From Gelidibacter japonicus (GTDB lineage: Bacteria; Bacteroidota; Bacteroidia; Flavobacteriales; Flavobacteriaceae): DNA of 64,000 nucleotides. A program made the translations under genes and the position numbers. The stretch spans positions 310,001 to 374,000 of the forward strand of contig NZ_BJKB01000002.1 of the NCBI RefSeq assembly GCF_010725055.1, read 5' to 3'. Positions 1 to 64,000 of this stretch are shown here, in pieces (within the stretch, counting starts at the first letter, position 1; every line of letters starts with the position of its first letter). The notes under the pieces are model-generated. The model was not told the DNA's origin, searched no databases, and was given only the letters and a program-made list of their open reading frames with translations.

Positions 1-537
1 GTAAAAATTGACGCGGCAGCCCATAGGCTATATACACTTACCAAAGACAATAAGATCAAAATGATCATTAGCTACGGAAATGGAAGGGTCATTGACGAAA
101 TACAGTCCAGTTTTGCTGACAGAACCAACGGAACCATCTACAACCATCATGAAAACATCAATACCATTCGGAAAATGATGTATGCTTTTGAGAAGAAGGA
201 TTATGACAAGGCCTATAGTTTTTATGATGAAAAAGCAAGATTTTTGGACTCAAGCTCCCCCACTCTTGAAGGTAAATCTTTAGCTGAACAAAAAGTCATT
301 GATAAACAAATTTTTGACAACTATGAAATTACAAGTGTAGATGTAGTGGGCTATCCCGATTATTTACATTATGAAATGGGAGATGCCCGGGTAGTCCAGT
401 CCTGGTGGAACATTAACATTGTCCGCAAATCGGACAAAAAAGCAATCGTCATGCCTATCCATTATATCCACGATTTTAACAAGGAAGGAAAAATAATTTC
501 GGAATTGGCCTATTATAACCCAAAGTTGTTGGATTGA
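1..537 (+). CDS. NTF2/SnoaL-like protein, 5' end outside the window
   Basis: The reading frame is open from base 1, so the true start lies upstream; the first internal ATG is at 61. The visible part carries one complete NTF2/SnoaL-type domain beginning near HENINTIRKMMYAFEKKDY, the usual opening helix of the fold, followed by the strand-rich half with W-N-I-N and H-Y-I-H. The short piece before it could be the end of a first domain, as in the two-domain protein at 7312-8193. Members of this fold bind or isomerise small hydrophobic molecules, but many have no known activity. No catalytic residue can be assigned. It heads a plus-strand run of similar genes and is followed by a copy of the interspersed repeat. 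Confidence 0.7.
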   Translation, partial: VKIDAAAHRLYTLTKDNKIKMIISYGNGRVIDEIQSSFADRTNGTIYNHHENINTIRKMMYAFEKKDYDKAYSFYDEKARFLDSSSPTLEGKSLAEQKVIDKQIFDNYEITSVDVVGYPDYLHYEMGDARVVQSWWNINIVRKSDKKAIVMPIHYIHDFNKEGKIISELAYYNPKLLD

Positions 538-570
538 TCAACCAAGGACTTCGCGTTAAACTTCAGATTT

Positions 571-695
571 AATCAAGAACCTTGGGGTCCGTCCGACCGG
601 CAAGAGCGGGAAAACCAACGAAGTATGAATGAGGAATTGTTCTTTCAATGGAGTTCAGCCTCAGGGTGTTAAAACCCACCGGTAGGAATAAAATA
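571..695 (+). repeat. Interspersed repeat, copy A (full length, about 125 bp)
   Basis: Starts AATCAAGAACC, continues with GTCCGACCGGCA, then ATGAATGAGGAATTGT, and ends with TTAAAACCCACCGGTAGG before AATAAAAT. It aligns along its whole length with copy B at 2959-3085. The near-palindrome CCCACCGGTAGG near the 3' end and the GC-rich GGTCCGTCCGACCGG near the 5' end suggest secondary structure. It lies wholly between two genes. Confidence 0.75.
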
Positions 696-747
696 TAACA
701 ATGCAATTTTAATCAGTTTGTCATTGGCAAACACAAATTTAAACATT

Positions 748-1593
748 ATGAAATTTTTGAATAAGAAATACCGATCGTCCCGACTTTTAGGGAACCAGCA
801 AAACAACACTATTTGGGCGGTGAGTAAAAAATCAATCTTTACCATGCTTTTAATTCCCTTTTTGGCACTATCACAAAACAGCACAGAATACGGCGTTTTC
901 GAAAATGCAATATTAACGCCCAATCCCGCTCAGGTAACACAGTTTGAAAAAGGCCTTGCGGCGCACAACAAAAAATACCATGGTGATGGTCCTTATGGCG
1001 TACGTGTGTATTGGATTAACAACGGACCAAAAACTGGAAGTTATGTTTGGGTTATGGGTCCTTTTCCTTGGAGCTCTTTAGATAATAGACCTGCTCAAAA
1101 AGAAGGCCACGATGCCGATTGGAATATGAATGTAGCGCAGTACACAACAACTGAAAGTGGCACCCAGAGTTACTGGCGTTTTCAGGCTGAAATGTCAAGA
1201 TTCCCCAAAAACTTCACCATTAAAAACATGGAAGTAGATTACTGGGATGTTAAGCGTGGCAAAATGGCTGAAGCCAAAAAATTGGTTGAAAAAGTACATC
1301 AAGTATATGTTGACAAAAGTCCCGATGAGACCTATGGTATTTATACCAATGAATTTCCAAGCACCAAGGAAGGGCGCGATTTGACGGTAATTTCATTCTA
1401 TGATAAATCGGCTTGGTTGGGTGAGGACCATGGCTTTGTCACCAAATATGAAAGCGTATATGGAAAAGACAGTTGGGGGCAATTTTTAAACGATTGGATG
1501 GCTGTTACCGATGGTGTTGAAACTGAACTTTGGATTTTCCTTCCTGAGCTTAGTGGCATTAGTGGCGTAGTTGATGTCTCAACACGAAACTGA
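748..1593 (+). CDS. Exported protein of unknown function, possible tandem alpha/beta-barrel domains
   Basis: No family is recognised with confidence. A hydrophobic stretch ending MLLIPFLALSQ looks like a signal peptide with cleavage after SQ, so the mature protein is probably periplasmic. The rest shows two similar halves, each with a helix followed by a Y-x-V/I-Y strand (around GPYGVRVYWIN and ETYGIYTNEF) and an aromatic-rich end. That would suit two ferredoxin-like dimeric alpha/beta-barrel (ABM/EthD type) units; this is inference. The start is uncertain: ATG at 748 puts about 30 residues before the signal peptide, and an in-frame GTG at 820 (V-S-K-K-S) gives a much more normal signal peptide. 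Confidence 0.55.
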   Translation: MKFLNKKYRSSRLLGNQQNNTIWAVSKKSIFTMLLIPFLALSQNSTEYGVFENAILTPNPAQVTQFEKGLAAHNKKYHGDGPYGVRVYWINNGPKTGSYVWVMGPFPWSSLDNRPAQKEGHDADWNMNVAQYTTTESGTQSYWRFQAEMSRFPKNFTIKNMEVDYWDVKRGKMAEAKKLVEKVHQVYVDKSPDETYGIYTNEFPSTKEGRDLTVISFYDKSAWLGEDHGFVTKYESVYGKDSWGQFLNDWMAVTDGVETELWIFLPELSGISGVVDVSTRN

Positions 1594-1645
1594 TTGTTGA
1601 ATTTCTAAAATGTACTTGATCTACATTTTACCAAAAACTAAAATC

Positions 1646-1981
1646 ATGAAATCGGATCATACCCAATGGAGCAAGGAAGAACTGAAAATTTACATCCTTC
1701 TATGTTGCGCAAAGGGAGATCAGGTTGAAACAAAGGAAGAAATCGACTTGATAAAATCCAAAACTGACCCAGAAACATTTGAAAGGTTGTACAATGAATT
1801 TTGTGGTGACGACGAGGATAGGTGCTTTGAGAAAATTGACGATGTCATCGGGAAATATCCTTTCTCTCCATATGAAATTTCAGAAATCAAAAAGGAGGTT
1901 ATGGAAGTTTTTAATTCCGATAAGAAATTTGAAATGAAGGAACGGAATCTGTGCAAAGTGTTTGATAATATGTTGTATTAA
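1646..1981 (+). CDS. Small acidic helical protein, distantly TerB-like
   Basis: A 111-residue cytoplasmic protein with no signal peptide or membrane segment. The pattern EELKIYILLCCAKGDQVETKEE followed by helices rich in Asp and Glu recalls the TerB/DjlA alpha-helical fold, in which acidic residues can bind metal, but similarity is weak. Start taken at ATG 1646 (MKSDHTQW); an upstream in-frame ATG at 1610 would add a dozen residues with no support. It sits 26 bases before the next gene on the same strand, so co-transcription is likely. Function unknown. Confidence 0.6.
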   Translation: MKSDHTQWSKEELKIYILLCCAKGDQVETKEEIDLIKSKTDPETFERLYNEFCGDDEDRCFEKIDDVIGKYPFSPYEISEIKKEVMEVFNSDKKFEMKERNLCKVFDNMLY

Positions 1982-2007
1982 CAAAATCAATTATCACAAC
2001 CATTCAA

Positions 2008-3045
2008 ATGAAAAAACTATATATAAATCGTTTGTTGCCATGCTTTGTACTCTGCTTGATGGTGCAAAGCAAATGTATGGCGCAAAATTCTGAAAACAGG
2101 AAGGGAAAAATTCCGACCAAAAATCAAGTTTGGACACAAGATGAGGAAGATGTCAAGGCAACCATCGAACAATTCCTAATCGTTGCAGGCAATTACAACC
2201 TTGATGCCATGGCAAACATGATGGCAGACAAAGCCAGCCTGGCAATTGCAAGATTAAGAGATGGCAAGTGGACGACTGAAACGATGTTGATAGAGGATCG
2301 TTTAGCAGCTGCCAAAAAAAGCGTCAATCGGCCATATTTTGAACCAGTAAATGAATATACAATCCACGTCAGCGATGGACATTTGGCTTTTGTAAAAGCC
2401 GATGCCGTTTTACATGCTTTTGGAGTGCCACTTTTGCACAACATCGATTATTTCACATTGATAAAGGAAAACGAGGTTTGGAAGTTTATTAATATTTCGT
2501 TCACCTCAACCCGTATTCCAGAAGCGGAAAGAATCTATGACCCAATCATCTTTGCCAAAAGTTATGCCCAAGTTTGGTGCATTCAAAATCCAGATTTTGT
2601 GGTTTTGTTCTATGCCGAAGATGGTTCGCTTAATATAAACAACGGCATTGCCTCAGTTGGAAGAACTGCAATTGCAAAAGATGCCAAAGCCTTTATGGAT
2701 GCCTTTCCGGATGATATGATTGTCGCTTTTGACAGGTTGATACAAACCTCCAAAGGAATAGAGTTTCACTGGACCTTGACAGGAACCAATTCAGGCATTA
2801 AGGCCAGCCCGATAAAGTCATTCTGGCGAGGCACTGGAAAAAAAATAAACATCAGCGGTTTTGAACTTTGGCAACTGAATGAGAATGTGCTTATCAAAAA
2901 GTCCATAGGCACTTTTGATGCCGATGAATATAACAGACAGCTTAATTATATTATAAAAAATCAAGAACCTCGGGGCCCGTCCGACCGGCACGGGCGGGCA
3001 AGACCACAAAGTATAAATAAGGAATTGTCTTTTCGATCAAGGTAA
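2008..3045 (+). CDS. Secreted two-domain NTF2/SnoaL-like protein with a repeat-derived tail
   Basis: The N-terminus MKKLYINRLLPCFVLCLM, ending MAQN, is a clear signal peptide. Two NTF2-like domains follow: residues about 45-175 (from DEEDVKATIEQFLIVAGNY) and about 180-315 (from DPIIFAKSYAQVW). Both have the helix-then-curved-sheet order of the fold. The last 28 residues, beginning NQEPRGPSDRHGR, do not belong to the fold: they are the translation of repeat copy B, which starts at 2959 and overruns the natural end of the gene. Length without the tail would be about 317. The substrate is unknown; the neighbours at 3113-5245 suggest a role in handling a small organic molecule. Confidence 0.75.
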   Translation: MKKLYINRLLPCFVLCLMVQSKCMAQNSENRKGKIPTKNQVWTQDEEDVKATIEQFLIVAGNYNLDAMANMMADKASLAIARLRDGKWTTETMLIEDRLAAAKKSVNRPYFEPVNEYTIHVSDGHLAFVKADAVLHAFGVPLLHNIDYFTLIKENEVWKFINISFTSTRIPEAERIYDPIIFAKSYAQVWCIQNPDFVVLFYAEDGSLNINNGIASVGRTAIAKDAKAFMDAFPDDMIVAFDRLIQTSKGIEFHWTLTGTNSGIKASPIKSFWRGTGKKINISGFELWQLNENVLIKKSIGTFDADEYNRQLNYIIKNQEPRGPSDRHGRARPQSINKELSFRSR

Positions 3046-3085
3046 GCCTCGGGATATTAAAACCTACTGGTGGGAATTAAAATTA
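2959..3085 (+). repeat. Interspersed repeat, copy B, overlapping the end of a gene
   Basis: Aligns with copy A: AATCAAGAACCTCGGGGCCC, GTCCGACCGGCA, ATAAATAAGGAATTGTCT, AAGCCTCGGGATATTAAAAC and CTACTGGTGGGAATTAAAA occur in the same order and spacing. The first 87 bases are read as the C-terminal tail of the upstream gene, the stop codon lying inside the repeat. Confidence 0.8.
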
Positions 3086-3112
3086 TCAACAATAAACTAA
3101 AACAGATACATC

Positions 3113-4159
3113 ATGCAAACCGAAACAGTCACAAAACCATCACCAGCAGCAATTCTTCAAATGGGGACAGGATTTTGGGCCTCAAAAGTCCTTTTAACCG
3201 CCGTAGAATTTGAATTATTCACACAATTGGAAAAACATCCGAACCAGACTGTCAAAGACATCAAATCAAATTTAGACTTGAAATGCACCGACAGAAATAC
3301 CTACGATTTTTTGGATTGTCTGTCAGCATTGGGATTTCTAAATCGCGAAGGGCTTTTGGAAACCTCTCGTTATTCAAACACCATAGATACCGGTATTTTT
3401 CTTGACAAAGCCAAACCATCTTATATAGGCGGAATCCTTGAAATGCAGAATGAACAAGGCTGGAATGTATGGGCAAAACTTGATCAAGGTTTAAAAACCG
3501 GATTGATTCAACATGACGTAAAAAATAATGGTGAAACCATTTTCGATTTTATAAGTAATAATCCCGAAATGTTCAAAAAATTCGTGGATGGCATGACAGG
3601 GGTCCAGATGGGCAACTTTATTGCTTTGGCGCAACAATTTGACTTTTCAAACTACAAAACTTTGGTTGATGCCGGTGGTTCTGCTGGTGTGCTGTCTGTG
3701 ATGGTCGCCAAAAACAATCCTCACATGAACTGCACCACCTTCGATTTACCTGCATTGAAATCTATGGCCACGGAAACCATACAAAAATTCAAAATGGCAG
3801 ACCATGTAAAAGTGATGAATGGTGATTTTTTTAAAGATGGATTGCCAAAAGCAGACATCGTGACCATGGGAAATGTATTGCACGATTGGGATGAAGAGAC
3901 CAAAATCAAACTCATGAAAATCGCTTATGATGCTTTACCAAAAGGAGGTGTTTTTATAGCGATAGAACATGTCATTGATAATGAGCGAAAAGAAAATGTC
4001 TTTGGTTTAATGATGAGCCTCAACATGCTCATAGAAACGGGCGATGGCTTTAATTACACGTTTGACGATTTCAGCAAATGGGCAAAGAAAGCAGGTTTCT
4101 CATCTACCGAATTGATGCCCTTGGCAGGACCAGCGAGTGCAGCAATCGCTTATAAATAA
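3113..4159 (+). CDS. SAM-dependent O-methyltransferase, plant-type class
   Basis: A 348-residue enzyme of the acetylserotonin/caffeate O-methyltransferase superfamily (Methyltransf_2 type). It has an N-terminal winged-helix dimerisation region (residues about 10-100), then a Rossmann SAM domain with motif I VDAGGSAG at 185-192, a D-L-P-A segment near 211, GDFF near 237 and the conserved H-D-W at 257-259, where the His is the usual catalytic base. It should transfer a methyl group to a hydroxyl of an aromatic or polyketide-like acceptor in the cytoplasm. The alcohol dehydrogenase gene follows closely. The acceptor cannot be named. Confidence 0.85.
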   Translation: MQTETVTKPSPAAILQMGTGFWASKVLLTAVEFELFTQLEKHPNQTVKDIKSNLDLKCTDRNTYDFLDCLSALGFLNREGLLETSRYSNTIDTGIFLDKAKPSYIGGILEMQNEQGWNVWAKLDQGLKTGLIQHDVKNNGETIFDFISNNPEMFKKFVDGMTGVQMGNFIALAQQFDFSNYKTLVDAGGSAGVLSVMVAKNNPHMNCTTFDLPALKSMATETIQKFKMADHVKVMNGDFFKDGLPKADIVTMGNVLHDWDEETKIKLMKIAYDALPKGGVFIAIEHVIDNERKENVFGLMMSLNMLIETGDGFNYTFDDFSKWAKKAGFSSTELMPLAGPASAAIAYK

Positions 4160-4237
4160 AAACATCAACATTTGAGTATTGGGCTAATTGAGAAAACCAA
4201 AGTCATTTGTTGGCAACAATTAAAGCAGATAAAAATC

Positions 4238-5245
4238 ATGAAAGTAAATGCTTACGCGGCTTTCGAGCCCAACGGAAAATTAGAGTCTTATTCCTATGAT
4301 TTAGGGGAACTGGGACCGGAACAGGTGGACATTAAAGTGGCCTTCTGTGGTATATGCCATTCTGATTTAAGTATGATCAACAATGAATGGGGAATGACAC
4401 AATATCCAATGGTCCCCGGTCATGAAATAATTGGTGAAGTCATAGCAATTGGCAAGGCTGTTAAAAACGTGAAGGTTGGTGATAAGGTAGGACTTGGGTG
4501 GATGTCATCTTCCTGCATGAGTTGCGAGCAATGCATGGATGGACACCACCATCTCTGCGCTCAAAGTGAAGCCACTATTGTAGGCCGAAACGGCGGATTT
4601 GCCGATTATGTTCGTGGACATTGGTCGTGGGTCATTCCGCTTCCAGAAGCTATTGATATGAGTAAAGCAGGCCCCTTACTATGCGGAGGGATCACCGTTT
4701 TCAGCCCAATAGTATTAGCCGGAGTAAAACCTACCGATAGGGTCGGTGTCATAGGCATTGGAGGATTGGGCCATTTAGCCATCAAATTCTTAAAACACTG
4801 GGGTTGCGACGTAATCGCGTTTAGCTCAAATCCGAATAAGAAAAAGGAGATTTTGAAGATGGGAGCTAGTCAAGTGATCAATTCAATATCTCCCGAAGAA
4901 TTAGAAAGTATTGCGGGAAAACTCAACTTTATTTTAAATACGACCAATGTGTCATTGGATTGGAATTCTTATCTGACAGCTTTAGCACCGAAAGGAAAAT
5001 TTCACACCGTAGGGGCTGTTTTGGAGCCCATGGCAATTCCTGCATTCAGTTTAATTATAGGAGAAAAAACGGTAGGCGGCAGTCCAATAGGCAGTCCTGC
5101 GTTAACTAAAACCATGCTCGATTTTTGTGTAAGACACGCTATTTATCCAGATGTTGAGGAGTTTCCGATGGCAAAAGTAAATGAAGCCATTGAACACCTA
5201 AAGGCAGGAAAGGCAAGGTTTAGGGTGGTTCTGAAAAATCCATAA
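4238..5245 (+). CDS. Zinc-dependent alcohol dehydrogenase, cinnamyl-alcohol type
   Basis: Medium-chain dehydrogenase of 335 residues. Catalytic zinc ligands are Cys37 (in CGICHSD), the GHE at 61-63 and Cys149; the structural zinc is held by Cys93, Cys96, Cys99 and Cys107. The Rossmann motif GIGGLGH lies near 173-179, and the SSNPNKK that follows the second strand suits NADP(H). Start taken at ATG 4238 (MKVNAYAAF); an upstream TTG at 4172 would add 22 residues before the conserved start. It probably interconverts an aldehyde and an alcohol in the same pathway as the preceding methyltransferase. Confidence 0.88.
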   Translation: MKVNAYAAFEPNGKLESYSYDLGELGPEQVDIKVAFCGICHSDLSMINNEWGMTQYPMVPGHEIIGEVIAIGKAVKNVKVGDKVGLGWMSSSCMSCEQCMDGHHHLCAQSEATIVGRNGGFADYVRGHWSWVIPLPEAIDMSKAGPLLCGGITVFSPIVLAGVKPTDRVGVIGIGGLGHLAIKFLKHWGCDVIAFSSNPNKKKEILKMGASQVINSISPEELESIAGKLNFILNTTNVSLDWNSYLTALAPKGKFHTVGAVLEPMAIPAFSLIIGEKTVGGSPIGSPALTKTMLDFCVRHAIYPDVEEFPMAKVNEAIEHLKAGKARFRVVLKNP

Positions 5246-5353
5246 CTGTCACCATACACAGTGAATTTCGACATGATTTGAAGTTAATACAGATGAAAGA
5301 TTATAAATGAAATAGCATTGGAAGCAAACAAACAAAACGATAGAAGATTAACA

Positions 5354-5371
5354 TCCCGATAGCTATCGGGA
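5354..5371. repeat. Perfect 18-bp palindrome TCCCGATAGCTATCGGGA
   Basis: The sequence is identical to its own reverse complement. It lies in a 159-bp gap between the alcohol dehydrogenase and the MFS permease. Short GC-rich palindromes of this kind recur between genes in many flavobacteria; here it could act as a hairpin at the 3' end of the upstream message. There is no T-tract, so a classical terminator is unlikely. Confidence 0.7.
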
Positions 5372-5404
5372 GGCGATTGAGAAAAACAAATAGAAACACC
5401 AACC

Positions 5405-6760
5405 ATGGGTTCAACTAAAACCACGTTACCAGCACTTTCTGAAAATACAATTTTAAGGTATTTTAATTTTATCGCCCTTTATTTTGCACAAGGAATACCC
5501 GAAGGCATGTTATTCTTTGGAATTCCGGCTTGGATGGCAATGAATGGAAAATCTGCTGGAGAAATTGCCAGTTTTGCCATTGCTTGCGGATTGCCATGGA
5601 GTTTCAAATTTATAGTTGCGCCCTTAATGGATCGCTATACCATTTTATCTATGGGAAGAAAAAGACCTTGGGTAATTTTCGGGCAATTGGGGTTAATGAC
5701 CAGTTTCATCCTCATGGCATTTATTCCTGATCCATTAAATAATTTGGACACCTTCATGTTGGCCGGTTTTATAGTCTCATTTTTTGGCGCATTTCAGGAT
5801 GTAGCTACTGATGGGATGGCAGTAGATATTATACCTCCTGATGAACAAGCCCGTGCCAATGGATTTATGTGGGGTTCAAAAATTATTGGAACTTCGGCGT
5901 CCTTAGCATTAGGAAGTTGGCTTTTAAATCAATATAGCTATACTGTCTCCATTGCATCGCTTTCAGGTTTGGTTGGAACAATAATGCTTGTTCCCATTTT
6001 TTTAAGAGAAAGACCTGGTGAAAAAACAATGCCTTGGACGGCAGGGACAGCGTCTTTAGAAAACAAACAACTACAATTAACCAACTGGAAAGCAATTTTC
6101 AAATCGTTATATAGTGTATTCAAATTAAAGAACTCATTGCTACTTGCCATTATTGGCTTCCTTATTGCCGGAAGCATCAATTATATGGATATCCTTCTGC
6201 CCATTTTCACGGTCAAGGAATTAGGGTGGACAAACCTCACCTACTCGCAAGTATTCGCAACCACTTCCGTAGTAGGTGGCATTGGCGGAATGCTCATTGG
6301 GGGTCTTTTGGTAGATAAATTTGGTAAAAAACGAATGTTGAATATATACTTCTTCGTTTGGATAGCTTCAACTGTCGTATTATTCTTTATGAAACCTTTT
6401 TGGGCTAATACCATTTTCATCAATGGTTACATGTTTGCCTATTCCACTTTAAGTGTTTTTTGTAATATCGGCCTTTTTGCCATTGCCATGCAATGTTGTT
6501 GGAAAAAAGTTTCTGCTAGTCAATTTACTTTATATATGACTATTTCTAATATCGGTCGTATTGCATTTGCAGCATTAATACCTCCAATGAAGGCCAATTT
6601 TAGCTGGGAGATTACCTTGCTGGGCTTCGCAGGCATTGTATTAGTAAGCTGGGTTTTATTGCAATTTTTAAATATCAAACTTTTTGTCAAAAATGTCGAA
6701 AAATTAGAGAATAAGGACATTGAAAGACGTGGTATGCTAAGTACAATAATAGATGTCTAA
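5405..6760 (+). CDS. MFS permease related to the AmpG family
   Basis: A 451-residue integral membrane protein with about twelve hydrophobic helices. The opening FNFIALYFAQGIPEGM and the segment FFGAFQDVATDGMAVDII match the AmpG/acetyl-CoA-transporter-like subgroup of the major facilitator superfamily. A loop motif, D-R-Y-T near 76, and G-L-L-V-D-K-F-G-K-K-R in the second half are the typical inter-helix motifs. AmpG proper imports muropeptides, but this homologue sits among small-molecule tailoring genes and its substrate may be different. The lipoprotein gene at 6799 follows closely. Confidence 0.8.
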   Translation: MGSTKTTLPALSENTILRYFNFIALYFAQGIPEGMLFFGIPAWMAMNGKSAGEIASFAIACGLPWSFKFIVAPLMDRYTILSMGRKRPWVIFGQLGLMTSFILMAFIPDPLNNLDTFMLAGFIVSFFGAFQDVATDGMAVDIIPPDEQARANGFMWGSKIIGTSASLALGSWLLNQYSYTVSIASLSGLVGTIMLVPIFLRERPGEKTMPWTAGTASLENKQLQLTNWKAIFKSLYSVFKLKNSLLLAIIGFLIAGSINYMDILLPIFTVKELGWTNLTYSQVFATTSVVGGIGGMLIGGLLVDKFGKKRMLNIYFFVWIASTVVLFFMKPFWANTIFINGYMFAYSTLSVFCNIGLFAIAMQCCWKKVSASQFTLYMTISNIGRIAFAALIPPMKANFSWEITLLGFAGIVLVSWVLLQFLNIKLFVKNVEKLENKDIERRGMLSTIIDV

Positions 6761-6798
6761 AAAAAAATCGATTGAGGATTAACAAAAATTAAATCAAA

Positions 6799-7305
6799 AT
6801 GAAACGAAACGGCTTTTTAACTTTTCAATTGGGAGTTCCTTTAGCTTTTCTATGCCTTTTCTCTTGTTTGAACAACACCTCCGAATGGACGACTCAAGAA
6901 AAAGAACAAGCCAAAAAAGAGATCTCTTTACGCATCGATGACATTGTCCAAGGCGCAAAACATCTCGATATCGAGGAGGCAATAGAAGCTTATTCAAATT
7001 CGGAGGATTTTATGATTATCAATCCTGATGGTTCTTCCTATAACTATCAGGAAATGAAAACGGTGAATTCGGAAGCATTCAAACAACTTCGTTCCCTCGA
7101 ATTTTCAACCCTCAAAAAAGAATTTCGGTTTTTAGCCGAAGACCTTGTGCTCTGTACATGGTTCGGGAAAAACAACATGGAATTCAAAACTGGAGACAAA
7201 CTGACCATTGCATCTTATATGGGAAGCATGCTTTTCAAAAAAGAAAAAGGTATTTGGTCAATTATTTATGCCCATGAATCAAACTCAACACCAATTATAA
7301 TCTGA
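6799..7305 (+). CDS. NTF2/SnoaL-like lipoprotein
   Basis: A 168-residue protein whose N-terminus ends in the lipobox LFSC, so it should be lipid-anchored after signal peptidase II cleavage. The remainder is a single NTF2-like domain: helices from KEISLRIDDIVQGAKHLD through YSNSEDFMI, then strands ending GIWSIIYAHES. This resembles calcium/calmodulin kinase II association-domain-like small proteins. The next gene begins 6 bases after the stop, so the pair is surely co-transcribed. No catalytic motif is visible. Confidence 0.75.
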   Translation: MKRNGFLTFQLGVPLAFLCLFSCLNNTSEWTTQEKEQAKKEISLRIDDIVQGAKHLDIEEAIEAYSNSEDFMIINPDGSSYNYQEMKTVNSEAFKQLRSLEFSTLKKEFRFLAEDLVLCTWFGKNNMEFKTGDKLTIASYMGSMLFKKEKGIWSIIYAHESNSTPIII

Positions 7306-7311
7306 ACAGAC

Positions 7312-8193
7312 ATGAAAACAACACACAAAATCATTTTAGCAACCCTTGCTTTTTTAAGCTTTACATCATCGTTTGCCCAAAAAAGCAATCTCGAAAAAAA
7401 CCTAAAAATGTACGAACAAGTTTGGGACGACATTGTTAACCAAGGTCAGTTAGACCTCATCAACGATAAAAACTTCGACCCAAATGTTGTCCAAATCAAT
7501 CCTGCCGGAAATATTGTTGGCATCGCAGATTTCAAAACTTACTATCAAAATTTTATCACGGGTTTCTCTGACATCAAATTTACCGTTATGAAGGTCTTTG
7601 GACAAGATGATAACATCGTTAAACATTGGAAGTTTGAAGGAAAACACACAGGCGATTTTTTTGGCATTCCTGCCACGAACAAATTGGTCAATGTTGAAGG
7701 CGTTACACTCGTAAAAATGAAAGATGGACGCATAGCCCAAGAGCAGGATTTTATGGACAATTCCGTATTGATGCAACAGTTGGGATTGACTTCAAACCCA
7801 GAAAACGTCAACATTGTTGATGGCTTATACAAATCATTTGCCATAGGTGATATTCCTACCGTCTTGGCCGGTATGGATGCCAACATCGTGTGGAACGAAG
7901 CCGAAGGCAACTCCTATGCAGATGGCAACCCATATGTAGGACCGGACGCTGTGTTAAATGGTGTTTTTGCCCGTCTTGGGGCCGATCACGAGTATTTTAA
8001 ACTGCAGGACATTGAACTTCACGAGATGAGCAACAATAAAGTATTGGCAACCTTACGCTATGACGGGAAATTTAAAGACGGAAAAGCATACAATGCCCAG
8101 GCGGCCCACTTATGGACCTTGAAGGATGGAAAAGTGGTGGGGTTTCAACAATATGTGGATACCAAGAAATTGGCTGATGCGGAAAAGAGATAA
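7312..8193 (+). CDS. Exported two-domain SnoaL/ester-cyclase-like protein
   Basis: The signal peptide MKTTHKIILATLAFLSF ends near SFAQ. Domain 1 (about 30-160) contains FKTYYQNFITGFSDIKFTV and the H-W-K-F-E-G-K-H-T-G-D-F-F-G segment characteristic of the SnoaL ester cyclase group, where an Asp and a His pair with the substrate enolate. Domain 2 (about 165-290) begins NIVDGLYKSFAIGD, a ketosteroid-isomerase-like signature. Polyketide cyclases of this group close rings by aldol condensation, but most export-targeted Bacteroidota members are uncharacterised. Six bases separate it from the lipoprotein upstream. Confidence 0.78.
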   Translation: MKTTHKIILATLAFLSFTSSFAQKSNLEKNLKMYEQVWDDIVNQGQLDLINDKNFDPNVVQINPAGNIVGIADFKTYYQNFITGFSDIKFTVMKVFGQDDNIVKHWKFEGKHTGDFFGIPATNKLVNVEGVTLVKMKDGRIAQEQDFMDNSVLMQQLGLTSNPENVNIVDGLYKSFAIGDIPTVLAGMDANIVWNEAEGNSYADGNPYVGPDAVLNGVFARLGADHEYFKLQDIELHEMSNNKVLATLRYDGKFKDGKAYNAQAAHLWTLKDGKVVGFQQYVDTKKLADAEKR

Positions 8194-8214
8194 AATGAAA
8201 AACGGAGAAGCCGA

Positions 8215-8253
8215 CCTGCCTGCCGGTTTACCCTCCGTAGGAGGGCAGGCAGG
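8215..8253. repeat. Inverted repeat with 10-bp arms (CCTGCCTGCC / GGCAGGCAGG)
   Basis: Arms at 8215-8224 and 8244-8253 are exact complements. The loop itself contains CCCTCC-GTA-GGAGGG, which competes with part of the outer stem. It begins about 20 bases after the preceding stop codon, so it would form at the 3' end of that message. No T-run follows, so it is either a repeat element or a weak, factor-dependent end. Confidence 0.7.
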
Positions 8254-8294
8254 AAACCAATTAGAGTAGGCATCAAAAATTAAATATAAAAATC

Positions 8295-8564
8295 ATGACA
8301 CAAACAATCGTAACCAGACACAAAGTAGGAAATATTGACACCTGGCTGAAAGGCCATCAAGACAGACTTGATGTATTTGGACCTGCTATATCTGGCCTTA
8401 GAACATTTCAGGATGCCAACAATAAAAATTCAGTGGTATTGGTAATTGAAGTTACGGATATGGAAAAATTTAAAGCAATTTTAAATGATCCGTCTCTAAA
8501 AGCATTGAAAGACAAGCACACGGTTTTAGAACCGATAACGGTCTCCATGCCAATAGAAGTGTAA
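8295..8564 (+). CDS. Small dimeric alpha/beta-barrel-like protein
   Basis: An 89-residue cytoplasmic protein. The order strand (QTIVTRHKVG), helix (IDTWLKGHQDRLDVFG), strand (ISGLRTFQD), strand (SVVLVIEV), helix (MEKFKAILND) and a closing strand fits a single ferredoxin-like half-barrel as in ABM monooxygenases, EthD or DUF3764-type proteins. These work as dimers. No cofactor-binding residue can be named. It sits between the SnoaL-like gene and the SDR gene on the same strand. Confidence 0.7.
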   Translation: MTQTIVTRHKVGNIDTWLKGHQDRLDVFGPAISGLRTFQDANNKNSVVLVIEVTDMEKFKAILNDPSLKALKDKHTVLEPITVSMPIEV

Positions 8565-8674
8565 TGATTGGTTCTATCACTAATAACGATATACTAACGT
8601 GAAGAATATTCGAGCACATTTAAAATTTTAATTATTGCTGGAACATATTATGTAAAAAATAAATATCAAAACAC

Positions 8675-9529
8675 ATGAAAATAGTACTCATCACAGGAAC
8701 AAGCAAAGGCATAGGCCTTGAAACAGCCTTAACATTTGGTCGTGCAGGCTACAAAGTATTTGCCACCATGCGTAATCCCGAAAACGCTTCCGATTTTAAG
8801 CAAAAAATCAAAAATGAATCTTTAGACATCACGATTTCCAAAATGGATGTCGACTCCGATGCTTCCGTAAAGAAAGGTATGGATGAGATTATTCAAAAGA
8901 ATGGCTCGGTGGATGTTCTTGTCAATAATGCCGGAATTGAACGCCATGGCTCCATTGAAGAGATGTCGATGGACGATTTTCAATCCGTTATGAATACCAA
9001 TTATTTGGGAGTCCTTCGGTGTACAAAAGCGGTGTTGCCTCAAATGCGAAAAGCCAAAAATGGTTGCATTATTAATATCGCTTCAGTTTCAGGTCATATT
9101 GCCAATAGTCCGTTGGGTGCCTATGCCGCAAGTAAATTTGCACTTGAAGCCATAAGCGAGGCCCTTGCCCAAGAAATGAAACCATTTAATGTTAAGGTAG
9201 CCATCGTAGAACCTGGCATCATTAATACGCAAATGGCAAAGGATATTTCAGTGAATGCAGAATCCTTATATCCGCATTCAAAACGCCTTGCCGGCCTTTT
9301 TTCAGCATCACTTCAAACGCCAACACCTCCAACACTCGTGGCAGACAAAATCTTAGAAATTTCAGAAAGCAACACTTGGAAACTAAGACATCCCGTTGGC
9401 CCAGATGCAGCACCTTTTATTGAATGGCGCGGGTCAATGAACGATGAACAATGGATAAATTGGAATGCCACCAGTGATGAAGATTGGTATAAATCGGTTG
9501 AGCAGGATTTCGGGTTGAATGCGAGGTAG
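8675..9529 (+). CDS. Short-chain dehydrogenase/reductase
   Basis: A 284-residue classical SDR. The coenzyme motif TGTSKGIG lies at residues 7-14, the NNAG structural motif near 88, the catalytic Ser in I-A-S-V-S-G near 138 and the Y-A-A-S-K catalytic pair near 151-155, followed by PG at the usual place. The Arg in MRNP after the second strand suggests NADP(H). It should oxidise or reduce a carbonyl/alcohol in the cytoplasm. The C-terminal 60 residues (WRGSMNDEQW) are longer than in minimal SDRs and may form a lid. A truncated repeat (copy C) follows. Confidence 0.88.
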   Translation: MKIVLITGTSKGIGLETALTFGRAGYKVFATMRNPENASDFKQKIKNESLDITISKMDVDSDASVKKGMDEIIQKNGSVDVLVNNAGIERHGSIEEMSMDDFQSVMNTNYLGVLRCTKAVLPQMRKAKNGCIINIASVSGHIANSPLGAYAASKFALEAISEALAQEMKPFNVKVAIVEPGIINTQMAKDISVNAESLYPHSKRLAGLFSASLQTPTPPTLVADKILEISESNTWKLRHPVGPDAAPFIEWRGSMNDEQWINWNATSDEDWYKSVEQDFGLNAR

Positions 9530-9561
9530 ATACTAATATGTGATGGAACTTTAAACTATTC

Positions 9562-9609
9562 AATCAAGAACCTCAGGGTATTAAAATCCACTAATGAGAA
9601 TAAAATTAG
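9562..9609 (+). repeat. Interspersed repeat, copy C (internally deleted)
   Basis: The 5' end AATCAAGAACCTC joins directly to the 3' part AGGGTATTAAAATCCACTAA and then GAGAATAAAATTAG. The central 70-80 bases present in copies A and B are missing. Confidence 0.65.
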
Positions 9610-9646
9610 TCGTTTAATTTCAACAACTTAGATATATGGAAAAATT

Positions 9647-9760
9647 ATGATTTACTATTGGCTATATCTAATTTATATTTTCATCGGCTCTAAATTCTTT
9701 TGGAAACCACATGACTTCGAATCTCACCAGAAAACGGCGTGTCAATATTTTGGATTGTGA
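9647..9760 (+). pseudogene. Detached N-terminal segment of the following thioesterase, out of frame
   Basis: ATG at 9647 opens a 37-codon frame beginning MIYYWLYLIYIFIG, a single hydrophobic helix, followed by SKFFWKPHDFESHQK. It stops at 9758 while the thioesterase frame overlaps it one base over. Skipping one A in the run at 9730-9733 joins HQK directly to RRVNILDCETLRYMNN of the hotdog domain. THEM6-like thioesterases normally start with one such membrane helix, so this looks like the real beginning of the protein separated by one base. Confidence 0.5.
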
Positions 9761-10166
9761 AACCTTACGGTATATGAACAATTCCAGACACCTCAATTAT
9801 ATGGATTTTATTCGGTTTGAAATGATGTTTAGAACACCACTGTTCGACAATACGGTCAAGAAAAGCTTATATGGCATTCTGGGTTCACAAAAAATCATCT
9901 ATAAAAAATCCCTAAAAATGTGGTCGGTATTTACCATTACTCTGGTTTTGGAAGGATGGGACGATAAATGGGTCTACCACAAACAAGCTTTTAAACAGCA
10001 AAACGAGATTCGTGCTGTTGGCTATACAAAAGCAGCGTTTTGGAAAGGCAGAAACGCGCAGAATATACCCGGAATTCTTAAACATTGTGGTGTTACTATT
10101 TTCGAAATGCCCCCTACACAACAAGTACTAAACATGTTTAAAACAGATTATGAGCTTTTAAATTAA
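9711..10166 (+). CDS. Hotdog-fold acyl-CoA thioesterase, THEM6-like; N-terminus probably lost by frameshift
   Basis: A 151-residue frame with the hotdog signature RRVNILDCETLRYMNNSRHL, where the M-N-N-x-R-x-L motif marks the substrate-binding helix of 4-hydroxybenzoyl-CoA thioesterase/THEM6-type proteins. Later strands (KMWSVFTITLVLEGWDDKW) complete the fold. The apparent start MTSNLTRK is weak: the natural N-terminal membrane helix seems to be encoded in the overlapping frame from 9647. Either the protein is made in this shortened form, a sequencing error removed or added one base, or the gene is newly inactivated. In the same frame the stub of another gene follows immediately. Confidence 0.65.
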   Translation: MTSNLTRKRRVNILDCETLRYMNNSRHLNYMDFIRFEMMFRTPLFDNTVKKSLYGILGSQKIIYKKSLKMWSVFTITLVLEGWDDKWVYHKQAFKQQNEIRAVGYTKAAFWKGRNAQNIPGILKHCGVTIFEMPPTQQVLNMFKTDYELLN

Positions 10167-10172
10167 AAACAA

Positions 10173-10343
10173 TTGAGTGTTTGTATTGCGATTCAGGAAC
10201 TGCGGGAAAAGGCAAAACAGGAAATGGGAAGTAAATTTGATTTGAGAGAATTCCACAACGTCGTTCATAAAAATGGCTCGATGCCCCTGGACATATTGGA
10301 AACCGTCGTACTCAGATATATCACGGATACCAAACCCAGTTAA
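10173..10343 (+). pseudogene. C-terminal remnant of a DUF885-family protein
   Basis: The frame after the thioesterase stop reads IQELREKAKQEMGSKFDLRE, then FHNVVHKNGSMPLDILETVV and ends RYITDTKPS. This is the characteristic end of DUF885 proteins (helix, F-D-[IL]-R-E-F-H, then P-L-[DS]-[IV]-L-E). The remaining 500-odd residues of a normal DUF885 protein are absent; the piece is about 57 codons with no credible start. It is best read as a leftover of a deletion that fused the thioesterase region to the end of a lost peptidase-like gene. Confidence 0.6.
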
Positions 10344-10565
10344 GGTTCAGGGTTTTTGAATTGAGCTTAACCGCAAAGGTCGTCAAGGACGGTGCAAAGA
10401 TCGCAATTCTTAAGGAACATACTTTTTAAAACTTTGATTTCCTTGCGGTAAAATAGAGCATAATATCTTTTAGACATTTAAATTATAATTGATGAGGAGG
10501 AGTTACGAAAAACTATCTTAAAAATAATTAACTTACATCCTCTAAATTATTATTCTCTAAAACTT

Positions 10566-13500
10566 ATGAAAACGCACTATCTCCTTTCAATTTTAATTTC
10601 CTTTTTATATATCGGAACACCTCATGCACAAGAAGCTTATTTTCAAATAGACCCCACCTTAACTCCAGACGGACAGACCATAGTTTTTAGTTATGATGGC
10701 GATTTATGGAAAGTGCCTTCAAGTGGTGGCGATGCATTTAGGCTCACAGCAATGGAAGGAGAAGAAACCTTGCCGCGTATTTCACCAGACGGAAAATGGT
10801 TGGCCTTCAGCGCCACACAATATGGTAATAAGGATGTTTATGTCATGCCAATAGATGGCGGTGAGATCAATCAACTCACCTTTCATGATGCCACAGATGA
10901 TGTAGATAGCTGGTCGTGGGATTCCAAAGAAATTTATTTTACCTCATCGCGGTACAATCGTTATAGTGGTTATAAGGTTCCTGTTTCTGGTGGCACACCA
11001 ATACGGTTGTTTGAAAATTATTTCAACAATGTCCATAATGTTGTTTCCCATCCTAAAACAGACGAAATTTTCTTTAATGAAAGTTGGGAAAGCAAAAATT
11101 TCACCAATCGTAAACGCTATAAAGGCGCTTATAATCCTGATATTAAATCCTACAATCCAAAAACCAAGGCATTCAAAGAATACACCGATTATAATGGAAA
11201 AGATATGTGGGCCACCATAGATGAAAATGGGGTTATTTATTTTGTTTCCGATGAAATCAACGGGGAATATAATCTATATACTTTTAAAGATGGAGCTACT
11301 AAAACAGCCTTGACAAAATTTGAAACTTCAATCGGTTGGCCCCAAGTTAGTGCCAACGGAAATAAGATCGTGTTTACCAAAGACTATCAGATTTTCTTGT
11401 ACGACGTAGCTTCAAATAAAACTCAAAAGGTCAAGATTCTAATTAACACAAACAATACGCTCATTAAAGAGCAGGATTTTGAAACAAAGGGTAAAATCAG
11501 TACCATGTCCATATCGCCAGATAATAAGAAGATGGCATTTATTTCTCGTGGCGAACTGTTTGTATCGGACATAAAAGGTAAGTTTATCAAAAAATTAAAC
11601 ACCAATCCCAATGAGCGTGTTAAGGAAGTAAAATGGCTAAAGGATAATCGTACACTATTATATAATCAGACCGCTTCTGGATACACCAATCTCTTTACTA
11701 TTGCTGCCGATGGAACAGGTGAAGAAAAAAGACTTACCAACGAGGCAAAAAACAACGCCAGTATTGCTATAGACCATAAAATGGAACATGCGGCTTATAT
11801 AAGTGGCCGTGATGAGTTGAGACTATTGGATTTAAAAACCTTAAAAAGTACGACTATTGTAACTGATGAATTTTGGGCTCTTCGTCCGCCAGTCCCTCAA
11901 TTTTCACCGGACGATTCCTATGTTTTATACTCTGCCTTTCGCAATTTTGAACTCGATATGTTTATTTATCATATCGCAACCAAAGAAATTATAAACTTAA
12001 CCCAAACTGGGGTTTCAGAAAGTAATCCCACATGGTCTCCAGATGGAAAATACATCTACTTTCAATCTAACTTAACGCAACCTTCGTTCCCAAGAGGTAT
12101 TGGAGATACACATATTTACAGAATGGCTTTAGACACCTATGACGCACCTTTTAAATCGAATAAGTTTGACGAACTTTTTAAAGAAGACGAAAAAAAGGAT
12201 AAGGATAAATCTGAGAAGAAAGATAAAGACAAAAAAGAAAAAGATAGCATCAAAGAACCCATTTCAATCACCATCAATAAAAAAGGACTGATGGATCGTA
12301 TCGAACGCATCAGTCCTTCATTTGGGTCACAAAATGACCCTTATGTCATTACAAAGGATGAAACGACCTATGTGTATTATGTTTCTAATCACGACCAAGG
12401 AAAATATAAATTATGGAGAACCATTATTAAACCTTTTGAAGAAAACAAAACTGAAAAAGTAGATGACCAAGTGATTAGGGACGGTCAACTGGAGTCCACT
12501 AAAGACGGATATTATGCCTTGTTGAATGGCACTATCCATACCATGGACTTAAAAAGCAACAAGCTTGAAAAAATTGAAACAGAAGCCACATTTCGAAAAA
12601 ATCTGGCAAATGAATTTAATCAGATGTTTTTTGAAGCCTGGGCAGGTTTTGAGAGTAATTATTACGATGAAAATTTCCACGGAGAAAACTGGCAACAACT
12701 TAGAGATAAGTACGCTCACTTTCTCCCCTACCTTACAAAACGCTCACAATTGAGTATGTTATTTAACGATATGCTTGGTGAGTTAAATACCTCCCATGTT
12801 GGATTTAATACCTCAGGGAAAGAAGATGAGACCTATTACGGCACTTCCACTTCAGAATCGGGAATCATTTTCTCTCAAGACAACCCTTATAAAGTAGCAC
12901 ATATTGTTAGTAAAAGTCCTGCGGATATCACTGGAAAAGACATTAAACTAGGTGATATTTTAACCAAAGTCAATGGGAAGTCGGTAGATTTCAAAACAAA
13001 TAGAGAAGCCTATTTTTCTGGACCATCATTGGATAACGAAATGCAGTTAACCTTTAAAAGAAGCGGCAAGGACATTACTGTAAACCTGCATCCAATTGCT
13101 ACCAGAGAGTTTAAAGATTTGCTGTATGATGAATGGGTTGAAGACAATCAGAAGTATGTAGATGAAAAAAGCAATGATAAAATAGCTTATGTCCACATGA
13201 AAAATATGAGCGGTAGTGAACTCGATAATTTTATGAAGGAGATGGTTTCTGAAGCCTATAGAAAGGACGCTTTAATATTGGACTTAAGAAATAATACAGG
13301 TGGAAACGTGCACGACGCCGTTTTACAGTTCTTATCCCAAAAACCTTACGCCCAATGGAAATATAGAAATGGAAAATTGGCACCACAACCCAATTTTGGA
13401 CCTGCAGCAAAACCGATCGTTTTACTGATCAATGAGCAATCATTAAGTGATGCCGAAGTTACAGCTGCCGGTTTTAAAGAATTGGGCTTAGGAAAAATCA

Positions 13501-13733
13501 TCGGAACAGAAACCTACCGTTGGATTATTTTTACTTCAGCCGGCCGTTTGGTAGATGGTTCATCCTATCGTTTGCCATCTTGGGGTTGCTACACGTTGAG
13601 CGGCGATAATTTAGAACACACAGGTGTAGCACCAGACATTTATGTAAAAGAAGACTTTAAAGACCGACTCACGGGCAAGCAACCACAATTAGACGAAGCC
13701 ATCGCCGAAATTCTAAAGGATTTAAAACGTTAA
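10566..13733 (+). CDS. Tricorn-like S41 protease with TolB-type beta-propeller
   Basis: A 1055-residue exported protease. A signal peptide (to about residue 21) is followed by WD40/TolB-like propeller repeats (about 30-520, with many S-P-D-G-K-W motifs), a Lys/Glu/Asp-rich linker (about 540-565), a helical domain (about 680-760), a PDZ domain (about 790-870) and the S41 catalytic domain (about 885-1050). The nucleophile is predicted at Ser961 in NEQSLSDAE, with Glu1017 in LEHTG as the charge-relay residue of tricorn enzymes. Tricorn proteases cut peptides into short fragments. It is followed by a second peptidase with a propeller. Confidence 0.88.
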   Translation: MKTHYLLSILISFLYIGTPHAQEAYFQIDPTLTPDGQTIVFSYDGDLWKVPSSGGDAFRLTAMEGEETLPRISPDGKWLAFSATQYGNKDVYVMPIDGGEINQLTFHDATDDVDSWSWDSKEIYFTSSRYNRYSGYKVPVSGGTPIRLFENYFNNVHNVVSHPKTDEIFFNESWESKNFTNRKRYKGAYNPDIKSYNPKTKAFKEYTDYNGKDMWATIDENGVIYFVSDEINGEYNLYTFKDGATKTALTKFETSIGWPQVSANGNKIVFTKDYQIFLYDVASNKTQKVKILINTNNTLIKEQDFETKGKISTMSISPDNKKMAFISRGELFVSDIKGKFIKKLNTNPNERVKEVKWLKDNRTLLYNQTASGYTNLFTIAADGTGEEKRLTNEAKNNASIAIDHKMEHAAYISGRDELRLLDLKTLKSTTIVTDEFWALRPPVPQFSPDDSYVLYSAFRNFELDMFIYHIATKEIINLTQTGVSESNPTWSPDGKYIYFQSNLTQPSFPRGIGDTHIYRMALDTYDAPFKSNKFDELFKEDEKKDKDKSEKKDKDKKEKDSIKEPISITINKKGLMDRIERISPSFGSQNDPYVITKDETTYVYYVSNHDQGKYKLWRTIIKPFEENKTEKVDDQVIRDGQLESTKDGYYALLNGTIHTMDLKSNKLEKIETEATFRKNLANEFNQMFFEAWAGFESNYYDENFHGENWQQLRDKYAHFLPYLTKRSQLSMLFNDMLGELNTSHVGFNTSGKEDETYYGTSTSESGIIFSQDNPYKVAHIVSKSPADITGKDIKLGDILTKVNGKSVDFKTNREAYFSGPSLDNEMQLTFKRSGKDITVNLHPIATREFKDLLYDEWVEDNQKYVDEKSNDKIAYVHMKNMSGSELDNFMKEMVSEAYRKDALILDLRNNTGGNVHDAVLQFLSQKPYAQWKYRNGKLAPQPNFGPAAKPIVLLINEQSLSDAEVTAAGFKELGLGKIIGTETYRWIIFTSAGRLVDGSSYRLPSWGCYTLSGDNLEHTGVAPDIYVKEDFKDRLTGKQPQLDEAIAEILKDLKR

Positions 13734-13750
13734 GTGATGCAACTAAAAGA

Positions 13751-13795
13751 AAGCCTGCGGAAATTAAAATCCACTGGTAGACATAAATAGAATTA
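13751..13795 (+). repeat. Interspersed repeat, copy D (3' part only)
   Basis: AAGCCTGCGGAAATTAAAAT then CCACTGGTAGACATAAATAG matches the 3' third of copies A and B (AAGCCTCGGG, ATTAAAAC, CCACTGGTGG, AATTAAAA). The 5' two thirds are absent. Lies between the tricorn and S9 peptidase genes. Confidence 0.5.
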
Positions 13796-13889
13796 AAAAA
13801 ATAACATTAAATTTTATTTTTAATAGCATACCGAATTTTTCCCAGTTAGATGAGATAACCTACATTTTTTATAATCAATCAGATAAATC

Positions 13890-15914
13890 ATGAAAAGCAT
13901 TTTTTTTCTTATTATTTCCTTCCTTATCTGTGGCAATAGTATTGCTCAAAGGGCCCAAAACCTGGAACTTCTGGATGTTTTTAATTTGGAATATATTTCT
14001 GATCCTCAAATTTCTCCTGATGGCAACCGTATTATTTACGTCAGAAATTTCAAAGACGTGATGACCGACCGGAATTTATCAAATCTTTGGATGGTAAACA
14101 CCGACGGTAGCCAAAACAGACCCCTTACCACTGGAAATCAAAACGATTCTCAACCGAGATCGTCGCATGACGGTACTAAAATAGTGTTCAAATCGAACAT
14201 GAAAGATGATCGGACAAAACTCTATATGATGTGGGTCGACTCCAAAGATGTAGTAGCGCTTACCAACACTCCCGAAAGTCCCGGAGCTGTGTCATGGTCT
14301 TGGGACGATACGCATTTGGCATTTTCTATGTTTGTACCTGCTGCCAAAAAATCACCTATCACCCTACCACTAAAACCTGAAGGCGCCAAATGGAATGCGC
14401 CTCCAATTTATATTGACCAAATGAACTATAGAGGCGATGGTCAGGGCTATCTTAAAAGCGGTAACGAGCAATTGTTTATAATTTCTACAGATGGTGGCAC
14501 TCCAAGACAGCTCACTTTTACTGCTAATGACCACGGAAATCCTATTTGGTCCAAAGATGGAAAATCACTTTATTTTGACGCCAATCTTCACGAAAACCAT
14601 GAAATGGAACCTAGGAATAGCGAAATTTACCAACTCACCATCAGCACAGGCGCCATTAAAGCACTCACATCTCGGAAAGGTCCAGATAATGGTGCCGTTT
14701 TGTCGCCCGATGGAAGTCAAATAGCCTATACAGGTTTTGATGATACCTATCAAGGCTATACAGTTTCCAATCTTTATATAATGAATACAGATGGTTCTGG
14801 CAGCAAAATTGTGACCAAAGATTTAGACCGAGATATTTCCAATCCAATTTGGGAAGATAATGGCAAAGGTCTTTATTTTCAGTATGATGAAAAAGGTGAT
14901 ACCAAAATTGGTCATGTAGCACTCACCGGAAAAATAAGAACGATTACCAACGAGCTTGGTGGACTTTCATTAGGGCGTCCATACAATGCAGCTTCCTATT
15001 CAGAAGCCAAAAACAAGCTAGCCTATACCTTAGGTGGAACTGATCATCCTGCAGATTTAGCGGTTTGGAATGGAGGTGAAACGACACGGATCACCAATGT
15101 AAACAAAGACCTGTTTGCTGACAAACAACTGGGTAATGTAAAAGAAATCTGGTGGAAGTCCTCTTATGACAATAGAGACATTCAAGGTTGGATCGTCACG
15201 CCGCCCAACTTCGATTCTACTAAAAAATATCCTTTAATCCTTGAAATACACGGCGGTCCTTTTGCCAGTTATGGTTCGGTATTTTCAGCCGAAATCCAAA
15301 TGTATGCCGCTGCAGGTTATGTGGTTTTATATTCCAACCCAAGGGGAAGTACAGGTTACGGACAGGAGTTTGGAAATTTGATTCACCATGATTATCCCAA
15401 CCATGATTATGAAGACCTCATGTCTGGTGTGGATGCCGTTATCAAAATGGGCAATATAGATACCAACAATCTTTTTGTTACCGGTGGCTCAGGTGGTGGG
15501 GTATTAACGGCTTGGATTGTTGGTAAAACCAACAGATTTAAAGCTGCCGTGGTGGCTAAACCGGTGATTAACTGGTACAGCTTTGTACTTTATGCAGATA
15601 GCCCGGCATTCTTCTACAAGTATTGGTTTGGGGATAAACCTTGGGACAATCCTGAAGCGTATTTAAAAAGATCACCATTGTCTTATGTTGGCGATATTAC
15701 CACTCCAACCATGGTGTTGGGTGGTGAAGACGATTATAGGACGCCTATTAGTGAGATGGAGCAACTATATACTGCACTCAAAATTCAACAGGTAGAAACT
15801 GCTATGGTAAGAATTCCCGGAGCGTCTCATGGCATTGCCAATAAACCAAGTAATCTGATTGCCAAAATTGCAAGTATATTGGCTTGGTTTGATAAATATA
15901 AAAGTAAAGATTAG
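13890..15914 (+). CDS. S9 family peptidase (acylaminoacyl-peptidase/DPP-like)
   Basis: A 674-residue exported serine peptidase. Signal peptide MKSIFFLIISFLICGNSIAQ; propeller domain about 25-410 with SPDG repeats; alpha/beta-hydrolase domain about 420-674. The catalytic triad is Ser534 in GGSGGG, Asp615 in GGEDDYRTP and His647 in GASHG. The oxyanion segment EIHGGPFASYG is intact. It should release dipeptides or blocked residues from oligopeptides. Its position after the tricorn protease suggests that the two act in series on imported or periplasmic peptides. Confidence 0.9.
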   Translation: MKSIFFLIISFLICGNSIAQRAQNLELLDVFNLEYISDPQISPDGNRIIYVRNFKDVMTDRNLSNLWMVNTDGSQNRPLTTGNQNDSQPRSSHDGTKIVFKSNMKDDRTKLYMMWVDSKDVVALTNTPESPGAVSWSWDDTHLAFSMFVPAAKKSPITLPLKPEGAKWNAPPIYIDQMNYRGDGQGYLKSGNEQLFIISTDGGTPRQLTFTANDHGNPIWSKDGKSLYFDANLHENHEMEPRNSEIYQLTISTGAIKALTSRKGPDNGAVLSPDGSQIAYTGFDDTYQGYTVSNLYIMNTDGSGSKIVTKDLDRDISNPIWEDNGKGLYFQYDEKGDTKIGHVALTGKIRTITNELGGLSLGRPYNAASYSEAKNKLAYTLGGTDHPADLAVWNGGETTRITNVNKDLFADKQLGNVKEIWWKSSYDNRDIQGWIVTPPNFDSTKKYPLILEIHGGPFASYGSVFSAEIQMYAAAGYVVLYSNPRGSTGYGQEFGNLIHHDYPNHDYEDLMSGVDAVIKMGNIDTNNLFVTGGSGGGVLTAWIVGKTNRFKAAVVAKPVINWYSFVLYADSPAFFYKYWFGDKPWDNPEAYLKRSPLSYVGDITTPTMVLGGEDDYRTPISEMEQLYTALKIQQVETAMVRIPGASHGIANKPSNLIAKIASILAWFDKYKSKD

Positions 15915-15983
15915 GTTTCCATGACTATTCTCTCCAGTAAAACTCGATAAATTACTCTTTAAAACAGTTTTCTGATATCTCAA

Positions 15984-16029
15984 AAATGCATCCTTAAAGT
16001 TGAAGTATGTCAACTTAATGGATGCATTT
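15984..16029. terminator. Bidirectional hairpin between convergent peptidase genes
   Basis: AAATGCATCC at 15984-15993 pairs with GGATGCATTT at 16020-16029, and the intervening TTAAAGTTGA/TCAACTTAA extends the stem almost to a short loop. It lies between the ends of the S9 peptidase (plus) and the CocE-type hydrolase (minus). The T-tracts are poor, but the stem is long. Confidence 0.65.
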
Positions 16030-16117
16030 AGGTATTGTAATACTCATCTTCTGTGATTTTAGAATCCATTAACAGCATTCTCTTGCCAATTGTCAAAAAT
16101 CTCTTTCAATGATTGGG

Positions 16118-17995
16118 TTACCGTATAGGCAATCGTATTTGTGAAGGATATTGTTTTGAATGGTGAATTTTATTTTCTGCTATAATGCCTTCTGATTCGT
16201 CAAAATTATTTCCTCCAGTGTTCAGATTACGTGCAAAACGTGGAAAGTTACTGCTAGAAACCTCGATTCTGATACGGTGTCCCTTTTTAAAATAGTTACT
16301 TGTAGCCATTGGCGTCAAATCGACTTTATACACCTTGCCTTCTTCCATAAACACTTCTTTATCGTACCCTTCTCTATAACGCACACGCTGTATGGTTTCA
16401 TCAAGATTATAGGCCGTACCATCAGGATATACATCGATCAGTTTAATGGTAAAATCCGTATCCTTAGCGTCAGAAGAAACATAGAGTGTGGACTCAATAA
16501 ATCCAGTTACTTCTATTCCTTCCGTGAGAACGTCCGTAGTATAAACAAGAATATTAGGATTTTCTTCCGCCTTTTGTTGATCAAATGCACCACCCTGAAC
16601 GGCATTCCCCGTGCAACATACATTGCCACCCAAAGAATTAACAGGGTTCATGGGATCGTAAACAAAAGAATCTGGATTGTCTCTCGTAGCTTTCTTTTTA
16701 GTTAACGTGCCATTCCCATTAAGGGTGTTGGCTTTTCCGTTACTATTCAAGTAATAGGTAGTCATTTTAGTGTCTGCCGGTGGCCATTCTTCCGCCGATT
16801 TCCATTCGTTGCTGCCCATGGTATAATATTGTACTCGAGGCGTGTTTTTCTTGAAATCATTGGTTTCTCCTTTCAACCAAAGATCCCACCAAGCATAAAT
16901 CTGTTCGTCATAATTCAAACGGGCATCACCTACGCTGCGTTGGCCGACTATCGTATTTTCGGTGGCACGGGTATATGCACAATGTAAGGTAGGAGCAATT
17001 ACCAAATATTGATTTTCTCTTATTTCAGGATCTTTTGAATTGTTGCGAACATGGTTGAACAAGGCCAAATTGGGCGTGATTGAAACATCGTACCAAGAGG
17101 CAAACCAAAAGCTAGGTGCACCGATTTCCATAGTATCATGATAAAGTCCACCTTCGTACCAGGCCGGATCATTAGGTTTACGTATCACCATTTTATCAAA
17201 GATTTCCTTTTTTCCATGTATATTCTTGACAATATCTTTAATTGGCAAATGCTTAAGGGCCTCTGCCATATCTATTGGCGGATTTTTTGGAGCGAGATCA
17301 TAGAACCTTGAAATTCTGATCAAGTCTTCTTGTGTAGCGCCTTCAGGGATTCTTGGCTTAAATTTATCTTGTTCCACCCCGTACAACCAAGCAAAGAATA
17401 AAAGCTGCTCTACGCCACCTCGGTACCAATTGCCCTGTTCCTTAATGTCGCCTACGGTTCCAACACCTGCGCCAAACCCCTGTGGTACCATGGCCGCATG
17501 TGAAGGATGATCAAGCGCGGATACGGCCATCTGCCACTCTGCAGTCGATGAACAGCCAATTGTGCCAATTTTTCCGTTAGACCAAGATTGATTTGCCATC
17601 CATGAAAAAGCATCATAACCATCGGTAAGTGGCACTCCCAAAATATCCCATTCGCCCTCTGAAAAAAAACGTCCACGTTCATTTTGCACCACAAAGGCAT
17701 ATCCGCGTTTAACGGCCTCATAAGCTTGTTGGGCAGTTCGGGTTTGGCGCACACCATCAACCCAAGTATTAAAATTATAAGGGGTACGCGAGAAAATAAT
17801 GGGAACCTTTCCTGTCGTCTTAGGTCTGTATATATCAGTGGCTAGGCGAATACCATCTCGCATGGGCATCATCACCTTTTGATCAATAATGGCGATTTCA
17901 TCAAGTTTTTCAAAGATATCTTTTTGCTCTTGTCCATAGCATATCTGAACAGCCAACAAAAAGATAAAGATAAAGGGAATACGATAAATTTTCAT
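16118..17995 (-). CDS. CocE/NonD family hydrolase (X-Pro dipeptidyl-peptidase type)
   Basis: A 625-residue exported enzyme: signal peptide ending ICYGQ, S15-type alpha/beta-hydrolase domain about 30-350, and C-terminal jelly-roll (X-Pro_dipeptidyl-pept C domain) about 380-620. The nucleophile is Ser149 in [10 protein letters not shown]; family members usually have G-x-S-Y-x-G-x-x-Q, so the Tyr is replaced here by Ser. The acidic and His members are expected near APTLHCAY. Relatives are alpha-amino-acid ester hydrolases, cocaine esterase and PepX. It reads in the same direction as the SusC/SusD pair upstream but is separated from it by a terminator. Confidence 0.85.
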
Positions 17996-18118
17996 AGGAT
18001 TAATTTTAATTAGTGGCTGTCTTTACGGGTTGTCTAATTTAAAGATAAATAAATTAAAATTTATATATATAGTAGGTTGAAAAACCACCCATACAACATT
18101 AATTAGGATAAGTGAATT

Positions 18119-18200
18119 AGCTCAGGGGCCGTTAGCCAAAACGGATGTTTAGATCTACAATGATAAATAAGGAATTATCTAATGGATCGAGACAGGCCTT
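18119..18200 (+). repeat. Interspersed repeat, copy E (degenerate)
   Basis: CTCAGGGGCCG, then ATAAATAAGGAATTATCT and GGATCGAGACAGGCCT occur in the order and spacing of copy B (CTCGGGGCCCG, ATAAATAAGGAATTGTCT, CGATCAAGGTAAGCCT). The part between is diverged and the 3' end is not recognisable. Confidence 0.45.
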
Positions 18201-18220
18201 GTACCATTATAGATCCAATG

Positions 18221-18249
18221 AAAAAAAAACCCGATGAGTTATCATCGGG
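18221..18249 (-). terminator. Rho-independent terminator of the SusC/SusD operon
   Basis: Read on the minus strand, the 8-bp stem CCCGATGA/TCATCGGG with a 4-base loop is followed by a run of nine T (plus-strand A at 18221-18229). It lies about 70 bases after the susD-like stop codon. Confidence 0.85.
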
Positions 18250-18318
18250 CGTAGTTATGGAATTTCCAATCAAGATTAGTTCAAAACCAATTCCTTCATT
18301 CTTATCATCTATTATGCC

Positions 18319-19650
18319 TTAGTAAGTTTCCGGTAATGGAATTGGCATGGTATTAAATATTTGATCTCCAGCCCTATCTATAGGCAAAGTATTAGATAGT
18401 CCATACCGTCTAAGATCAAACATTCTGTGGTTTTCGGCCCAAAGTGAGTATCTCCGTTGTTTTAGCATCTCCGTGGTTAATGCTTCTGTGGTTTGTGCTC
18501 CTGAATAATCAGGCAAATTGGCTGAATTTCTGATGATGTTTAACGCATCTTCTGCCTCTCCCAAATTGTTAGCCAAAATATTCGCTTCCGCATAGACCAA
18601 AATTAACTCCTCATTCCTAAGAAAATCGATGGGACTAGTATCAGAATCGTACAAACGTGTTTCATGAGTGCCGTTTAGACCATCCTGCGAAGCTGGATTT
18701 GTTCTTAATGCCGATTTTTGTGCTACTCTTAAATCGCCTGGTTCGGCATCCGCAATCCAAGTATTATGGACTACAATTTGATCTCCATTATTTGGTTTAT
18801 CAGCTGTAGAAGGCACCTTGAAGACTGTATTAGCCTGGTCACCACCTCCTAAGCCAAATATATGTTTTGGACCTATATTTAAATCTCCTGTCAAATCCAT
18901 ATAAGAACTGGCTAAGGCAGTCAACGCCGCATTTCCGTCACCATCATAAACGGCAGCTACGCCAGCCCATGCCCTATTGAATTCAGAAAAGGTAGAAGGT
19001 GTATCGAATCCTGAGAAGCCTGTACTCAATCTAAAAGCAAAACTGCTTCCAGCATTGGAAAGGTGTTGTTGTCCTTCTTCCAAAAGAGCTCGAGCCTTAG
19101 CAATCCCTTCATTAAAATCTACTATTGGCCCCAAGTTTTCAGGATCGGCAACATCTATACGTGCCTTTGCGTAGGATTTAAGTATTTGAATCAACTCTTC
19201 TGCCATCATCGTCTTGGCAAATCCTAAATAGCCGTTTTTCTCACTTTCAGTTGCCGCATCAGTATTGGCAATAGCTTCAATTAATAGGTTGATGTTCTTT
19301 ATACACCTGTAATTTCCGTTCCATGATCCTACGCTGTAAAAAGAGTTATTGTCTAGCTGAAGGCCATCTTTTCCCAACAAATCTCCCGTATTTCGTGGTT
19401 CAGCATTGAAAAGATAAAACTCTCTTGCCATGACGCCATTGGACGTAGTCTCATTTCCTAGTCCGTTTCTAGAAGTAGATTCTATCGCAACCACAAGTTC
19501 ATTCAATTGACCTTTGGAGGCATTTTTTAAAACCCCATCCACACTTGGTCCGTTAGGGTCTACGACTTCATCGAAAGTACAAGAACCCATAAGCGAGAAT
19601 AGTGGGATTATGAAGGTCATAATCGCTAATGTTTTTATATTATTTTTCAT
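18319..19650 (-). CDS. RagB/SusD-family outer membrane lipoprotein
   Basis: A 443-residue lipoprotein with lipobox LMGSC, so the mature protein begins at Cys and is surface- or outer-membrane-anchored. It has the family's N-terminal D-P-N-G-P segment, TPR-like helices, and the C-terminal block in which R-N-E-E-L-I-L-V-Y-A-E-A is followed by L-N-I-I-R-N-S-A-N-L and L-K-Q-R-R-Y-S-L-W-A-E-N-H-R, diagnostic for SusD proteins. It lids the SusC channel and captures ligand. The gene starts 11 bases after the susC-like stop. Neighbouring peptidases suggest a peptide or peptide-like ligand rather than a glycan; that is inference. Confidence 0.92.
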   Translation of the reverse strand: MKNNIKTLAIMTFIIPLFSLMGSCTFDEVVDPNGPSVDGVLKNASKGQLNELVVAIESTSRNGLGNETTSNGVMAREFYLFNAEPRNTGDLLGKDGLQLDNNSFYSVGSWNGNYRCIKNINLLIEAIANTDAATESEKNGYLGFAKTMMAEELIQILKSYAKARIDVADPENLGPIVDFNEGIAKARALLEEGQQHLSNAGSSFAFRLSTGFSGFDTPSTFSEFNRAWAGVAAVYDGDGNAALTALASSYMDLTGDLNIGPKHIFGLGGGDQANTVFKVPSTADKPNNGDQIVVHNTWIADAEPGDLRVAQKSALRTNPASQDGLNGTHETRLYDSDTSPIDFLRNEELILVYAEANILANNLGEAEDALNIIRNSANLPDYSGAQTTEALTTEMLKQRRYSLWAENHRMFDLRRYGLSNTLPIDRAGDQIFNTMPIPLPETY

Positions 19651-19660
19651 ATTATTTTTT

Positions 19661-22609
19661 TTAGAAATTAACGTTTAGGCTAAAGAAAAATTGGCGTGAA
19701 CTAGGGTATGAACCTACCTCTATTCCGGTAGAAAGTCCAGAACCACCATTTACGGACACTTCGGGATCGTAGCCACTGTAATCGCTAATAGTGAAAATAT
19801 TCTTCCCTGATATCCCAAACTTCACACCTTGCACGGTATTACCAAATACACTATTTATCGTGTTTCTGTCTAAAGAATAGTGAATAGAGGCTTCTCTTAA
19901 TCTAAGATAACCCGCAGGCTCTACAAATCGCACCGCATTTGCAGGCATTTGAAGTCGTGCCTGACCTTCTGGAGTTTCTAAATCAGGAGTAACCAATCCT
20001 AAATCAGAAAGAAATGTTGTCAGATTAAGATTTTCTCCCCCTTTTTTCCAGTTTAAAAGAAATGACACATCAAATTGTTTGTAAATTGTAAAGTTATTAC
20101 TCCAGCCCATTTGAAAATCAGGTTCTACATCTCCCACTTTGGTAGGTTTTATTCCTGTACCGTCCAAGTTTAAATTTCCGACCAACTGGGTAGCGGATTT
20201 CCCTTCCTGGATATAGAAGGTTCCAAGACCAAGACCAAATCCAGCCCCAGGTTGAGCAAACGCCGGTACTGCTAAGCGGGTAACCTCAGAACGGTTTTTA
20301 TACCATTGTACGGAAGTATTCCATCTGAAATTTTCATTATCAAACACAAAAGCTCTCAAGGCCAATTCTACCCCGGTATTTTTAAGGTCACCAAGATTAG
20401 TCGTTTCCTGCGTAAAACCAGAAGATGATGGTAGCGCTCTTGTCAATATTAAGTCTTTTACCTTCTTGTCGTAATAGGTCGCTTCAAAAGATAATTTGTT
20501 GTGGAAAATCCCAAGATCAAAACCAAATTCCAATTCACTGGCAGTTTCAGGTTTCACCAAGGCATCTCCCTTACTTCCTACAACGGACTGCCCAATATTT
20601 CCCCCTATATTGCTCGCTCCCAAACTCGTAAATGTCGAACCAAAACTGGCTGGACTTCCTGTTTCTCCATAAGCGGCTCTTAGCTTCAACTGAGATATAG
20701 ACTCTAAACTCCAAAAGTCAAAATTTGCCATGTTTACCGCCAAAGAAGCCTTCGGAAATCCATGGAATTCATTGGGGTCACCATTTCTGGATGACTTATC
20801 CATACGATAGCCCAAAGTAGCGATGATCTGATCTTTATAATTTCCTTCTATTTGTCCGAAATATCCAAAATCTTTTTCTTCTGATCGAAATTGATCAATG
20901 ACTTGGTTCACAGATTGGTCAACACTAGTTTGGCCAGCAGCCAATAGGGACCCTCGACTATTCACAAGATTTGATTTTTGATAGAGATAAGCCACACCCA
21001 ATTGAGTGGTAATATCTAAACTACCGTCCATTGCTTCCCGATTCCAAACTCCAATAATTTGGGTATTCAATTGAGTAAAGTTATTTTTCCCAACTGCTAT
21101 AAAACCTCCAGGTCCAGGTTGAACCTGAGCTTGATGAGTTTCCGGAACATAAACATAAGTCTGGTTCGCCAAATAATCTAAACCACCACTGGTTACAATT
21201 CTAACCCTATCGGTATCGGTTCGTAGCAAATTGGTATTTAAGGTCATCCCTTGTACGAGACGATCGTTGGTATCATCATTCAAGGCATTGTCTCTCACAA
21301 ATATTGAGTTTCCAGCGGCATTTGGGTTAACAGGATAATTTCCATTGGCATCAGGAAATAAGTTGGTCCATGGTCTCGTATATGCCAAGGTGTACCCATA
21401 ACTTAAGCCACCCTCGTTTTCGTTTCCGGTAAAGCTTCTACTGGAATTACTCCTAGTATAGCTGGTTGAAGAACTGAAATCAAACACCTTAGAAATACGA
21501 TGGTCAATATTGGTTCGTAACGAGAAACGATCAAAACCGGTATTTTTAATAATTCCTTCTTCATCTCTATAGGAACCTCCAACGTAAAATTTTGTCTTAT
21601 CATTACCACCAGTCGCACTTAAACGGGTTTCTGTTATGAAACCAGTATTCCCATAAATAATATCTTCAAAATCATAAAGCTTTCCATTTTCCGCCATAGT
21701 GGCTTCATATTTGGCTCTCTCTGCCGCACCAAACGCACTTTCTACCGACGCGGCCGTCCATGGTCGCATACCTAAACGCTTTGCTATCTTATTGGTACCC
21801 AAATCTTGGCTAAAGCTAATTTTGGTTTTACCTGTTTGTCCACGCTTGGTAGTAATCAATACTACACCGGCATTACCTCGTTGCCCATATATAGCAGCAG
21901 CAGAAGATCCTTTTAACACTTCAATATTTTGAATGTCGTTAGGATCTAAATCCGCCAAGCGGTTACTGGAGTTCTCCTCATTCCCACGGTTGGCACCAGA
22001 TGCAAAACGAAGGCCTGAAGGGATTTCCACATTATTATAATAGACACCATCAACGATGATGAGCGGTTGGTTGTTTCCGTTAATAGAAGATATTCCGCGT
22101 AGTCTTAAGGCAAATCCTCCGCCCGGAGCCCCTGAGGTAGCCGTAATATTGACCCCTGGAATTTTCCCATACAATGCTCCATCCACTGTAGATTGACTGG
22201 TAGTTCCCACTAACTCAGCAGCAGATACCGTGGAAACGGCATTCGCAAGGTTTTGTCTCTTAACGGAACTCGCCAATCCTGTTACAATGACTTCTTCAAG
22301 TCCGGTCGCTGACTCTTCCATAATGACACTCAGAACTGTAGGTCCGGTCAAATTGATTTCCGTAGTGGCGTAACCTAAAGAAGAAAATACCAAGGTTGAA
22401 GGAAATGAAGGAACCAAGAGTTCAAAATCACCATCAATATCGGTTATGGCGCCGGTTGTAGTTCCTTTTACAACAACGTTGACACCCGGAAGTGGTAGTC
22501 CTGCCGATCCTTCCGTAACTTTACCTGTCACAGTTCCCTGAGCTGCCAATAGCAATGGAACTGTTAAAAAAATCAAGAAAATGGAGTTTTTCCAATAGTT
22601 TTTTTTCAT
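19661..22609 (-). CDS. SusC/RagA-family TonB-linked outer membrane protein
   Basis: A 982-residue outer membrane transporter. Order: signal peptide (ending LLAAQ), carboxypeptidase-regulatory-like beta-sandwich (about 25-105, GTVTGKVTE ... DIDGDFELLVPS), TonB-dependent plug (about 115-230, with I-E-V-L-K-G-S-S-A-A-A-I-Y-G), then a 22-strand barrel ending in the aromatic FFFSLNVNF. It imports ligands with energy from TonB. At 982 residues it is of usual size. It forms an operon with the SusD-like gene. No glycosidase, sigma or anti-sigma gene is adjacent, so this is not a typical polysaccharide locus. Confidence 0.93.
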   Translation of the reverse strand: MKKNYWKNSIFLIFLTVPLLLAAQGTVTGKVTEGSAGLPLPGVNVVVKGTTTGAITDIDGDFELLVPSFPSTLVFSSLGYATTEINLTGPTVLSVIMEESATGLEEVIVTGLASSVKRQNLANAVSTVSAAELVGTTSQSTVDGALYGKIPGVNITATSGAPGGGFALRLRGISSINGNNQPLIIVDGVYYNNVEIPSGLRFASGANRGNEENSSNRLADLDPNDIQNIEVLKGSSAAAIYGQRGNAGVVLITTKRGQTGKTKISFSQDLGTNKIAKRLGMRPWTAASVESAFGAAERAKYEATMAENGKLYDFEDIIYGNTGFITETRLSATGGNDKTKFYVGGSYRDEEGIIKNTGFDRFSLRTNIDHRISKVFDFSSSTSYTRSNSSRSFTGNENEGGLSYGYTLAYTRPWTNLFPDANGNYPVNPNAAGNSIFVRDNALNDDTNDRLVQGMTLNTNLLRTDTDRVRIVTSGGLDYLANQTYVYVPETHQAQVQPGPGGFIAVGKNNFTQLNTQIIGVWNREAMDGSLDITTQLGVAYLYQKSNLVNSRGSLLAAGQTSVDQSVNQVIDQFRSEEKDFGYFGQIEGNYKDQIIATLGYRMDKSSRNGDPNEFHGFPKASLAVNMANFDFWSLESISQLKLRAAYGETGSPASFGSTFTSLGASNIGGNIGQSVVGSKGDALVKPETASELEFGFDLGIFHNKLSFEATYYDKKVKDLILTRALPSSSGFTQETTNLGDLKNTGVELALRAFVFDNENFRWNTSVQWYKNRSEVTRLAVPAFAQPGAGFGLGLGTFYIQEGKSATQLVGNLNLDGTGIKPTKVGDVEPDFQMGWSNNFTIYKQFDVSFLLNWKKGGENLNLTTFLSDLGLVTPDLETPEGQARLQMPANAVRFVEPAGYLRLREASIHYSLDRNTINSVFGNTVQGVKFGISGKNIFTISDYSGYDPEVSVNGGSGLSTGIEVGSYPSSRQFFFSLNVNF

Positions 22610-23443
22610 ATTCTTAGAGTTAGTGTTAAATTTTCAATTGCTGAAGATAGCAAAGTTTTCAAGTTTTAAAAACTTTATTATCAGAAGAAGTAAATTCCCG
22701 CAAGTAAATCCTCCAAATAATTTCCGAACAGTTTTATGGTAATTCATGCTATTTTAAAATAGGATTTCAACATATCTTTTTAATGAAAAATGAGTCAATC
22801 GGACGGTATCACATAGATCGGACTGGATGCTCAATATATTTATAGTAGAAATGAAACGGTAAGAATGGTGACTATAACAGTAAGAAAATCATTAATATGA
22901 TCTTGATTTAATTTTTGTCTTTTAGCAGAAGTCTACCGAGTAATCAATAATAAACTCTGTGACCGAATATTTTTTAAACCATATCCTATCGCAAATATTA
23001 AGCGGCATGGCCAAGCAAAAAAAGGCAATATGTTTTTTTATCTTATATTAACCGAAAGGTTTACCATTATTTTTATTGTTAATCATCATCTTTTCAAAGT
23101 TCCTACCATGAGGTTAAGATGGACAGAAATGACAGCCTCTACAATAGAGATTCTAAATGTGTCTATTGTTGTGTTTTTTTCATGAAAGAAGGTCTTCATC
23201 GCAGAAAAGGATCAAAAACAAAGAAAAAATGAACAATAGTACAAATTATAATCAGTAGCTTTATCTTTATGAACCATAAATAGAAGGTTTACAGCATATT
23301 AAATTAAGGAATCTCAACATGTGAAATACCCATTATACTAACAAGTTGCTTTTTCAATCGAACGATATTTTATTTGAACCGCCTTCTTAAAATCCATTAA
23401 CCTTGGCATATATCAGATTAACTTTCAAAAAACCAATGAATTT
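22610..23443. other. 834-bp gene-free region between divergent genes
   Basis: No credible coding frame on either strand. It must hold the promoters of the SusC/SusD operon (minus) and of the S33-type lipoprotein gene (plus), yet no perfect TAnnTTTG box was found. Small structured points are the palindrome CTATTTTAAAATAG at 22749-22762 and AACC-GAAA-GGTT near 23050. The unusual length for this gene-dense genome suggests a decayed gene or a large regulatory region. Confidence 0.5.
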
Positions 23444-24502
23444 ATGAAAACTATCATTTACTCTTTATTCCTTTCGACAGCATTTTTTTTAAGCTGCGGT
23501 GACCAACAGAACGCAGTAAAAACTGAAATCGATAGCAAATCAAGTTATTTCGACTATTCCAATAGCGATGACCAAAAAACGGGTGGCATCAAAATGATTC
23601 CAATCACCACGCCAAAAGGCACTTTTAATGTTTGGACAAAACGTATGGGCAACAATCCAAAAATGAAGGTGCTGCTACTTCACGGAGGTCCGGGAGGAAC
23701 GCATGAGTTATTTGAGAATTTTGATGGATATCTTCCTAATGAAGAGATTGAATACATCTATTACGACCAATTGGATAGTTATTATAGTGACAAGCCAAAC
23801 GATTCCACATTATGGACCATTGAACATTCTGTAGAGCAAGTGGAGCAAGTCAGAAAAGCCCTAAATCTCGACAAGGATAATTTTTACCTATTTGGACAGT
23901 CGTGGGGAGGTCTTTTGGCCATGGAATATGCACTCAAATATCAAGATAACATCAAGGGACTTATTGTTGCCAATATGATGGCCAGTATTCCTGAATATGA
24001 AAAATATGCCGCAGAGGTTTTAGGCCCTCAATTACCACCGGAAGTCCATAAAGAAATTAAAACCATGGAAGCCAAGGAAGATTTTAGCAATCCTCGATAC
24101 ACGGAACTTGTGACCCAACATTATTACACCAAACACGTGCTGCATTTACCTCTCGACGAATGGCCGGAATTCATCAATCGTTCCTTCTCCCATATGAATC
24201 CCAACATTTATATTTATATGCAAGGCTACAGTGAATTTGGTGTCACTGGGAATGCAACCTTAAAAGGATGGGATATTTCTGAACGGTTAAATGAACTAAG
24301 AGTTCCAACTTTGATGATTGGTGGGAAGCACGATACTATGGATCCAAACTATATGGAATGGATGAGCACTCAGGTACAGAACGGAAGAAGTGTGACTACT
24401 AACGGTGCCCATTTGACACAGTATGACGATGCTGACAACTTCTTTAATGGATTGATACAATTCATTAAAGATGTAGATAATGGAACATTTAAAGAAAACT
24501 AA
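23444..24502 (+). CDS. Proline iminopeptidase-like alpha/beta-hydrolase lipoprotein (S33)
   Basis: A 352-residue protein with lipobox FFLSC (Cys18). Alpha/beta-hydrolase core: oxyanion motif HGGPGG at 80-85, nucleophile elbow GQSWGG at 151-156 with Ser153, catalytic Asp in GGKHDTMD and His in GAHLTQYDD near the C-terminus. These are diagnostic for S33 prolyl iminopeptidases, which free N-terminal proline from peptides. The usual Y-D-Q-R-G-S-G-x-S is here YDQLDSYYS, as in other periplasmic Bacteroidota members. The next gene starts 3 bases after the stop. Confidence 0.87.
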   Translation: MKTIIYSLFLSTAFFLSCGDQQNAVKTEIDSKSSYFDYSNSDDQKTGGIKMIPITTPKGTFNVWTKRMGNNPKMKVLLLHGGPGGTHELFENFDGYLPNEEIEYIYYDQLDSYYSDKPNDSTLWTIEHSVEQVEQVRKALNLDKDNFYLFGQSWGGLLAMEYALKYQDNIKGLIVANMMASIPEYEKYAAEVLGPQLPPEVHKEIKTMEAKEDFSNPRYTELVTQHYYTKHVLHLPLDEWPEFINRSFSHMNPNIYIYMQGYSEFGVTGNATLKGWDISERLNELRVPTLMIGGKHDTMDPNYMEWMSTQVQNGRSVTTNGAHLTQYDDADNFFNGLIQFIKDVDNGTFKEN

Positions 24503-24505
24503 ATC

Positions 24506-25276
24506 ATGTTTAAAGAGAACATAGCACGATTTGGTCTCAGTGCCATGGGTTTTGTCTATGTTCTCATTGGTGTTTTGACGGCCATGACGGCGCTCAATTG
24601 GGGTGGGCAAAAAACCGGAACAAAAGGAGCTATTGCTTATTTGTCCAGTCAGCCTTTTGGCAAAATCCTACTAGTCACAATGGCTATAGGCTTGTTTAGT
24701 TACGCCTTTTGGAGAATGTATCAGACATTGTATGACTCCCGAAATTTAGGAACTGATTTTAAGGCACTTTTCACTCGAGCTGGTTATTTTACCGGTGGTC
24801 TGTTTTATGGGGCATTGGGATCTGTTGCCGTAAAAGTACTCTTTAGGAGTGGTTATGATCACCAACAAGAGTTTATCATTAAAGCATTGAACTCAAAATA
24901 CGGAAGTTTCTTTGCTATCGTTTTTGGGCTGGTATTAGCAGGAAAAGCCATCTTCGAGCTATATTTTGTGGTTTCAAATCGATTTAAAAAGAATATACAA
25001 TCTTCAGAAATGCATCCGAAAGCTAAAACAACTTTATTGAAGTTTGGAGGTATTGGTCATTCAGCGCGTGCAGTAGTTTTTGGAGTTATGTCATTTTTAA
25101 CGATGCGAACCGGAATTACATTTCGAAATAAAAAAATGAGTACTTTAGAGGATGCTTTTCAATTCTTGAATAATGAGTTTGGTGACGCGGTTCTTGGTCT
25201 TGTGGCCCTTGGGTTTTTATGTTTTGGACTCTTTATGTTCGTAAAAGCAAAATATTTGTATGTCAATATTCAGTAA
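24506..25276 (+). CDS. DUF1206 integral membrane protein
   Basis: A 256-residue membrane protein with six hydrophobic helices arranged as three internal repeats, each starting F-G-x-x-A/G-x-x-x-x-Y/V (ARFGLSAMGFVYVLIG, TRAGYFTGGLFYGALG, FGGIGHSARAVVFGVM). This matches DUF1206. Function is unknown; in many bacteria such genes stand next to hydrolase or lipid genes. It is co-transcribed with the iminopeptidase-like gene (3-bp gap). Confidence 0.82.
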   Translation: MFKENIARFGLSAMGFVYVLIGVLTAMTALNWGGQKTGTKGAIAYLSSQPFGKILLVTMAIGLFSYAFWRMYQTLYDSRNLGTDFKALFTRAGYFTGGLFYGALGSVAVKVLFRSGYDHQQEFIIKALNSKYGSFFAIVFGLVLAGKAIFELYFVVSNRFKKNIQSSEMHPKAKTTLLKFGGIGHSARAVVFGVMSFLTMRTGITFRNKKMSTLEDAFQFLNNEFGDAVLGLVALGFLCFGLFMFVKAKYLYVNIQ

Positions 25277-25407
25277 AATTATTGCGTTATCTTGGTTATT
25301 GATAGTCTTCATTATCGAAGACCTTTCAGTTATTGACACTTCATGTAAAGCGGCTCACTTCTGGCATAAAGTCGTTCATGAAGGCAGCATTGGTAAAGGT
25401 TTTCCCT

Positions 25408-25896
25408 TCAATCAATTTCAAACTTATACGCAATATCATCTGAAGTGTTTAGTAGTCCATCAGAACCTAAAGAAATTAAAACAAAACTTTCCCCAGATGG
25501 ATGCCGTTCATAAAAAAATTCCTGTCCCCAATAATCTTTATGGATATTTTTGAGTAACGGATTATTTCTAATAATTGCTGACAATTCCTTTGGGTAATGA
25601 CCTGAGGTTTCTTTCTGATGCTTTAAAAGCGACGCCACTTCAGTTAGTCTTTTGATGGTCTGCGTCTCTTTATTTCCCCATAAATAAACCGTAAATCTTA
25701 GTAAGGAAAATGTAAGTACAATCAACAAGACAACTAATAGGCCAACCATCATAATCTTCTGGGATGGGTAAAGCACTGAGGTTTTTGATAAACCATGTTT
25801 GCGTTCATATTTCCGTTGCCTTCGTCGTTTGAGCCAAAATTTAAAATCTTCAAATATCAGTAGCAATTCGGCCAATAAACCAGCAATAGATTCCAT
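25408..25896 (-). CDS. GspG-like (type II secretion pseudopilin C-terminal domain) membrane protein
   Basis: A 162-residue protein with a basic N-terminal segment (WLKRRRQRKYERKHG), one membrane helix at about 48-70 and a C-terminal domain ending DYWGQEFFYERHPSGESFVL then SLGSDGLLNTSDDI. The D-x-W-G-x-x-F/Y and S-L-G-x-D-G pattern is that of GspG major pseudopilins, where it binds calcium. It lacks the prepilin leader and Glu5 of a true pseudopilin, so it is not a pilus subunit in the usual sense. It lies 20 bases downstream of the M28 peptidase gene and is probably co-transcribed. Confidence 0.72.
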   Translation of the reverse strand: MESIAGLLAELLLIFEDFKFWLKRRRQRKYERKHGLSKTSVLYPSQKIMMVGLLVVLLIVLTFSLLRFTVYLWGNKETQTIKRLTEVASLLKHQKETSGHYPKELSAIIRNNPLLKNIHKDYWGQEFFYERHPSGESFVLISLGSDGLLNTSDDIAYKFEID

Positions 25897-25916
25897 GATT
25901 AATTACTAAGCCTTAG

Positions 25917-27296
25917 CTATTTAGTTCCTGTCCCGTAGGTATCAAATAAATATACCAAGGAGGCCATGGTCGCAGCCCCTAACTCCAATTCTCTTTTGTT
26001 GACCGCCGAAAACACATCAGTCGCTGCATGATGGTAATCAAAATAACGTTGGGAATCCGGTTTTAATCCCGCTAAAACAATAGAATCAGATTTTAACGGA
26101 CCAATATCAGCGCCACTGCCACCCTTTTCAAAATAGTGAATCAAATAGGGCTTAAAAAGGTCTCGCCAACCTAAGACCTTATCAAATACCACGTCACTGC
26201 AATCAAATGAAAATCCTCTAGGTGTAAAACCTCCCGAATCACTTTCCAAGGCAAAAATGTGGTTTTCATTTTTGGACTTTGCTATCTCAGCATATTTTTT
26301 ACCACCCCTAAGTCCATTTTCTTCGTTCATAAATAGAACGACCCGAATACTGCGTTTTGGTGTAATGCCACTCTTTTTCAACAATCGCAGCACATCCATA
26401 GATTGCACCACTCCCGCGCCATCGTCGTGAGAACCATCACCCAAATCCCATGAATCCAAGTGTCCGCCGACAACAATATATTCATCAGGAAATTCTGATC
26501 CCGTAATTTCGCCAATCACATTATAGGATTGCACATCTGCCATCTGTTTGCAATTTTGTTTAAAGAAGAACGTGATCGTTGGATCTAATGCCAACATCGT
26601 ACTTAACAACTCTGCGTGATTGGTGCTAATTGCAGCCGATGGAATCCGTTGGGATATTGGCAAATCGCCATAGGTCATGCTGCCTGTATGCGGAAAATCA
26701 TCCAATCGTAAGTTTAAGGAACGAACAATAACGCCAACAGCTCCCAATTTCCCAGCCTCCATAGCGCCTGCATAACGCTGGTCGGCGCAACCACCATAGG
26801 CCTCAAAGGTATCAATCAAATCAGCCTGCATGGCACGATTAAAGAACACAATCTTTCCTTTCACTTTATCTGGACTTAAGGCCTTTAACTCCTCTATGCC
26901 CTGAACTTCAACAACGTGTGCACGCACCCCTCCATCCGGTGTTTCAACAGAGCCACCCAAGGCGCAAATATTGACATGGGTAGTCATTCCGGGCAAGGTT
27001 TCGATATAGGCAAATTCAGGCAATCCCCTAATCCATTTAGGCACCATGACCGGTTGTAGCCACACTTTGTCCAAACCCAATTTTTCCAATTCTTCTTTGG
27101 TATATTCTACGGCTCGCTCGGCACCTAGTGATCCCGAAAGTCGAGGACCAATTTTATTGGACAAATGGTCCAACCATTCATAACTTTTTCCGTTGGTCAG
27201 AGAATTACTGTAGATTTTTTGAATGATTTCAGCATCGGTTTGAGCTGAAATATTGATGGAGAGTAAAATACCTAATATAAAAAGAAGTTGTTTCAT
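25917..27296 (-). CDS. M28 family metallo-aminopeptidase/carboxypeptidase
   Basis: A 459-residue exported peptidase: signal peptide ending NISAQ, M28 fold with an inserted PA domain (about 100-240). Two-zinc ligands: His in VVGGHLDSWD, Asp in HDDGAG, Glu in MNEENG (with the catalytic Glu beside it), Asp in ESDSGG and His in YHHAATD. All five are present. Close to plasma glutamate carboxypeptidase-type enzymes (PGCP). It likely removes residues from short peptides in the periplasm, in line with the other peptidases nearby. Confidence 0.9.
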   Translation of the reverse strand: MKQLLFILGILLSINISAQTDAEIIQKIYSNSLTNGKSYEWLDHLSNKIGPRLSGSLGAERAVEYTKEELEKLGLDKVWLQPVMVPKWIRGLPEFAYIETLPGMTTHVNICALGGSVETPDGGVRAHVVEVQGIEELKALSPDKVKGKIVFFNRAMQADLIDTFEAYGGCADQRYAGAMEAGKLGAVGVIVRSLNLRLDDFPHTGSMTYGDLPISQRIPSAAISTNHAELLSTMLALDPTITFFFKQNCKQMADVQSYNVIGEITGSEFPDEYIVVGGHLDSWDLGDGSHDDGAGVVQSMDVLRLLKKSGITPKRSIRVVLFMNEENGLRGGKKYAEIAKSKNENHIFALESDSGGFTPRGFSFDCSDVVFDKVLGWRDLFKPYLIHYFEKGGSGADIGPLKSDSIVLAGLKPDSQRYFDYHHAATDVFSAVNKRELELGAATMASLVYLFDTYGTGTK

Positions 27297-27395
27297 TGGA
27301 AGTATATGATTGATTTATTGAATTAAATATACTGATTTATAAGCGATACTTTGCCGTTGGATTTATCCGAAGATGGAAGTTTTAGTTCTACCTAC

Positions 27396-27441
27396 AAGGT
27401 TTTTAGAAACCTTGCAGGATGGTTTTAGAAACCTTGCAGAT
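27396..27441. repeat. Two tandem copies of a 22-24-bp palindromic repeat
   Basis: AAGGTTTTTAGAAACCTTGC is followed at once by a second copy GGTTTTAGAAACCTTGCAG. Each forms GGTTT/AAACC hairpins. A related palindrome (CAGGTTTCGGAAAC) occurs at 51862-51894. Such CAAGGTTT-type intergenic hairpins are common in flavobacteria; here they lie just beyond the PPK2 stop codon on the minus strand. Confidence 0.6.
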
Positions 27442-27474
27442 AGGTCATTAAAAATTTTAATTTTAAAACAGAAG

Positions 27475-28365
27475 CTACTCTTTTTTCAGCTGTCTTTTAT
27501 ACATGTCAATATTCGCCTTTATGGCGTCGTCCAATTCAGGTTCCTTAATATCTGTATAGGTTTTTAAAGTATCATACAAAACCCTAGCAACCAAATACCT
27601 CGATGTTTTTTTGTCATCACAAGGAATAACGTACCAAGGCGCATGAGGTTTTGAGGTCCTATTGAGAAGGTCCTCATAACAGGTCATATAGTCATCCCAG
27701 AGTTCACGCTCTTTCAAATCGCCAGGAGAGAATTTCCAATTTTTATCTTCACGATCCAAACGTCTCAACAATCGATGTTTTTGTTCATTTTTTGAAAGGT
27801 TCAAAAAGAATTTAAAAATGATGGTGCCATTCTCTGCAATGTGTTTCTCAAAATTATTGATGTCTTCAAAACGTCTTTCCCAAAAGGCATTGTCAATATC
27901 CTCAACCGTATCAATTCCTGGAATGTTTTCATTTAAAATATAAGATGGATGGACTTTGGTCACTAAGACGTTTTCATAATGGGTCCGATTGAAAATGCCA
28001 AATTTGCCCCGTTCAGGAAGTGCGACATAATGTCGCCATAAATAGTCATGCCTTAATTCCAAACTTGTTGGTGTCTTAAAGCTATGGACAACCACTCCGC
28101 GTGAGTTAAAATCTTTGAATACTTCACGTATCAAACTATCTTTTCCTGCCGTATCCATTCCTTGCAAACAGACCAAAACAGCATATTTACCATGGGCGTA
28201 CATGGTATCTTGAATTTTACCCAAACCTTTTCGGACGTCCTTCAGATGATCTTTTATATCGCTTTTTGAAGCTTCAAGGTTGAATTCTGTTTTAAAATCC
28301 TTAATGTTTATTGGATTTGTAATTTTGAAGTCCTCAATATTGATATTTTTCATAATAGAAGTCAT
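27475..28365 (-). CDS. ppk2: Polyphosphate kinase 2 family protein
   Basis: A 296-residue PPK2. The Walker A motif GMDTAGKDS lies near 69-77, the Walker B-like segment and lid contain W-E-R-R-F and L-N-L-S-K-N-E-Q-K-x-R-L-x-x-R, and H-A-P-W-Y-V-I-P closes the domain. PPK2 enzymes phosphorylate nucleoside mono- or diphosphates with polyphosphate. Which nucleotide is used cannot be told from sequence. Start at 28365 or, 4 codons in, at 28353 (MKNINIED), which is equally plausible. It is separated by 53 bases from the response regulator gene upstream and may be co-transcribed. Confidence 0.9.
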   Translation of the reverse strand: MTSIMKNINIEDFKITNPINIKDFKTEFNLEASKSDIKDHLKDVRKGLGKIQDTMYAHGKYAVLVCLQGMDTAGKDSLIREVFKDFNSRGVVVHSFKTPTSLELRHDYLWRHYVALPERGKFGIFNRTHYENVLVTKVHPSYILNENIPGIDTVEDIDNAFWERRFEDINNFEKHIAENGTIIFKFFLNLSKNEQKHRLLRRLDREDKNWKFSPGDLKERELWDDYMTCYEDLLNRTSKPHAPWYVIPCDDKKTSRYLVARVLYDTLKTYTDIKEPELDDAIKANIDMYKRQLKKE

Positions 28366-28418
28366 ATTTTTAGTCCAAATACTTCATTTTCTATTCGGAT
28401 GTATTAATTCTTAATATT

Positions 28419-29582
28419 TTATTTAGAAGCAAACAGCTTGACATCACTTTGACTCACTTCCTTTTCTCCAAGGATAATCAAGCGCTCCACCACGTTGCGC
28501 AACTCTCTAATATTTCCTGTCCAATCGTATTCCTGTAATTGCTTGATGGCCTTTGCTGAAAACGATTTGGGTGCCGTTCCATTTTGTTCGGCTATTTTAT
28601 TCGCAAAATGCTCTATCAATAAAGGTATGTCTTCTCTTCGGTCATTCAATGGCGGCACCTGAATTAAAATGACCGCCAGCCTATGGTATAAATCCTCTCT
28701 AAATCTGCCTTCCTCAATCTCCTTGCTTAAATTTTTATTGGTTGCTGCAATGACACGTACATCCACCTTGATATCCTTGTCACTTCCTACGCGCTGTACT
28801 TTACTCTCTTGTAGCGCTCTTAAAACCTTCGCCTGGGCAGAAAGACTCATATCGCCAATTTCGTCAAGAAAAATGGTGCCGCCATTGGCAGCTTCAAACC
28901 TTCCTGCCCTATCTCTTACAGCACTGGTAAATGCACCTTTAACGTGTCCAAAAAGTTCACTCTCAATCAATTCAGAAGGAATTGCCGCGCAATTGACCTC
29001 AATAAGTGGTCCGGTGGAACGATCGCTCTTTTCATGGAGCCAATGTGCCACTAATTCTTTTCCTGTACCGTTTGGTCCGGTAATCAGAACTCTGGCATCC
29101 GTCGCCGCTACCTTTTCGATCATGTCCTTGATGTGGGAAATGGCTTTGCTTTCGCCGATCATTTCATAATTTTTGCTCACTTTTTTCTTGAGCATTTTAT
29201 TTTCCACCACCAATTCCTTCCGATCTAATGCAATTCTGACCGTATTGAGCAATCTGTTTAAATCAGGGGGTTTCGAGATATAATCAAAAGCGCCTAAACG
29301 CATGGTATTGACTGCGGTGTCCAAATCACCATGTCCAGAGATCATGACGATAGTGGTTTCTGGTTTTATTTTCTTGACGGCTTCCAAAACCTCAACACCA
29401 TCCATTTTTGGCATTTTGATATCACAAAGTACCAAGTCATAATCCTCTTTTTTTATTTTTTCCAATCCAATCAAGCCATCCGCAGCTTCGTCTACTTGAT
29501 AGGCCTCATTTTCTTCTGAAAGAATTTTAACCAAAACTCTTCTGATACTTGCTTCGTCTTCTATGACTAATATTTTCGCCAT
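28419..29582 (-). CDS. NtrC-type sigma-54 response regulator without a DNA-binding domain
   Basis: A 387-residue protein. Receiver domain 1-120 with phosphoacceptor Asp54 (LCDIKMP) and Lys104; AAA+ domain about 140-370 with Walker A GPNGTGKE at 169-176 (canonical GESGTGKE) and Walker B FLDEIGD. The sigma-54 contact loop reads GAFTSA at 216-221 instead of GAFTGA. The chain ends at LFASK just after the AAA+ lid, so the Fis-type helix-turn-helix of NtrC proteins is missing. It must therefore activate from solution or through a partner. No histidine kinase gene is adjacent. Confidence 0.9.
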   Translation of the reverse strand: MAKILVIEDEASIRRVLVKILSEENEAYQVDEAADGLIGLEKIKKEDYDLVLCDIKMPKMDGVEVLEAVKKIKPETTIVMISGHGDLDTAVNTMRLGAFDYISKPPDLNRLLNTVRIALDRKELVVENKMLKKKVSKNYEMIGESKAISHIKDMIEKVAATDARVLITGPNGTGKELVAHWLHEKSDRSTGPLIEVNCAAIPSELIESELFGHVKGAFTSAVRDRAGRFEAANGGTIFLDEIGDMSLSAQAKVLRALQESKVQRVGSDKDIKVDVRVIAATNKNLSKEIEEGRFREDLYHRLAVILIQVPPLNDRREDIPLLIEHFANKIAEQNGTAPKSFSAKAIKQLQEYDWTGNIRELRNVVERLIILGEKEVSQSDVKLFASK

Positions 29583-30019
29583 TCTTTATATTTAAATTTT
29601 ATTCTTGTTCTAAAATAAAAACTATTATTAGAAACGGAAATAAAAATCTGATTTCTATTTTTTTTCTAATTTGTTTTCATGAGAAACACCTAAGGTGTTA
29701 TAACTTTATGCAAAAGATATTCCGTAGCTGTTGTCTTCAAATTTAAACACAAAATTAAATTTTGGTGATCTCATTAGGAGAGTCTGTATGGAATGTAAAT
29801 CTTAGCAATTACTTTAAGCCCATGGCAAGTGTTCTGTGCGCAAACAAGGTACAAATATTCTTCTCATAACAACTTTTAAATCGAAATGGGAGGTCAAACG
29901 CCATCTAACTTCAAAATTTCTTACCCCCTATTTATTGAAGCTTATTCAGTTAGCCAATTAGTACTTACGTCTAATTTTTTCAATTAGCACCTCTCAGTAC
30001 AGAGTTTCAGGCAATAACA
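29583..30019. other. 437-bp region without a recognised gene
   Basis: No coding frame of note. It contains the 5' region of the response regulator gene (minus strand, AT-rich 29590-29680) and the 3' region of the ABC permease gene. The small palindrome ACACCTAAGGTGT lies at about 29686-29698. Confidence 0.5.
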
Positions 30020-31339
30020 TCAATACTTCAACCATTTAAACAGCTCTTTATAAGTAGGCTTTTTACCGTACATTAAAATACCCACTCTATAAATTTTGGC
30101 TGCAAACCACACGGTAAACACGAAAGTAAACACCAATATGGCAAAAGACAAAAGCTGCTCCCATATGGGAACACCAAAAGGGATTCTCATGAGCATAACC
30201 ACCGGTGATGTCAAGGGGATAAAGGAGAATATTGTTGAAACAGTTCCGTGAGGATCTTCTATGACCGTGAATACACCAACATAAACAGCCAAAACGAGTG
30301 GCATAATAATAGGCATCATAAATTGTTGGGTATCCGTTTCATTATCTACAGCTGCACCAATGGCAGCATAAAACGAACTGTACAAAAGATAGCCTCCAAT
30401 AAAGAAAAACAAAAACGCCACACATAAATTGAGGATTGGCAGATTAACAAATCCGGCAATTAAATCTTGGGCAATATTTTGAGCGTCGGAAGACGCCATC
30501 GCCTGATTGATCATTTGTTGCTGTGGGGATTGAATTTGCATCAAATCGATGCCAAAAATTGCAGAAACCATAAATAACAATACGCCTCCAAGAATAATCC
30601 AAATTAGAAATTGAGTGATTCCAGCCAATGAGGTTCCTATTATTTTACCCATCATCAATTGAATTGGCTTAACTGAAGAAATAATAACCTCAATAATTCG
30701 GCTTGTTTTTTCTTCAATCACGCTGCGCATGATCATATTGCCATAAATGATAATAAACATAAACAACAAATATCCCGCAGCACCTCCAAAGGCGAGTTTT
30801 AAATAACTGTCAATTTTAGATGTTTTTTCACCTTCAAAGGTTTCCTGGCCAATATTTATCGTAGTTTTAGAAGCTCTTATCTGTTCAATATCTACTCCGT
30901 CGTTTTGCAATTTAATGTCAGACAAACGCTTTTCAATTCGTCGCTCCAAATTGGAAATTATGGATACGGAAGGAGATTCATCCGAATAGAAATTTACGGA
31001 TTCGACGAGGTTAATAGTATCAGAAGCTTTTTTAATATACAGTAATCCAAAGTCCTCCTTAGCTTTAACCAGCTCTTTGGCCGTTTCATACCCAGTATCA
31101 CTTAATATCGTATAGGTAGTATTCTCAGTGTTTTCAAAAGCCTCTGCAATAACCCCAGTTTCATCCAAGATTGTAATGCTACGTTTTTTATCATTATTGA
31201 TCTGGGACAGATATGCCACAACTGCAACAAGGGCAATCATGATGATAGGGCTCAAAAATGTCATGACAACAAAAGACCTATTGCGCACTTTATTCAAATA
31301 CTCTCTTTTGATGATGAGCGGTAAATGGTTCATTTTCAA
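30020..31339 (-). CDS. ABC-2 type transporter permease (NatB-like)
   Basis: A 439-residue membrane protein. One helix at about 22-45, a large extracytoplasmic domain (about 50-185), then five or six helices in the C-terminal half (AAGYLLFMFIIIYGNMIMRS ... FVFTVWFAAKIYRVGILMYG). The E-E-K-T-S-R-I-x-E-V-I-I-S-S-V-K-P motif is typical of ABC-2/NatB-type export permeases. Start at 31339 overlaps the stop of the ATPase gene by 4 bases (ATGA), so the two are translationally coupled. It probably exports ions or a small lipid-like molecule; the substrate is unknown. Confidence 0.87.
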   Translation of the reverse strand: MKMNHLPLIIKREYLNKVRNRSFVVMTFLSPIIMIALVAVVAYLSQINNDKKRSITILDETGVIAEAFENTENTTYTILSDTGYETAKELVKAKEDFGLLYIKKASDTINLVESVNFYSDESPSVSIISNLERRIEKRLSDIKLQNDGVDIEQIRASKTTINIGQETFEGEKTSKIDSYLKLAFGGAAGYLLFMFIIIYGNMIMRSVIEEKTSRIIEVIISSVKPIQLMMGKIIGTSLAGITQFLIWIILGGVLLFMVSAIFGIDLMQIQSPQQQMINQAMASSDAQNIAQDLIAGFVNLPILNLCVAFLFFFIGGYLLYSSFYAAIGAAVDNETDTQQFMMPIIMPLVLAVYVGVFTVIEDPHGTVSTIFSFIPLTSPVVMLMRIPFGVPIWEQLLSFAILVFTFVFTVWFAAKIYRVGILMYGKKPTYKELFKWLKY

Positions 31340-32262
31340 TTATTTTTTACAGTTTGAATAAAAATGTCATTGGCACTAGGGATTACTTCCACAAAATGAT
31401 GAATTTCTGCTTTTGAAGTTAAAAAGCTCAACAAATCATTGGAAGATGTTTCATCAGGTAGTTTGATATTCAATTTGATATCGTCATTCAAATTTTTGAA
31501 AGTCGCCGGAAACACTTCAAATTTCTCCTTTATAATTCGCGTGACCTCTTCCGGATTGGAGGACTGCATACCAACTTCGAAGGTATTGGTCTTAAATTGG
31601 CGTTTTACATCAGTCAATTTCCCATCCAAAACTTTATTGGATTTATGAATTAGCGCAATATGGTCGCACATTTCTTCCACCGATTCCATTCGATGGGTCG
31701 AAAATATAACCGTAGCACCTTCGTCCCTCAACTGTAAAATTTCATCCTTAATGAGTGAGGCATTGATAGGATCAAACCCCGAAAATGGTTCATCAAAAAT
31801 CAAGAGTTTGGGTGTGTGAATTACCGTGACAATAAACTGAATTTTTTGGGCCTGTCCTTTACTGAGCTCTTGGATTTTTTTGTTCCACCAATCGCCTATA
31901 TCCAATTTGTCAAACCAATATTTCAGACGTTCTCTAGCCACTTGCTTTGACAAGCCTTTTAATTGAGCCAAATAGAGTACCTGCTCTCCTACTTTCATGG
32001 ATTTATATAGACCACGTTCTTCTGGCAAATAACCAATATCACGGATATTCATTGGTTTTAATGGTTGTCCATCCAAAAGCACCTGGCCAGAATCTGGCAT
32101 GGTAATTTGATTGATAATTCGAATGAGCGTCGTCTTACCGGCACCATTTGGACCCAAAAGCCCAAAGATACTTCCTTTTGGAACTGCAATGGATACTTCA
32201 TTTAGCGCTTTGAAATTTCCAAAACTTTTGGAAACTGAATTGGCAACTAACAAGTTGTTCAT
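31336..32262 (-). CDS. ABC transporter ATP-binding protein (NatA-like)
   Basis: A 308-residue ATPase. Walker A GPNGAGKTT near 37-45, Q-loop in Q-I-T-M-P-D, signature LSKGQAQK (in place of LSGGQ; the Lys variant is usual in this subfamily), Walker B LLIFDEPFSGFDP and H-loop in STHRMES. A C-terminal DUF4162-like extension (about 220-308) follows, as in NatA-type exporters. It powers the permease encoded directly downstream. Confidence 0.92.
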   Translation of the reverse strand: MNNLLVANSVSKSFGNFKALNEVSIAVPKGSIFGLLGPNGAGKTTLIRIINQITMPDSGQVLLDGQPLKPMNIRDIGYLPEERGLYKSMKVGEQVLYLAQLKGLSKQVARERLKYWFDKLDIGDWWNKKIQELSKGQAQKIQFIVTVIHTPKLLIFDEPFSGFDPINASLIKDEILQLRDEGATVIFSTHRMESVEEMCDHIALIHKSNKVLDGKLTDVKRQFKTNTFEVGMQSSNPEEVTRIIKEKFEVFPATFKNLNDDIKLNIKLPDETSSNDLLSFLTSKAEIHHFVEVIPSANDIFIQTVKNN

Positions 32263-32407
32263 AAAAAATTGCGTTTGTATGGCATGGTTTAAAGATGCGT
32301 AAATATATTAAATGTTAGAGTTTAGTTCAGATTATATACTTTTATTTTATCTTAAAACCACTATTATCATAGGAATTTCAAAAGCAATATACCCTAAAAA
32401 ACAAAAC

Positions 32408-32483
32408 CCACCCTTAATAAATCAAGGATGGGAAAAAATTGCTATGAAAAAGAAAAATATCACTAAAATAAATTAGTGATATT
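32408..32483 (-). terminator. Two successive hairpins after dnaJ
   Basis: Hairpin 1 at 32456-32483: AATATCACTAA pairs with TTAGTGATATT (11 bp), followed on the minus strand by TTTTCTTTTT. Hairpin 2 at 32408-32433: CCCACCCTT pairs with AAGGATGGG with one mismatch, followed on the minus strand by TTTTGTTTTTT. Together they make a strong double terminator for the grpE-dnaJ operon. Confidence 0.8.
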
Positions 32484-32517
32484 CAAATATAGTAATTTTT
32501 ATCAAATTACCACTTGG

Positions 32518-33624
32518 TTATGAAAACATATCTTTAACTTTCTCAAAGAATGATTTATCCGAACTTTCCGGTTTAGGTTGAAAGTGTTCGTCATCTCTCA
32601 TGCTTTCAAAGAATTCCCGTTGTTCTTTATTCAGGGTTTTTGGAGTCCAAACATTAATGTGCACCAATAGATCACCTTTACCATAACCATTGATACTCGG
32701 AATTCCCTTACCTCTCAATCGTAAAATCTTTCCGGACTGCACACCTGATTCTATCTTGATACGTACTTTACCTGTTACAGTATCAATTTCTTGACTGGTT
32801 CCCAATACAGCATCTGGTAAACTCACATATAAATCAAAATGCAAATTATCGCCGTCACGCTTCAAAGTACTGTGCTCTTCTTCTTGTATGGCCACTAACA
32901 AATCGCCCGAAATTCCTTTTCCAGGGGCATCATTACCTTTTCCAGATACTTTTAATTGCATGCCGTCAACCACCCCCGCAGGAATTTTGACGGATACGGT
33001 TTCCTCTTTAATAATCAAGCCTTGGGCATCCGCATCAGAAGGTTTTTTATCGATCATTTCTCCCGCACCGCCACAGGCCGGACAAGGCGAAGAGGTCTGC
33101 ATTCGACCCAAGATGGTATTGGTAATCCGCATGACTTGTCCGGATCCATTACAAGTTGAACAGGTTTTATAGGTTGTACCTGGCGCCTGAACCTTTCGTT
33201 TTACCTTAAGTTTTTTCTCAACACCATTGGCAATTTCTTCCAAGGTCAAGGTAATCCTAATTCTCAGATTACTACCTTTAACGCGTCTTTGTTGTCCACC
33301 AAAACCACCTCCAAAACCAGAGAAACCACCGCCAAAAATATCTCCAAATTGGCTAAAGATGTCATCCATGTTCATGCCACCGCCATTGAAACCGCCTCCA
33401 CCTTGGAATGCCTGATGACCAAATTGGTCATAACGTGCTTTCTTCTCTGGATTGCTCAATACTTCATAAGCCTCTGCAGCTTTCTTGAACATTTCCTCGG
33501 CCTCCTTGTCGTTTGGATTTTTATCCGGGTGATATTTTAGTGCCTTCTTGCGATATGCTTTTTTAATGTCATTCGCTGACGCATTCTTATCAATTTTTAA
33601 TATGTCGTAATAATCTTCCTTCAT
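32518..33624 (-). CDS. dnaJ: Chaperone protein DnaJ with shortened zinc finger
   Basis: A 368-residue Hsp40 co-chaperone that stimulates DnaK. J-domain 1-68 with HPD at 32-34, Gly/Phe-rich region about 70-112, then a cysteine-rich domain with only two CxxCxGxG-type motifs (CSTCNGSG and CPACGGAG) where the Escherichia coli protein has four, leaving a single zinc centre. The two C-terminal substrate-binding beta domains and the dimerisation tail are complete. The short zinc finger is shared by many flavobacterial DnaJ proteins and is not a truncation. Forms an operon with grpE, 43 bases upstream. Confidence 0.95.
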   Translation of the reverse strand: MKEDYYDILKIDKNASANDIKKAYRKKALKYHPDKNPNDKEAEEMFKKAAEAYEVLSNPEKKARYDQFGHQAFQGGGGFNGGGMNMDDIFSQFGDIFGGGFSGFGGGFGGQQRRVKGSNLRIRITLTLEEIANGVEKKLKVKRKVQAPGTTYKTCSTCNGSGQVMRITNTILGRMQTSSPCPACGGAGEMIDKKPSDADAQGLIIKEETVSVKIPAGVVDGMQLKVSGKGNDAPGKGISGDLLVAIQEEEHSTLKRDGDNLHFDLYVSLPDAVLGTSQEIDTVTGKVRIKIESGVQSGKILRLRGKGIPSINGYGKGDLLVHINVWTPKTLNKEQREFFESMRDDEHFQPKPESSDKSFFEKVKDMFS

Positions 33625-33667
33625 GGTATGTTAATTCTAATCAATTCCTAAATCCTTACTCGCCTAT

Positions 33668-34216
33668 TTAAAATCCTGTAATGACTTTAGGAAAACGAAT
33701 CACTTTATCGCCCAGCTTATAACCTTTTTCAATGACATCAACAATCATACCTTTCAAGTCATCTGAAGGTGCAGGGATTTGACTAATGGCTTCATGTTCA
33801 TCTGCATTAAAAGCATCTCCTTTTTCAACAACAACTTCCTCAAGTCCCTTGCTATTTAGGGTACTCTTAAGTTTGTTACGAATAAGTTCTACGCCTATGA
33901 GGAGCTCATTATCCTTTTTTTCTATTTTGGAAATTTCATGAATCGCTCTGTCAAAATCGTCCAAAATTGGCAAAAGTGACTGAATTACATCCTGCCCTGC
34001 AGTTCTGAACAACTCTATTCGTTCTTTTGTTGTACGTTTTTTGTAGTTTTCAAATTCTGCAAACAGTCTTAAAAACTTATCTTTTTCCTTGCCCAATTCT
34101 TCTTTCAATTGGTCCTCTACACTAACTTCTTCAGTTTTAACAGCTTCATTTACAGCCTCATTAACAGCTTCCTCAACATTGATCTCAATGTCTTCATTTT
34201 TATCTTTTTTGCTCAT
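33668..34216 (-). CDS. grpE: Nucleotide exchange factor GrpE
   Basis: A 182-residue nucleotide exchange factor for DnaK. The N-terminal acidic tail (repeats of E-A-V-N) is followed by a long coiled coil (ELGKEKDKFLRLFAEFENYKK) and the C-terminal beta domain (HEAISQIP, IEKGYKLGDKVIR), as in all GrpE proteins. Start taken at 34216 (MSKKDKNE) because the promoter box at 34254-34261 would leave the alternative ATG at 34243 with a leader of only about five bases. First gene of grpE-dnaJ; dnaK is not in the window. Confidence 0.93.
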   Translation of the reverse strand: MSKKDKNEDIEINVEEAVNEAVNEAVKTEEVSVEDQLKEELGKEKDKFLRLFAEFENYKKRTTKERIELFRTAGQDVIQSLLPILDDFDRAIHEISKIEKKDNELLIGVELIRNKLKSTLNSKGLEEVVVEKGDAFNADEHEAISQIPAPSDDLKGMIVDVIEKGYKLGDKVIRFPKVITGF

Positions 34217-34253
34217 ATTTTTGAACTTCATTTTTATCTTCATTTTGAATTGG

Positions 34254-34261
34254 CAAAAGTA
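34254..34261 (-). promoter_or_regulatory. -7 promoter box TACTTTTG for grpE-dnaJ
   Basis: A perfect match to the Bacteroidota -7 consensus TAnnTTTG on the minus strand, followed by C. It lies about 38 bases upstream of the preferred grpE start. No good -33 TTG at normal spacing was found. Confidence 0.55.
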
Positions 34262-34400
34262 CTGCCATTATTCAAAAAATGTCAAAATGTCACAATATAT
34301 TTTTCATGACTTGCCAAGTAAAAAAATATTATTTTTTGAAATGCTGACATTTCCACAATCCAACGATGTATTCTTGGTTGCACAAATCATTTATAAAATC

Positions 34401-34901
34401 ATGGTTATCTCACATTTTACTCTAAAATATAAGGTAATGGCTTATAGTGTCTTTGGACTTTCTATCCTATTGTCCCTACTCCTGTTTTTTTTATCATCGC
34501 CAGATAGGACACATCCAGAACCATGGAATGATCCACAATCTATTCTCATTTTTTTATTTGCCGCTGCTATATTACTATTTGGATGCTTTCCTCTTTTAAA
34601 AATGGAACCCCTACGGATTGAATCCGAACGTATTATCTTTCAGAAATATGTGTTTGCTTCCAACATTAAAGAAGTGCAATTTAAGTATTATGATTACTAC
34701 AAAATTATTTATGAAGAATCTGAAAATGGAGAATATGAGGCCGTATGGTTAATTAAGAATGGAAAATTGGCTAAGTCCTTCTCTTCTTACGAATATTCGA
34801 ATTTTAAGGACTTGAAAGAGGCATTAAACATAGAGAATAAAGGACAATTGGACCTATCGCCAATAAAACAACTACGGTGTAAGTTAGGAGCAAAAATTTA
34901 A
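34401..34901 (+). CDS. Two-helix membrane protein with a PH-like C-terminal domain
   Basis: A 166-residue protein with membrane helices at about 14-32 and 49-67, then a cytosolic beta-rich region beginning PLRIESERIIFQKYVFASN, the pattern of bacterial PH-like domains. Function unknown. Start taken at ATG 34401 (MVISHFTLK) or a dozen codons later at MAYSVFGL; the frame runs far upstream antisense to grpE, which is not likely to be coding. It is transcribed divergently from grpE. Confidence 0.65.
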   Translation: MVISHFTLKYKVMAYSVFGLSILLSLLLFFLSSPDRTHPEPWNDPQSILIFLFAAAILLFGCFPLLKMEPLRIESERIIFQKYVFASNIKEVQFKYYDYYKIIYEESENGEYEAVWLIKNGKLAKSFSSYEYSNFKDLKEALNIENKGQLDLSPIKQLRCKLGAKI

Positions 34902-34992
34902 AAATTGGAGGCACTTTTAATTCATCTGACTCATCATAACGTTCATAGAGTTGGATGATATTCCTAACATTGAACCCAAAACTTCGTAAAAG

Positions 34993-35901
34993 CTATATCA
35001 AAATAGCTTCCAACGCAGGATGTACATTGGAATAAGTAAAGTCAAAACCAGAATCTTCTATTTTCTTGGAACTTACCCGCTGACTTTCGTAAAGTACAAT
35101 ATGCATTTCGCCTAGCACAAGTTTCATGAAAAACTTCGGAATGTTTGGCAAAATAAGCGGTTTTTGCAGTGTTTTTGCAATTGCCTTTGTAAGTTCGTTA
35201 TTGGTAATAGGATTTGGAGCGACGCCGTTGTAAACTCCTTCCAATTCATTCTGAATAATATGAACGAAAATTCGTGATAAATCATAAACATGAATCCATG
35301 ACTGCCATTGTTCTCCTGACCCAAAAGCTGATCCCAATCCTAATTTAATAGGTTTTACCATTTGAGGTAAAGCACCTTCAGTAGCGTCCAGCACCAAGCC
35401 AATTCTAACTTTTGACACCAACAATCCCAAGGTTGAAAATTCATCTACGGCGTTTTCCCATTCCGAAACTACTTCACCAAGAAACGATGGCGATTTTTTT
35501 GTGCACGATTCGTCATAATATTTGGTAAGTGAATCTGGATAAAAACCAATGGCACTTGCAGAAAGAATATGTTTAATGTGATGGTTTTCAATTTTTGAAA
35601 GCGCACTTTTCATACACTGTAGCGATTGGACTCTACTTTCAACAATCGTTTTTTTATATTTTTTAGTCCATCGTTTTGCGAGGCCCGCACCCGCTAAATT
35701 AATAATAGCGTCCACATCCTTAAAACAGCCGCTATCAATTATGTTTTTTTCGGGATCCCAATAAAACCCCTTGTAATTATCCTGAGTTCTAATTTTTTCT
35801 TTGGAAGTTGTCAAATAATGCACCGATATATTCTGCTCATGACATCGTTTCACTATTTCCTTACCTATTAAACCTGTAGCTCCTGTAATTAATACCTTCA
35901 T
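34993..35901 (-). CDS. TIGR01777-family NAD-dependent epimerase-like protein (YfcH/SDR39U1)
   Basis: A 302-residue extended SDR. Rossmann motif GATGLIG at 7-13, then INLAGAGLAKRWT near 67-79 (the N-L-A-G-x-x-x-x-x-R-W signature of this family), F-G-S-G-E-Q-W-x-S-W-I-H-V-Y-D near 195, and a C-terminal DUF1731 domain. YfcH-type proteins have no established substrate. The catalytic Tyr of classical SDRs (Y-x-x-x-K) is not obvious. Monocistronic on the minus strand. Confidence 0.9.
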   Translation of the reverse strand: MKVLITGATGLIGKEIVKRCHEQNISVHYLTTSKEKIRTQDNYKGFYWDPEKNIIDSGCFKDVDAIINLAGAGLAKRWTKKYKKTIVESRVQSLQCMKSALSKIENHHIKHILSASAIGFYPDSLTKYYDESCTKKSPSFLGEVVSEWENAVDEFSTLGLLVSKVRIGLVLDATEGALPQMVKPIKLGLGSAFGSGEQWQSWIHVYDLSRIFVHIIQNELEGVYNGVAPNPITNNELTKAIAKTLQKPLILPNIPKFFMKLVLGEMHIVLYESQRVSSKKIEDSGFDFTYSNVHPALEAILI

Positions 35902-36072
35902 CTATTTCTTGTGCTTTTTATAAAGTTAACCAATGAAAAACTGATTGTTTATCACTTTAACACAAGGTTTAACAGAATTAACAAATAATCGATTTTTTTA
36001 ACGTTTGGAAATAGACGATTCACTCCGGAAGAAGACATTAGCATGTACCTTAATCGCTTATTCAAGGTCTTT

Positions 36073-36123
36073 TGCAAATAGACGTATTTAGTCGCGAACC
36101 CACTGAGTGATTAATAATTTATT
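36073..36123 (-). repeat. Degenerate outer unit of the 51-bp array
   Basis: TTTGCAAATAGACGTATTTA, then GTCGCGAACCCACTGAGTGA aligns with the unit CTGCAAAAGGACGCATTTAG, CTCGTGCCTCGCTGAATGCT at about 60 percent identity by eye. It directly abuts the first exact unit. Confidence 0.55.
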
Positions 36124-36531
36124 CTGCTAAAGGACGCATTTAGCTCGTGCCTCGCTGAATGCTAAGAGCCTTTCCTGCAAAAGGACGCATTTAGCTCGTG
36201 CCTCGCTGAATGCTAAGAGCCTTTCCTGCTAAAGGACGCATTTAGCTCGTGCCTCGCTGAATGCTAAGAGCCTTTCCTGCAAAAGGATGCATTTAGCTCG
36301 TGCCTCGCTGAATGCTAAGAGCCTTTCCTGCAAAAGGACGCATTTAGCTCGTGCCTCGCTGAATGCTAAGAGCCTTTCCTGCAAAAGGACGCATTTAGCT
36401 CGTGCCTCGCTGAATGCTAAGAGCCCTTCCTGCAAAAGGACGCATTTAGCTCGTGCCTCGCTGAATGCCAAGAGCCTTTCCTGCAAAAGGACGCATTTAG
36501 CTCGTGCCTCGCTGAATGCTAAGAGCCTTTC
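36124..36531 (-). repeat. Tandem array, eight units of 51 bp, at the 3' end of mnmD
   Basis: Units start at 36124, 36175, 36226, 36277, 36328, 36379, 36430 and 36481 with no spacers and only scattered single-base differences (such as CTGCT/CTGCA, GACGC/GATGC, GCTAAG/GCCAAG, CCTTTC/CCCTTC). Each unit carries an inverted repeat: GCATTTAGC and GCTGAATGC (8 of 9 pairs) around an 8-base loop TCGTGCCTC-like core. Because 51 is divisible by three, open frames run through the array on both strands (for example E-R-L-L-A-F-S-E-A-R-A-K-C), but they have no independent support as proteins. Confidence 0.95.
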
Positions 36532-36546
36532 CTGGCTCTTAGCATT
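36515..36546 (-). terminator. Perfect 13-bp hairpin directly after the mnmD stop codon
   Basis: AATGCTAAGAGCC at 36515-36527 is the exact complement of GGCTCTTAGCATT at 36534-36546, loop 6 bases. The hairpin begins 4 bases after the mnmD stop. The left arm belongs to the last array unit and the right arm to unique flanking DNA, so array and hairpin are one structure. There is no T-run. Confidence 0.7.
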
Positions 36547-36550
36547 TGAA

Positions 36551-37258
36551 CTAGGTCGAATGCTTCGTTGCACGAAGCATTTCCCTTTTACCAGGTGGAC
36601 CTGGTAGTTTTTCAACACCGAAACCAACGGATTGCATGGCTCGACGCACGCTCCCTTTGGCAGCATAGGTTACTAAAACACCGCCTGATTTTAAAGCATC
36701 AAACATGATTTTAAAAATAGATGTCGTCCAAAGCTCGGGTTGTACTCGCGCCCCAAAGGCATCAAAATAGATCAAATCAAATCGATCTTTATCTGTGATA
36801 TCCTTGAATAACTTCTGTTGCTTATGAAGTATAAAGTAAGATGTTAGGCGTTTGTCCGTTTCCCACGGGATTTTATGCATCTCTTCAAAAAGTGCGGTTT
36901 TCTCTGGAACACGAAGCGTTTCTGGATAATTTAAAGCCGCCATCTCATTGGACGAAATCGGAAATGCCTCTACCCCTGTATAATATATGTCAATTTGATG
37001 CTCATCGGCCTGCAACAAGGTCAGAAATGCATTAAGACCTGTGCCAAGGCCAATTTCCAAAATGGAAATATTTTGAACTGAACCCTCCAAAGTTTCATTG
37101 GAAAGACTTTTCTGATCATAGCAAAAAAGCAAACCATGTTTGATATACACGTGGTTTGCTTCTTGTATGGCGCCATGTAGGGAATGGTACTGCTCATTCC
37201 ATTCTTCTATTTGGATGGTCTTGGAACCATCAGCCGTGGTAATAATTTTGCGTTGCAA
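36551..37258 (-). CDS. mnmD: tRNA 5-methylaminomethyl-2-thiouridine methyltransferase MnmD
   Basis: A 235-residue MnmD (the methyltransferase half of E. coli MnmC). SAM motif I EIGLGTGLN near 68-76, YFDAFGARVQPELWT near 158-172 (catalytic D-A-F), and the C-terminal G-P-P-G-K-R-E-M-L-R-A signature are all present. It methylates the wobble uridine of certain tRNAs to mnm5s2U. The stop codon follows six residues after MLRA, and codons for MLRATKH form a perfect palindrome ATGCTTCGT-TGC-ACGAAGCAT at 36559-36579. It follows the DUF4920 lipoprotein gene by 3 bases. Confidence 0.93.
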   Translation of the reverse strand: MQRKIITTADGSKTIQIEEWNEQYHSLHGAIQEANHVYIKHGLLFCYDQKSLSNETLEGSVQNISILEIGLGTGLNAFLTLLQADEHQIDIYYTGVEAFPISSNEMAALNYPETLRVPEKTALFEEMHKIPWETDKRLTSYFILHKQQKLFKDITDKDRFDLIYFDAFGARVQPELWTTSIFKIMFDALKSGGVLVTYAAKGSVRRAMQSVGFGVEKLPGPPGKREMLRATKHST

Positions 37259-37261
37259 GTG

Positions 37262-37768
37262 TTATATACCTTTCAACAACACGCCGTCTGCCTCAAACGA
37301 AAACGTTGTTTTAGGCTCAGTGATTGCTGCAATTTCTTCAGCAGATTTACCCGCATCTTCTGCATAATGTTGCAATTCGTCAACCGGAACTTCATTGACA
37401 TACGCCTTTCCATTGATCACGACTTCGCTTCCAGCGATATCTTTTGGCATGAAAAATCCGTAATCCTTGAATTTCACCATGATCTGATTGCCATCTTCAA
37501 GATTCACTTTCATCCAACAGCCCTTAGACTGGCAAACCTCATCTACTTTCCCAATCATTTTGGCGTTTATGGTATCTCCAACACTCATCGATCTATAGGC
37601 TTCAGCCATATCTGCTGTTGATTTTGCAGCATCGGCAGTAATCTCTTCACCAATTGACGTATAGGTCACAACTTCCTTTTCTACTTCCTGAACTTCATGT
37701 TTTTTATCTTCAGTTTTACACGCCATCACAGTCAAGGCAATTATAAAAACGATAAGATTTTTTTTCAT
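37262..37768 (-). CDS. DUF4920 lipoprotein
   Basis: A 168-residue lipoprotein with lipobox VMAC. The domain contains VDEVCQSKGCWMKV, with the C-x-x-x-G-C-W motif shared by DUF4920 and OB-fold-like periplasmic proteins, then M-V-K-F-K-D-Y-G-F-F-M-P and G-x-A-Y-V-N-E-V-P-V-D-E-L-x-H-Y-A-E-D-A-G. The two cysteines could bind metal or form a disulfide; this is inference. Start at 37768 (MKKNLIVF) because it alone gives a lipoprotein signal and lies just inside the transcript from the box at 37801-37808. Co-transcribed with mnmD. Confidence 0.87.
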   Translation of the reverse strand: MKKNLIVFIIALTVMACKTEDKKHEVQEVEKEVVTYTSIGEEITADAAKSTADMAEAYRSMSVGDTINAKMIGKVDEVCQSKGCWMKVNLEDGNQIMVKFKDYGFFMPKDIAGSEVVINGKAYVNEVPVDELQHYAEDAGKSAEEIAAITEPKTTFSFEADGVLLKGI

Positions 37769-37800
37769 ATTTTCTTTGCTTAATGAGAAATTAATAGAGA

Positions 37801-37808
37801 CAAATATA
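37801..37808 (-). promoter_or_regulatory. -7 promoter box TATATTTG for the DUF4920-mnmD operon
   Basis: Perfect TAnnTTTG match on the minus strand, about 33 bases upstream of the start codon. With the box at 37856-37863 it makes a divergent promoter pair 55 bp apart. Confidence 0.6.
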
Positions 37809-37855
37809 AGTTTTTTTAAAACAAATATTTGATTTTTTATACTGCAAGAAATGAC

Positions 37856-37863
37856 TAAATTTG
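37856..37863 (+). promoter_or_regulatory. -7 promoter box TAAATTTG for ilvE
   Basis: Perfect TAnnTTTG match followed by C, 16 bases before the ilvE ATG, giving a leader of roughly ten bases. A TTG at 37829-37831 lies 24 bases upstream, slightly far for a -33 box. Confidence 0.65.
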
Positions 37864-37879
37864 CAGCATCAAAAAAAAT

Positions 37880-38950
37880 ATGATGATAAAACACACTTCA
37901 CACGAAATCGATATCGTAAAATCAGATACTACCAAAATTGACGCTGTTGATTTTGACAACTTAATATTTGGTAGAACTTTTACCGATCACATGTTTATCT
38001 GTGACTATGAAAATGGTGAATGGCAAACGCCAAAAATAATTCCTTATCAACCTATGACCATGGATCCGTCTGCACGGGTGTTCCATTATGGTCAGGCCGT
38101 TTTTGAAGGCATGAAGGCCTATAAGGATAATGATGGCAAAGTATGGCTTTTCAGACCTATCGATAACTTTAACCGTATCAACAAATCGGCGACAAGATTG
38201 GCAATGCCTGAATTCCCACAAGAATATTTTATGAAAGGATTGACCACCTTGTTGAAAATGGATAGTGCTTGGGTAAAGCCTGGAAAAGGAAACTCACTAT
38301 ATATTAGACCTTTTATAATTGCTACCGATCCAGCAATCTCAGCCTCTCCATCAAGTAATTATAGATTTATGATTATTTGTGCTCCGGCAAAAGCTTATTA
38401 CACAGGTAAAATTCGCGTATTGATTGCCGAGGAGTACAGTAGATCTGCCAATGGAGGTGTAGGTTTCGCTAAGGCAGCGGGCAATTATGCAGCACAGTTT
38501 TATCCTACAAGTCTTGCACAAAAGAAAGGATTCCAACAGGTGATTTGGACGGATGCTGATACCCATGAAAGACTGGAAGAAGCTGGCACCATGAACGTGT
38601 TTTTTAGAATAAATGACACCTTGATTACCGCCCCCCTAAGCGATCGTATTTTGGATGGAGTTACCAGAAGAAGCATCATTCAACTTGCGGAAGATAACGG
38701 GATTGAGGTCCAAGTGAGACCTATAACAGTGACTGAAATCAAGGAGGCCTCTAAAAATGGTTCGTTAAAAGAGATTTTTGGCGCAGGAACCGCTGTAGTA
38801 ATCAGTCCTATCTCAGCATTCGAACATGCAGATGAGCTTTTTGAATTACCAACCATTGAGAACTCGTACGCCGACACTTTAAAAGATAAAATGCTCAACA
38901 TTCAGCACAATATGGCTGAGGACAAGCACGGTTGGAGATACCAAGTTTAA
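37880..38950 (+). CDS. ilvE: Branched-chain amino acid aminotransferase
   Basis: A 356-residue class IV PLP aminotransferase that interconverts Val, Leu and Ile with their 2-oxo acids. The PLP lysine is Lys198 in G-F-A-K-A-A-G-N-Y, preceded by FHYGQAVFEGMKAY and R-P-x-D-N-x-x-R; the cofactor glutamate lies in LEEAGTMNVF and the phosphate-binding G-x-T-R in LDGVTRRS. This is the eukaryote-like BCAT group, of usual length. It is followed by its own terminator. Confidence 0.95.
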   Translation: MMIKHTSHEIDIVKSDTTKIDAVDFDNLIFGRTFTDHMFICDYENGEWQTPKIIPYQPMTMDPSARVFHYGQAVFEGMKAYKDNDGKVWLFRPIDNFNRINKSATRLAMPEFPQEYFMKGLTTLLKMDSAWVKPGKGNSLYIRPFIIATDPAISASPSSNYRFMIICAPAKAYYTGKIRVLIAEEYSRSANGGVGFAKAAGNYAAQFYPTSLAQKKGFQQVIWTDADTHERLEEAGTMNVFFRINDTLITAPLSDRILDGVTRRSIIQLAEDNGIEVQVRPITVTEIKEASKNGSLKEIFGAGTAVVISPISAFEHADELFELPTIENSYADTLKDKMLNIQHNMAEDKHGWRYQV

Positions 38951-38974
38951 ATACCAACAACAATTTTTCAAATT

Positions 38975-39015
38975 CCAAATTCCAATAATTAGACATTGGA
39001 ATTTGGAGTTTTTTT
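38975..39015 (+). terminator. Rho-independent terminator of ilvE
   Basis: CCAAATTCCAAT at 38975-38986 pairs with ATTGGAATTTGG at 38995-39006 (12 bp, 8-base loop), followed by TTTTTTT at 39009-39015. Confidence 0.85.
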
Positions 39016-39031
39016 ATTTGCTGCTTTTGTT

Positions 39032-39418
39032 TTAAGAATCAAGTATTTTCTCAATATTTGGCTGAAAATAATTTGGGCCTTTTAACACCTTTCCGTTATC
39101 GCGAAATATAGGTTTTCCATCGGCACCCAACTTACTCATATTACTTCTTTGGATTTCATCAAAAATTTCTTCAATTTTATGCTGAAAACCATGTTCTATG
39201 ATAGTTCCACATAAAATATAGAGCATATCGCCTAAGGCATCGCCCACCTCAACAAGGTCATTGTCATTTGCAGCTTCGAGATATTCCTCATTTTCTTCTC
39301 TCATCAATTTATAACGGAGCATATTTTTCTCCATTCCCAAATCAGCCTTTGGACTTTCCCTATGGCCAATTTTAAATGCCGTATGAAATGCTTTTACCGC
39401 ATCCAGTTTTTCTTTCAT
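39032..39418 (-). CDS. MazG-like nucleoside triphosphate pyrophosphohydrolase
   Basis: A 128-residue all-alpha NTP pyrophosphatase. The metal-binding motif R-E-E-N-E-E-Y near 40-46 and E-V-G-D-A-L-G-D near 57-64 give the E-x-x-E ... E-x-x-D pattern. It resembles the HisE/MazG-like group found in phages and bacteroidetes, and probably hydrolyses non-canonical or excess NTPs. Its end converges on the ilvE terminator. Single gene on the minus strand. Confidence 0.85.
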   Translation of the reverse strand: MKEKLDAVKAFHTAFKIGHRESPKADLGMEKNMLRYKLMREENEEYLEAANDNDLVEVGDALGDMLYILCGTIIEHGFQHKIEEIFDEIQRSNMSKLGADGKPIFRDNGKVLKGPNYFQPNIEKILDS

Positions 39419-39557
39419 ATCAAATAAATTTTATAATGTCGTATATTTTAAGAGTTGAACACACCAAAATGGCCATAAACTAATAAAATGGAACCTGATA
39501 TACATAACAACTTGCCATTTTCAAGAGAAGCTTGTTCAGATTCTAAAAAGGTTTGAT

Positions 39558-39565
39558 TAATTTTG
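39558..39565 (+). promoter_or_regulatory. -7 promoter box TAATTTTG for the small membrane protein
   Basis: Perfect TAnnTTTG followed by C, 16 bases before ATG 39581. A TTG at 39532-39534 lies 23 bases upstream. Because of this box, the in-frame TTG at 39563, which overlaps it, cannot be the start codon. Confidence 0.6.
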
Positions 39566-39580
39566 CATAAAAATAGCGAT

Positions 39581-39766
39581 ATGTTAACAAATGGTCAATT
39601 GATTTTCGGGATTTTATTTGCAATTGCTTTTGCTATAATCTTGATTTATACTTATCGTAAAGATTTAAAACTTCACAAAAAGTTCTACAAAGGCAGCATT
39701 TGGATTCTTATTGCCTTTATCGCTTTTATTTTAATGATTTTGGCGGTTAAGTATTTGTTTACTTGA
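39581..39766 (+). CDS. Small two-helix membrane protein
   Basis: A 61-residue protein: helix 1 at about 6-24 (LIFGILFAIAFAIILIY), a basic loop YRKDLKLHKKFYKG, and helix 2 at about 40-59. The positive loop should stay in the cytoplasm, putting both ends outside. Not recognised; such short proteins are widespread in flavobacteria without assigned function. It has its own promoter box. Confidence 0.65.
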   Translation: MLTNGQLIFGILFAIAFAIILIYTYRKDLKLHKKFYKGSIWILIAFIAFILMILAVKYLFT

Positions 39767-39990
39767 CATATACTGATTTAAAAACACTATCTATCAAAAC
39801 GTTATTTTGAAAATTTGTCATGAGTCAAAGTTAAATAGCAGCTTCGAATAATGTAGAACTTTGAAAAAATCTTCACTGTGCCCAAGCCGCCATGATAGAA
39901 TCATAGACGCTTTCTAATTAAGTTTTAGTTTTTTATGATGACATTTCAATTGTTCTCCGATGTCATCTCATAACCAAAACATTCCAATAG

Positions 39991-41468
39991 ATGAGAACTC
40001 AATTACACATTCAAAATCATGTATTGCTTGCTCTTTTACCTTTCGCTCTCTTTTAACTTTTTTCAAGTATAGTATCAGCACAAACTTGGGATCCACTAGG
40101 CCCTGATTTTATAGGTCCATCCTATGTTGATTTCGCAAAAGCAGTCAGTATTAGTGCTAATGGTAATACGGTTTCCTTTGGCCTACCAAAAGGAGGCACG
40201 AGTATGGGAAGTCGAGTACAGATTTTTAATCTTAACGGTTCAGGTTGGACTCAAAAAGGCAATACCATCCTCTCTTGCTTGGGGTGGGGTGACTCGGTAA
40301 GCTTAAGCGCAAATGGAAAAATAGTTTGTATTGACGCTAACAATCAGGTAGTTATAACGGGTCCAACTCAGGTTTGGTGCAAGTATATCAATTTTATAGT
40401 ACCGACTGGCAACAGACGGGATTCGATGTTATAGGAGATAGTACTGGAGATTCTTTCGAATCCAAAGTTGCTATTTCATCTGATGGAAACATATTTGCAG
40501 CTTCCGCACCAAAAGCTGATTATAATGGCAATTCCGACGTTGGACATGTTCGTGTTTATGGCTACAACGAAACCAATTGGATCCAAAAGGGCAGCCCAAT
40601 AGTTCCCAAAGCCGATAGAAGTTTGGGCGTAACGCTCGATATGGATGCCACTGGCAACACTATCATCACATCAGGTGCCAATAAAACGATCAATGGTGTA
40701 GGCGCCGTCATAGTATATGCTTTTAATGGCACAGATTGGGTGCAAAAAGGTCAAGGATTTTTAGGAGTGGGCACTGAAGGCATAGGCAGGGAAGTGGCCA
40801 TAAGTGCAGACGGAAATATAATTGCCTATAGTGCTTATAGCACGGCAAGAACAGGACAAGTAAAGGCTTTCACGTTCAATGGCACAGATTGGATACAAAT
40901 AGGCAGCGCTATGGACGGAGAGAATGACAATGGTTTATTTGGAACCAAAATAAGCATGAGTGCAAATGGTACTATTCTCGCAATTGGAGCTACCGATGTT
41001 AACGTGACCGGCACACTACAAGCAGGTACCGTTACGGTGAACCAATTTGATGGAACCGATTGGAATCAGGCTGGCCAAGTTGTTACAGGCAATGTTAATT
41101 TTGATAAGTTAGGTTCAGCACTGGCATTGTCATCAGACGGCAACACTTATGTGGTTGCGCAAGCGCCTTCAAAAGCAACAGCGTTTGTTTATCGCATCAG
41201 TCAACCCCTATCACTCGAGGACAAGAAGTTTTCGAAAATAACCCTATTTCCGAATCCGACTAATGGCAATTTTAGCTTAAGCTTAGGACATCAGGCAGAG
41301 ACTTTAAACCTCAAAATATTCAACATGCTGGGGCAAGTTGTACTATCCAGATCCTATACTTCAGTTGAGCGTGTTGAAAATCTTAGTGTTGAAGATCCAG
41401 GCATATATTTTATACAAATAAGCAACAGCAATGGCGGTTCACAAACATTGAGATTACTTGTAAACTGA
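39991..41468 (+). pseudogene. Secreted beta-propeller protein with type IX sorting domain, inactivated
   Basis: ATG 39991 begins a signal peptide, MRTQLHIQNHVLLALLPFAL, which is cut by an in-frame TAA at 40054-40056; the frame then continues LFSSIVSAQTWDPLG, a normal cleavage region. A second lesion near 40360 shifts the frame: adding one A in CCAACTC would read G-P-N-S-G-L-V-Q-V-Y-Q-F. Downstream the frame is intact: repeats of the S-A-D/N-G-x-x-I/V and N-G-T-D-W-x-Q-x-G type (FG-GAP/propeller-like), then a C-terminal domain beginning ITLFPNPTNGNFSLSL and ending LRLLVN, the type A sorting signal of the type IX system. Two independent lesions point to a true pseudogene. Confidence 0.8.
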
Positions 41469-41531
41469 TCAATTTTGCAAAAAAATGATGACATCTTTTA
41501 TTTCTTAAGATGTATTAAAAACAATACTATT

Positions 41532-41618
41532 ATGACTGTAATCATTTCAATCATCACGCTTATCGTTCTCAATCTCTTATTATTGAAATTTAGCGTCAAT
41601 AAGAAAACGGGAAACTAA
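41532..41618 (+). CDS. Possible 28-residue membrane peptide
   Basis: ATG 41532 encodes MTVIISIITLIVLNLLLLKF followed by a short basic tail and stop at 41616. It is one hydrophobic helix with a positive C-terminus. It lies 60 bases after the propeller pseudogene, and the following hairpin starts inside its last codons. Too short to be certain. Confidence 0.35.
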   Translation: MTVIISIITLIVLNLLLLKFSVNKKTGN

Positions 41619-41638
41619 AATATAGTTCCCCGTTTTCT
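41602..41638. terminator. Long hairpin between convergent genes
   Basis: AGAAAACGGGAAACT at 41602-41616 pairs with AGTTCCCCGTTTTCT at 41624-41638 with one mismatch. It can end transcripts from both sides; the minus-strand M49 peptidase gene stops at 41663. Confidence 0.7.
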
Positions 41639-41662
41639 ATTAAATGTGCTTTGAAATAAGAT

Positions 41663-43714
41663 TCAATTCTCTTCTTTCAAAAAACTATGTGCTTTACTAT
41701 AATCCAGCATTTGGCTCGGAAAAGACACTGGTTGGGTTACTTTTATTGCCGTGATCTCACCGTTATCATCTCTTTCTGGCACCAAAACAGGATTTACAAA
41801 TCCGCTATAAGGGGCATCAGGAAATTGCGCATTTCTTTCTAAAATCTCTTTATGCAATTCTTGATCTACCTTAACCCCGTAGGTTTCTACCAAATTTTCA
41901 ACCGCCTTGAAATCGCCTTCCGATTTGATACGTTGGGTTTCCCGAAGTAACTGTCCAAATAGTTCATGCAATTTATCATAATCATTGATATTGTAATAAG
42001 TTTTACCGTCACGGGTGATTTTTTCGATGACATTGTCTTTTTTGCCTTTGTCAAAAACCCATGCACTCACCCATTGTCTATTTCTCATATGGGCCTGTTC
42101 AACATTATCACCCAAATTCAATCGGATCAATTGGGTCATTAATCCGTTGCGGATATAGCGATCATAAGCAGCCATCCCCACTTTTTTCCAATCATCCACT
42201 AAACCAAGTTCTTGCAGTTTTGGACTGTACAAATAATAAAGGCCCACCAAGTCAGCACGACCTTCTTCTAAAGTGGACGCATAGTTTTTAAGTGTTTCTT
42301 TGGTTTCACCGACACCAGGATTCAATTGTCCTGAAGCATGACCAACCACTTCATGTAAGGCGGTGTGCAACTTGCTTGCTACCTGACCGTATTCTTGCTC
42401 CAGTTTCAATTCTTCTTCATCGTTGACAAACTCTTTTAATCTGCCCGCGCTGCCTGCATTATTATAAGCTTCTATAATATTTCCAAGAGAAACCGATTTA
42501 CTCCCAACTGCGGCTCTAATCCAATTGGCATTTGGTAAGTTCACTCCAATCGGTGTGCTCGGCGAAGCATCTCCAGCTTCACCTGCCACATTCACAACCT
42601 TATATGTAACTCCAACCACATTTTTCTTTTTGTGAGCATCCATTAAAGGAGAATTATCTTCAAACCACTGTGCGTTATCAGCAAGTACCTTCATCTTTTC
42701 TGACATGTCAAAATCATTGATCTGCACGATGCTCTCATAAGAACCTCTATAGCCTATAGGATCATTATAAACTTCAATAAAACCATTGATATAATCTACA
42801 TTTCCCGCAGTGGCAGCTGTCCACGCCACATTGTAGTCATCCCAAGTTTGTAGGTCACCAGTTTTATAGTACTGGATCAAGAGACCTAAGGCATCTCCTT
42901 GGGCCTGGTTTTCAGCCACACCCTTAGCTAACTCCAACCATCTCACAATTTCATCAATAGCTGAACCGTATAAGCCTCCCGATTTATAAACCAATTCCTT
43001 TAATTCACCATTTTCCTTTACCAACTTGGAATTCAGTCCAAAAGACAAGGGTTTGTCCGGATTGGGCGACTTTTTATTCTTGTAGAATTGAATTACATCG
43101 GCCGTGGTGACATCAGTTCCATAGAAGTTAACAGCCGATTGTGCCACGTTATCCGCTCCTTTCGCTTGATTGATTTTCTTTGAATCTTGATCATTAAAAA
43201 TCACATCAAAAGCTTCGCCTTCCAACTGCGTATTGGTAGCCGTCAATAAAGATTTCAAATAGTCTTTAGAATACTCTGCTTTTAATTTATCATTGGAATA
43301 ATGGTGATGGATTCCATTACTAAACCAAACACGTTTTAAATAAGTCTCAAACGCTTTCCAATCTTCAGAAGATTTATCACCGTCATAAGTACTATAGATA
43401 GATTCCAAAGCTTTCCTGATTTTAAGGTTATGACGGTAATTTTGATCCCACATAATGTCACGACCGGCCAATCCTGCTTGGGTTAGGTAATACACTAATT
43501 TTTGCTCCTTTAAGGTCAAATTGTCCCATCCTGGTATTTGATACCGAAGAATCTTTACGTCAGCGAACTGCTCAACGGTATAGTCAAACGGCACATCAGC
43601 TTTTTGGGCTTCTACTGTGGCGGCATTCGGATCAGTAGTTGCTTTGGGTTCATTTTTACAAGCAATGGTTAAACTCATTGCCAATGCAATCCCGAAAATT
43701 GATTTTAAGTTCAT
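41663..43714 (-). CDS. M49 family dipeptidyl-peptidase III-like zinc peptidase lipoprotein
   Basis: A 683-residue protein. Lipobox LTIAC at the N-terminus; zinc motif HEVVGH at 454-459 (H-E-x-x-x-H, specific for M49) and the second motif EEGRAD at 483-488 (E-E-x-R-A-E/D). M49 enzymes release dipeptides from the N-terminus of oligopeptides. Homologues are sometimes mislabelled dihydrofolate reductase, with which this shares nothing. Start taken at 43714 (MNLKSIFG); the in-frame ATG at 43810 would add 32 residues encoded by the promoter region. Another member of the peptidase set in this window. Confidence 0.88.
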   Translation of the reverse strand: MNLKSIFGIALAMSLTIACKNEPKATTDPNAATVEAQKADVPFDYTVEQFADVKILRYQIPGWDNLTLKEQKLVYYLTQAGLAGRDIMWDQNYRHNLKIRKALESIYSTYDGDKSSEDWKAFETYLKRVWFSNGIHHHYSNDKLKAEYSKDYLKSLLTATNTQLEGEAFDVIFNDQDSKKINQAKGADNVAQSAVNFYGTDVTTADVIQFYKNKKSPNPDKPLSFGLNSKLVKENGELKELVYKSGGLYGSAIDEIVRWLELAKGVAENQAQGDALGLLIQYYKTGDLQTWDDYNVAWTAATAGNVDYINGFIEVYNDPIGYRGSYESIVQINDFDMSEKMKVLADNAQWFEDNSPLMDAHKKKNVVGVTYKVVNVAGEAGDASPSTPIGVNLPNANWIRAAVGSKSVSLGNIIEAYNNAGSAGRLKEFVNDEEELKLEQEYGQVASKLHTALHEVVGHASGQLNPGVGETKETLKNYASTLEEGRADLVGLYYLYSPKLQELGLVDDWKKVGMAAYDRYIRNGLMTQLIRLNLGDNVEQAHMRNRQWVSAWVFDKGKKDNVIEKITRDGKTYYNINDYDKLHELFGQLLRETQRIKSEGDFKAVENLVETYGVKVDQELHKEILERNAQFPDAPYSGFVNPVLVPERDDNGEITAIKVTQPVSFPSQMLDYSKAHSFLKEEN

Positions 43715-43743
43715 TAATAATTTATTTTTTAATTGTTGTGTTA

Positions 43744-43751
43744 CAAATGTA
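43744..43751 (-). promoter_or_regulatory. -7 promoter box TACATTTG for the M49 peptidase
   Basis: Perfect TAnnTTTG on the minus strand, 30 bases before the start at 43714. It supports the shorter start, since the longer frame would begin upstream of the box. Confidence 0.6.
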
Positions 43752-43779
43752 ATATTTATTAAGATACTATAAAATTGTC

Positions 43780-43787
43780 TATCTTTG
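43780..43787 (+). promoter_or_regulatory. -7 promoter box TATCTTTG for the GyrI-like gene and crcB
   Basis: Perfect TAnnTTTG, 22 bases before ATG 43810. Divergent from the box at 43744-43751. Confidence 0.6.
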
Positions 43788-43809
43788 ATAAACTCTACAA
43801 AATCACCCA

Positions 43810-44766
43810 ATGAAATTTCTAAAATACCTCTTATTTCTACTTTTAATTGCTCTTATCGGAATGGCTATTTACGTCGCAGTTCAACCCAATGATTTTGAAG
43901 TGACGGAAAGCACTACAATTAACGCACCTAAAGCAGTAGTTTTCGATATCGTCTCAGATACCACTGATATGGATTGGTCTTCATTTTGGAAAAGTTCTGA
44001 AACAATGCAGAACACTATAGCCACTCCTAACGACTCCATTCTCCAAACGTTTACAAGTAAGCGAATAAAAAAATCAGAATTAAAATGGCATTTCATGTCC
44101 AATGATGATGGCTCAACCACCGTCACAAGAACCCTTGATGCAGATAATTTAGCATTTATGACCAAAGCAAAATTCGCATTGTTTGGTGATAATGAAGAGG
44201 AACTTACAGAGCAATTTAAAGCAGACTTGGAAAGTATCGATAAAAAAGTAGCACAAAGCATGGCTACCTATTCCATTAATATTGACGGCATAACGGAATA
44301 TGGCGGCGGATTTTATTTGTACCAAACAATTTCTTCTACTGGAAGCAATAAGAATACTGCCATGAGAGCCCAATTTGATGATATTAAAACCTTTATGACT
44401 ACCCATAACATCACAGCCAGTGGCATGCCATTCACCATTTATATTGAAATGAATCTGGAAAATGGGAATGTGATTATGAGCAATGCCATCCCCGTAAGCG
44501 AAAGAGTCATCATTGCAGAAGACAGCAATGTGCTCAGTGGATTTATGGAACGTACCAAAGCTATTAAAGTGACCTTAAAAGGCAATTATACCAATCTAAA
44601 AGAAGCATGGACCATAGCCAACAAATATTTAAAAGATCAGAATTTGGAAGCTTCGGATATGAGTCCGTTTGAGGTTTATAAAAATGATCCTGCCAAACTT
44701 CCCAATCCTGCACATTGGGTTACTGAAATCTATATTCCTATTAAAGAAACCCTTGAAGTCTTGTGA
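43810..44766 (+). CDS. SRPBCC plus GyrI-like effector-binding membrane-anchored protein
   Basis: A 318-residue protein. An N-terminal membrane helix (about 5-24) is followed by a SRPBCC/START-like region (about 30-145, from VTESTTINAPKAVVFDIVSD) and a GyrI-like/AraC effector-binding domain (about 155-318, ending WVTEIYIPI). These two domains occur together in many flavobacterial membrane proteins; both form cavities for hydrophobic ligands. It has no DNA-binding domain. Its stop overlaps the crcB start (GTGA), so the two are translationally coupled. Confidence 0.82.
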   Translation: MKFLKYLLFLLLIALIGMAIYVAVQPNDFEVTESTTINAPKAVVFDIVSDTTDMDWSSFWKSSETMQNTIATPNDSILQTFTSKRIKKSELKWHFMSNDDGSTTVTRTLDADNLAFMTKAKFALFGDNEEELTEQFKADLESIDKKVAQSMATYSINIDGITEYGGGFYLYQTISSTGSNKNTAMRAQFDDIKTFMTTHNITASGMPFTIYIEMNLENGNVIMSNAIPVSERVIIAEDSNVLSGFMERTKAIKVTLKGNYTNLKEAWTIANKYLKDQNLEASDMSPFEVYKNDPAKLPNPAHWVTEIYIPIKETLEVL

Positions 44767-45131
44767 AACAACTCTTATTAGTTTTTGTTGGAGGTGGACT
44801 TGGTAGCGTCTTGAGATTTATTGTCGCGAAACTCCTCAACAGTCCTGAAACCGGTATTCCGTACGGCACATTCGTGGCCAACATTTTAGGAAGTTTCTTG
44901 ATTGGCATTATTTTAGGATTGGCCTTAAAGAACAATGCCCTATCCCAAAACCAAATCTTATTTCTGGCCACGGGCTTTTGTGGCGGCTTCACAACCTTCT
45001 CTACCTTTGCTTATGAGAATCATGTCTTTCTAAAATCGGGTGATTTTATGAGTTTTGCTATTTATACAATAGCGAGTTTCGTGCTTGGGTTTTTAGCTGT
45101 TTTTTTCGGTATGTATTTGGTGAAAAGTTGA
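44763..45131 (+). CDS. crcB: Fluoride efflux channel CrcB/Fluc
   Basis: A 122-residue, four-helix membrane protein that works as an antiparallel dimer to export fluoride. Family motifs are present: G-G-G-L-G-S-V-L-R near the start, GTFVANILGSF near 38-48, and GFCGGFTTFSTFAYE near 74-88, which holds the channel phenylalanines and the sodium site. The start is GTG at 44763, sharing bases with the stop of the upstream gene. No fluoride riboswitch precedes the operon as far as can be seen. Confidence 0.93.
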   Translation: MKQLLLVFVGGGLGSVLRFIVAKLLNSPETGIPYGTFVANILGSFLIGIILGLALKNNALSQNQILFLATGFCGGFTTFSTFAYENHVFLKSGDFMSFAIYTIASFVLGFLAVFFGMYLVKS

Positions 45132-45523
45132 TTAGAGCTGCTTCACAGAATTGGACAAGTTTCATTTCCACCAGCTATCCCAGATTTTCGCAGCAATTGT
45201 TCTATTAAAAACTTAAGCAATCCCCCAACCGAACACTTCTGACTGCCGACTGCTGACTATACGCTCAATGTCTTAGTTGAAATTTGAGTTCTTTCGCAGA
45301 GTTACACAGAGGGCTGAGAGAGCCGCAGAGATTTTTCAATATTGATTAGTTTCTGACTATCAAAATCTCTCACAGATTTTCGCAGAAATGATGGCGAAAA
45401 ATCAATATCAAAATTTAAAGCCCAAAACAATTACCAAACTGAATACAGATATCTGAAAATTGTTGACTGCCAACTGTCTACTGAACACGGCTGACTGCAA
45501 ACCACCAACTACCCTCTATAAAC
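45132..45523. other. 392-bp intergenic region with decayed repeat phrases
   Basis: No gene seen. It contains repeated phrases: CTGCCGACTGCTGACTAT near 45242, GACTGCCAACTGTCTACTG near 45465, and TTTCGCAGAGTTACACAGAG near 45291 with TCACAGATTTTCGCAGAAAT near 45370. Similar CGCAAAG/CGCAGAG strings occur at 10370-10400. These look like remnants of low-complexity intergenic repeat families. Confidence 0.5.
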
Positions 45524-46126
45524 TTAGTGTTTAAACGCCATAACACCTGCTCTGACCTCGGCATCAACATAATTTTCGCGTGGAACGATCGGGCATGAGT
45601 ACTTTTCGTCGTAGGCACAATAAGGATTATAGGCTGTATTGAAATCGATGTTCATGACTTCACCTTCTGGGATGCTCAAATCGATATAGCGTCCGCCGCC
45701 ATAAGTTTCATCACCATTGGTGTCATCTAAAAATGGTAAAAACAAGTAGTCCTCAAAACCATCTTCGTTCATTAAATCCTGATCTTGATAAACATTTAAT
45801 GTATACGATTCACCTTTTAAATCAAAGGTAACTTCACCATATTTTAAATACGTGGGAAGCCTATCCGTTGTAGTTTTCATTTGGAACGGCTTTTCATCTA
45901 CTGATTTCGTGAAAGTTGCTTCTACAACATACAAAGAATCAAATTTAAAAAAATCCAGCCCTGTAAACTCTCTTCTATCTTTCTGTTTTAAGGGCGACCG
46001 TGAGGCATCTTTAAATTCTGCATTAAGATTTCTTTGAAACTCTGTCTCCCCTTGAATTGGTTGTTTGTCTTGAGCACAACTCCATAAAAAAATGAATGCC
46101 AACAAAAATGAATAAAGTGTTTTCAT
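45524..46126 (-). CDS. DUF1684 lipoprotein
   Basis: A 200-residue lipoprotein with lipobox LWSC. DUF1684 features: K-D-R-R-E-F-T-G-L-D-F-F near 48-59, then T-Y-G-G-G-R-Y-I-D and FNTAYNPYCAYDEKYSCPIV then P-R-E-N near the C-terminus. The two cysteines of CAYDEKYSC are conserved in the family. Function unknown; the domain is common in Bacteroidota and actinobacteria. Transcribed from its own box at 46145-46152. Confidence 0.88.
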   Translation of the reverse strand: MKTLYSFLLAFIFLWSCAQDKQPIQGETEFQRNLNAEFKDASRSPLKQKDRREFTGLDFFKFDSLYVVEATFTKSVDEKPFQMKTTTDRLPTYLKYGEVTFDLKGESYTLNVYQDQDLMNEDGFEDYLFLPFLDDTNGDETYGGGRYIDLSIPEGEVMNIDFNTAYNPYCAYDEKYSCPIVPRENYVDAEVRAGVMAFKH

Positions 46127-46144
46127 AAAAAAATAATTGATTTA

Positions 46145-46152
46145 CAAACATA
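46145..46152 (-). promoter_or_regulatory. -7 promoter box TATGTTTG for the DUF1684 gene
   Basis: Perfect TAnnTTTG on the minus strand, 18 bases before the start codon at 46126. Confidence 0.6.
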
Positions 46153-46172
46153 CAATTTTAACTTATTTTCCA

Positions 46173-46180
46173 TAGCTTTG
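46173..46180 (+). promoter_or_regulatory. -7 promoter box TAGCTTTG of a short leader transcript
   Basis: Perfect TAnnTTTG followed by A, divergent from the box at 46145-46152. Predicted transcription would begin near 46187 and meet a terminator 140 bases later. Confidence 0.55.
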
Positions 46181-46202
46181 AGCAACAATTAACACTAAAA
46201 TC

Positions 46203-46277
46203 ATGTATCACAGCATCATTTCCGACAATCAAATTAGGACCTCTACTTTCTTTGATTGGACTTGCGCTGTAATATGA
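46203..46277 (+). CDS. Possible 24-residue leader peptide
   Basis: ATG 46203, sequence MYHSIISDNQIRTSTFFDWT then CAVI and stop. It lies 16 bases after the predicted transcription start and ends 30 bases before the terminator stem. That is the geometry of a translated attenuator leader, but no run of one regulatory codon stands out. Confidence 0.3.
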   Translation: MYHSIISDNQIRTSTFFDWTCAVI

Positions 46278-46306
46278 ATTTGATGTGTTTTCAGTGAGTA
46301 AGCAAG

Positions 46307-46336
46307 TCCGACCTAAATGTCGGATTTTTTGTTTTT
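46307..46336 (+). terminator. Intrinsic terminator ahead of the MFS gene
   Basis: TCCGAC at 46307-46312 pairs with GTCGGA at 46319-46324 (6-base loop), followed by TTTTTTGTTTTTT. It lies between a promoter box and the next gene, 81 bases before the MFS start codon. Confidence 0.8.
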
Positions 46337-46416
46337 TACCATTACAATAGTTTTTCCCAATGACGCTTTCTTGAATTCGATCTGATGATCGAATGTTTCA
46401 GTTAATAGCCTTTTGT

Positions 46417-47646
46417 ATGAAAATTTTCAATTCCTTTAATTCTACCTTAGGCCAAACTTATCTCAATACGTTTAAGGGCCTATCTAAAGAAGTCTGGTGG
46501 CTGTCCCTCATTACGCTTATCAACAGAGCAGGCACAATGGTCATTCCGTTTTTGTCACTTTATCTTACCACCGATTTGAATTTCTCTTTGGATGATGTGG
46601 CATGGATCATGAGCGCCTTTGGTTTTGGCTCTTTAGTAGGTTCCTGGTTTGGTGGGAAACTGACTGATAAAATTGGATACTATAAAGTAATGTATGTCAG
46701 CCTTATTCTAAGTGGCCTACTATTTATTGGGATGCAATACTTGGAAACATTCGCTTTGATTTCCATTGGTATTTTCGTCTTGATGGCTGTAGCCGACATG
46801 TTTAGACCTGCCATGTTTGTAGCGCTAAATGCGTACAGTAAACCAGAAAACAAGACAAGAAGCATCACTCTGATCAGGCTGGCCATCAATCTAGGTTTTT
46901 CTGCTGGTCCAGCCATTGGCGGTCTCATTATTACCACAATGGATTATAATGGTCTTTTTTGGATAGATGGCATTAGCTGTATGATTGCCGGAGTTGTATT
47001 ATTGAATGTACTGCATCCTAAGAAATCAAAAACATTGGATAATGAGATCAGTTTAAATCCAAAATCTGCATACACCGATAAATTCTTTATTATTTTTCTT
47101 TTGACCATGGTTATTTTTGGCATTGTTTTCTTACAGCTAATTTCGACGATTCCCTATTTCTACAAGGAAGGTGTTGGTCTCTCAGAATTTGAGATCGGTC
47201 TTTTAATGGCTTTGAATGGCATCCTCATATTTACCTTCGAAATGCCCTTAATATACTGGTTAGAAAACAAAACACACACGAAAATAGGATTGTTGGCCTT
47301 CGGATTAGGTTTAACATGTTTAAGTTTTATATTTTTGATCCTGGATCCGTGGCTTGGGTTTGTCGTAATAGGCATGGTTTTACTGACCTTTGGAGAAATG
47401 ATTGTTTTTCCTTTTTCAAATTCTTTCGCATTGGTCCGCGCAAAACGTGGGCTTAAAGGAGAATATATGGCACTTTACAGTATTGCTTTCTCTATTTCCC
47501 ATATTTTTGCACATAATCTAGGCTTTCATTTAATTGATGCCTATGGATTTCTTAAAACTTGGAGTTTTATGATTATTTTGGGCTTGTTTGGATTAGGCCT
47601 CCTGATCTATTTAAAAAGCCAAATGAAATCCCAAAACAACTATTAA
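46417..47646 (+). CDS. MFS drug/metabolite exporter
   Basis: A 409-residue, 12-helix major facilitator of the DHA1 type. The A motif GSWFGGKLTDKIGYYK lies between helices 2 and 3, R-P-A-M-F and R-L-A-I-N-L-G-F-S-A-G-P-A-I-G-G match motif B/C of multidrug antiporters. Start taken at ATG 46417 (MKIFNSFN); an ATG at 46393 would add 8 residues. The ypdA-like gene starts 3 bases after its stop. Substrate unknown. Confidence 0.85.
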   Translation: MKIFNSFNSTLGQTYLNTFKGLSKEVWWLSLITLINRAGTMVIPFLSLYLTTDLNFSLDDVAWIMSAFGFGSLVGSWFGGKLTDKIGYYKVMYVSLILSGLLFIGMQYLETFALISIGIFVLMAVADMFRPAMFVALNAYSKPENKTRSITLIRLAINLGFSAGPAIGGLIITTMDYNGLFWIDGISCMIAGVVLLNVLHPKKSKTLDNEISLNPKSAYTDKFFIIFLLTMVIFGIVFLQLISTIPYFYKEGVGLSEFEIGLLMALNGILIFTFEMPLIYWLENKTHTKIGLLAFGLGLTCLSFIFLILDPWLGFVVIGMVLLTFGEMIVFPFSNSFALVRAKRGLKGEYMALYSIAFSISHIFAHNLGFHLIDAYGFLKTWSFMIILGLFGLGLLIYLKSQMKSQNNY

Positions 47647-47649
47647 ACG

Positions 47650-48630
47650 ATGACAACAACTTATAAAGTATTAATTATTGGTGCAGGACCTATTGGCATT
47701 GCCTGCGCATTGGAATGCAAAAAGAAAAATTGGAACTATGTGGTTATTGAAAAAGGTGCATTGACCAACTCGTTGTTCAATTATCCAAAAAACATGACCT
47801 TTTTTTCAACTTCTGAAAAGCTCGAAATTGATGAGATCCCATTTATCAGCATCAACCCAAAACCCAATAGAGATGAAGCCCTCGAATATTATAGACGTGT
47901 GGCGACCTCAAACGAATTGAACATTCACCTATACGAGGAGGTTTTAACAATAAAGAAATCAAATGAACATTTTGAAGTCACAACTTCCAAAACACAATAT
48001 CGTGTCGACAAAGTAATTATCGCTTCTGGTTTTTACGACATCCCAACGCTATTGGATGTTCCGGGAGAAGATTTTCCAAAAGTCACCCATTATTATAATG
48101 AAGCGCATCCATATGCCATGCAAAATGTGGTTGTGGTTGGGGCAAGCAATTCTTCCGTAGATGCAGCCCTCGAGATTTGGCGGAAAGGTGGAAATGTAAC
48201 CATGGTCATAAGAGGTTCGGAAATAGGTGAACGTGTAAAGTATTGGGTAAAACCAGATATCATCAATCGCATTAAGGAAGGAAGCATTAAGGCCTATTTT
48301 AATTCAGAAGTCGTTGAAATTGAAGAAACAGAATTAACCATCAAAACACCAAATGGAGAGATGACTTTAGCCAATGATTTTGTAGTGGCCCTTACGGGGT
48401 ATCGCCCTAACTTTGAGTTCTTAATAAATTCAGGAATTAAACTCTCCAATGATAATGCCCGCTTACCACAATATGATCCCGACACTATGGAAACCAATAT
48501 TTCTGGACTATATTTAGCTGGTGTTATTTGTGGTGGGATGGAAACCCACAAGTGGTTTATCGAAAATTCAAGGATTCATGCCAAAATAATCACCGAACAT
48601 ATAGAAGCATTAAGTACTAAAACCGAATAA
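47650..48630 (+). CDS. ypdA: YpdA-family bacillithiol disulfide reductase-like flavoprotein
   Basis: A 326-residue FAD/NADPH-dependent reductase. FAD motif GAGPIG at 11-16, N-Y-P-K-N-M-T-F-F-S-T-S-E-x-L-E-I near 48-64 (diagnostic for YpdA), NADPH motif VVGASNSSVDAA near 158-169, and a C-terminal G-L-Y-L-A-G-V-I-C-G-G segment. In Firmicutes, YpdA reduces bacillithiol disulfide using one active-site Cys; some Bacteroidota also make bacillithiol. It lies in a tight run with the MFS gene and the gene at 48634 (3-bp gaps). Confidence 0.9.
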   Translation: MTTTYKVLIIGAGPIGIACALECKKKNWNYVVIEKGALTNSLFNYPKNMTFFSTSEKLEIDEIPFISINPKPNRDEALEYYRRVATSNELNIHLYEEVLTIKKSNEHFEVTTSKTQYRVDKVIIASGFYDIPTLLDVPGEDFPKVTHYYNEAHPYAMQNVVVVGASNSSVDAALEIWRKGGNVTMVIRGSEIGERVKYWVKPDIINRIKEGSIKAYFNSEVVEIEETELTIKTPNGEMTLANDFVVALTGYRPNFEFLINSGIKLSNDNARLPQYDPDTMETNISGLYLAGVICGGMETHKWFIENSRIHAKIITEHIEALSTKTE

Positions 48631-48633
48631 GTC

Positions 48634-49143
48634 ATGGAACAATGGGAAAAACTGCCTGTATTTCAAAAGGCACGTGAAATCATGGATCTTGTTGGCTCTA
48701 TCATAGATTCCGTTGAAAAGACCGATATAGAATTTGAGGATCCGATTGAGGCCGAGATGATGCAACACAATCTCAAATACATGGGGATGAATGCTTCTAT
48801 TATACCCGCCAAAATAGCAGGTGCCTCGTCTGAAGATATGCTTTATGACATCAGAATGGAAAATGCCGCCATTATCAGAAAGGCTGCAATGGAGCTGATT
48901 ACGGATGCAAGGGGCTTGCAAATGCATGGCTATCCGGATACCGAGTATCTTGATATCTTACGAAATGAAATAGATGAATTTAGGGTATTGTTTGCTGAAT
49001 GGGTCAAAACCTTCGATTGTTGGAACTATACTATTGATCGTTGGGGACTTTTCAATCCTCCCGGAGTCAATTATGATGATGTCGATCCTGACGACGATAT
49101 ACCTTTTAATTTTGATGATTTTGATGGGTTTGACGACCTTTAA
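48634..49143 (+). CDS. Four-helix-bundle-like acidic protein, paralogue of 49748-50143
   Basis: A 169-residue cytoplasmic protein. The opening LPVFQKAREIMDLVGSIID and the later DTEYLDILRNEIDEFRVLFA align with the protein at 49748 (MPLYKKAIEIIILSRSIS and DYLPILRRELRKFRRLQH). Between them are long helices. The 30-residue C-terminal tail is almost all Asp and Phe (DDVDPDDDIPFNFDDFDGFD), absent from the paralogue. Family unknown; the topology recalls four-helix proteins of the 23S-intervening-sequence type. Third gene of the MFS-ypdA operon. Confidence 0.7.
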   Translation: MEQWEKLPVFQKAREIMDLVGSIIDSVEKTDIEFEDPIEAEMMQHNLKYMGMNASIIPAKIAGASSEDMLYDIRMENAAIIRKAAMELITDARGLQMHGYPDTEYLDILRNEIDEFRVLFAEWVKTFDCWNYTIDRWGLFNPPGVNYDDVDPDDDIPFNFDDFDGFDDL

Positions 49144-49183
49144 TCAAGAACCTCGAGGCATGATAACACTGCGTAAATAAAAA
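49142..49183 (+). repeat. Interspersed repeat, copy F (short)
   Basis: AATCAAGAACCTCGAGGCAT followed by GATAACACTGCGTAAATAAA matches the 5' end of the repeat and then an AT-rich remnant. The first bases overlap the stop codon (TAA) of the preceding gene, as if the copy supplied it. Confidence 0.5.
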
Positions 49184-49186
49184 TCG

Positions 49187-49630
49187 CTATTTTATAGGTC
49201 TTACCTCATTGTATTTGACCACATGCGATAATACAATCTGCGTTTTGGTTTCTCCATAAACAATCAGCTGGTCAATAAAACTTTCTAAATGCTTTTGATT
49301 TTTTAGGACCACTTCCATGACAATATTTTCATTTCCAGTTATTCTGTAGCAATTCAAAACCTCATCATAAGTTTTTACCTTTTCCAGAAACGGTTTCAGC
49401 ATGCCCATAAAAGCTCTTAAAGTTATTATTGCCTTTAGCTGATAACCTGCCTCAAAAGGGGAGACAAAGGCATGATACCCTTGAATAATTCCCGCATCTT
49501 CCATCTTTCTAATACGTTCAGAAACTGCCGGAGAACTGATTCCAATTTGTCTGCCTATTTCAGCATTGGACTGTCGCGCGTTATGCTGTAAACTCTTTAA
49601 GATCTTCCAATTAAGGCTATCAATGCTCAT
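49187..49630 (-). CDS. Lrp/AsnC-family transcriptional regulator
   Basis: A 147-residue regulator. N-terminal helix-turn-helix about 1-50 (NWKILKSLQHNARQSNAEIG, SSPAVSERIRKMEDAGIIQG) and the RAM ligand-binding domain about 65-140 with V-L-N-C-Y-R-I-T-G-N-E-N-I. Members bind amino acids and control their transport or metabolism. Its own promoter region faces the gene at 49748, so it may control that divergent gene. Confidence 0.92.
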   Translation of the reverse strand: MSIDSLNWKILKSLQHNARQSNAEIGRQIGISSPAVSERIRKMEDAGIIQGYHAFVSPFEAGYQLKAIITLRAFMGMLKPFLEKVKTYDEVLNCYRITGNENIVMEVVLKNQKHLESFIDQLIVYGETKTQIVLSHVVKYNEVRPIK

Positions 49631-49668
49631 ATTAAAGAAAATTAACTATAAAACTTTAATTATTAAAG

Positions 49669-49696
49669 CAAATATAGTCTTTTACTTTAAAACCAA
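49669..49696 (-). promoter_or_regulatory. Promoter of the Lrp-type gene (TTG, 17 bp, TATATTTG)
   Basis: On the minus strand, -33 TTG at 49694-49696 and -7 box TATATTTG at 49669-49676 are separated by 17 bases, a good match to the Bacteroidota promoter. About 38 bases before the start codon. Confidence 0.6.
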
Positions 49697-49720
49697 TTAT
49701 AATACCAATGAATTTGTCAC

Positions 49721-49728
49721 TAAATTTG
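49721..49728 (+). promoter_or_regulatory. -7 promoter box TAAATTTG for the gene at 49748
   Basis: Perfect TAnnTTTG, 20 bases before ATG 49748. Divergent from the Lrp promoter; the two boxes are 45 bases apart. Confidence 0.6.
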
Positions 49729-49747
49729 ATAAAAATGCTATATTAAC

Positions 49748-50143
49748 ATGTCGAACCCAATTCCATCCTACCTACCTGAAATGCCGCTGTATAAAAAGGC
49801 GATAGAAATCATTATTCTTTCTCGAAGTATTTCAACATATTTAAATCAAGACTTAGCTTACTTAAAACCAGATGGTTCTGAAGATACGGATATTTATTTT
49901 TCTGGTGATATTGTTCAACAGTCCACTTCATTGGCTCCCGAAATTGTCAATGCGGAGATGGAGCGTCATTCCGATAAAAAATACAAGCATATTGCTTCTT
50001 TGGAACGACTGACCAATCTGCTTTATAAAAACTGCAAGCGTCTAGAAAAAAGCCATAGTAACGGTAGGGACTACCTTCCCATTTTGAGAAGAGAGTTAAG
50101 AAAGTTTAGAAGATTGCAACACACTTGGATGTTGACTTTGTAA
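49748..50143 (+). CDS. Four-helix-bundle-like basic protein, paralogue of 48634-49143
   Basis: A 131-residue protein made of long helices, aligning with the product of 48634 at both ends (MPLYKKAIEII; DYLPILRRELRKFRRLQHTW). It lacks the acidic tail and is basic overall (KNCKRLEKS, LRRELRKFRR), opposite in charge to the paralogue. Family and function unknown. It is divergent from the Lrp-type regulator. Confidence 0.68.
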   Translation: MSNPIPSYLPEMPLYKKAIEIIILSRSISTYLNQDLAYLKPDGSEDTDIYFSGDIVQQSTSLAPEIVNAEMERHSDKKYKHIASLERLTNLLYKNCKRLEKSHSNGRDYLPILRRELRKFRRLQHTWMLTL

Positions 50144-50231
50144 GTTATTTAATTTAAAACAAATTCCAAATTCCCGGACTACAATCAAACCGATCTATTC
50201 CAATAAGGAAAATTGAAAACCCTATAGCTGC

Positions 50232-50771
50232 TTAGTTGCAGACTTTGCAGTGTTCTTTTTCCTGCAACTCTCCAACCAAATAGCCATCGTCATTGATTTT
50301 AAAATCACAACATTCTACAAAACCTTGCGCAATGAGTTTTCTTGCACGTTGGATCTGCGATTTCACGGTTGGTAGAGGTAAATCCAATCTCTCTGAGATT
50401 TGAGTTTGTTTCAAACCTTGGATATCAGCCAAAATTAAGGGTTTTCTATACTTTTTAGGCAAGGCCTTAATGATACCTCGCAAACAATCTTCTTTGGTAT
50501 GGTCAGAATGGGTATACTCTTCAACAATGTGCTTTTCTTCTATTGAATAGTTGAGATTGTTTTGCCTAAAATAATCCATCACCGTATAACGGGCAATAGA
50601 GAATACCCAGGCTTTAATTTTATTTTCGTTTTTTAAAGTATCCAATTTTACATGGACTTTTATAAACGTTTCCTGTAGTAAATCATCAGTTATAACCTCA
50701 TCATTCACTTTACTTAGTATAAAGTGTCTGATATCTTGCGCATATAAATCCCAAACTGTTTTCGTTTTCAT
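50232..50771 (-). CDS. sigZ: SigZ-type ECF RNA polymerase sigma factor with Cys-rich C-terminus
   Basis: A 179-residue ECF sigma factor. Region 2 is at about 10-75 (LLQETFIKVHVKLDTLKNEN, KAWVFSIARYTVMDYFR), region 4 at about 95-150 (ALPKKYRKPLILADIQGLKQ, PLPTVKSQIQRARK). A 29-residue extension after region 4 carries Cys154-Cys155 and H-C-K-V-C at 174-178, a possible metal- or redox-sensing site, as in SigZ-like proteins. No anti-sigma factor is adjacent. The gene for an 11-cysteine miniprotein lies 77 bases upstream on the same strand. Confidence 0.87.
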   Translation of the reverse strand: MKTKTVWDLYAQDIRHFILSKVNDEVITDDLLQETFIKVHVKLDTLKNENKIKAWVFSIARYTVMDYFRQNNLNYSIEEKHIVEEYTHSDHTKEDCLRGIIKALPKKYRKPLILADIQGLKQTQISERLDLPLPTVKSQIQRARKLIAQGFVECCDFKINDDGYLVGELQEKEHCKVCN

Positions 50772-50782
50772 ATAAGACCATT

Positions 50783-50827
50783 AAAAAAGAGTCCTCCTAG
50801 TATAAAATTACTAAAACAGACTCTTTT
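50783..50827 (-). terminator. Hairpin between the Cys-rich miniprotein gene and sigZ
   Basis: AAAAGAGTC (50785-50793) pairs with GACTCTTTT (50819-50827), and on the minus strand the stem is followed by TTTTTT. The loop is long (25 bases), so it may be a partial terminator that sets the ratio of the two genes. Confidence 0.6.
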
Positions 50828-50848
50828 AATTAACATTTTAAATTAAGC

Positions 50849-50950
50849 TTAACAGTTGCAATTTTTACAGGAACAGTTTTCGCAAGTACATGCAGCACAA
50901 TTTCCTTTTTGACAACTGTCACAATCGCAGAAACATTCTTTATTATTCAT
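50849..50950 (-). CDS. Metallothionein-like miniprotein, 11 Cys in 33 residues
   Basis: ATG at 50950 (minus strand) encodes MNNKECFCDCDSCQKGNC followed by AACTCENCSCKNCNC and a stop at 50849-50851. Cysteines stand at 6, 8, 10, 13, 18, 21, 23, 26, 28, 31 and 33, in C-x-C and C-x-x-C spacing. No hydrophobic core is possible, so the chain must fold around metal ions (zinc, copper or cadmium) or serve as a thiol store. It directly precedes sigZ on the same strand. The composition makes chance coding very unlikely. Confidence 0.75.
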   Translation of the reverse strand: MNNKECFCDCDSCQKGNCAACTCENCSCKNCNC

Positions 50951-51123
50951 GATCTATAATTTTAAGGTTCATCTAATAGACGTGAAAAGATGGATAAAGA
51001 TGCATTTTTTCAAACTTTTTTATAAACTTAGGTCAATAACGAACCGAAACCCATTGCTAAACCAGGTTTTTCCTAAAATAACGTAGTAATGGGAATTGTT
51101 TAAACATGAGAACAGGAACTATT

Positions 51124-51681
51124 CTAATGCCATATGTCAGGATTTGCATCGATATAATTTGAAATGTCTTCATAAGATTTTTGATGTCTAATAATATGAT
51201 CATGAAATGATCTTTTCCAAGCGAAATCTTTAAAACCAATACTATGGATTATTTTAGAAGACGTTGTTTTAAAGGCCCCAATTAAACTTGAAAGCGATTT
51301 GATTTTAATTGAAAGATGCTCTATTCTTAAACGATCAATTTCTATTATAAGGTGGACATGATTTGGCATGACTACATAATGATGTACCAAAACATATGGA
51401 TATTGGCCCTTCAATCAATTGATTTGATTTTGGACAATCAATCCATAAGCATTCAATTCCATTTTTTGATTGGATGGATTCGATTCTTTCAAATTGTATT
51501 CTTTCGAAACCAATTTATCATAATTCGCCACAGATTGCGCGCTTACGGACAGGTTACGACCTGTCCCTTCCACAAATTCCCCAAAACAGCAGACCATATT
51601 TTGCACACAAATTGTGACGAAATATAAATTATCGCGCGAATAATCATATCCTTTTAACCGATTTCTCTTACGATTTTTCAT
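51124..51681 (-). mobile_element. REP-associated tyrosine transposase (RAYT, IS200/IS605-type Y1), frameshifted
   Basis: The protein starts MKNRKRNRLKGYDYSRDNLY then FVTICVQNM, the normal RAYT opening, and continues to LIVQNQIN where it stops at 51415. The next frame resumes at once with LKGQYPYVLVHHYVVMPNHV, including the HUH pair in N-H-V-H, and ends SNYIDANPDIWH with the candidate nucleophilic Tyr. The original must have read V-Q-N-Q-x-x-x-L-K-G-Q-Y, so a small indel near 51412 breaks the gene. A perfect palindrome (51547-51566) is translated inside it as GTGRNLSVS. It is likely inactive unless frameshifting restores it. Confidence 0.8.
51547..51566. repeat. REP-like hairpin GGACAGGT-TACG-ACCTGTCC inside the transposase gene
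   Basis: Eight-bp arms, four-base loop. The same outer sequence GGACAG...CTGTCC occurs at 51748-51767. Its presence within the reading frame adds residues not seen in ordinary RAYT proteins. Confidence 0.75.
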
Positions 51682-51734
51682 TTTGATGCTATAAAATAAT
51701 ATGGATATCGAAAATTATGAAATATTTTCCAATC

Positions 51735-51767
51735 TCCGTACGGAGAGGACAGCTCGCGAGCTGTCCC
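51735..51767. repeat. Two adjacent palindromes upstream of the transposase
   Basis: TCTCCGTACGGAGA (51735-51748) and GGACAGCTCGCGAGCTGTCC (51748-51767) are both perfect palindromes sharing one base. They lie about 55 bases before the transposase start and are the sort of REP hairpins on which RAYT enzymes act. Confidence 0.75.
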
Positions 51768-51861
51768 TACGCAATCCAATACAACACAACACAACAAACA
51801 TCTCATGAAAAACCTCAATTTTGCATCATTGGCACTTTTTTGTGGATTATTAAATACAAAA

Positions 51862-51894
51862 AGACCTGACAGGTTTCGGAAACTTGCCAGGTCT
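51862..51894. repeat. Intergenic hairpin AGACCTGACAGGTTTC / GAAACTTGCCAGGTCT
   Basis: Imperfect 16-bp inverted repeat (2 mismatches) with almost no loop, followed by GAATAAAAA. It is in the class of ACCTG/CAGGT palindromes common between flavobacterial genes; compare 27396-27441. It may terminate the small gene at 51935-52066. Confidence 0.6.
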
Positions 51895-51934
51895 GAATAA
51901 AAAATATTCAGTAAAAATCTTTGATCAAAATTAA

Positions 51935-52066
51935 CTAGTCGTAACCATTCCAGCCCTCAATCTGGCTTTCTGCCAAATAATATTTTTCAGATTTAATAGT
52001 GTAGATCAACCAATCAAAATAATTTTTTGATTTTCTCGTGAACTTGTAACGTATTGTAGTTTCCAT
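51935..52066 (-). CDS. Small basic protein of 43 residues
   Basis: ATG at 52066 (minus) encodes METTIRYKFTRKSKNYFDWL then IYTIKSEKYYLAESQIEGWN and GYD. It is Tyr/Lys-rich with a defined ending typical of real small proteins, and a hairpin follows its stop. Not assigned to a family here. It is too short for most gene finders. Confidence 0.45.
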   Translation of the reverse strand: METTIRYKFTRKSKNYFDWLIYTIKSEKYYLAESQIEGWNGYD

Positions 52067-52318
52067 AATCGAATCATTTTATAGGTTATACTTAAATAGG
52101 TAAATAGCGACCCTACAAAATTAGTCCTGAAAGCTGATAACAGCACAATTTCCAAACACATATTAGTTGTTTTGCATTTTTAACTACCTAATAAGCACGG
52201 ACTTACAAAAATCGACGATGAATGGTGAAGACTATAAACAAAAATCCTGAACTTTTTATGTTCAGGATTTTTTTATTTGATTGAGAAATGTGAGAAAAAA
52301 CGAATGACTTAAATCATT

Positions 52319-52389
52319 AAAAATCCAAAAGCGAGATAAGCCCTTCTATTGCGCTCAGGATGAGCCCTTCACAATCATTTTATTAAAAT
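52319..52389 (-). repeat. Degenerate outer unit of the 88-bp array
   Basis: ATCCAAAAGCGAGATAAGCC and later CATTTTATTAAAATG correspond to CGCCCAAAAGCGGGATAAGC and the ATTTTCCCTAAAAGGAAAAT stem of the exact units. It abuts the first exact unit on the side away from icmF. Confidence 0.5.
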
Positions 52390-52667
52390 GAAAATGTGGT
52401 TCAGCAAGTGTCGGCTTATCATCAGAAGATCCCACCCAAAAGCGGGATAAGCGACTCACACACATTTTCCCTAAAAGGAAAATGTGGTTCAGCAAGTATC
52501 GGCTTGACATCAGAAGATCCCGCCCAAAAGCGGGATAAGCGACTCACACACATTTTCCCTAAAAGGAAAATGTGGTTCAGCAAGTGTCGGCTTGACATCA
52601 GAAGATCCCGCCCAAAAGCGGGATAAGCGACTCACACACATTTTCTCTAAAAGGAAAATGTGGTTCG
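52390..52667 (-). repeat. Tandem array, three 88-bp units plus a partial, at the 3' end of icmF
   Basis: Units start at 52390, 52478 and 52566, and a 14-base partial at 52654, with only a few base differences. Each contains a 10-bp hairpin CACATTTTCC-CTAAAA-GGAAAATGTG (for example 52461-52486) and a smaller CCCGC-CCAAAA-GCGGG. The last hairpin ends nine bases before the icmF stop codon position, so the array is the 3' untranslated region of icmF. Confidence 0.93.
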
Positions 52668-52671
52668 CTGC

Positions 52672-55600
52672 TTACATATTTCGTCTGTACTGTCCTCCTA
52701 CCTCAAATAAAGCTTCCGTAATCTGGCCCAATGAAGCCACTTTGCAGACCTCCATTAAAGCCTCAAAAATATTTTCATTATGAATGGCTTTATGCTGCAA
52801 GTCTTTTAGCAAGTCTTTTGTATCATTTCCTTTGTGAAGATTTTCCAGCGTTTTAATTTGAAACTGTTTCTCTTCCTCGGTGGCCCTAATGACTTCTTTC
52901 GGAATAATCGTTGGAGACCCTTTACTGCTTAAAAAAGTATTCACGCCAATAATTGGAAATTCGCCATTATGTTTTAAAGTCTCGTAATACAAGCTTTCTT
53001 CTTGTATTTTACTGCGTTGGTACATGGTTTCCATAGCACCAAGAACACCTCCCCTTTCGGTAATACGGTCAAACTCCAACAACACCGCTTCTTCTACCAG
53101 ATCGGTCAATTCTTCAATGATAAACGAGCCTTGGATTGGGTTTTCATTCTTCGCTAATCCCAATTCCTTATTGATGATCAATTGTATCGCCATGGCACGT
53201 CTCACCGATTCCTCTGTTGGTGTTGTAATGGCTTCGTCATAGGCATTTGTATGAAGTGAGTTGCAATTGTCATATATGGCATACAAAGCTTGAAGTGTCG
53301 TCCGGATATCATTAAAATCAATCTCCTGCGCATGCAGACTACGCCCTGAAGTTTGGATATGGTATTTCAACATTTGTGCTCTCGGGTCGGCACCATATTT
53401 ATTTTTCATGGCTTTCGCCCATATTTTACGTGCCACGCGACCAATTACCGCATATTCAGGATCAATCCCATTGGAAAAAAAGAATGATAGGTTTGGACCA
53501 AATTTATTGATGTCCATCCCTCTACTCAAATAATACTCCACGTAGGTAAACCCGTTGGACAAGGTCAATGCCAACTGCGTAATTGGGTTTGCACCAGCTT
53601 CTGCAATATGATATCCTGAAATAGACACAGAGTAGAAGTTTCGCACATTGTTCTCAATAAAATACTCCTGTACATCACCCATCAGTCGTAAAGCAAATTC
53701 TGTGGAAAAAATGCAAGTGTTTTGTGCTTGGTCTTCTTTTAAGATATCGGCCTGAACGGTACCACGCACTTGGCCAATGGTCTTGGTCTTGATGTCCTGA
53801 TAAACCTCCTTCGGCAATACCTGATCGCCCGTCACGCCTAAAAGCATTAACCCCAAGCCGTCATTACTTTCTGGCAATTCGCCTTTGTAGCTTGGGCGTT
53901 CTACACCCTTATCTTTGTAGATTTTGGCAATCTTGGTCTCTACTTCCTTTTCCAAACCGTTCTCTTTGATATAAAGCTCACATTGCTGGTCAATGGCTGC
54001 ATTCATAAAGAAGCCCAACAGCATTGGAGCAGGACCGTTTATGGTCATACTTACCGAGGTCATTGGATGCGAAAGATTAAAACCTGAATACAGTTTTTTG
54101 GCATCGTCCAAACAACAGATGCTTACCCCAGCATTTCCAATTTTTCCATAAATATCAGGACGGTAATCGGGATCATTTCCATAAAGTGTGACGCTATCAA
54201 AAGCGGTGGACAATCGCTTGGCCGGTAAACCCATGCTCACATAATGAAAACGACGATTGGTTCTTTCTGGGCCACCTTCGCCAGCAAACATACGTGCTGG
54301 ATCTTCTCCTGTTCTTTTAAAAGGATATAGCCCAGCGGTAAAAGGAAATTCACCTGGAACATTCTCTTGCAAAATCCATCTTAAAATATCACCCCAAGCT
54401 TGGTACTTTGGTAGGGCAACTTTAGGTATTTTCAAATGGGAAAGTGTCTCAGTATGGGTCTCAATTTTTATTTCCTTACCCCTGACCTTAAAAGCATAAA
54501 TTGGATTTTTGTAGGTATTGACTTTTTCATCCCAACCAGTAATAACTTCCCAATTGTAGGGATCAAGGTTCAACTTGACACGATCAAATTCGGCCACCAG
54601 TAGCTTTACAAAATCCTTATTTTCGACACCACTTGAATTGATCCATTGATCATCTATTCCCGCTTTGTCCAATTTTGGGGTTAGTCCAATAACCGATTCG
54701 ATGGTTTTATAAATCCCATAAAGCTTTTGTGCCACTTCAACTTGTTCAGTTGCCATTTTATCATAAGCGCGATTACTTTCCCCTATTTCAGAGAGGTAGC
54801 GTGTTCTTGCTGGAGGAATTACAAAAATCTTCTCGCTCATTTCATCAGAAATGGTAAAAGTTGATTTTAAATCGGCCTTCGTTTTGTCAACAATTTTATC
54901 CATGATCGCCTTATATAGCGTATTCATTCCCGGATCGTTAAATTGAGAGGCTATCGTCCCGAAAACCGGTAAATCCTTCGGATCCACATCCCATAAGAGA
55001 TGGTTTCGAACGTACTGTTTTTTCACATCTCGCAAAGCATCCAAAGAGCCACGTTTGTCAAATTTGTTGATGGCCACCAAATCGGCAAAATCGAGCATGT
55101 CAATCTTTTCCAATTGTGTAGCAGCACCAAATTCAGGCGTCATCACATATAACGACACGTCAGAATGTTCAATAATTTCCGTATCTGACTGACCTATTCC
55201 TGAGGTTTCGATGATGATCAAATCATATTCAGCAGCTTTTAAAACTTGAATGGCCTCATTGACATATTTTGAAAGTGCGAGATTAGATTGACGCGTCGCC
55301 AAACTTCGCATATATACACGAGGATTGTTAATGGCATTCATCCGAATACGATCTCCAAGCAAGGCCCCACCAGTTTTCCGTTTTGACGGATCGACTGAGA
55401 CTAAACCTACTGTTTTCTCAGGAAAATCGATTAAAAACCGACGCACCAATTCATCCACCAATGATGATTTTCCAGCACCTCCGGTTCCAGTTATACCAAG
55501 AACCGGTGTTTTTGAAGTTTTATTTTTTACATGAATTTTATCCAATATATCTTCTGCAACCTCAGGAAAATTTTCAGCCGAAGAAATGATTCTTGCAATG

Positions 55601-56094
55601 GCCTTTGCATTTTTTTTCTTTAAATCATCCAATTCAACGTCCAGTTCATCCCCTATCGCATAATCAGATGTTTTCACAAGATCATTGATCATACCCTGCA
55701 ATCCCATTTCTCTACCATCATCTGGGGCATAAATTCTGGTAATGCCATAATCCATCAATTCTTTGATTTCTGAAGGAAGAATGACACCGCCGCCGCCGCC
55801 AAAAATCTTTATATGCCCTGCGCCTTTTTCCTTTAATAGATCATACATGTATTTAAAATACTCATTATGTCCACCTTGATAGGATGTTATTGCAATGGCA
55901 TTGACATCTTCCTGAATGGCCGTATTGACCACCTCCTCTACACTTCTATCATGGCCCAAATGAATCACTTCGACGCCTGTAGATTGGATGATGCGACGCA
56001 TGATGTTAATCGCTGCATCGTGTCCATCAAAAAGAGAAGCAGCAGTTACTATTCTGACTTTATGTTTCGGTTTGTATGGTGTTGCTTGTATCAT
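52672..56094 (-). CDS. icmF: Fused isobutyryl-CoA mutase IcmF (B12-binding, G-protein chaperone, mutase)
   Basis: A 1140-residue fusion. Residues 1-140: cobalamin-binding domain with [13 protein letters not shown] (His is the lower cobalt ligand). About 195-420: MeaI-type GTPase with P-loop GTGGAGKSS, Mg-binding D-P-S-K-R and base-recognition N-K-F-D. About 560-1140: the TIM-barrel acyl-CoA mutase. This order is unique to IcmF, which interconverts isobutyryl-CoA and butyryl-CoA (and sometimes pivalyl/isovaleryl-CoA) and repairs its own cofactor through the GTPase. It has the promoter box at 56122-56129 and the tandem array at its end. Confidence 0.94.
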
Positions 56095-56121
56095 TGTTAA
56101 AAATTGAAATTATAGGTCCTG

Positions 56122-56129
56122 CAAATTTA
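56122..56129 (-). promoter_or_regulatory. -7 promoter box TAAATTTG for icmF
   Basis: Perfect TAnnTTTG followed by C on the minus strand, 27 bases before the start codon at 56094. No B12 riboswitch fits in the short leader. Confidence 0.6.
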
Positions 56130-56347
56130 CAGATTTTATAAAAGAAGTCGCCTCATATTATGAATAGTTTAAACTTGCAAATTGGGATAGGCAGGGTTAG
56201 CTTTCAATATTTAGAAATGTTTTTAATAATGCTGAGGACCCCAAGTGGAATAAAGAAACTGAAGGTATAAATAAACGCAGTTATGCATAAAACTTGGTCT
56301 TTAAGGCAATATCTTTCCTAAAAACAGATAATCTAAACTTTTTCGTA

Positions 56348-56355
56348 TATTTTTG
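56348..56355 (+). promoter_or_regulatory. -7 promoter box TATTTTTG for the DUF4197 gene
   Basis: Perfect TAnnTTTG, 22 bases before ATG 56378. Confidence 0.5.
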
Positions 56356-56377
56356 GACACACTAAAATTTGACGTAT

Positions 56378-57091
56378 ATGAAAAAATCAATAGTCGTTTT
56401 ACTTACATTTTTCACAGTGCACTCCTGTGCAGAATTACAGGGCGTTGTCGATTCATTACCACAAGGAGGTGGGGTTTTGAGCAATACCGATATTGCATCA
56501 GGCTTAAGGCAAGCTTTGGATTTGGGTATTGAAAAGCAGGTAACCAAACTGACCAAAACTGATGGTTTTTATAAAAATGAACTTGTTAAAATTCTCTTAC
56601 CGGCAGAATTACAAAAAGTAGATAAAGGTTTACGTGATATCGGATTGGGAAGTCTGGCCGATGAAGGTCTAAAAGCACTCAACAGAGCTGCTGAGGATGC
56701 CGTTAAGGAAGCCACTCCTATTTTCGTGGATGCCGTTAAGGAAATTACCTTTGCCGATGCAAGGAATATTCTTTTAGGTGCCGATGATGCCGCAACGCAA
56801 TATCTTACTAGCAAGACCCAAACGTCCTTATACGATAAATTTCATCCTGTAATCAATAATTCGTTCTCCAAAGTTGGTGCGGATCAGATTTGGCAAAATC
56901 TGATCAACAGATACAACGCCATCCCATTCACTAATAATGTAAATCCAGACTTGACAGATTATGTAACCGAACAAGCATTAAAAGGAGTGTATACCATGAT
57001 TGCAGTTGAAGAAAAAGAAATTAGAAATAAGGTAGGCGCGAGAAGTACAGACCTTTTGAGAAGAGTTTTCGCACTACAAGATCAAAAATAA
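56378..57091 (+). CDS. DUF4197 lipoprotein
   Basis: A 237-residue protein with the lipobox VHSC close to the N-terminus. DUF4197 features follow: I-A-S-G-L-R-Q-A-L-D-L-G-I, G-F-Y-K-N-E-L-V-K-I-L-L-P, LNRAAEDAVKEATPIF, ADARNILLGADDAATQYL, and Y-x-x-F-x-P-x-I-x-x-S at mid-length. The family is widely found as a single periplasmic domain with no known role. Start at ATG 56378 (MKKSIVVL); a TTG three codons upstream is less likely. Own promoter and terminator. Confidence 0.88.
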   Translation: MKKSIVVLLTFFTVHSCAELQGVVDSLPQGGGVLSNTDIASGLRQALDLGIEKQVTKLTKTDGFYKNELVKILLPAELQKVDKGLRDIGLGSLADEGLKALNRAAEDAVKEATPIFVDAVKEITFADARNILLGADDAATQYLTSKTQTSLYDKFHPVINNSFSKVGADQIWQNLINRYNAIPFTNNVNPDLTDYVTEQALKGVYTMIAVEEKEIRNKVGARSTDLLRRVFALQDQK

Positions 57092-57138
57092 ATATTGAAG
57101 GATTAAAATCCAGTTTTTGATCAGGTTGATTTCAAACA

Positions 57139-57173
57139 AAAGTCAGTGGACAATGACCTCTGACTTTTTTTTT
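57139..57173 (+). terminator. Rho-independent terminator of the DUF4197 gene
   Basis: AAAGTCAG at 57139-57146 pairs with CTGACTTT at 57160-57167, followed by a run of T to 57173. Confidence 0.85.
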
Positions 57174-57245
57174 GAATATTATTAAAAATTTAACTTGCTC
57201 GCTATCTGTTTTTTAGATATATTTAACTATCAAACTCTTGTAGTC

Positions 57246-57446
57246 ATGAAAACTTCAATGGAAATCAAAACGCACCAACTCAAACTACAAGCGCGGTATA
57301 AGCAGCTTATTGAACAAGCCTACAATGTTCGTCAAACAGATCATGCTCTAAGTGATATTTCAGAGTATAAAGCGATCAAGCTTTTAAACAAGCTGAATCG
57401 CTTGAAGTATTTAAACAGAGACACTACCGTGAAAAGGTTAAATTAA
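57246..57446 (+). CDS. Lacal_2735-type small helical protein
   Basis: A 66-residue protein of two helices: ARYKQLIEQAYNVRQTDHAL and KAIKLLNKLNRLKYL. The K-x-L-x-E-x-A-Y-N/K-x-x-x-T/x-D/N signature recalls the small flavobacterial Lacal_2735 family, function unknown. Start at 57246 because the upstream frame is AT-rich leader. It is paralogous to the next gene (57541-57768). Confidence 0.65.
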   Translation: MKTSMEIKTHQLKLQARYKQLIEQAYNVRQTDHALSDISEYKAIKLLNKLNRLKYLNRDTTVKRLN

Positions 57447-57540
57447 ATATTACCAAAACTTTAACTTTATCACCACATCCTTAAGGGGTTATCTTGCGTA
57501 TTTATAGTTTAAGATATTAACCTATGAATAAAAGTACGCT

Positions 57541-57768
57541 ATGAATACACATAATTGCAAAGTCGGAAAAGTTAAGTTTAGCCTCAACGATGTTTTAAAC
57601 CTTAAGGAGGTAGAGAAAAACTACATCAGATTTACTGAAGAAGCCTATAACATGTTACAATTGGACGCAAGTTTGAGTGATTTTTTGTATCATGAAGCTT
57701 CCAAATTGAGAAAAATAATCCTCAACCTAAAAAATTCCGAGACAACTGATGTTGATGCAGCGTTTTAA
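57541..57768 (+). CDS. Lacal_2735-type small helical protein, second copy
   Basis: A 75-residue protein that aligns with the preceding one: VEKNYIRFTEEAYNMLQLDA versus ARYKQLIEQAYNVRQTDHA, and HEASKLRKIILNLK versus YKAIKLLNKLNRLK. Its last 47 bases overlap the end of the convergent BtuF-like gene on the other strand. Confidence 0.65.
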   Translation: MNTHNCKVGKVKFSLNDVLNLKEVEKNYIRFTEEAYNMLQLDASLSDFLYHEASKLRKIILNLKNSETTDVDAAF

Positions 57769-58525
57769 AATAATCAAACGCTTTTAATAATCGTGATCCA
57801 TACCATGAGAACATTTCACCATCAACGACAAGAATGGTCGCATTGGGAAAGAAAGGTCTAACTTCTTGTTTGTGCTCATTTTTGAATGGAAATGGCTCAC
57901 TGGACAGCATCACAATCTCTGCATTTTCCGGTAAATATTCTTTGAGTGCAACTTCTGGGTATCGGTTTAAATTTCCATAATAATTATCAAACCCATTTAA
58001 ACGCAGTAATTCATCTATAAAATTATGTCTTGCTGCGACCATCCAAGGTTGTTTCCAAATGAAATAAGCGACACTTCTTTTGGGTTGGTCTTTTATGAAA
58101 TCCTCGAACTCAAACTTCTTGTTCGATATCTCCTTGACCATAGCACTGGCCTCGTTTTCTTTATCAAATAGCTCTCCATATAATTCGATTAATTCCAGAG
58201 CATCTTCAATTGTATAAATATCACTGAGATGCACGGTGGCTATTTTTTCCAATTCTTGAATCATCTCTTTGGTATTCTCCTCTTTATTGCACAAGATAAT
58301 GTCAGGATTCAAATCTTTTATTTTATCAAAATGGACTTGTTTTGTCCCACCAACGATAACCTTGTCTTCTTTTAGACGAATAGGATGCACACAGAATTTG
58401 GTAATCCCCACAATTGATGACTCCAAACCTAAATCGACCAACAGCTCAGTTTGTGATGGGACCAAGGAGATGATCCGTTTTGGAGTTTTCTCTATTAAAA
58501 TATGTCTATGGAGTTGATCTTTCAT
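57722..58525 (-). CDS. BtuF-like cobalamin-binding protein
   Basis: A 267-residue protein of the helical-backbone metal-receptor/BtuF class III binding-protein superfamily: RIISLVPSQTELLVDLGLES then SIVGIT near 17-42, LNPDIILCNKEEN near 74, and W-Y-G-S-R-L-L-K-A near 240, as in cobalamin-binding members. Periplasmic BtuF has a signal peptide, but none is visible here, so this is a cytosolic relative of unknown exact role. Its end overlaps the small gene at 57541. It is located 2 kb from icmF and 3 kb from the B12-dependent reductase, in keeping with a cobalamin link. Confidence 0.78.
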   Translation of the reverse strand: MKDQLHRHILIEKTPKRIISLVPSQTELLVDLGLESSIVGITKFCVHPIRLKEDKVIVGGTKQVHFDKIKDLNPDIILCNKEENTKEMIQELEKIATVHLSDIYTIEDALELIELYGELFDKENEASAMVKEISNKKFEFEDFIKDQPKRSVAYFIWKQPWMVAARHNFIDELLRLNGFDNYYGNLNRYPEVALKEYLPENAEIVMLSSEPFPFKNEHKQEVRPFFPNATILVVDGEMFSWYGSRLLKAFDYFKTLHQHQLSRNFLG

Positions 58526-58650
58526 TTGGTATTCGAAGAGCTTTTTCGTAGAGCGTTCTCACAGAGGCACTGGGGGTGCCAAGTAAAATTCACTATAAAA
58601 TTTCATCTGTTATCGACTTTTTAGATACTCACGTCACAGAAACTAAAACA

Positions 58651-59469
58651 TCAAAACACTTCTAAAATAGCAGCCATTTCCTGTTGTAATTCCTTAGCCT
58701 TCTCGGCAGCAGCCTCAGCAAAATCCACTCCGTTTGATGCATAGATGATTCCTCTTGATGAGTTGATCAATAAGCCTACCGAATCATTCATTCCGTATTT
58801 GCAAACGTCCTGTATATTGCCCCCTTGGGCACCAACGCCAGGAACCAGCAAGAAACTGTTCGGAATAATTTTTCGGATATCGGCCAAATATTCCGCTTTA
58901 GTGGCCCCTACAACATACATGAGGTTATCAGAATTTTTCCAATTTTTTGAGGTTTCCAGAATACATTTATACACTTCTTTGCCGTCAATTGTTTTCGTTT
59001 GAAAATCAAAAGCCCCTTCATTGGAGGTTAAGGCCAAAAGAATGGTATGCTTTTCACTAAATTCCAAGAAAGGTTCAACAGAATCCTTTCCCATATAAGG
59101 CGCAACGGTAACACTGTCAAAGCCTAGGTCCTCAAAAAACGCTTTTGCATACATCTTGCTTGTATTCCCAATATCGCCCCGCTTGGCATCGGCAATGGTA
59201 AAAATTTCAGGATGGTTTTGATTGAGGTATTGAATTGTTTTTTCGAGCGACTTCCAACCCGTTAACCCATTAGCTTCATAAAACGCCGTATTAGGCTTAT
59301 AAGCTACACACAAATGATGGGTAGCGTCAATGATGGCTCTATTAAATGCAAAAATAGGATCTTCTTCCTTGAGAAGATATTGTGGAATTTTGTCCAAATC
59401 GACATCTAATCCAATACACAGAAAAGATTTTTTTATTTTGATTTGATCAATAAGTTGTTGTGTTGTCAT
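58651..59469 (-). CDS. pyrF: Orotidine 5'-phosphate decarboxylase
   Basis: A 272-residue OMP decarboxylase of the type 2 (long) group that makes UMP from OMP. The catalytic [10 protein letters not shown] motif lies near 93-102, F-L-C-I-G-L-D near 17 and V-P-G-V-G-A-Q-G-G near 210. The terminator of prfA ends five bases before its start codon, so pyrF probably depends on readthrough or a promoter inside prfA. Confidence 0.95.
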
Positions 59470-59473
59470 AGAT

Positions 59474-59499
59474 TAAAAAAAAGCCTCAAAATGAGGCTT
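59474..59499 (-). terminator. Terminator between prfA and pyrF
   Basis: On the minus strand AAGCCTCA / TGAGGCTT (8 bp, loop of three) is followed by eight T. It lies only 5 bases before the pyrF start codon and could act as a regulated or leaky terminator. Confidence 0.8.
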
Positions 59500-59503
59500 G
59501 ATA

Positions 59504-60580
59504 TTAAATTACGTCTGTATTTGCCTTTAACTTCTGAGTATTTTCTGCCAATTGCAGCTCGTCAATAATGCGCTGAATATCACCATTGACAATATTCCCC
59601 AAATCGTAAAGTGTCAAACCAATTCTATGGTCTGTGACACGCCCTTGGGAGTAATTATAAGTCCGGATTTTTGCACTTCTATCACCAGATGTCACCATCG
59701 AACCTCTCTTTTCGGCATCTTCAGCATTTTTCTTTGCCAATTCCATCTCATATAAACGCGAGCGAAGTACCGTAAAGGCCTTCTCTTTATTCTTATGTTG
59801 CGATTTCTGATCCTGACACTGTGCCACCAATCCCGTTGGAATGTGCGTTAAACGCACAGCAGAATAGGTTGTATTTACCGATTGACCTCCTGGACCAGAA
59901 GAACAGAAAAAATCAATTCTCACATCTTTTGGGTTTATCTCCACATCAAATTCTTCCGCTTCCGGAAAAACCATCACCGTAGCGGCACTGGTATGTACCC
60001 GTCCCTGGGTTTCTGTCTGAGGTACCCGCTGAACACGGTGTACACCAGCTTCAAACTTCATAGTTCCATAAACATCTTCACCAGAAATTGCAAACTGAAT
60101 CTCCTTATAACCTCCGTTGGTGCCTTCACTATAATCTATAACATCTACTTTCCAACCTTTGCTTTCGCAATATTTGCTGTACATCCTAAATAGATCGCCT
60201 GCAAAAATACTCGCCTCATCACCGCCCGTACCCGCACGCAGCTCGACCACAGCATTTTTGGCATCTTCAGGATCTTTCGGTATCAACATCATACGGATTT
60301 CTTCCTCCAGCTTTGGAATTCCCTCCTTCGCCTCATCATATTGCATCTTGGCCATTTCCACCATTTCAGGATCGCTGCCATCATTTATGATCTCTTCGGC
60401 CTCAGCCAAATTGTTAGTCAATTCTAAATACTGCTCGCGCTTATCCATCAACTTGCGCAATTCCTTATATTCTTTATTGAGTTCTATATAACGCTTCTGA
60501 TCGGTCATGATATTGGGCTGGATGATTAAATCACTAACCTCATCAAATCGTTGTTTTACTATTTGTAACTTGTCTAACAT
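59504..60580 (-). CDS. prfA: Peptide chain release factor 1
   Basis: A 358-residue release factor for UAA and UAG stops. Domain 3 has the GGQ loop ([11 protein letters not shown]) and the stop-recognition P-x-T motif region (VPQTETQGR) as expected for RF1. Start at 60580 ([12 protein letters not shown]), the canonical RF1 N-terminus; a longer in-frame start at 60772 would include the promoter box at 60600-60607. Confidence 0.95.
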
Positions 60581-60599
60581 AAATGGTTTAATTGTGATG

Positions 60600-60607
60600 C
60601 AAAAGTA
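60600..60607 (-). promoter_or_regulatory. -7 promoter box TACTTTTG for prfA
   Basis: Perfect TAnnTTTG followed by C on the minus strand, 19 bases before the prfA ATG. It fixes the shorter start. Confidence 0.65.
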
Positions 60608-60707
60608 CAATAATTTCTTAATTTTGAATTGGGAATTTTCATTATAGCCTAAAGAATAACGACAACCGAAGAATGATTTGGCCACACACAAACAAACAGG
60701 GTCGGAA

Positions 60708-60715
60708 TATTTTTG
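60708..60715 (+). promoter_or_regulatory. -7 promoter box TATTTTTG for the mini-ABC operon
   Basis: Perfect TAnnTTTG, 34 bases before ATG 60750. Diverges from the prfA promoter. Confidence 0.45.
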
Positions 60716-60749
60716 AAAAATAAGTTTCTGAAAATTTCGTTTTATTTTT

Positions 60750-61040
60750 ATGACACACCGCTTAGGGGCCATATTGCTGTTTTACAAACCATTCTTTTCA
60801 TGGTCCATGGCGATCAATATTTTGATCGTTATTTTTGCACCGCACATTTTACCGAGTATCATCACCAAATTACTTCTTACATGTTTTGTTTGGTTTTTGG
60901 TACGCGAAACCAATGCCAAGCGCAAATTGATATTTTATAAGAATTTGGGTATTTCAACCTGGCAATTATTTTCAACCCTCTTTGTGATTGACCTGGCCAT
61001 AACCATCAGCTTTATCATGTTAATGAAGGCGTTTATATGA
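60750..61040 (+). CDS. Small membrane protein coupled to an ABC ATPase
   Basis: A 96-residue protein with two or three hydrophobic helices ([56 protein letters not shown]) and a basic loop [14 protein letters not shown] between them. It is not a recognised ABC permease, being much too short, but its stop overlaps the ATPase start (ATGA), so the two are translationally coupled. It may dimerise or oligomerise to form a minimal membrane part. Confidence 0.7.
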
Positions 61041-61711
61041 TTATTGAACTGGATAACGTTGAGCTGAATTTTAAGAAACGACGCATCTTGTACGGCATCT
61101 ATTTAAAAGCTGAAACAGGCCAAGTCGTAGGACTTTTGGGGAGAAATGGTTCTGGAAAAAGTTGTTTGCTCCAAGTCCTTTTTGGTTCATTGCAACCAAA
61201 ATACAAGTTCATCAAACTTGATGGCCAACCACTTATAAAACCGCTTTATACTTTAAATATAGCTTCTTATCTCCCCCAGCATCATTTGGCTCCAGATCAT
61301 TTAAGAGTCCAGACCTTATTTCAGATTTTGAAGTTGGATTGGGGAGAGTTTATTGGTCATTTTGAAAATTTCCAAGTCCATCACAATTCAAAAATAAATA
61401 GATTGTCGGGCGGTGAGCGTCGTGTTGTTGAAACTTATGCGGTTCTAAAACAAAAAGGCGATATTGTCCTTTTGGATGAGCCGTTCTCCAACATCTCACC
61501 TTTGTATTTGGATAACATCAAAAATTTGATAACGACTGAAAAAGCTCACAAAATCATAATTATCACCGATCATTATTATCGGGATGTTATTGATATTTCC
61601 GATGCCCTTTACCTTTTAAATAATGGTTGTACCAGAAAAACCGACAAATTGGAAGACATTGAGGACTACAACTATCTTAATCCTGGAAAATTGAAATCAG
61701 GAACCCGGTGA
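61037..61711 (+). CDS. ABC transporter ATPase paired with the small membrane protein
   Basis: A 224-residue ATPase. Walker A GRNGSGKS near 35-42, Q-loop YLPQHH, signature LSGGERR, Walker B DIVLLDEPFSN and H-loop ITDHYYRD are intact. The helical domain is short. Two details are unusual: Walker B is followed by S-N-I-S-P-L-Y-L-D in place of the usual G-L-D-P D-loop, and the C-terminal end K-S-G-T-R runs into repeat copy G. Partner: the 96-residue protein upstream. Confidence 0.87.
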   Translation: MIIELDNVELNFKKRRILYGIYLKAETGQVVGLLGRNGSGKSCLLQVLFGSLQPKYKFIKLDGQPLIKPLYTLNIASYLPQHHLAPDHLRVQTLFQILKLDWGEFIGHFENFQVHHNSKINRLSGGERRVVETYAVLKQKGDIVLLDEPFSNISPLYLDNIKNLITTEKAHKIIIITDHYYRDVIDISDALYLLNNGCTRKTDKLEDIEDYNYLNPGKLKSGTR

Positions 61712-61815
61712 CACATCTGACCAGCACGAGCAGCAAGCTCACGAAAAATGAATAGAGATTGCCTTTTCGAAAGAGACAAGCCGCGGCACATAAAACTCAC
61801 TTGGGGAAATAAAAA
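61697..61815 (+). repeat. Interspersed repeat, copy G (diverged, full length)
   Basis: GGAACCCGGTGACACATCTG, ACCAGCACGAGC, ATGAATAGAGATTGCCTTTTC, GCCGCGGCACATAAAACTC and CTTGGGGAAATAAA follow copies A and B in order and spacing (GAACCT, GACCGGCACGGGC, ATGAATGAGGAATTG, GCCTCGGGATATTAAAAC, CTGGTGGGAATTAAA). About 60 percent identity by eye. It covers the last codons of the ATPase gene. Confidence 0.5.
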
Positions 61816-61838
61816 AAGGAGGCTATCAACCTCCTTTT
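61811..61838 (-). terminator. Terminator of the ribonucleotide reductase gene
   Basis: AAAAGGAGG / CCTCCTTTT (9 bp, 7-base loop). On the minus strand the stem continues into a T-run (plus-strand A at 61811-61817). It lies 17 bases beyond the stop codon. Confidence 0.85.
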
Positions 61839-61854
61839 CCAATTCACTTAATTT

Positions 61855-64000
61855 TTATCCGCATTTTGAAGACCCACAATCTTTGCAGGTCAAACAACCT
61901 TCCTGATAAATTAGGTTTTCTGATTTACAACTGCTGCACGATTGACCTTTTACCTGAGTACCATCTTCCACATAACGTTTCAAGGCCCTAGCAACACCGT
62001 TTTTCCAGGTATTGATAGACTCAGTGTCCAATTGGAGACTGTTGATCAAGTCCACAACTTTATCAATTGGCATGCCGTGACGCAAAGTACTTGAGATCAT
62101 TTTGGCATAGTTCCAATATTCAGGATTAAACTTGTGCGACAAACCTTCAATGGTTGTTTTATAACCTCTCATGTTTTTATACTGAAAATCATAGCGGGAG
62201 GTTCCATCTTCATTTCTGTTTTTGATGATCAAACCTTCGTTTGCCCAGCGCGGAATCAAAATACCATCCTCATCGTCAGCAAGACCTGTAAAAATCTCAT
62301 AAGGCTTGCCATCAATCAAACCGATAAATGCAATCCACTTTTCTTTGTTGTTTTGAAATCTCACCACATCCGCTTCCAAGGTTTGCGGACGTTTGGTTGG
62401 AAATGTCGTCAAGGTTTCTTGTGGCTCTTCTTTCTTTTCTTCATTTGAAATCAAAACACCAGAACGCGATCCATCTCGATAAACTGTTACTCCTTTACAT
62501 CCCTTCTCCCAAGCCTCCATATAAAGTTGACCAACCAATTCCTCAGTGGCATCATTAGGCAAGTTAATAGTCACGCTAATAGAATGATCTACCCATTTCT
62601 GAACGGCACCCTGCATGGAAACTTTACTCATCCAATCCACATCATTGGAGGTAGCTTTGTAATACGGTGACTTTTTGACCAAACTATCCAATTCCTTTTG
62701 ATCGTAGTTTTTGGCGATATCGTAACCGTTCACCTCCATCCATTGTTTAAACCTATGATGGAACACCACATATTCTTCCCAAGAATCACCTACCTCATCC
62801 ACAAAATCCACACGAGCTTCCTTGTCGTTAGGGTTTACTTTTCGGCGTCGTTTATAAACTGGCATAAAAACCGGTTCAATTCCGGAGGAAGTTTGAGTCA
62901 TTAGACTTGTAGTTCCTGTTGGAGCAATTGTCAATAAAGCAATATTACGACGACCATATTCCGTCATATCATAATACAATTTCTCGTCTGCCGATTTTAA
63001 GCGCTGTATAAACGGGTTGTTCTTTTCACGCTCCATATCAAAAAATGCAAAAGCACCGCGCTCTTTAGCCAAATAAACCGACGCTCGATAAGCTGCCAAG
63101 GCTAAGGTTTTATGGACTTCTACGGAGAATTCATTTCCTTTTTTACTACCGTATTTGATACCCAAAGCGGCAAGCATATCGCCCTCTGCCGTAATACCAA
63201 CTCCAGTTCTTCGGCCTTCTTTAGCTTTGGTTCGAATGTTGACCCATAAATTTCTTTCGGTAGCCTTGACCTCATCATTTTCAGGATCAGCATCAATCTT
63301 CTGTAAGATGACATCAATCTTCTCCAACTCCAAATCGATAATATCATCCATAATACGCTGGGCTGCCGCAACGTGTTGCTTGAAAAGCTCAAAGTCAAAT
63401 TTAGCCTCTTTAGTAAAAGGTTTATCAACATATGAAAACAGATTGATGGCCAATAAGCGGCAAGAATCGTAAGGACACAATGGAATTTCTCCACATGGAT
63501 TGGTAGACACTGTTTTATAGCCCAAATCGGCGTAACAATCGGGAAGTGATTCATTTATTATAGTATCCCAAAACAAAATTCCAGGTTCAGCGGATTTCCA
63601 TGCATTGTGGACAATTTTTTTCCAAATAGCATTCGCCTCAATCGTTTTTGAGAATTTTGGTTCATTACTGAAAATCGGGTATTTCTGTGTGTAAGTGCTG
63701 TTGGATTTCACAGCTTTCATGAATTCGTCATCTATCCTTACAGAGACATTAGCTCCAGTAACTTTACCCTGCTCCAATTTGGCGTCAATAAAGTCCTCAG
63801 CATCTGGATGGTTTATGGAAACTGACAACATCAAGGCACCTCTACGTCCATCTTGCGCCACCTCTCTGGTAGAATTGGAATAACGCTCCATAAATGGGAC
63901 AATCCCTGTTGAGGTTAAAGCCGAATTCTTTACGGGTGAGCTTTTTGGACGAATATGTGACAAGTCATGACCCACCCCGCCACGACGCTTCATCAATTGA
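61855..64000 (-). CDS. nrdJ: Adenosylcobalamin-dependent (class II) ribonucleotide reductase, N-terminus outside the window
   Basis: The frame is open at the right edge, giving 715 residues of an enzyme of about 850; it reads Q-L-M-K-R-R-G-G-V-G-H-D before the first ATG. Catalytic signature S-T-N-P-C-G-E-I-P-L with the N-x-C-x-E triad, the loop A-P-T-G-T-T-S-L-M-T-Q-T-S-S-G-I-E-P, and a C-terminal zinc-ribbon-like tail C-S-S-C ... C-L-T-C-K-D-C-G ... K-C, which delivers reducing equivalents. It makes deoxyribonucleotides using B12 and no oxygen. Confidence 0.9.
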   Translation of the reverse strand, partial: QLMKRRGGVGHDLSHIRPKSSPVKNSALTSTGIVPFMERYSNSTREVAQDGRRGALMLSVSINHPDAEDFIDAKLEQGKVTGANVSVRIDDEFMKAVKSNSTYTQKYPIFSNEPKFSKTIEANAIWKKIVHNAWKSAEPGILFWDTIINESLPDCYADLGYKTVSTNPCGEIPLCPYDSCRLLAINLFSYVDKPFTKEAKFDFELFKQHVAAAQRIMDDIIDLELEKIDVILQKIDADPENDEVKATERNLWVNIRTKAKEGRRTGVGITAEGDMLAALGIKYGSKKGNEFSVEVHKTLALAAYRASVYLAKERGAFAFFDMEREKNNPFIQRLKSADEKLYYDMTEYGRRNIALLTIAPTGTTSLMTQTSSGIEPVFMPVYKRRRKVNPNDKEARVDFVDEVGDSWEEYVVFHHRFKQWMEVNGYDIAKNYDQKELDSLVKKSPYYKATSNDVDWMSKVSMQGAVQKWVDHSISVTINLPNDATEELVGQLYMEAWEKGCKGVTVYRDGSRSGVLISNEEKKEEPQETLTTFPTKRPQTLEADVVRFQNNKEKWIAFIGLIDGKPYEIFTGLADDEDGILIPRWANEGLIIKNRNEDGTSRYDFQYKNMRGYKTTIEGLSHKFNPEYWNYAKMISSTLRHGMPIDKVVDLINSLQLDTESINTWKNGVARALKRYVEDGTQVKGQSCSSCKSENLIYQEGCLTCKDCGSSKCG

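Follow-up and report, generated by a model that had tools for sequence, protein, structure and literature searches.

A conserved unit of a cysteine-rich miniprotein and a SigZ-like sigma factor in Flavobacteriaceae, and its possible role in sensing thiophilic metal(loid)s or thiol stress

Does a 33-residue, cysteine-rich reading frame directly 5' of a sigma factor gene in Gelidibacter japonicus encode a working protein, and what ties it to its neighbour? The pair lies in a window of 64,000 nucleotides, the whole stretch of DNA analysed here (assembly GCF_010725055.1, contig NZ_BJKB01000002.1, positions 310,001 to 374,000). An initial annotation had described a cysteine-rich miniprotein ORF 5' of a SigZ-type sigma factor gene with no anti-sigma gene present. 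The open reading frames and their translations confirm this arrangement, and no anti-sigma domain was found among the four neighbouring proteins scanned. On the minus strand, the promoter-like block, the cysteine-rich ORF, the hairpin and the sigma factor gene follow one another from 5' to 3':

50960..51006, minus strand: promoter-like block TGCATCTTT-N13-CGTCTA with flank, kept in relatives; profile score 45.3 bits
50849..50950, minus strand: miniprotein ORF of 33 aa with 11 Cys, stop codon included
50780..50834, minus strand: hairpin between the miniprotein and sigma factor genes, from fold z-score, relatives and covariation
50232..50771, minus strand: SigZ-like extracytoplasmic function (ECF) sigma factor gene, 179 aa
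50484..50501, minus strand: sigma2-sigma4 linker of the sigma factor with H91 and C96, invariant in 65 sigma factors
50235..50312, minus strand: C-terminal tail of the sigma factor with C154, C155, C175 and C178, invariant in 65 sigma factors

Elsewhere in the window, two adjoining ORFs in different frames occupy 51124-51681 (minus strand), and we take them to resemble a broken REP-associated (IS200-like) transposase. Near-identical copies of a unit of about 85 bases, with short ORFs overlapping on both strands, are found at 52390-52640.

Comparison with relatives showed that the promoter-like block, miniprotein, hairpin and sigma factor gene form one conserved unit. The sigma factor occurs in 9/9 genomes of the genus and, at E-values up to 1e-25, in 85 of 397 family genomes; 52 genomes with a sigma factor of at least 139 bits make up clade 1, and the remaining 36 matches score at most 114 bits. 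A miniprotein profile matched 62 of the 397 family genomes, in one copy each, and 51 hold both genes (sigma factor 52, miniprotein 62; Fisher p 3.3e-52, uncorrected for kinship). In the lone sigma-only genome, G195, the sigma factor gene contains stops and the miniprotein is disrupted. A cysteine-rich miniprotein lies within 450 nt of the sigma factor in 56/56 clade-1 loci (the broken sigma factor locus of G195, L048, was dropped from this set, and G054 has a sigma factor fragment near a contig end). In each of the 80 best named relatives, with identities of 55-84%, the miniprotein is likewise upstream of the sigma factor. They include Gelidibacter, Winogradskyella, Bizionia, Olleya, Tenacibaculum, Kordia and others; many of these genomes are shared with the family survey, and the two sets are not independent. 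The initial annotation was to be given up if no conserved linkage emerged; with the pair in 51/52 sigma factor genomes and 80/80 named relatives, the linkage itself is near certain. Among the 36 matches of at most 114 bits, 18 loci at 105-114 bits (the clade-2 range) were fetched; 14 of these show the same arrangement with a different upstream miniprotein (37-41 aa, 14 Cys), and a further locus has a cysteine-rich miniprotein downstream.

The ORF translates as MNNKECFCDCDSCQKGNCAACTCENCSCKNCNC, one-third of which is cysteine (11/33). Its pattern, CxCxCxxC-x3/4-CxxCxCxxCxCxxCxC, is fitted by 80/80 miniproteins of the named relatives; the cysteines are separated by one to four residues, none being contiguous, and the non-cysteine residues G16, T22 and N32 are also conserved. 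Codon analysis covered 54 of 81 miniproteins, the other 27 being left out for a length other than 33 aa. In these 54, pN/pS is 0.28, and both TGT and TGC are used at 10/11 Cys positions; judged from such codon comparisons, the miniprotein is under purifying selection. Within 450 nt of the sigma factor, cysteine-rich miniprotein ORFs number about 1.1 per kb, against 0.007-0.017 per kb elsewhere in the fetched loci. A chance ORF is rejected by the 80/80 conservation, the purifying selection and this local enrichment. Conserved Cys-x-Cys spacing in a small protein is the mark of a metallothionein in the functional sense, and the miniprotein has it. A search of Pfam and NCBIfam for any metallothionein family gave no match to the miniprotein at E-values up to 0.1, although a query so short and of such low complexity makes this a weak test. 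A profile search of the PDB listed a single sequence, 1m0j (E 3.7, not significant), which we take to be the copper metallothionein of Neurospora crassa.

Eleven genomes carry the miniprotein without the sigma factor (none at E-values up to 1e-25, none adjoining the miniprotein), although several of them are small or incomplete (completeness 66-99), which makes the absence less certain there. The frame is open with 11 Cys in 9/11; G095 has 8 Cys, and G333 has an in-frame TGA. The DNA 5' of the miniprotein is at background matrix score in 10/11, with a decayed promoter at 9.0 in G095. G228 and G095 retain downstream an Lrp-type gene like that at other loci, suggesting loss of the sigma factor in place. 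The intact miniprotein without a sigma factor in nine genomes, together with purifying selection, indicates that the miniprotein has a function of its own.

The hairpin placed between the two genes by the initial annotation proved to be conserved. The gap folds at -18 kcal/mol (z -2.95; 0/200 shuffles equally stable), and a hairpin of eight or more near-stacked pairs is present in 68/68 relatives with a gap of at least 25 nt (median z -4.5; 67/68 below -2); the gap is only 3-4 nt in two loci. Across 18 relatives, 9 of the 17 pairs change on both sides, giving a covariation score of 0.463 that was reached by 0/500 shuffles, with slid versions at or below 0.141. A terminator rule (loop 3-8) reported one site, inside the sigma factor gene, and not this hairpin, and Rfam returned no match at gathering scores. 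Because a T-rich tail (five or more T in the next eight bases) follows only 34/68 hairpins, the structure is read as a leaky terminator or a 3'-end stabiliser, either of which would favour the miniprotein over the sigma factor. At 50782-50827 (minus strand), most of the 18 relatives preserve the sequence of the hairpin top, TTTAGTA-N6-TACTAAA, and the lower stem covaries; the preserved top might be recognised by a protein or an RNase, or might act as a DNA operator.

A shared promoter motif links both genes and bears out their association. Profile R1, with which 150 of the several thousand candidates in each genome were scored and weak targets may therefore be missed, finds its sole strong site in the window's genome at the operon (45.3 bits). 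In 26/26 genomes it finds one strong site (30.7-51.6 bits), always at the operon, and the next best anywhere reaches 19.2 bits. The CGTCTA part starts 30-35 nt 5' of the miniprotein in 49/54 clade-1 loci with a pattern match, and two further loci of the 56 carry the pattern with a one-base departure. A position matrix scores at least 13.8 in 56/56 clade-1 loci, which is circular in that 40 of them were its training set, and at least 1.7 in 14/14 clade-2 loci from outside that set; the background maximum is -3.0 (about 1500 windows). A stricter pattern gave 29 sites in 35 genomes, 27 of them at the locus (control 1). When 15 genomes that carry clade-2 units were searched with a related pattern, 14 sites emerged, 10 of them at the miniprotein (reversed control 5). 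In the window's own genome, the loose pattern gave 2 sites against 2 in the reversed control, and a broad regulon was not found with the loose pattern, the stricter pattern or profile R1. A generic promoter scan returned 13 promoter-like sites versus 9.5 expected. We infer from the motif that SigZ uses the block as its promoter for the operon, and the sigma factor likely drives the miniprotein.

The best NCBIfam matches of the sigma factor are the SigZ models NF007215 (E 3.2e-51) and TIGR02959 (E 3e-47), both over the full length and both below their equivalog cut-offs (173.9 of 212 bits and 160.6 of 168.65 bits, respectively). The NF007215 cut-off is passed by 0/395 class genomes, and the SigZ model also matches in Bacillus subtilis and Bacteroides ihuae. 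Like an ECF sigma factor, the protein consists of regions 2 and 4 alone, matched by PF04542 and PF08281 at scores above the gathering threshold, and its fold and PDB matches are ordinary ECF sigma factors. Metal sensing had been assigned earlier to the tail, FVECCDFKINDDGYLVGELQEKEHCKVCN, with its motifs C-C and H-C-x-x-C. The cysteines of both motifs are invariant in 65 sigma factors, whereas the histidine is not conserved, and the probable sensor takes in the linker residues as well as the tail. Clade-2 sigma factors have a linker CC and no linker His, and most distant SigZ-like sigma factors keep linker C96 and the CC but not H91 (L048 and L060 were left out of this comparison across clades). 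Five sigma factors have a C-x-P-L tail; four of them are without linker Cys, and a cysteine-rich miniprotein is near 0/5. In an AlphaFold model (mean pLDDT 85.4, pTM 0.47), which is too uncertain to show whether linker and tail meet in one site, the last helix closes with the CC and a short two-stranded turn comes next. The sigma factor cysteines could also be a structural zinc site.

The survey of the class gave 31 matches, from which 26 loci were read, 20 of them with long flanks. A cysteine-rich miniprotein lies within 450 nt of the sigma factor in 9/20 of these distant loci, compared with about 0.3 predicted from the flanks, where 4 occur in 235 kb, and these miniproteins are of unlike sequence designs. 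In L070, a locus of a family genome, a distant SigZ-like sigma factor has downstream of it a 45-aa ORF with 11 Cys and yet another design, at about 584-722 nt from the sigma factor start. With a looser class pattern, composed after the sequences were seen, a similar promoter was found before 7/8 class miniproteins, including downstream or convergent ones with their own promoter, and before 6/20 distant class sigma factors (flanks: 5 sites in 235 kb). Eight of the nine miniproteins entered this check, L169 being dropped as a GTG-start ORF that looked spurious. The fixed-spacing clade-1 matrix was above background in only 5/8 class miniproteins and 3/20 class sigma factors. A genome-wide pattern gave 18 sites in 24 distant class genomes, 14 beside the sigma factor and 4 elsewhere (reversed control 8), and the genes behind these sites include sigma factors and four cysteine-rich miniproteins.

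Some distant loci also carry arsenic and glutathione genes, each link resting on single or few loci and the family scans of neighbours covering the 25 commonest families. A SigZ-type motif precedes the arsenite methyltransferase gene arsM (L310 657-1457, minus strand), a MATE transporter gene followed by gshAB (L158 about 7895-11630, plus strand) and, in two genomes that share a genus, the gene of a PAP2-domain protein (L304 and L305; scanned as L171 5767-6768, minus strand). Furthermore, SigZ ends arsR-arsC-aquaporin sets in L164 and L166, the latter also with arsM, and arsM stands beside SigZ in L161. Beside 39 clade-1 loci, no metal or arsenic genes recurred and only general shared synteny was seen. 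A putative bacillithiol disulfide reductase of the YpdA family (TIGR04018) is encoded at 47650-48630 (plus strand) of the window.

Taken as a whole, the locus is rather probably a self-contained stress switch, in which SigZ would be a one-component sensor and activator driving a metallothionein-like miniprotein and itself. A thiophilic metal(loid) signal and a metallothionein role of the miniprotein are suggested by the sets of cysteines, by the precedent of CorE and by the genes for arsenic and glutathione functions that lie near distant relatives. The linker Cys (with His in clade 1) and the tail Cys would bind a thiophilic metal(loid) such as Cu(I), Cd/Zn or As(III); as an alternative input, the sigma factor cysteines would react in thiol stress. 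The signal at the thiol groups would enable SigZ to act with RNA polymerase on the one strong promoter it has, and the first product, the 11-Cys miniprotein, would chelate the metal and turn the signal off. The hairpin would end or protect most transcripts after the short miniprotein gene, so that much miniprotein and little sigma factor would be made and self-activation would be bounded. From the earlier interpretation, the linkage and the hairpin are retained, and the shared promoter motif supports the tie between miniprotein and sigma factor; the location of the sensor is corrected and the tail His is discarded.

The arrangement of a short ORF with Cys codons and a hairpin before a regulatory gene would also suit a leader peptide, on which ribosomes would slow at Cys codons when charged tRNA-Cys is scarce, the hairpin then permitting sigZ expression in response to cysteine supply. 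Mycobacterium smegmatis ORFs with contiguous Cys codons offer a precedent in the excerpt of PMC9031893. Contiguous Cys codons and an ORF that serves only the downstream gene are the marks of such an attenuator, and neither was found here: the miniprotein Cys are non-contiguous and of fixed spacing, G16, T22 and N32 are conserved, the ORF is intact without sigma factor or hairpin in nine of the 11 miniprotein-only genomes, and in distant loci miniproteins occur 3' of the sigma factor gene or convergent with it, under a promoter of their own. This protein-level constraint, the persistence without the sigma factor and the positions in distant loci disfavour a leader peptide alone, which we regard as distinctly improbable. 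Less probable still is a miniprotein that binds the sigma factor directly as a small metal-dependent anti-sigma peptide; the 56/56 clade-1 loci with no sigma factor lacking a miniprotein and the want of anti-sigma domains in neighbouring proteins would fit it, whereas the same nine genomes and the unlike miniproteins that accompany distant sigma factors speak against it.

Of the alternatives, electrophile or oxidative thiol stress has the better claim, although it too is unlikely; a disulfide in the sigma factor would be the switch and the miniprotein a thiol buffer. The motif before MATE-gshAB in one distant genome and the YpdA-like gene in the window agree with it, and YpdA-like genes stand at 8/39 sigZ loci, but this looks like mere shared synteny. 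Metal-thiolate proteins typically show densely spaced CxC motifs, and their presence in the miniprotein argues against this reading, as do the arsenic genes near distant relatives.

The SigZ-like sigma factors of Bacteroidota may, as a tentative generalisation that we hold a little less readily than its converse, be one-component thiol-metal sensors whose dedicated output is cysteine-rich miniproteins built to several dissimilar plans. The regulon would, in Flavobacteriaceae, have shrunk to one promoter, leaving a minimal homeostat of one metallothionein and the sigma factor itself, closed by metal competition between both. If true, this would give SigZ-like sigma factors a role, name a miniprotein family that has no Pfam or NCBIfam model, make a promoter motif available to find further cases, and provide a minimal metal-homeostasis loop open to direct test. 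The set of miniprotein, sigma factor and promoter in many marine flavobacteria looks like a means of making the miniprotein only when needed. In the open-licence papers searched, no sigma factor was found described as serving a metallothionein-like peptide as its dedicated target.

Several known systems resemble parts of this unit. SigZ of Bacillus subtilis, with TIGR02959 and NF007215, is the best family match and extends over the full length, yet scores below the cut-offs. The presumed copper metallothionein 1m0j is, like the miniprotein, a small CxC-rich peptide (match E 3.7). The Cys-responsive leader ORFs of mycobacteria, as excerpted in PMC9031893, share a short ORF with Cys codons 5' of an operon gene (Canestrari et al., 2020), and differ from the miniprotein in its non-contiguous Cys, its constraint at the protein level and its retention without the downstream gene. 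In ArsD, As(III) is bound by a vicinal Cys pair and a third Cys, according to the excerpt of PMC12607644. The excerpt of PMC8999054 describes CorE and CorE2 of Myxococcus xanthus (former ECF44; ECF238) as metal-dependent ECF sigma factors with a Cys-rich C-terminal domain and a linker CXC. Like the sigma factor here, which has four invariant tail Cys in 65 sigma factors, they carry Cys in both the C-terminal extension and the sigma2-sigma4 linker, with no anti-sigma factor found. Instead of CXC, the linker here has H-x4-C (clade 1) or CC (clade 2). Unlike CorE and CorE2 as that excerpt presents them, the SigZ-like sigma factor has a tail of about 25 residues with four Cys, and its evident target would be a cysteine-rich miniprotein together with the sigma factor itself.
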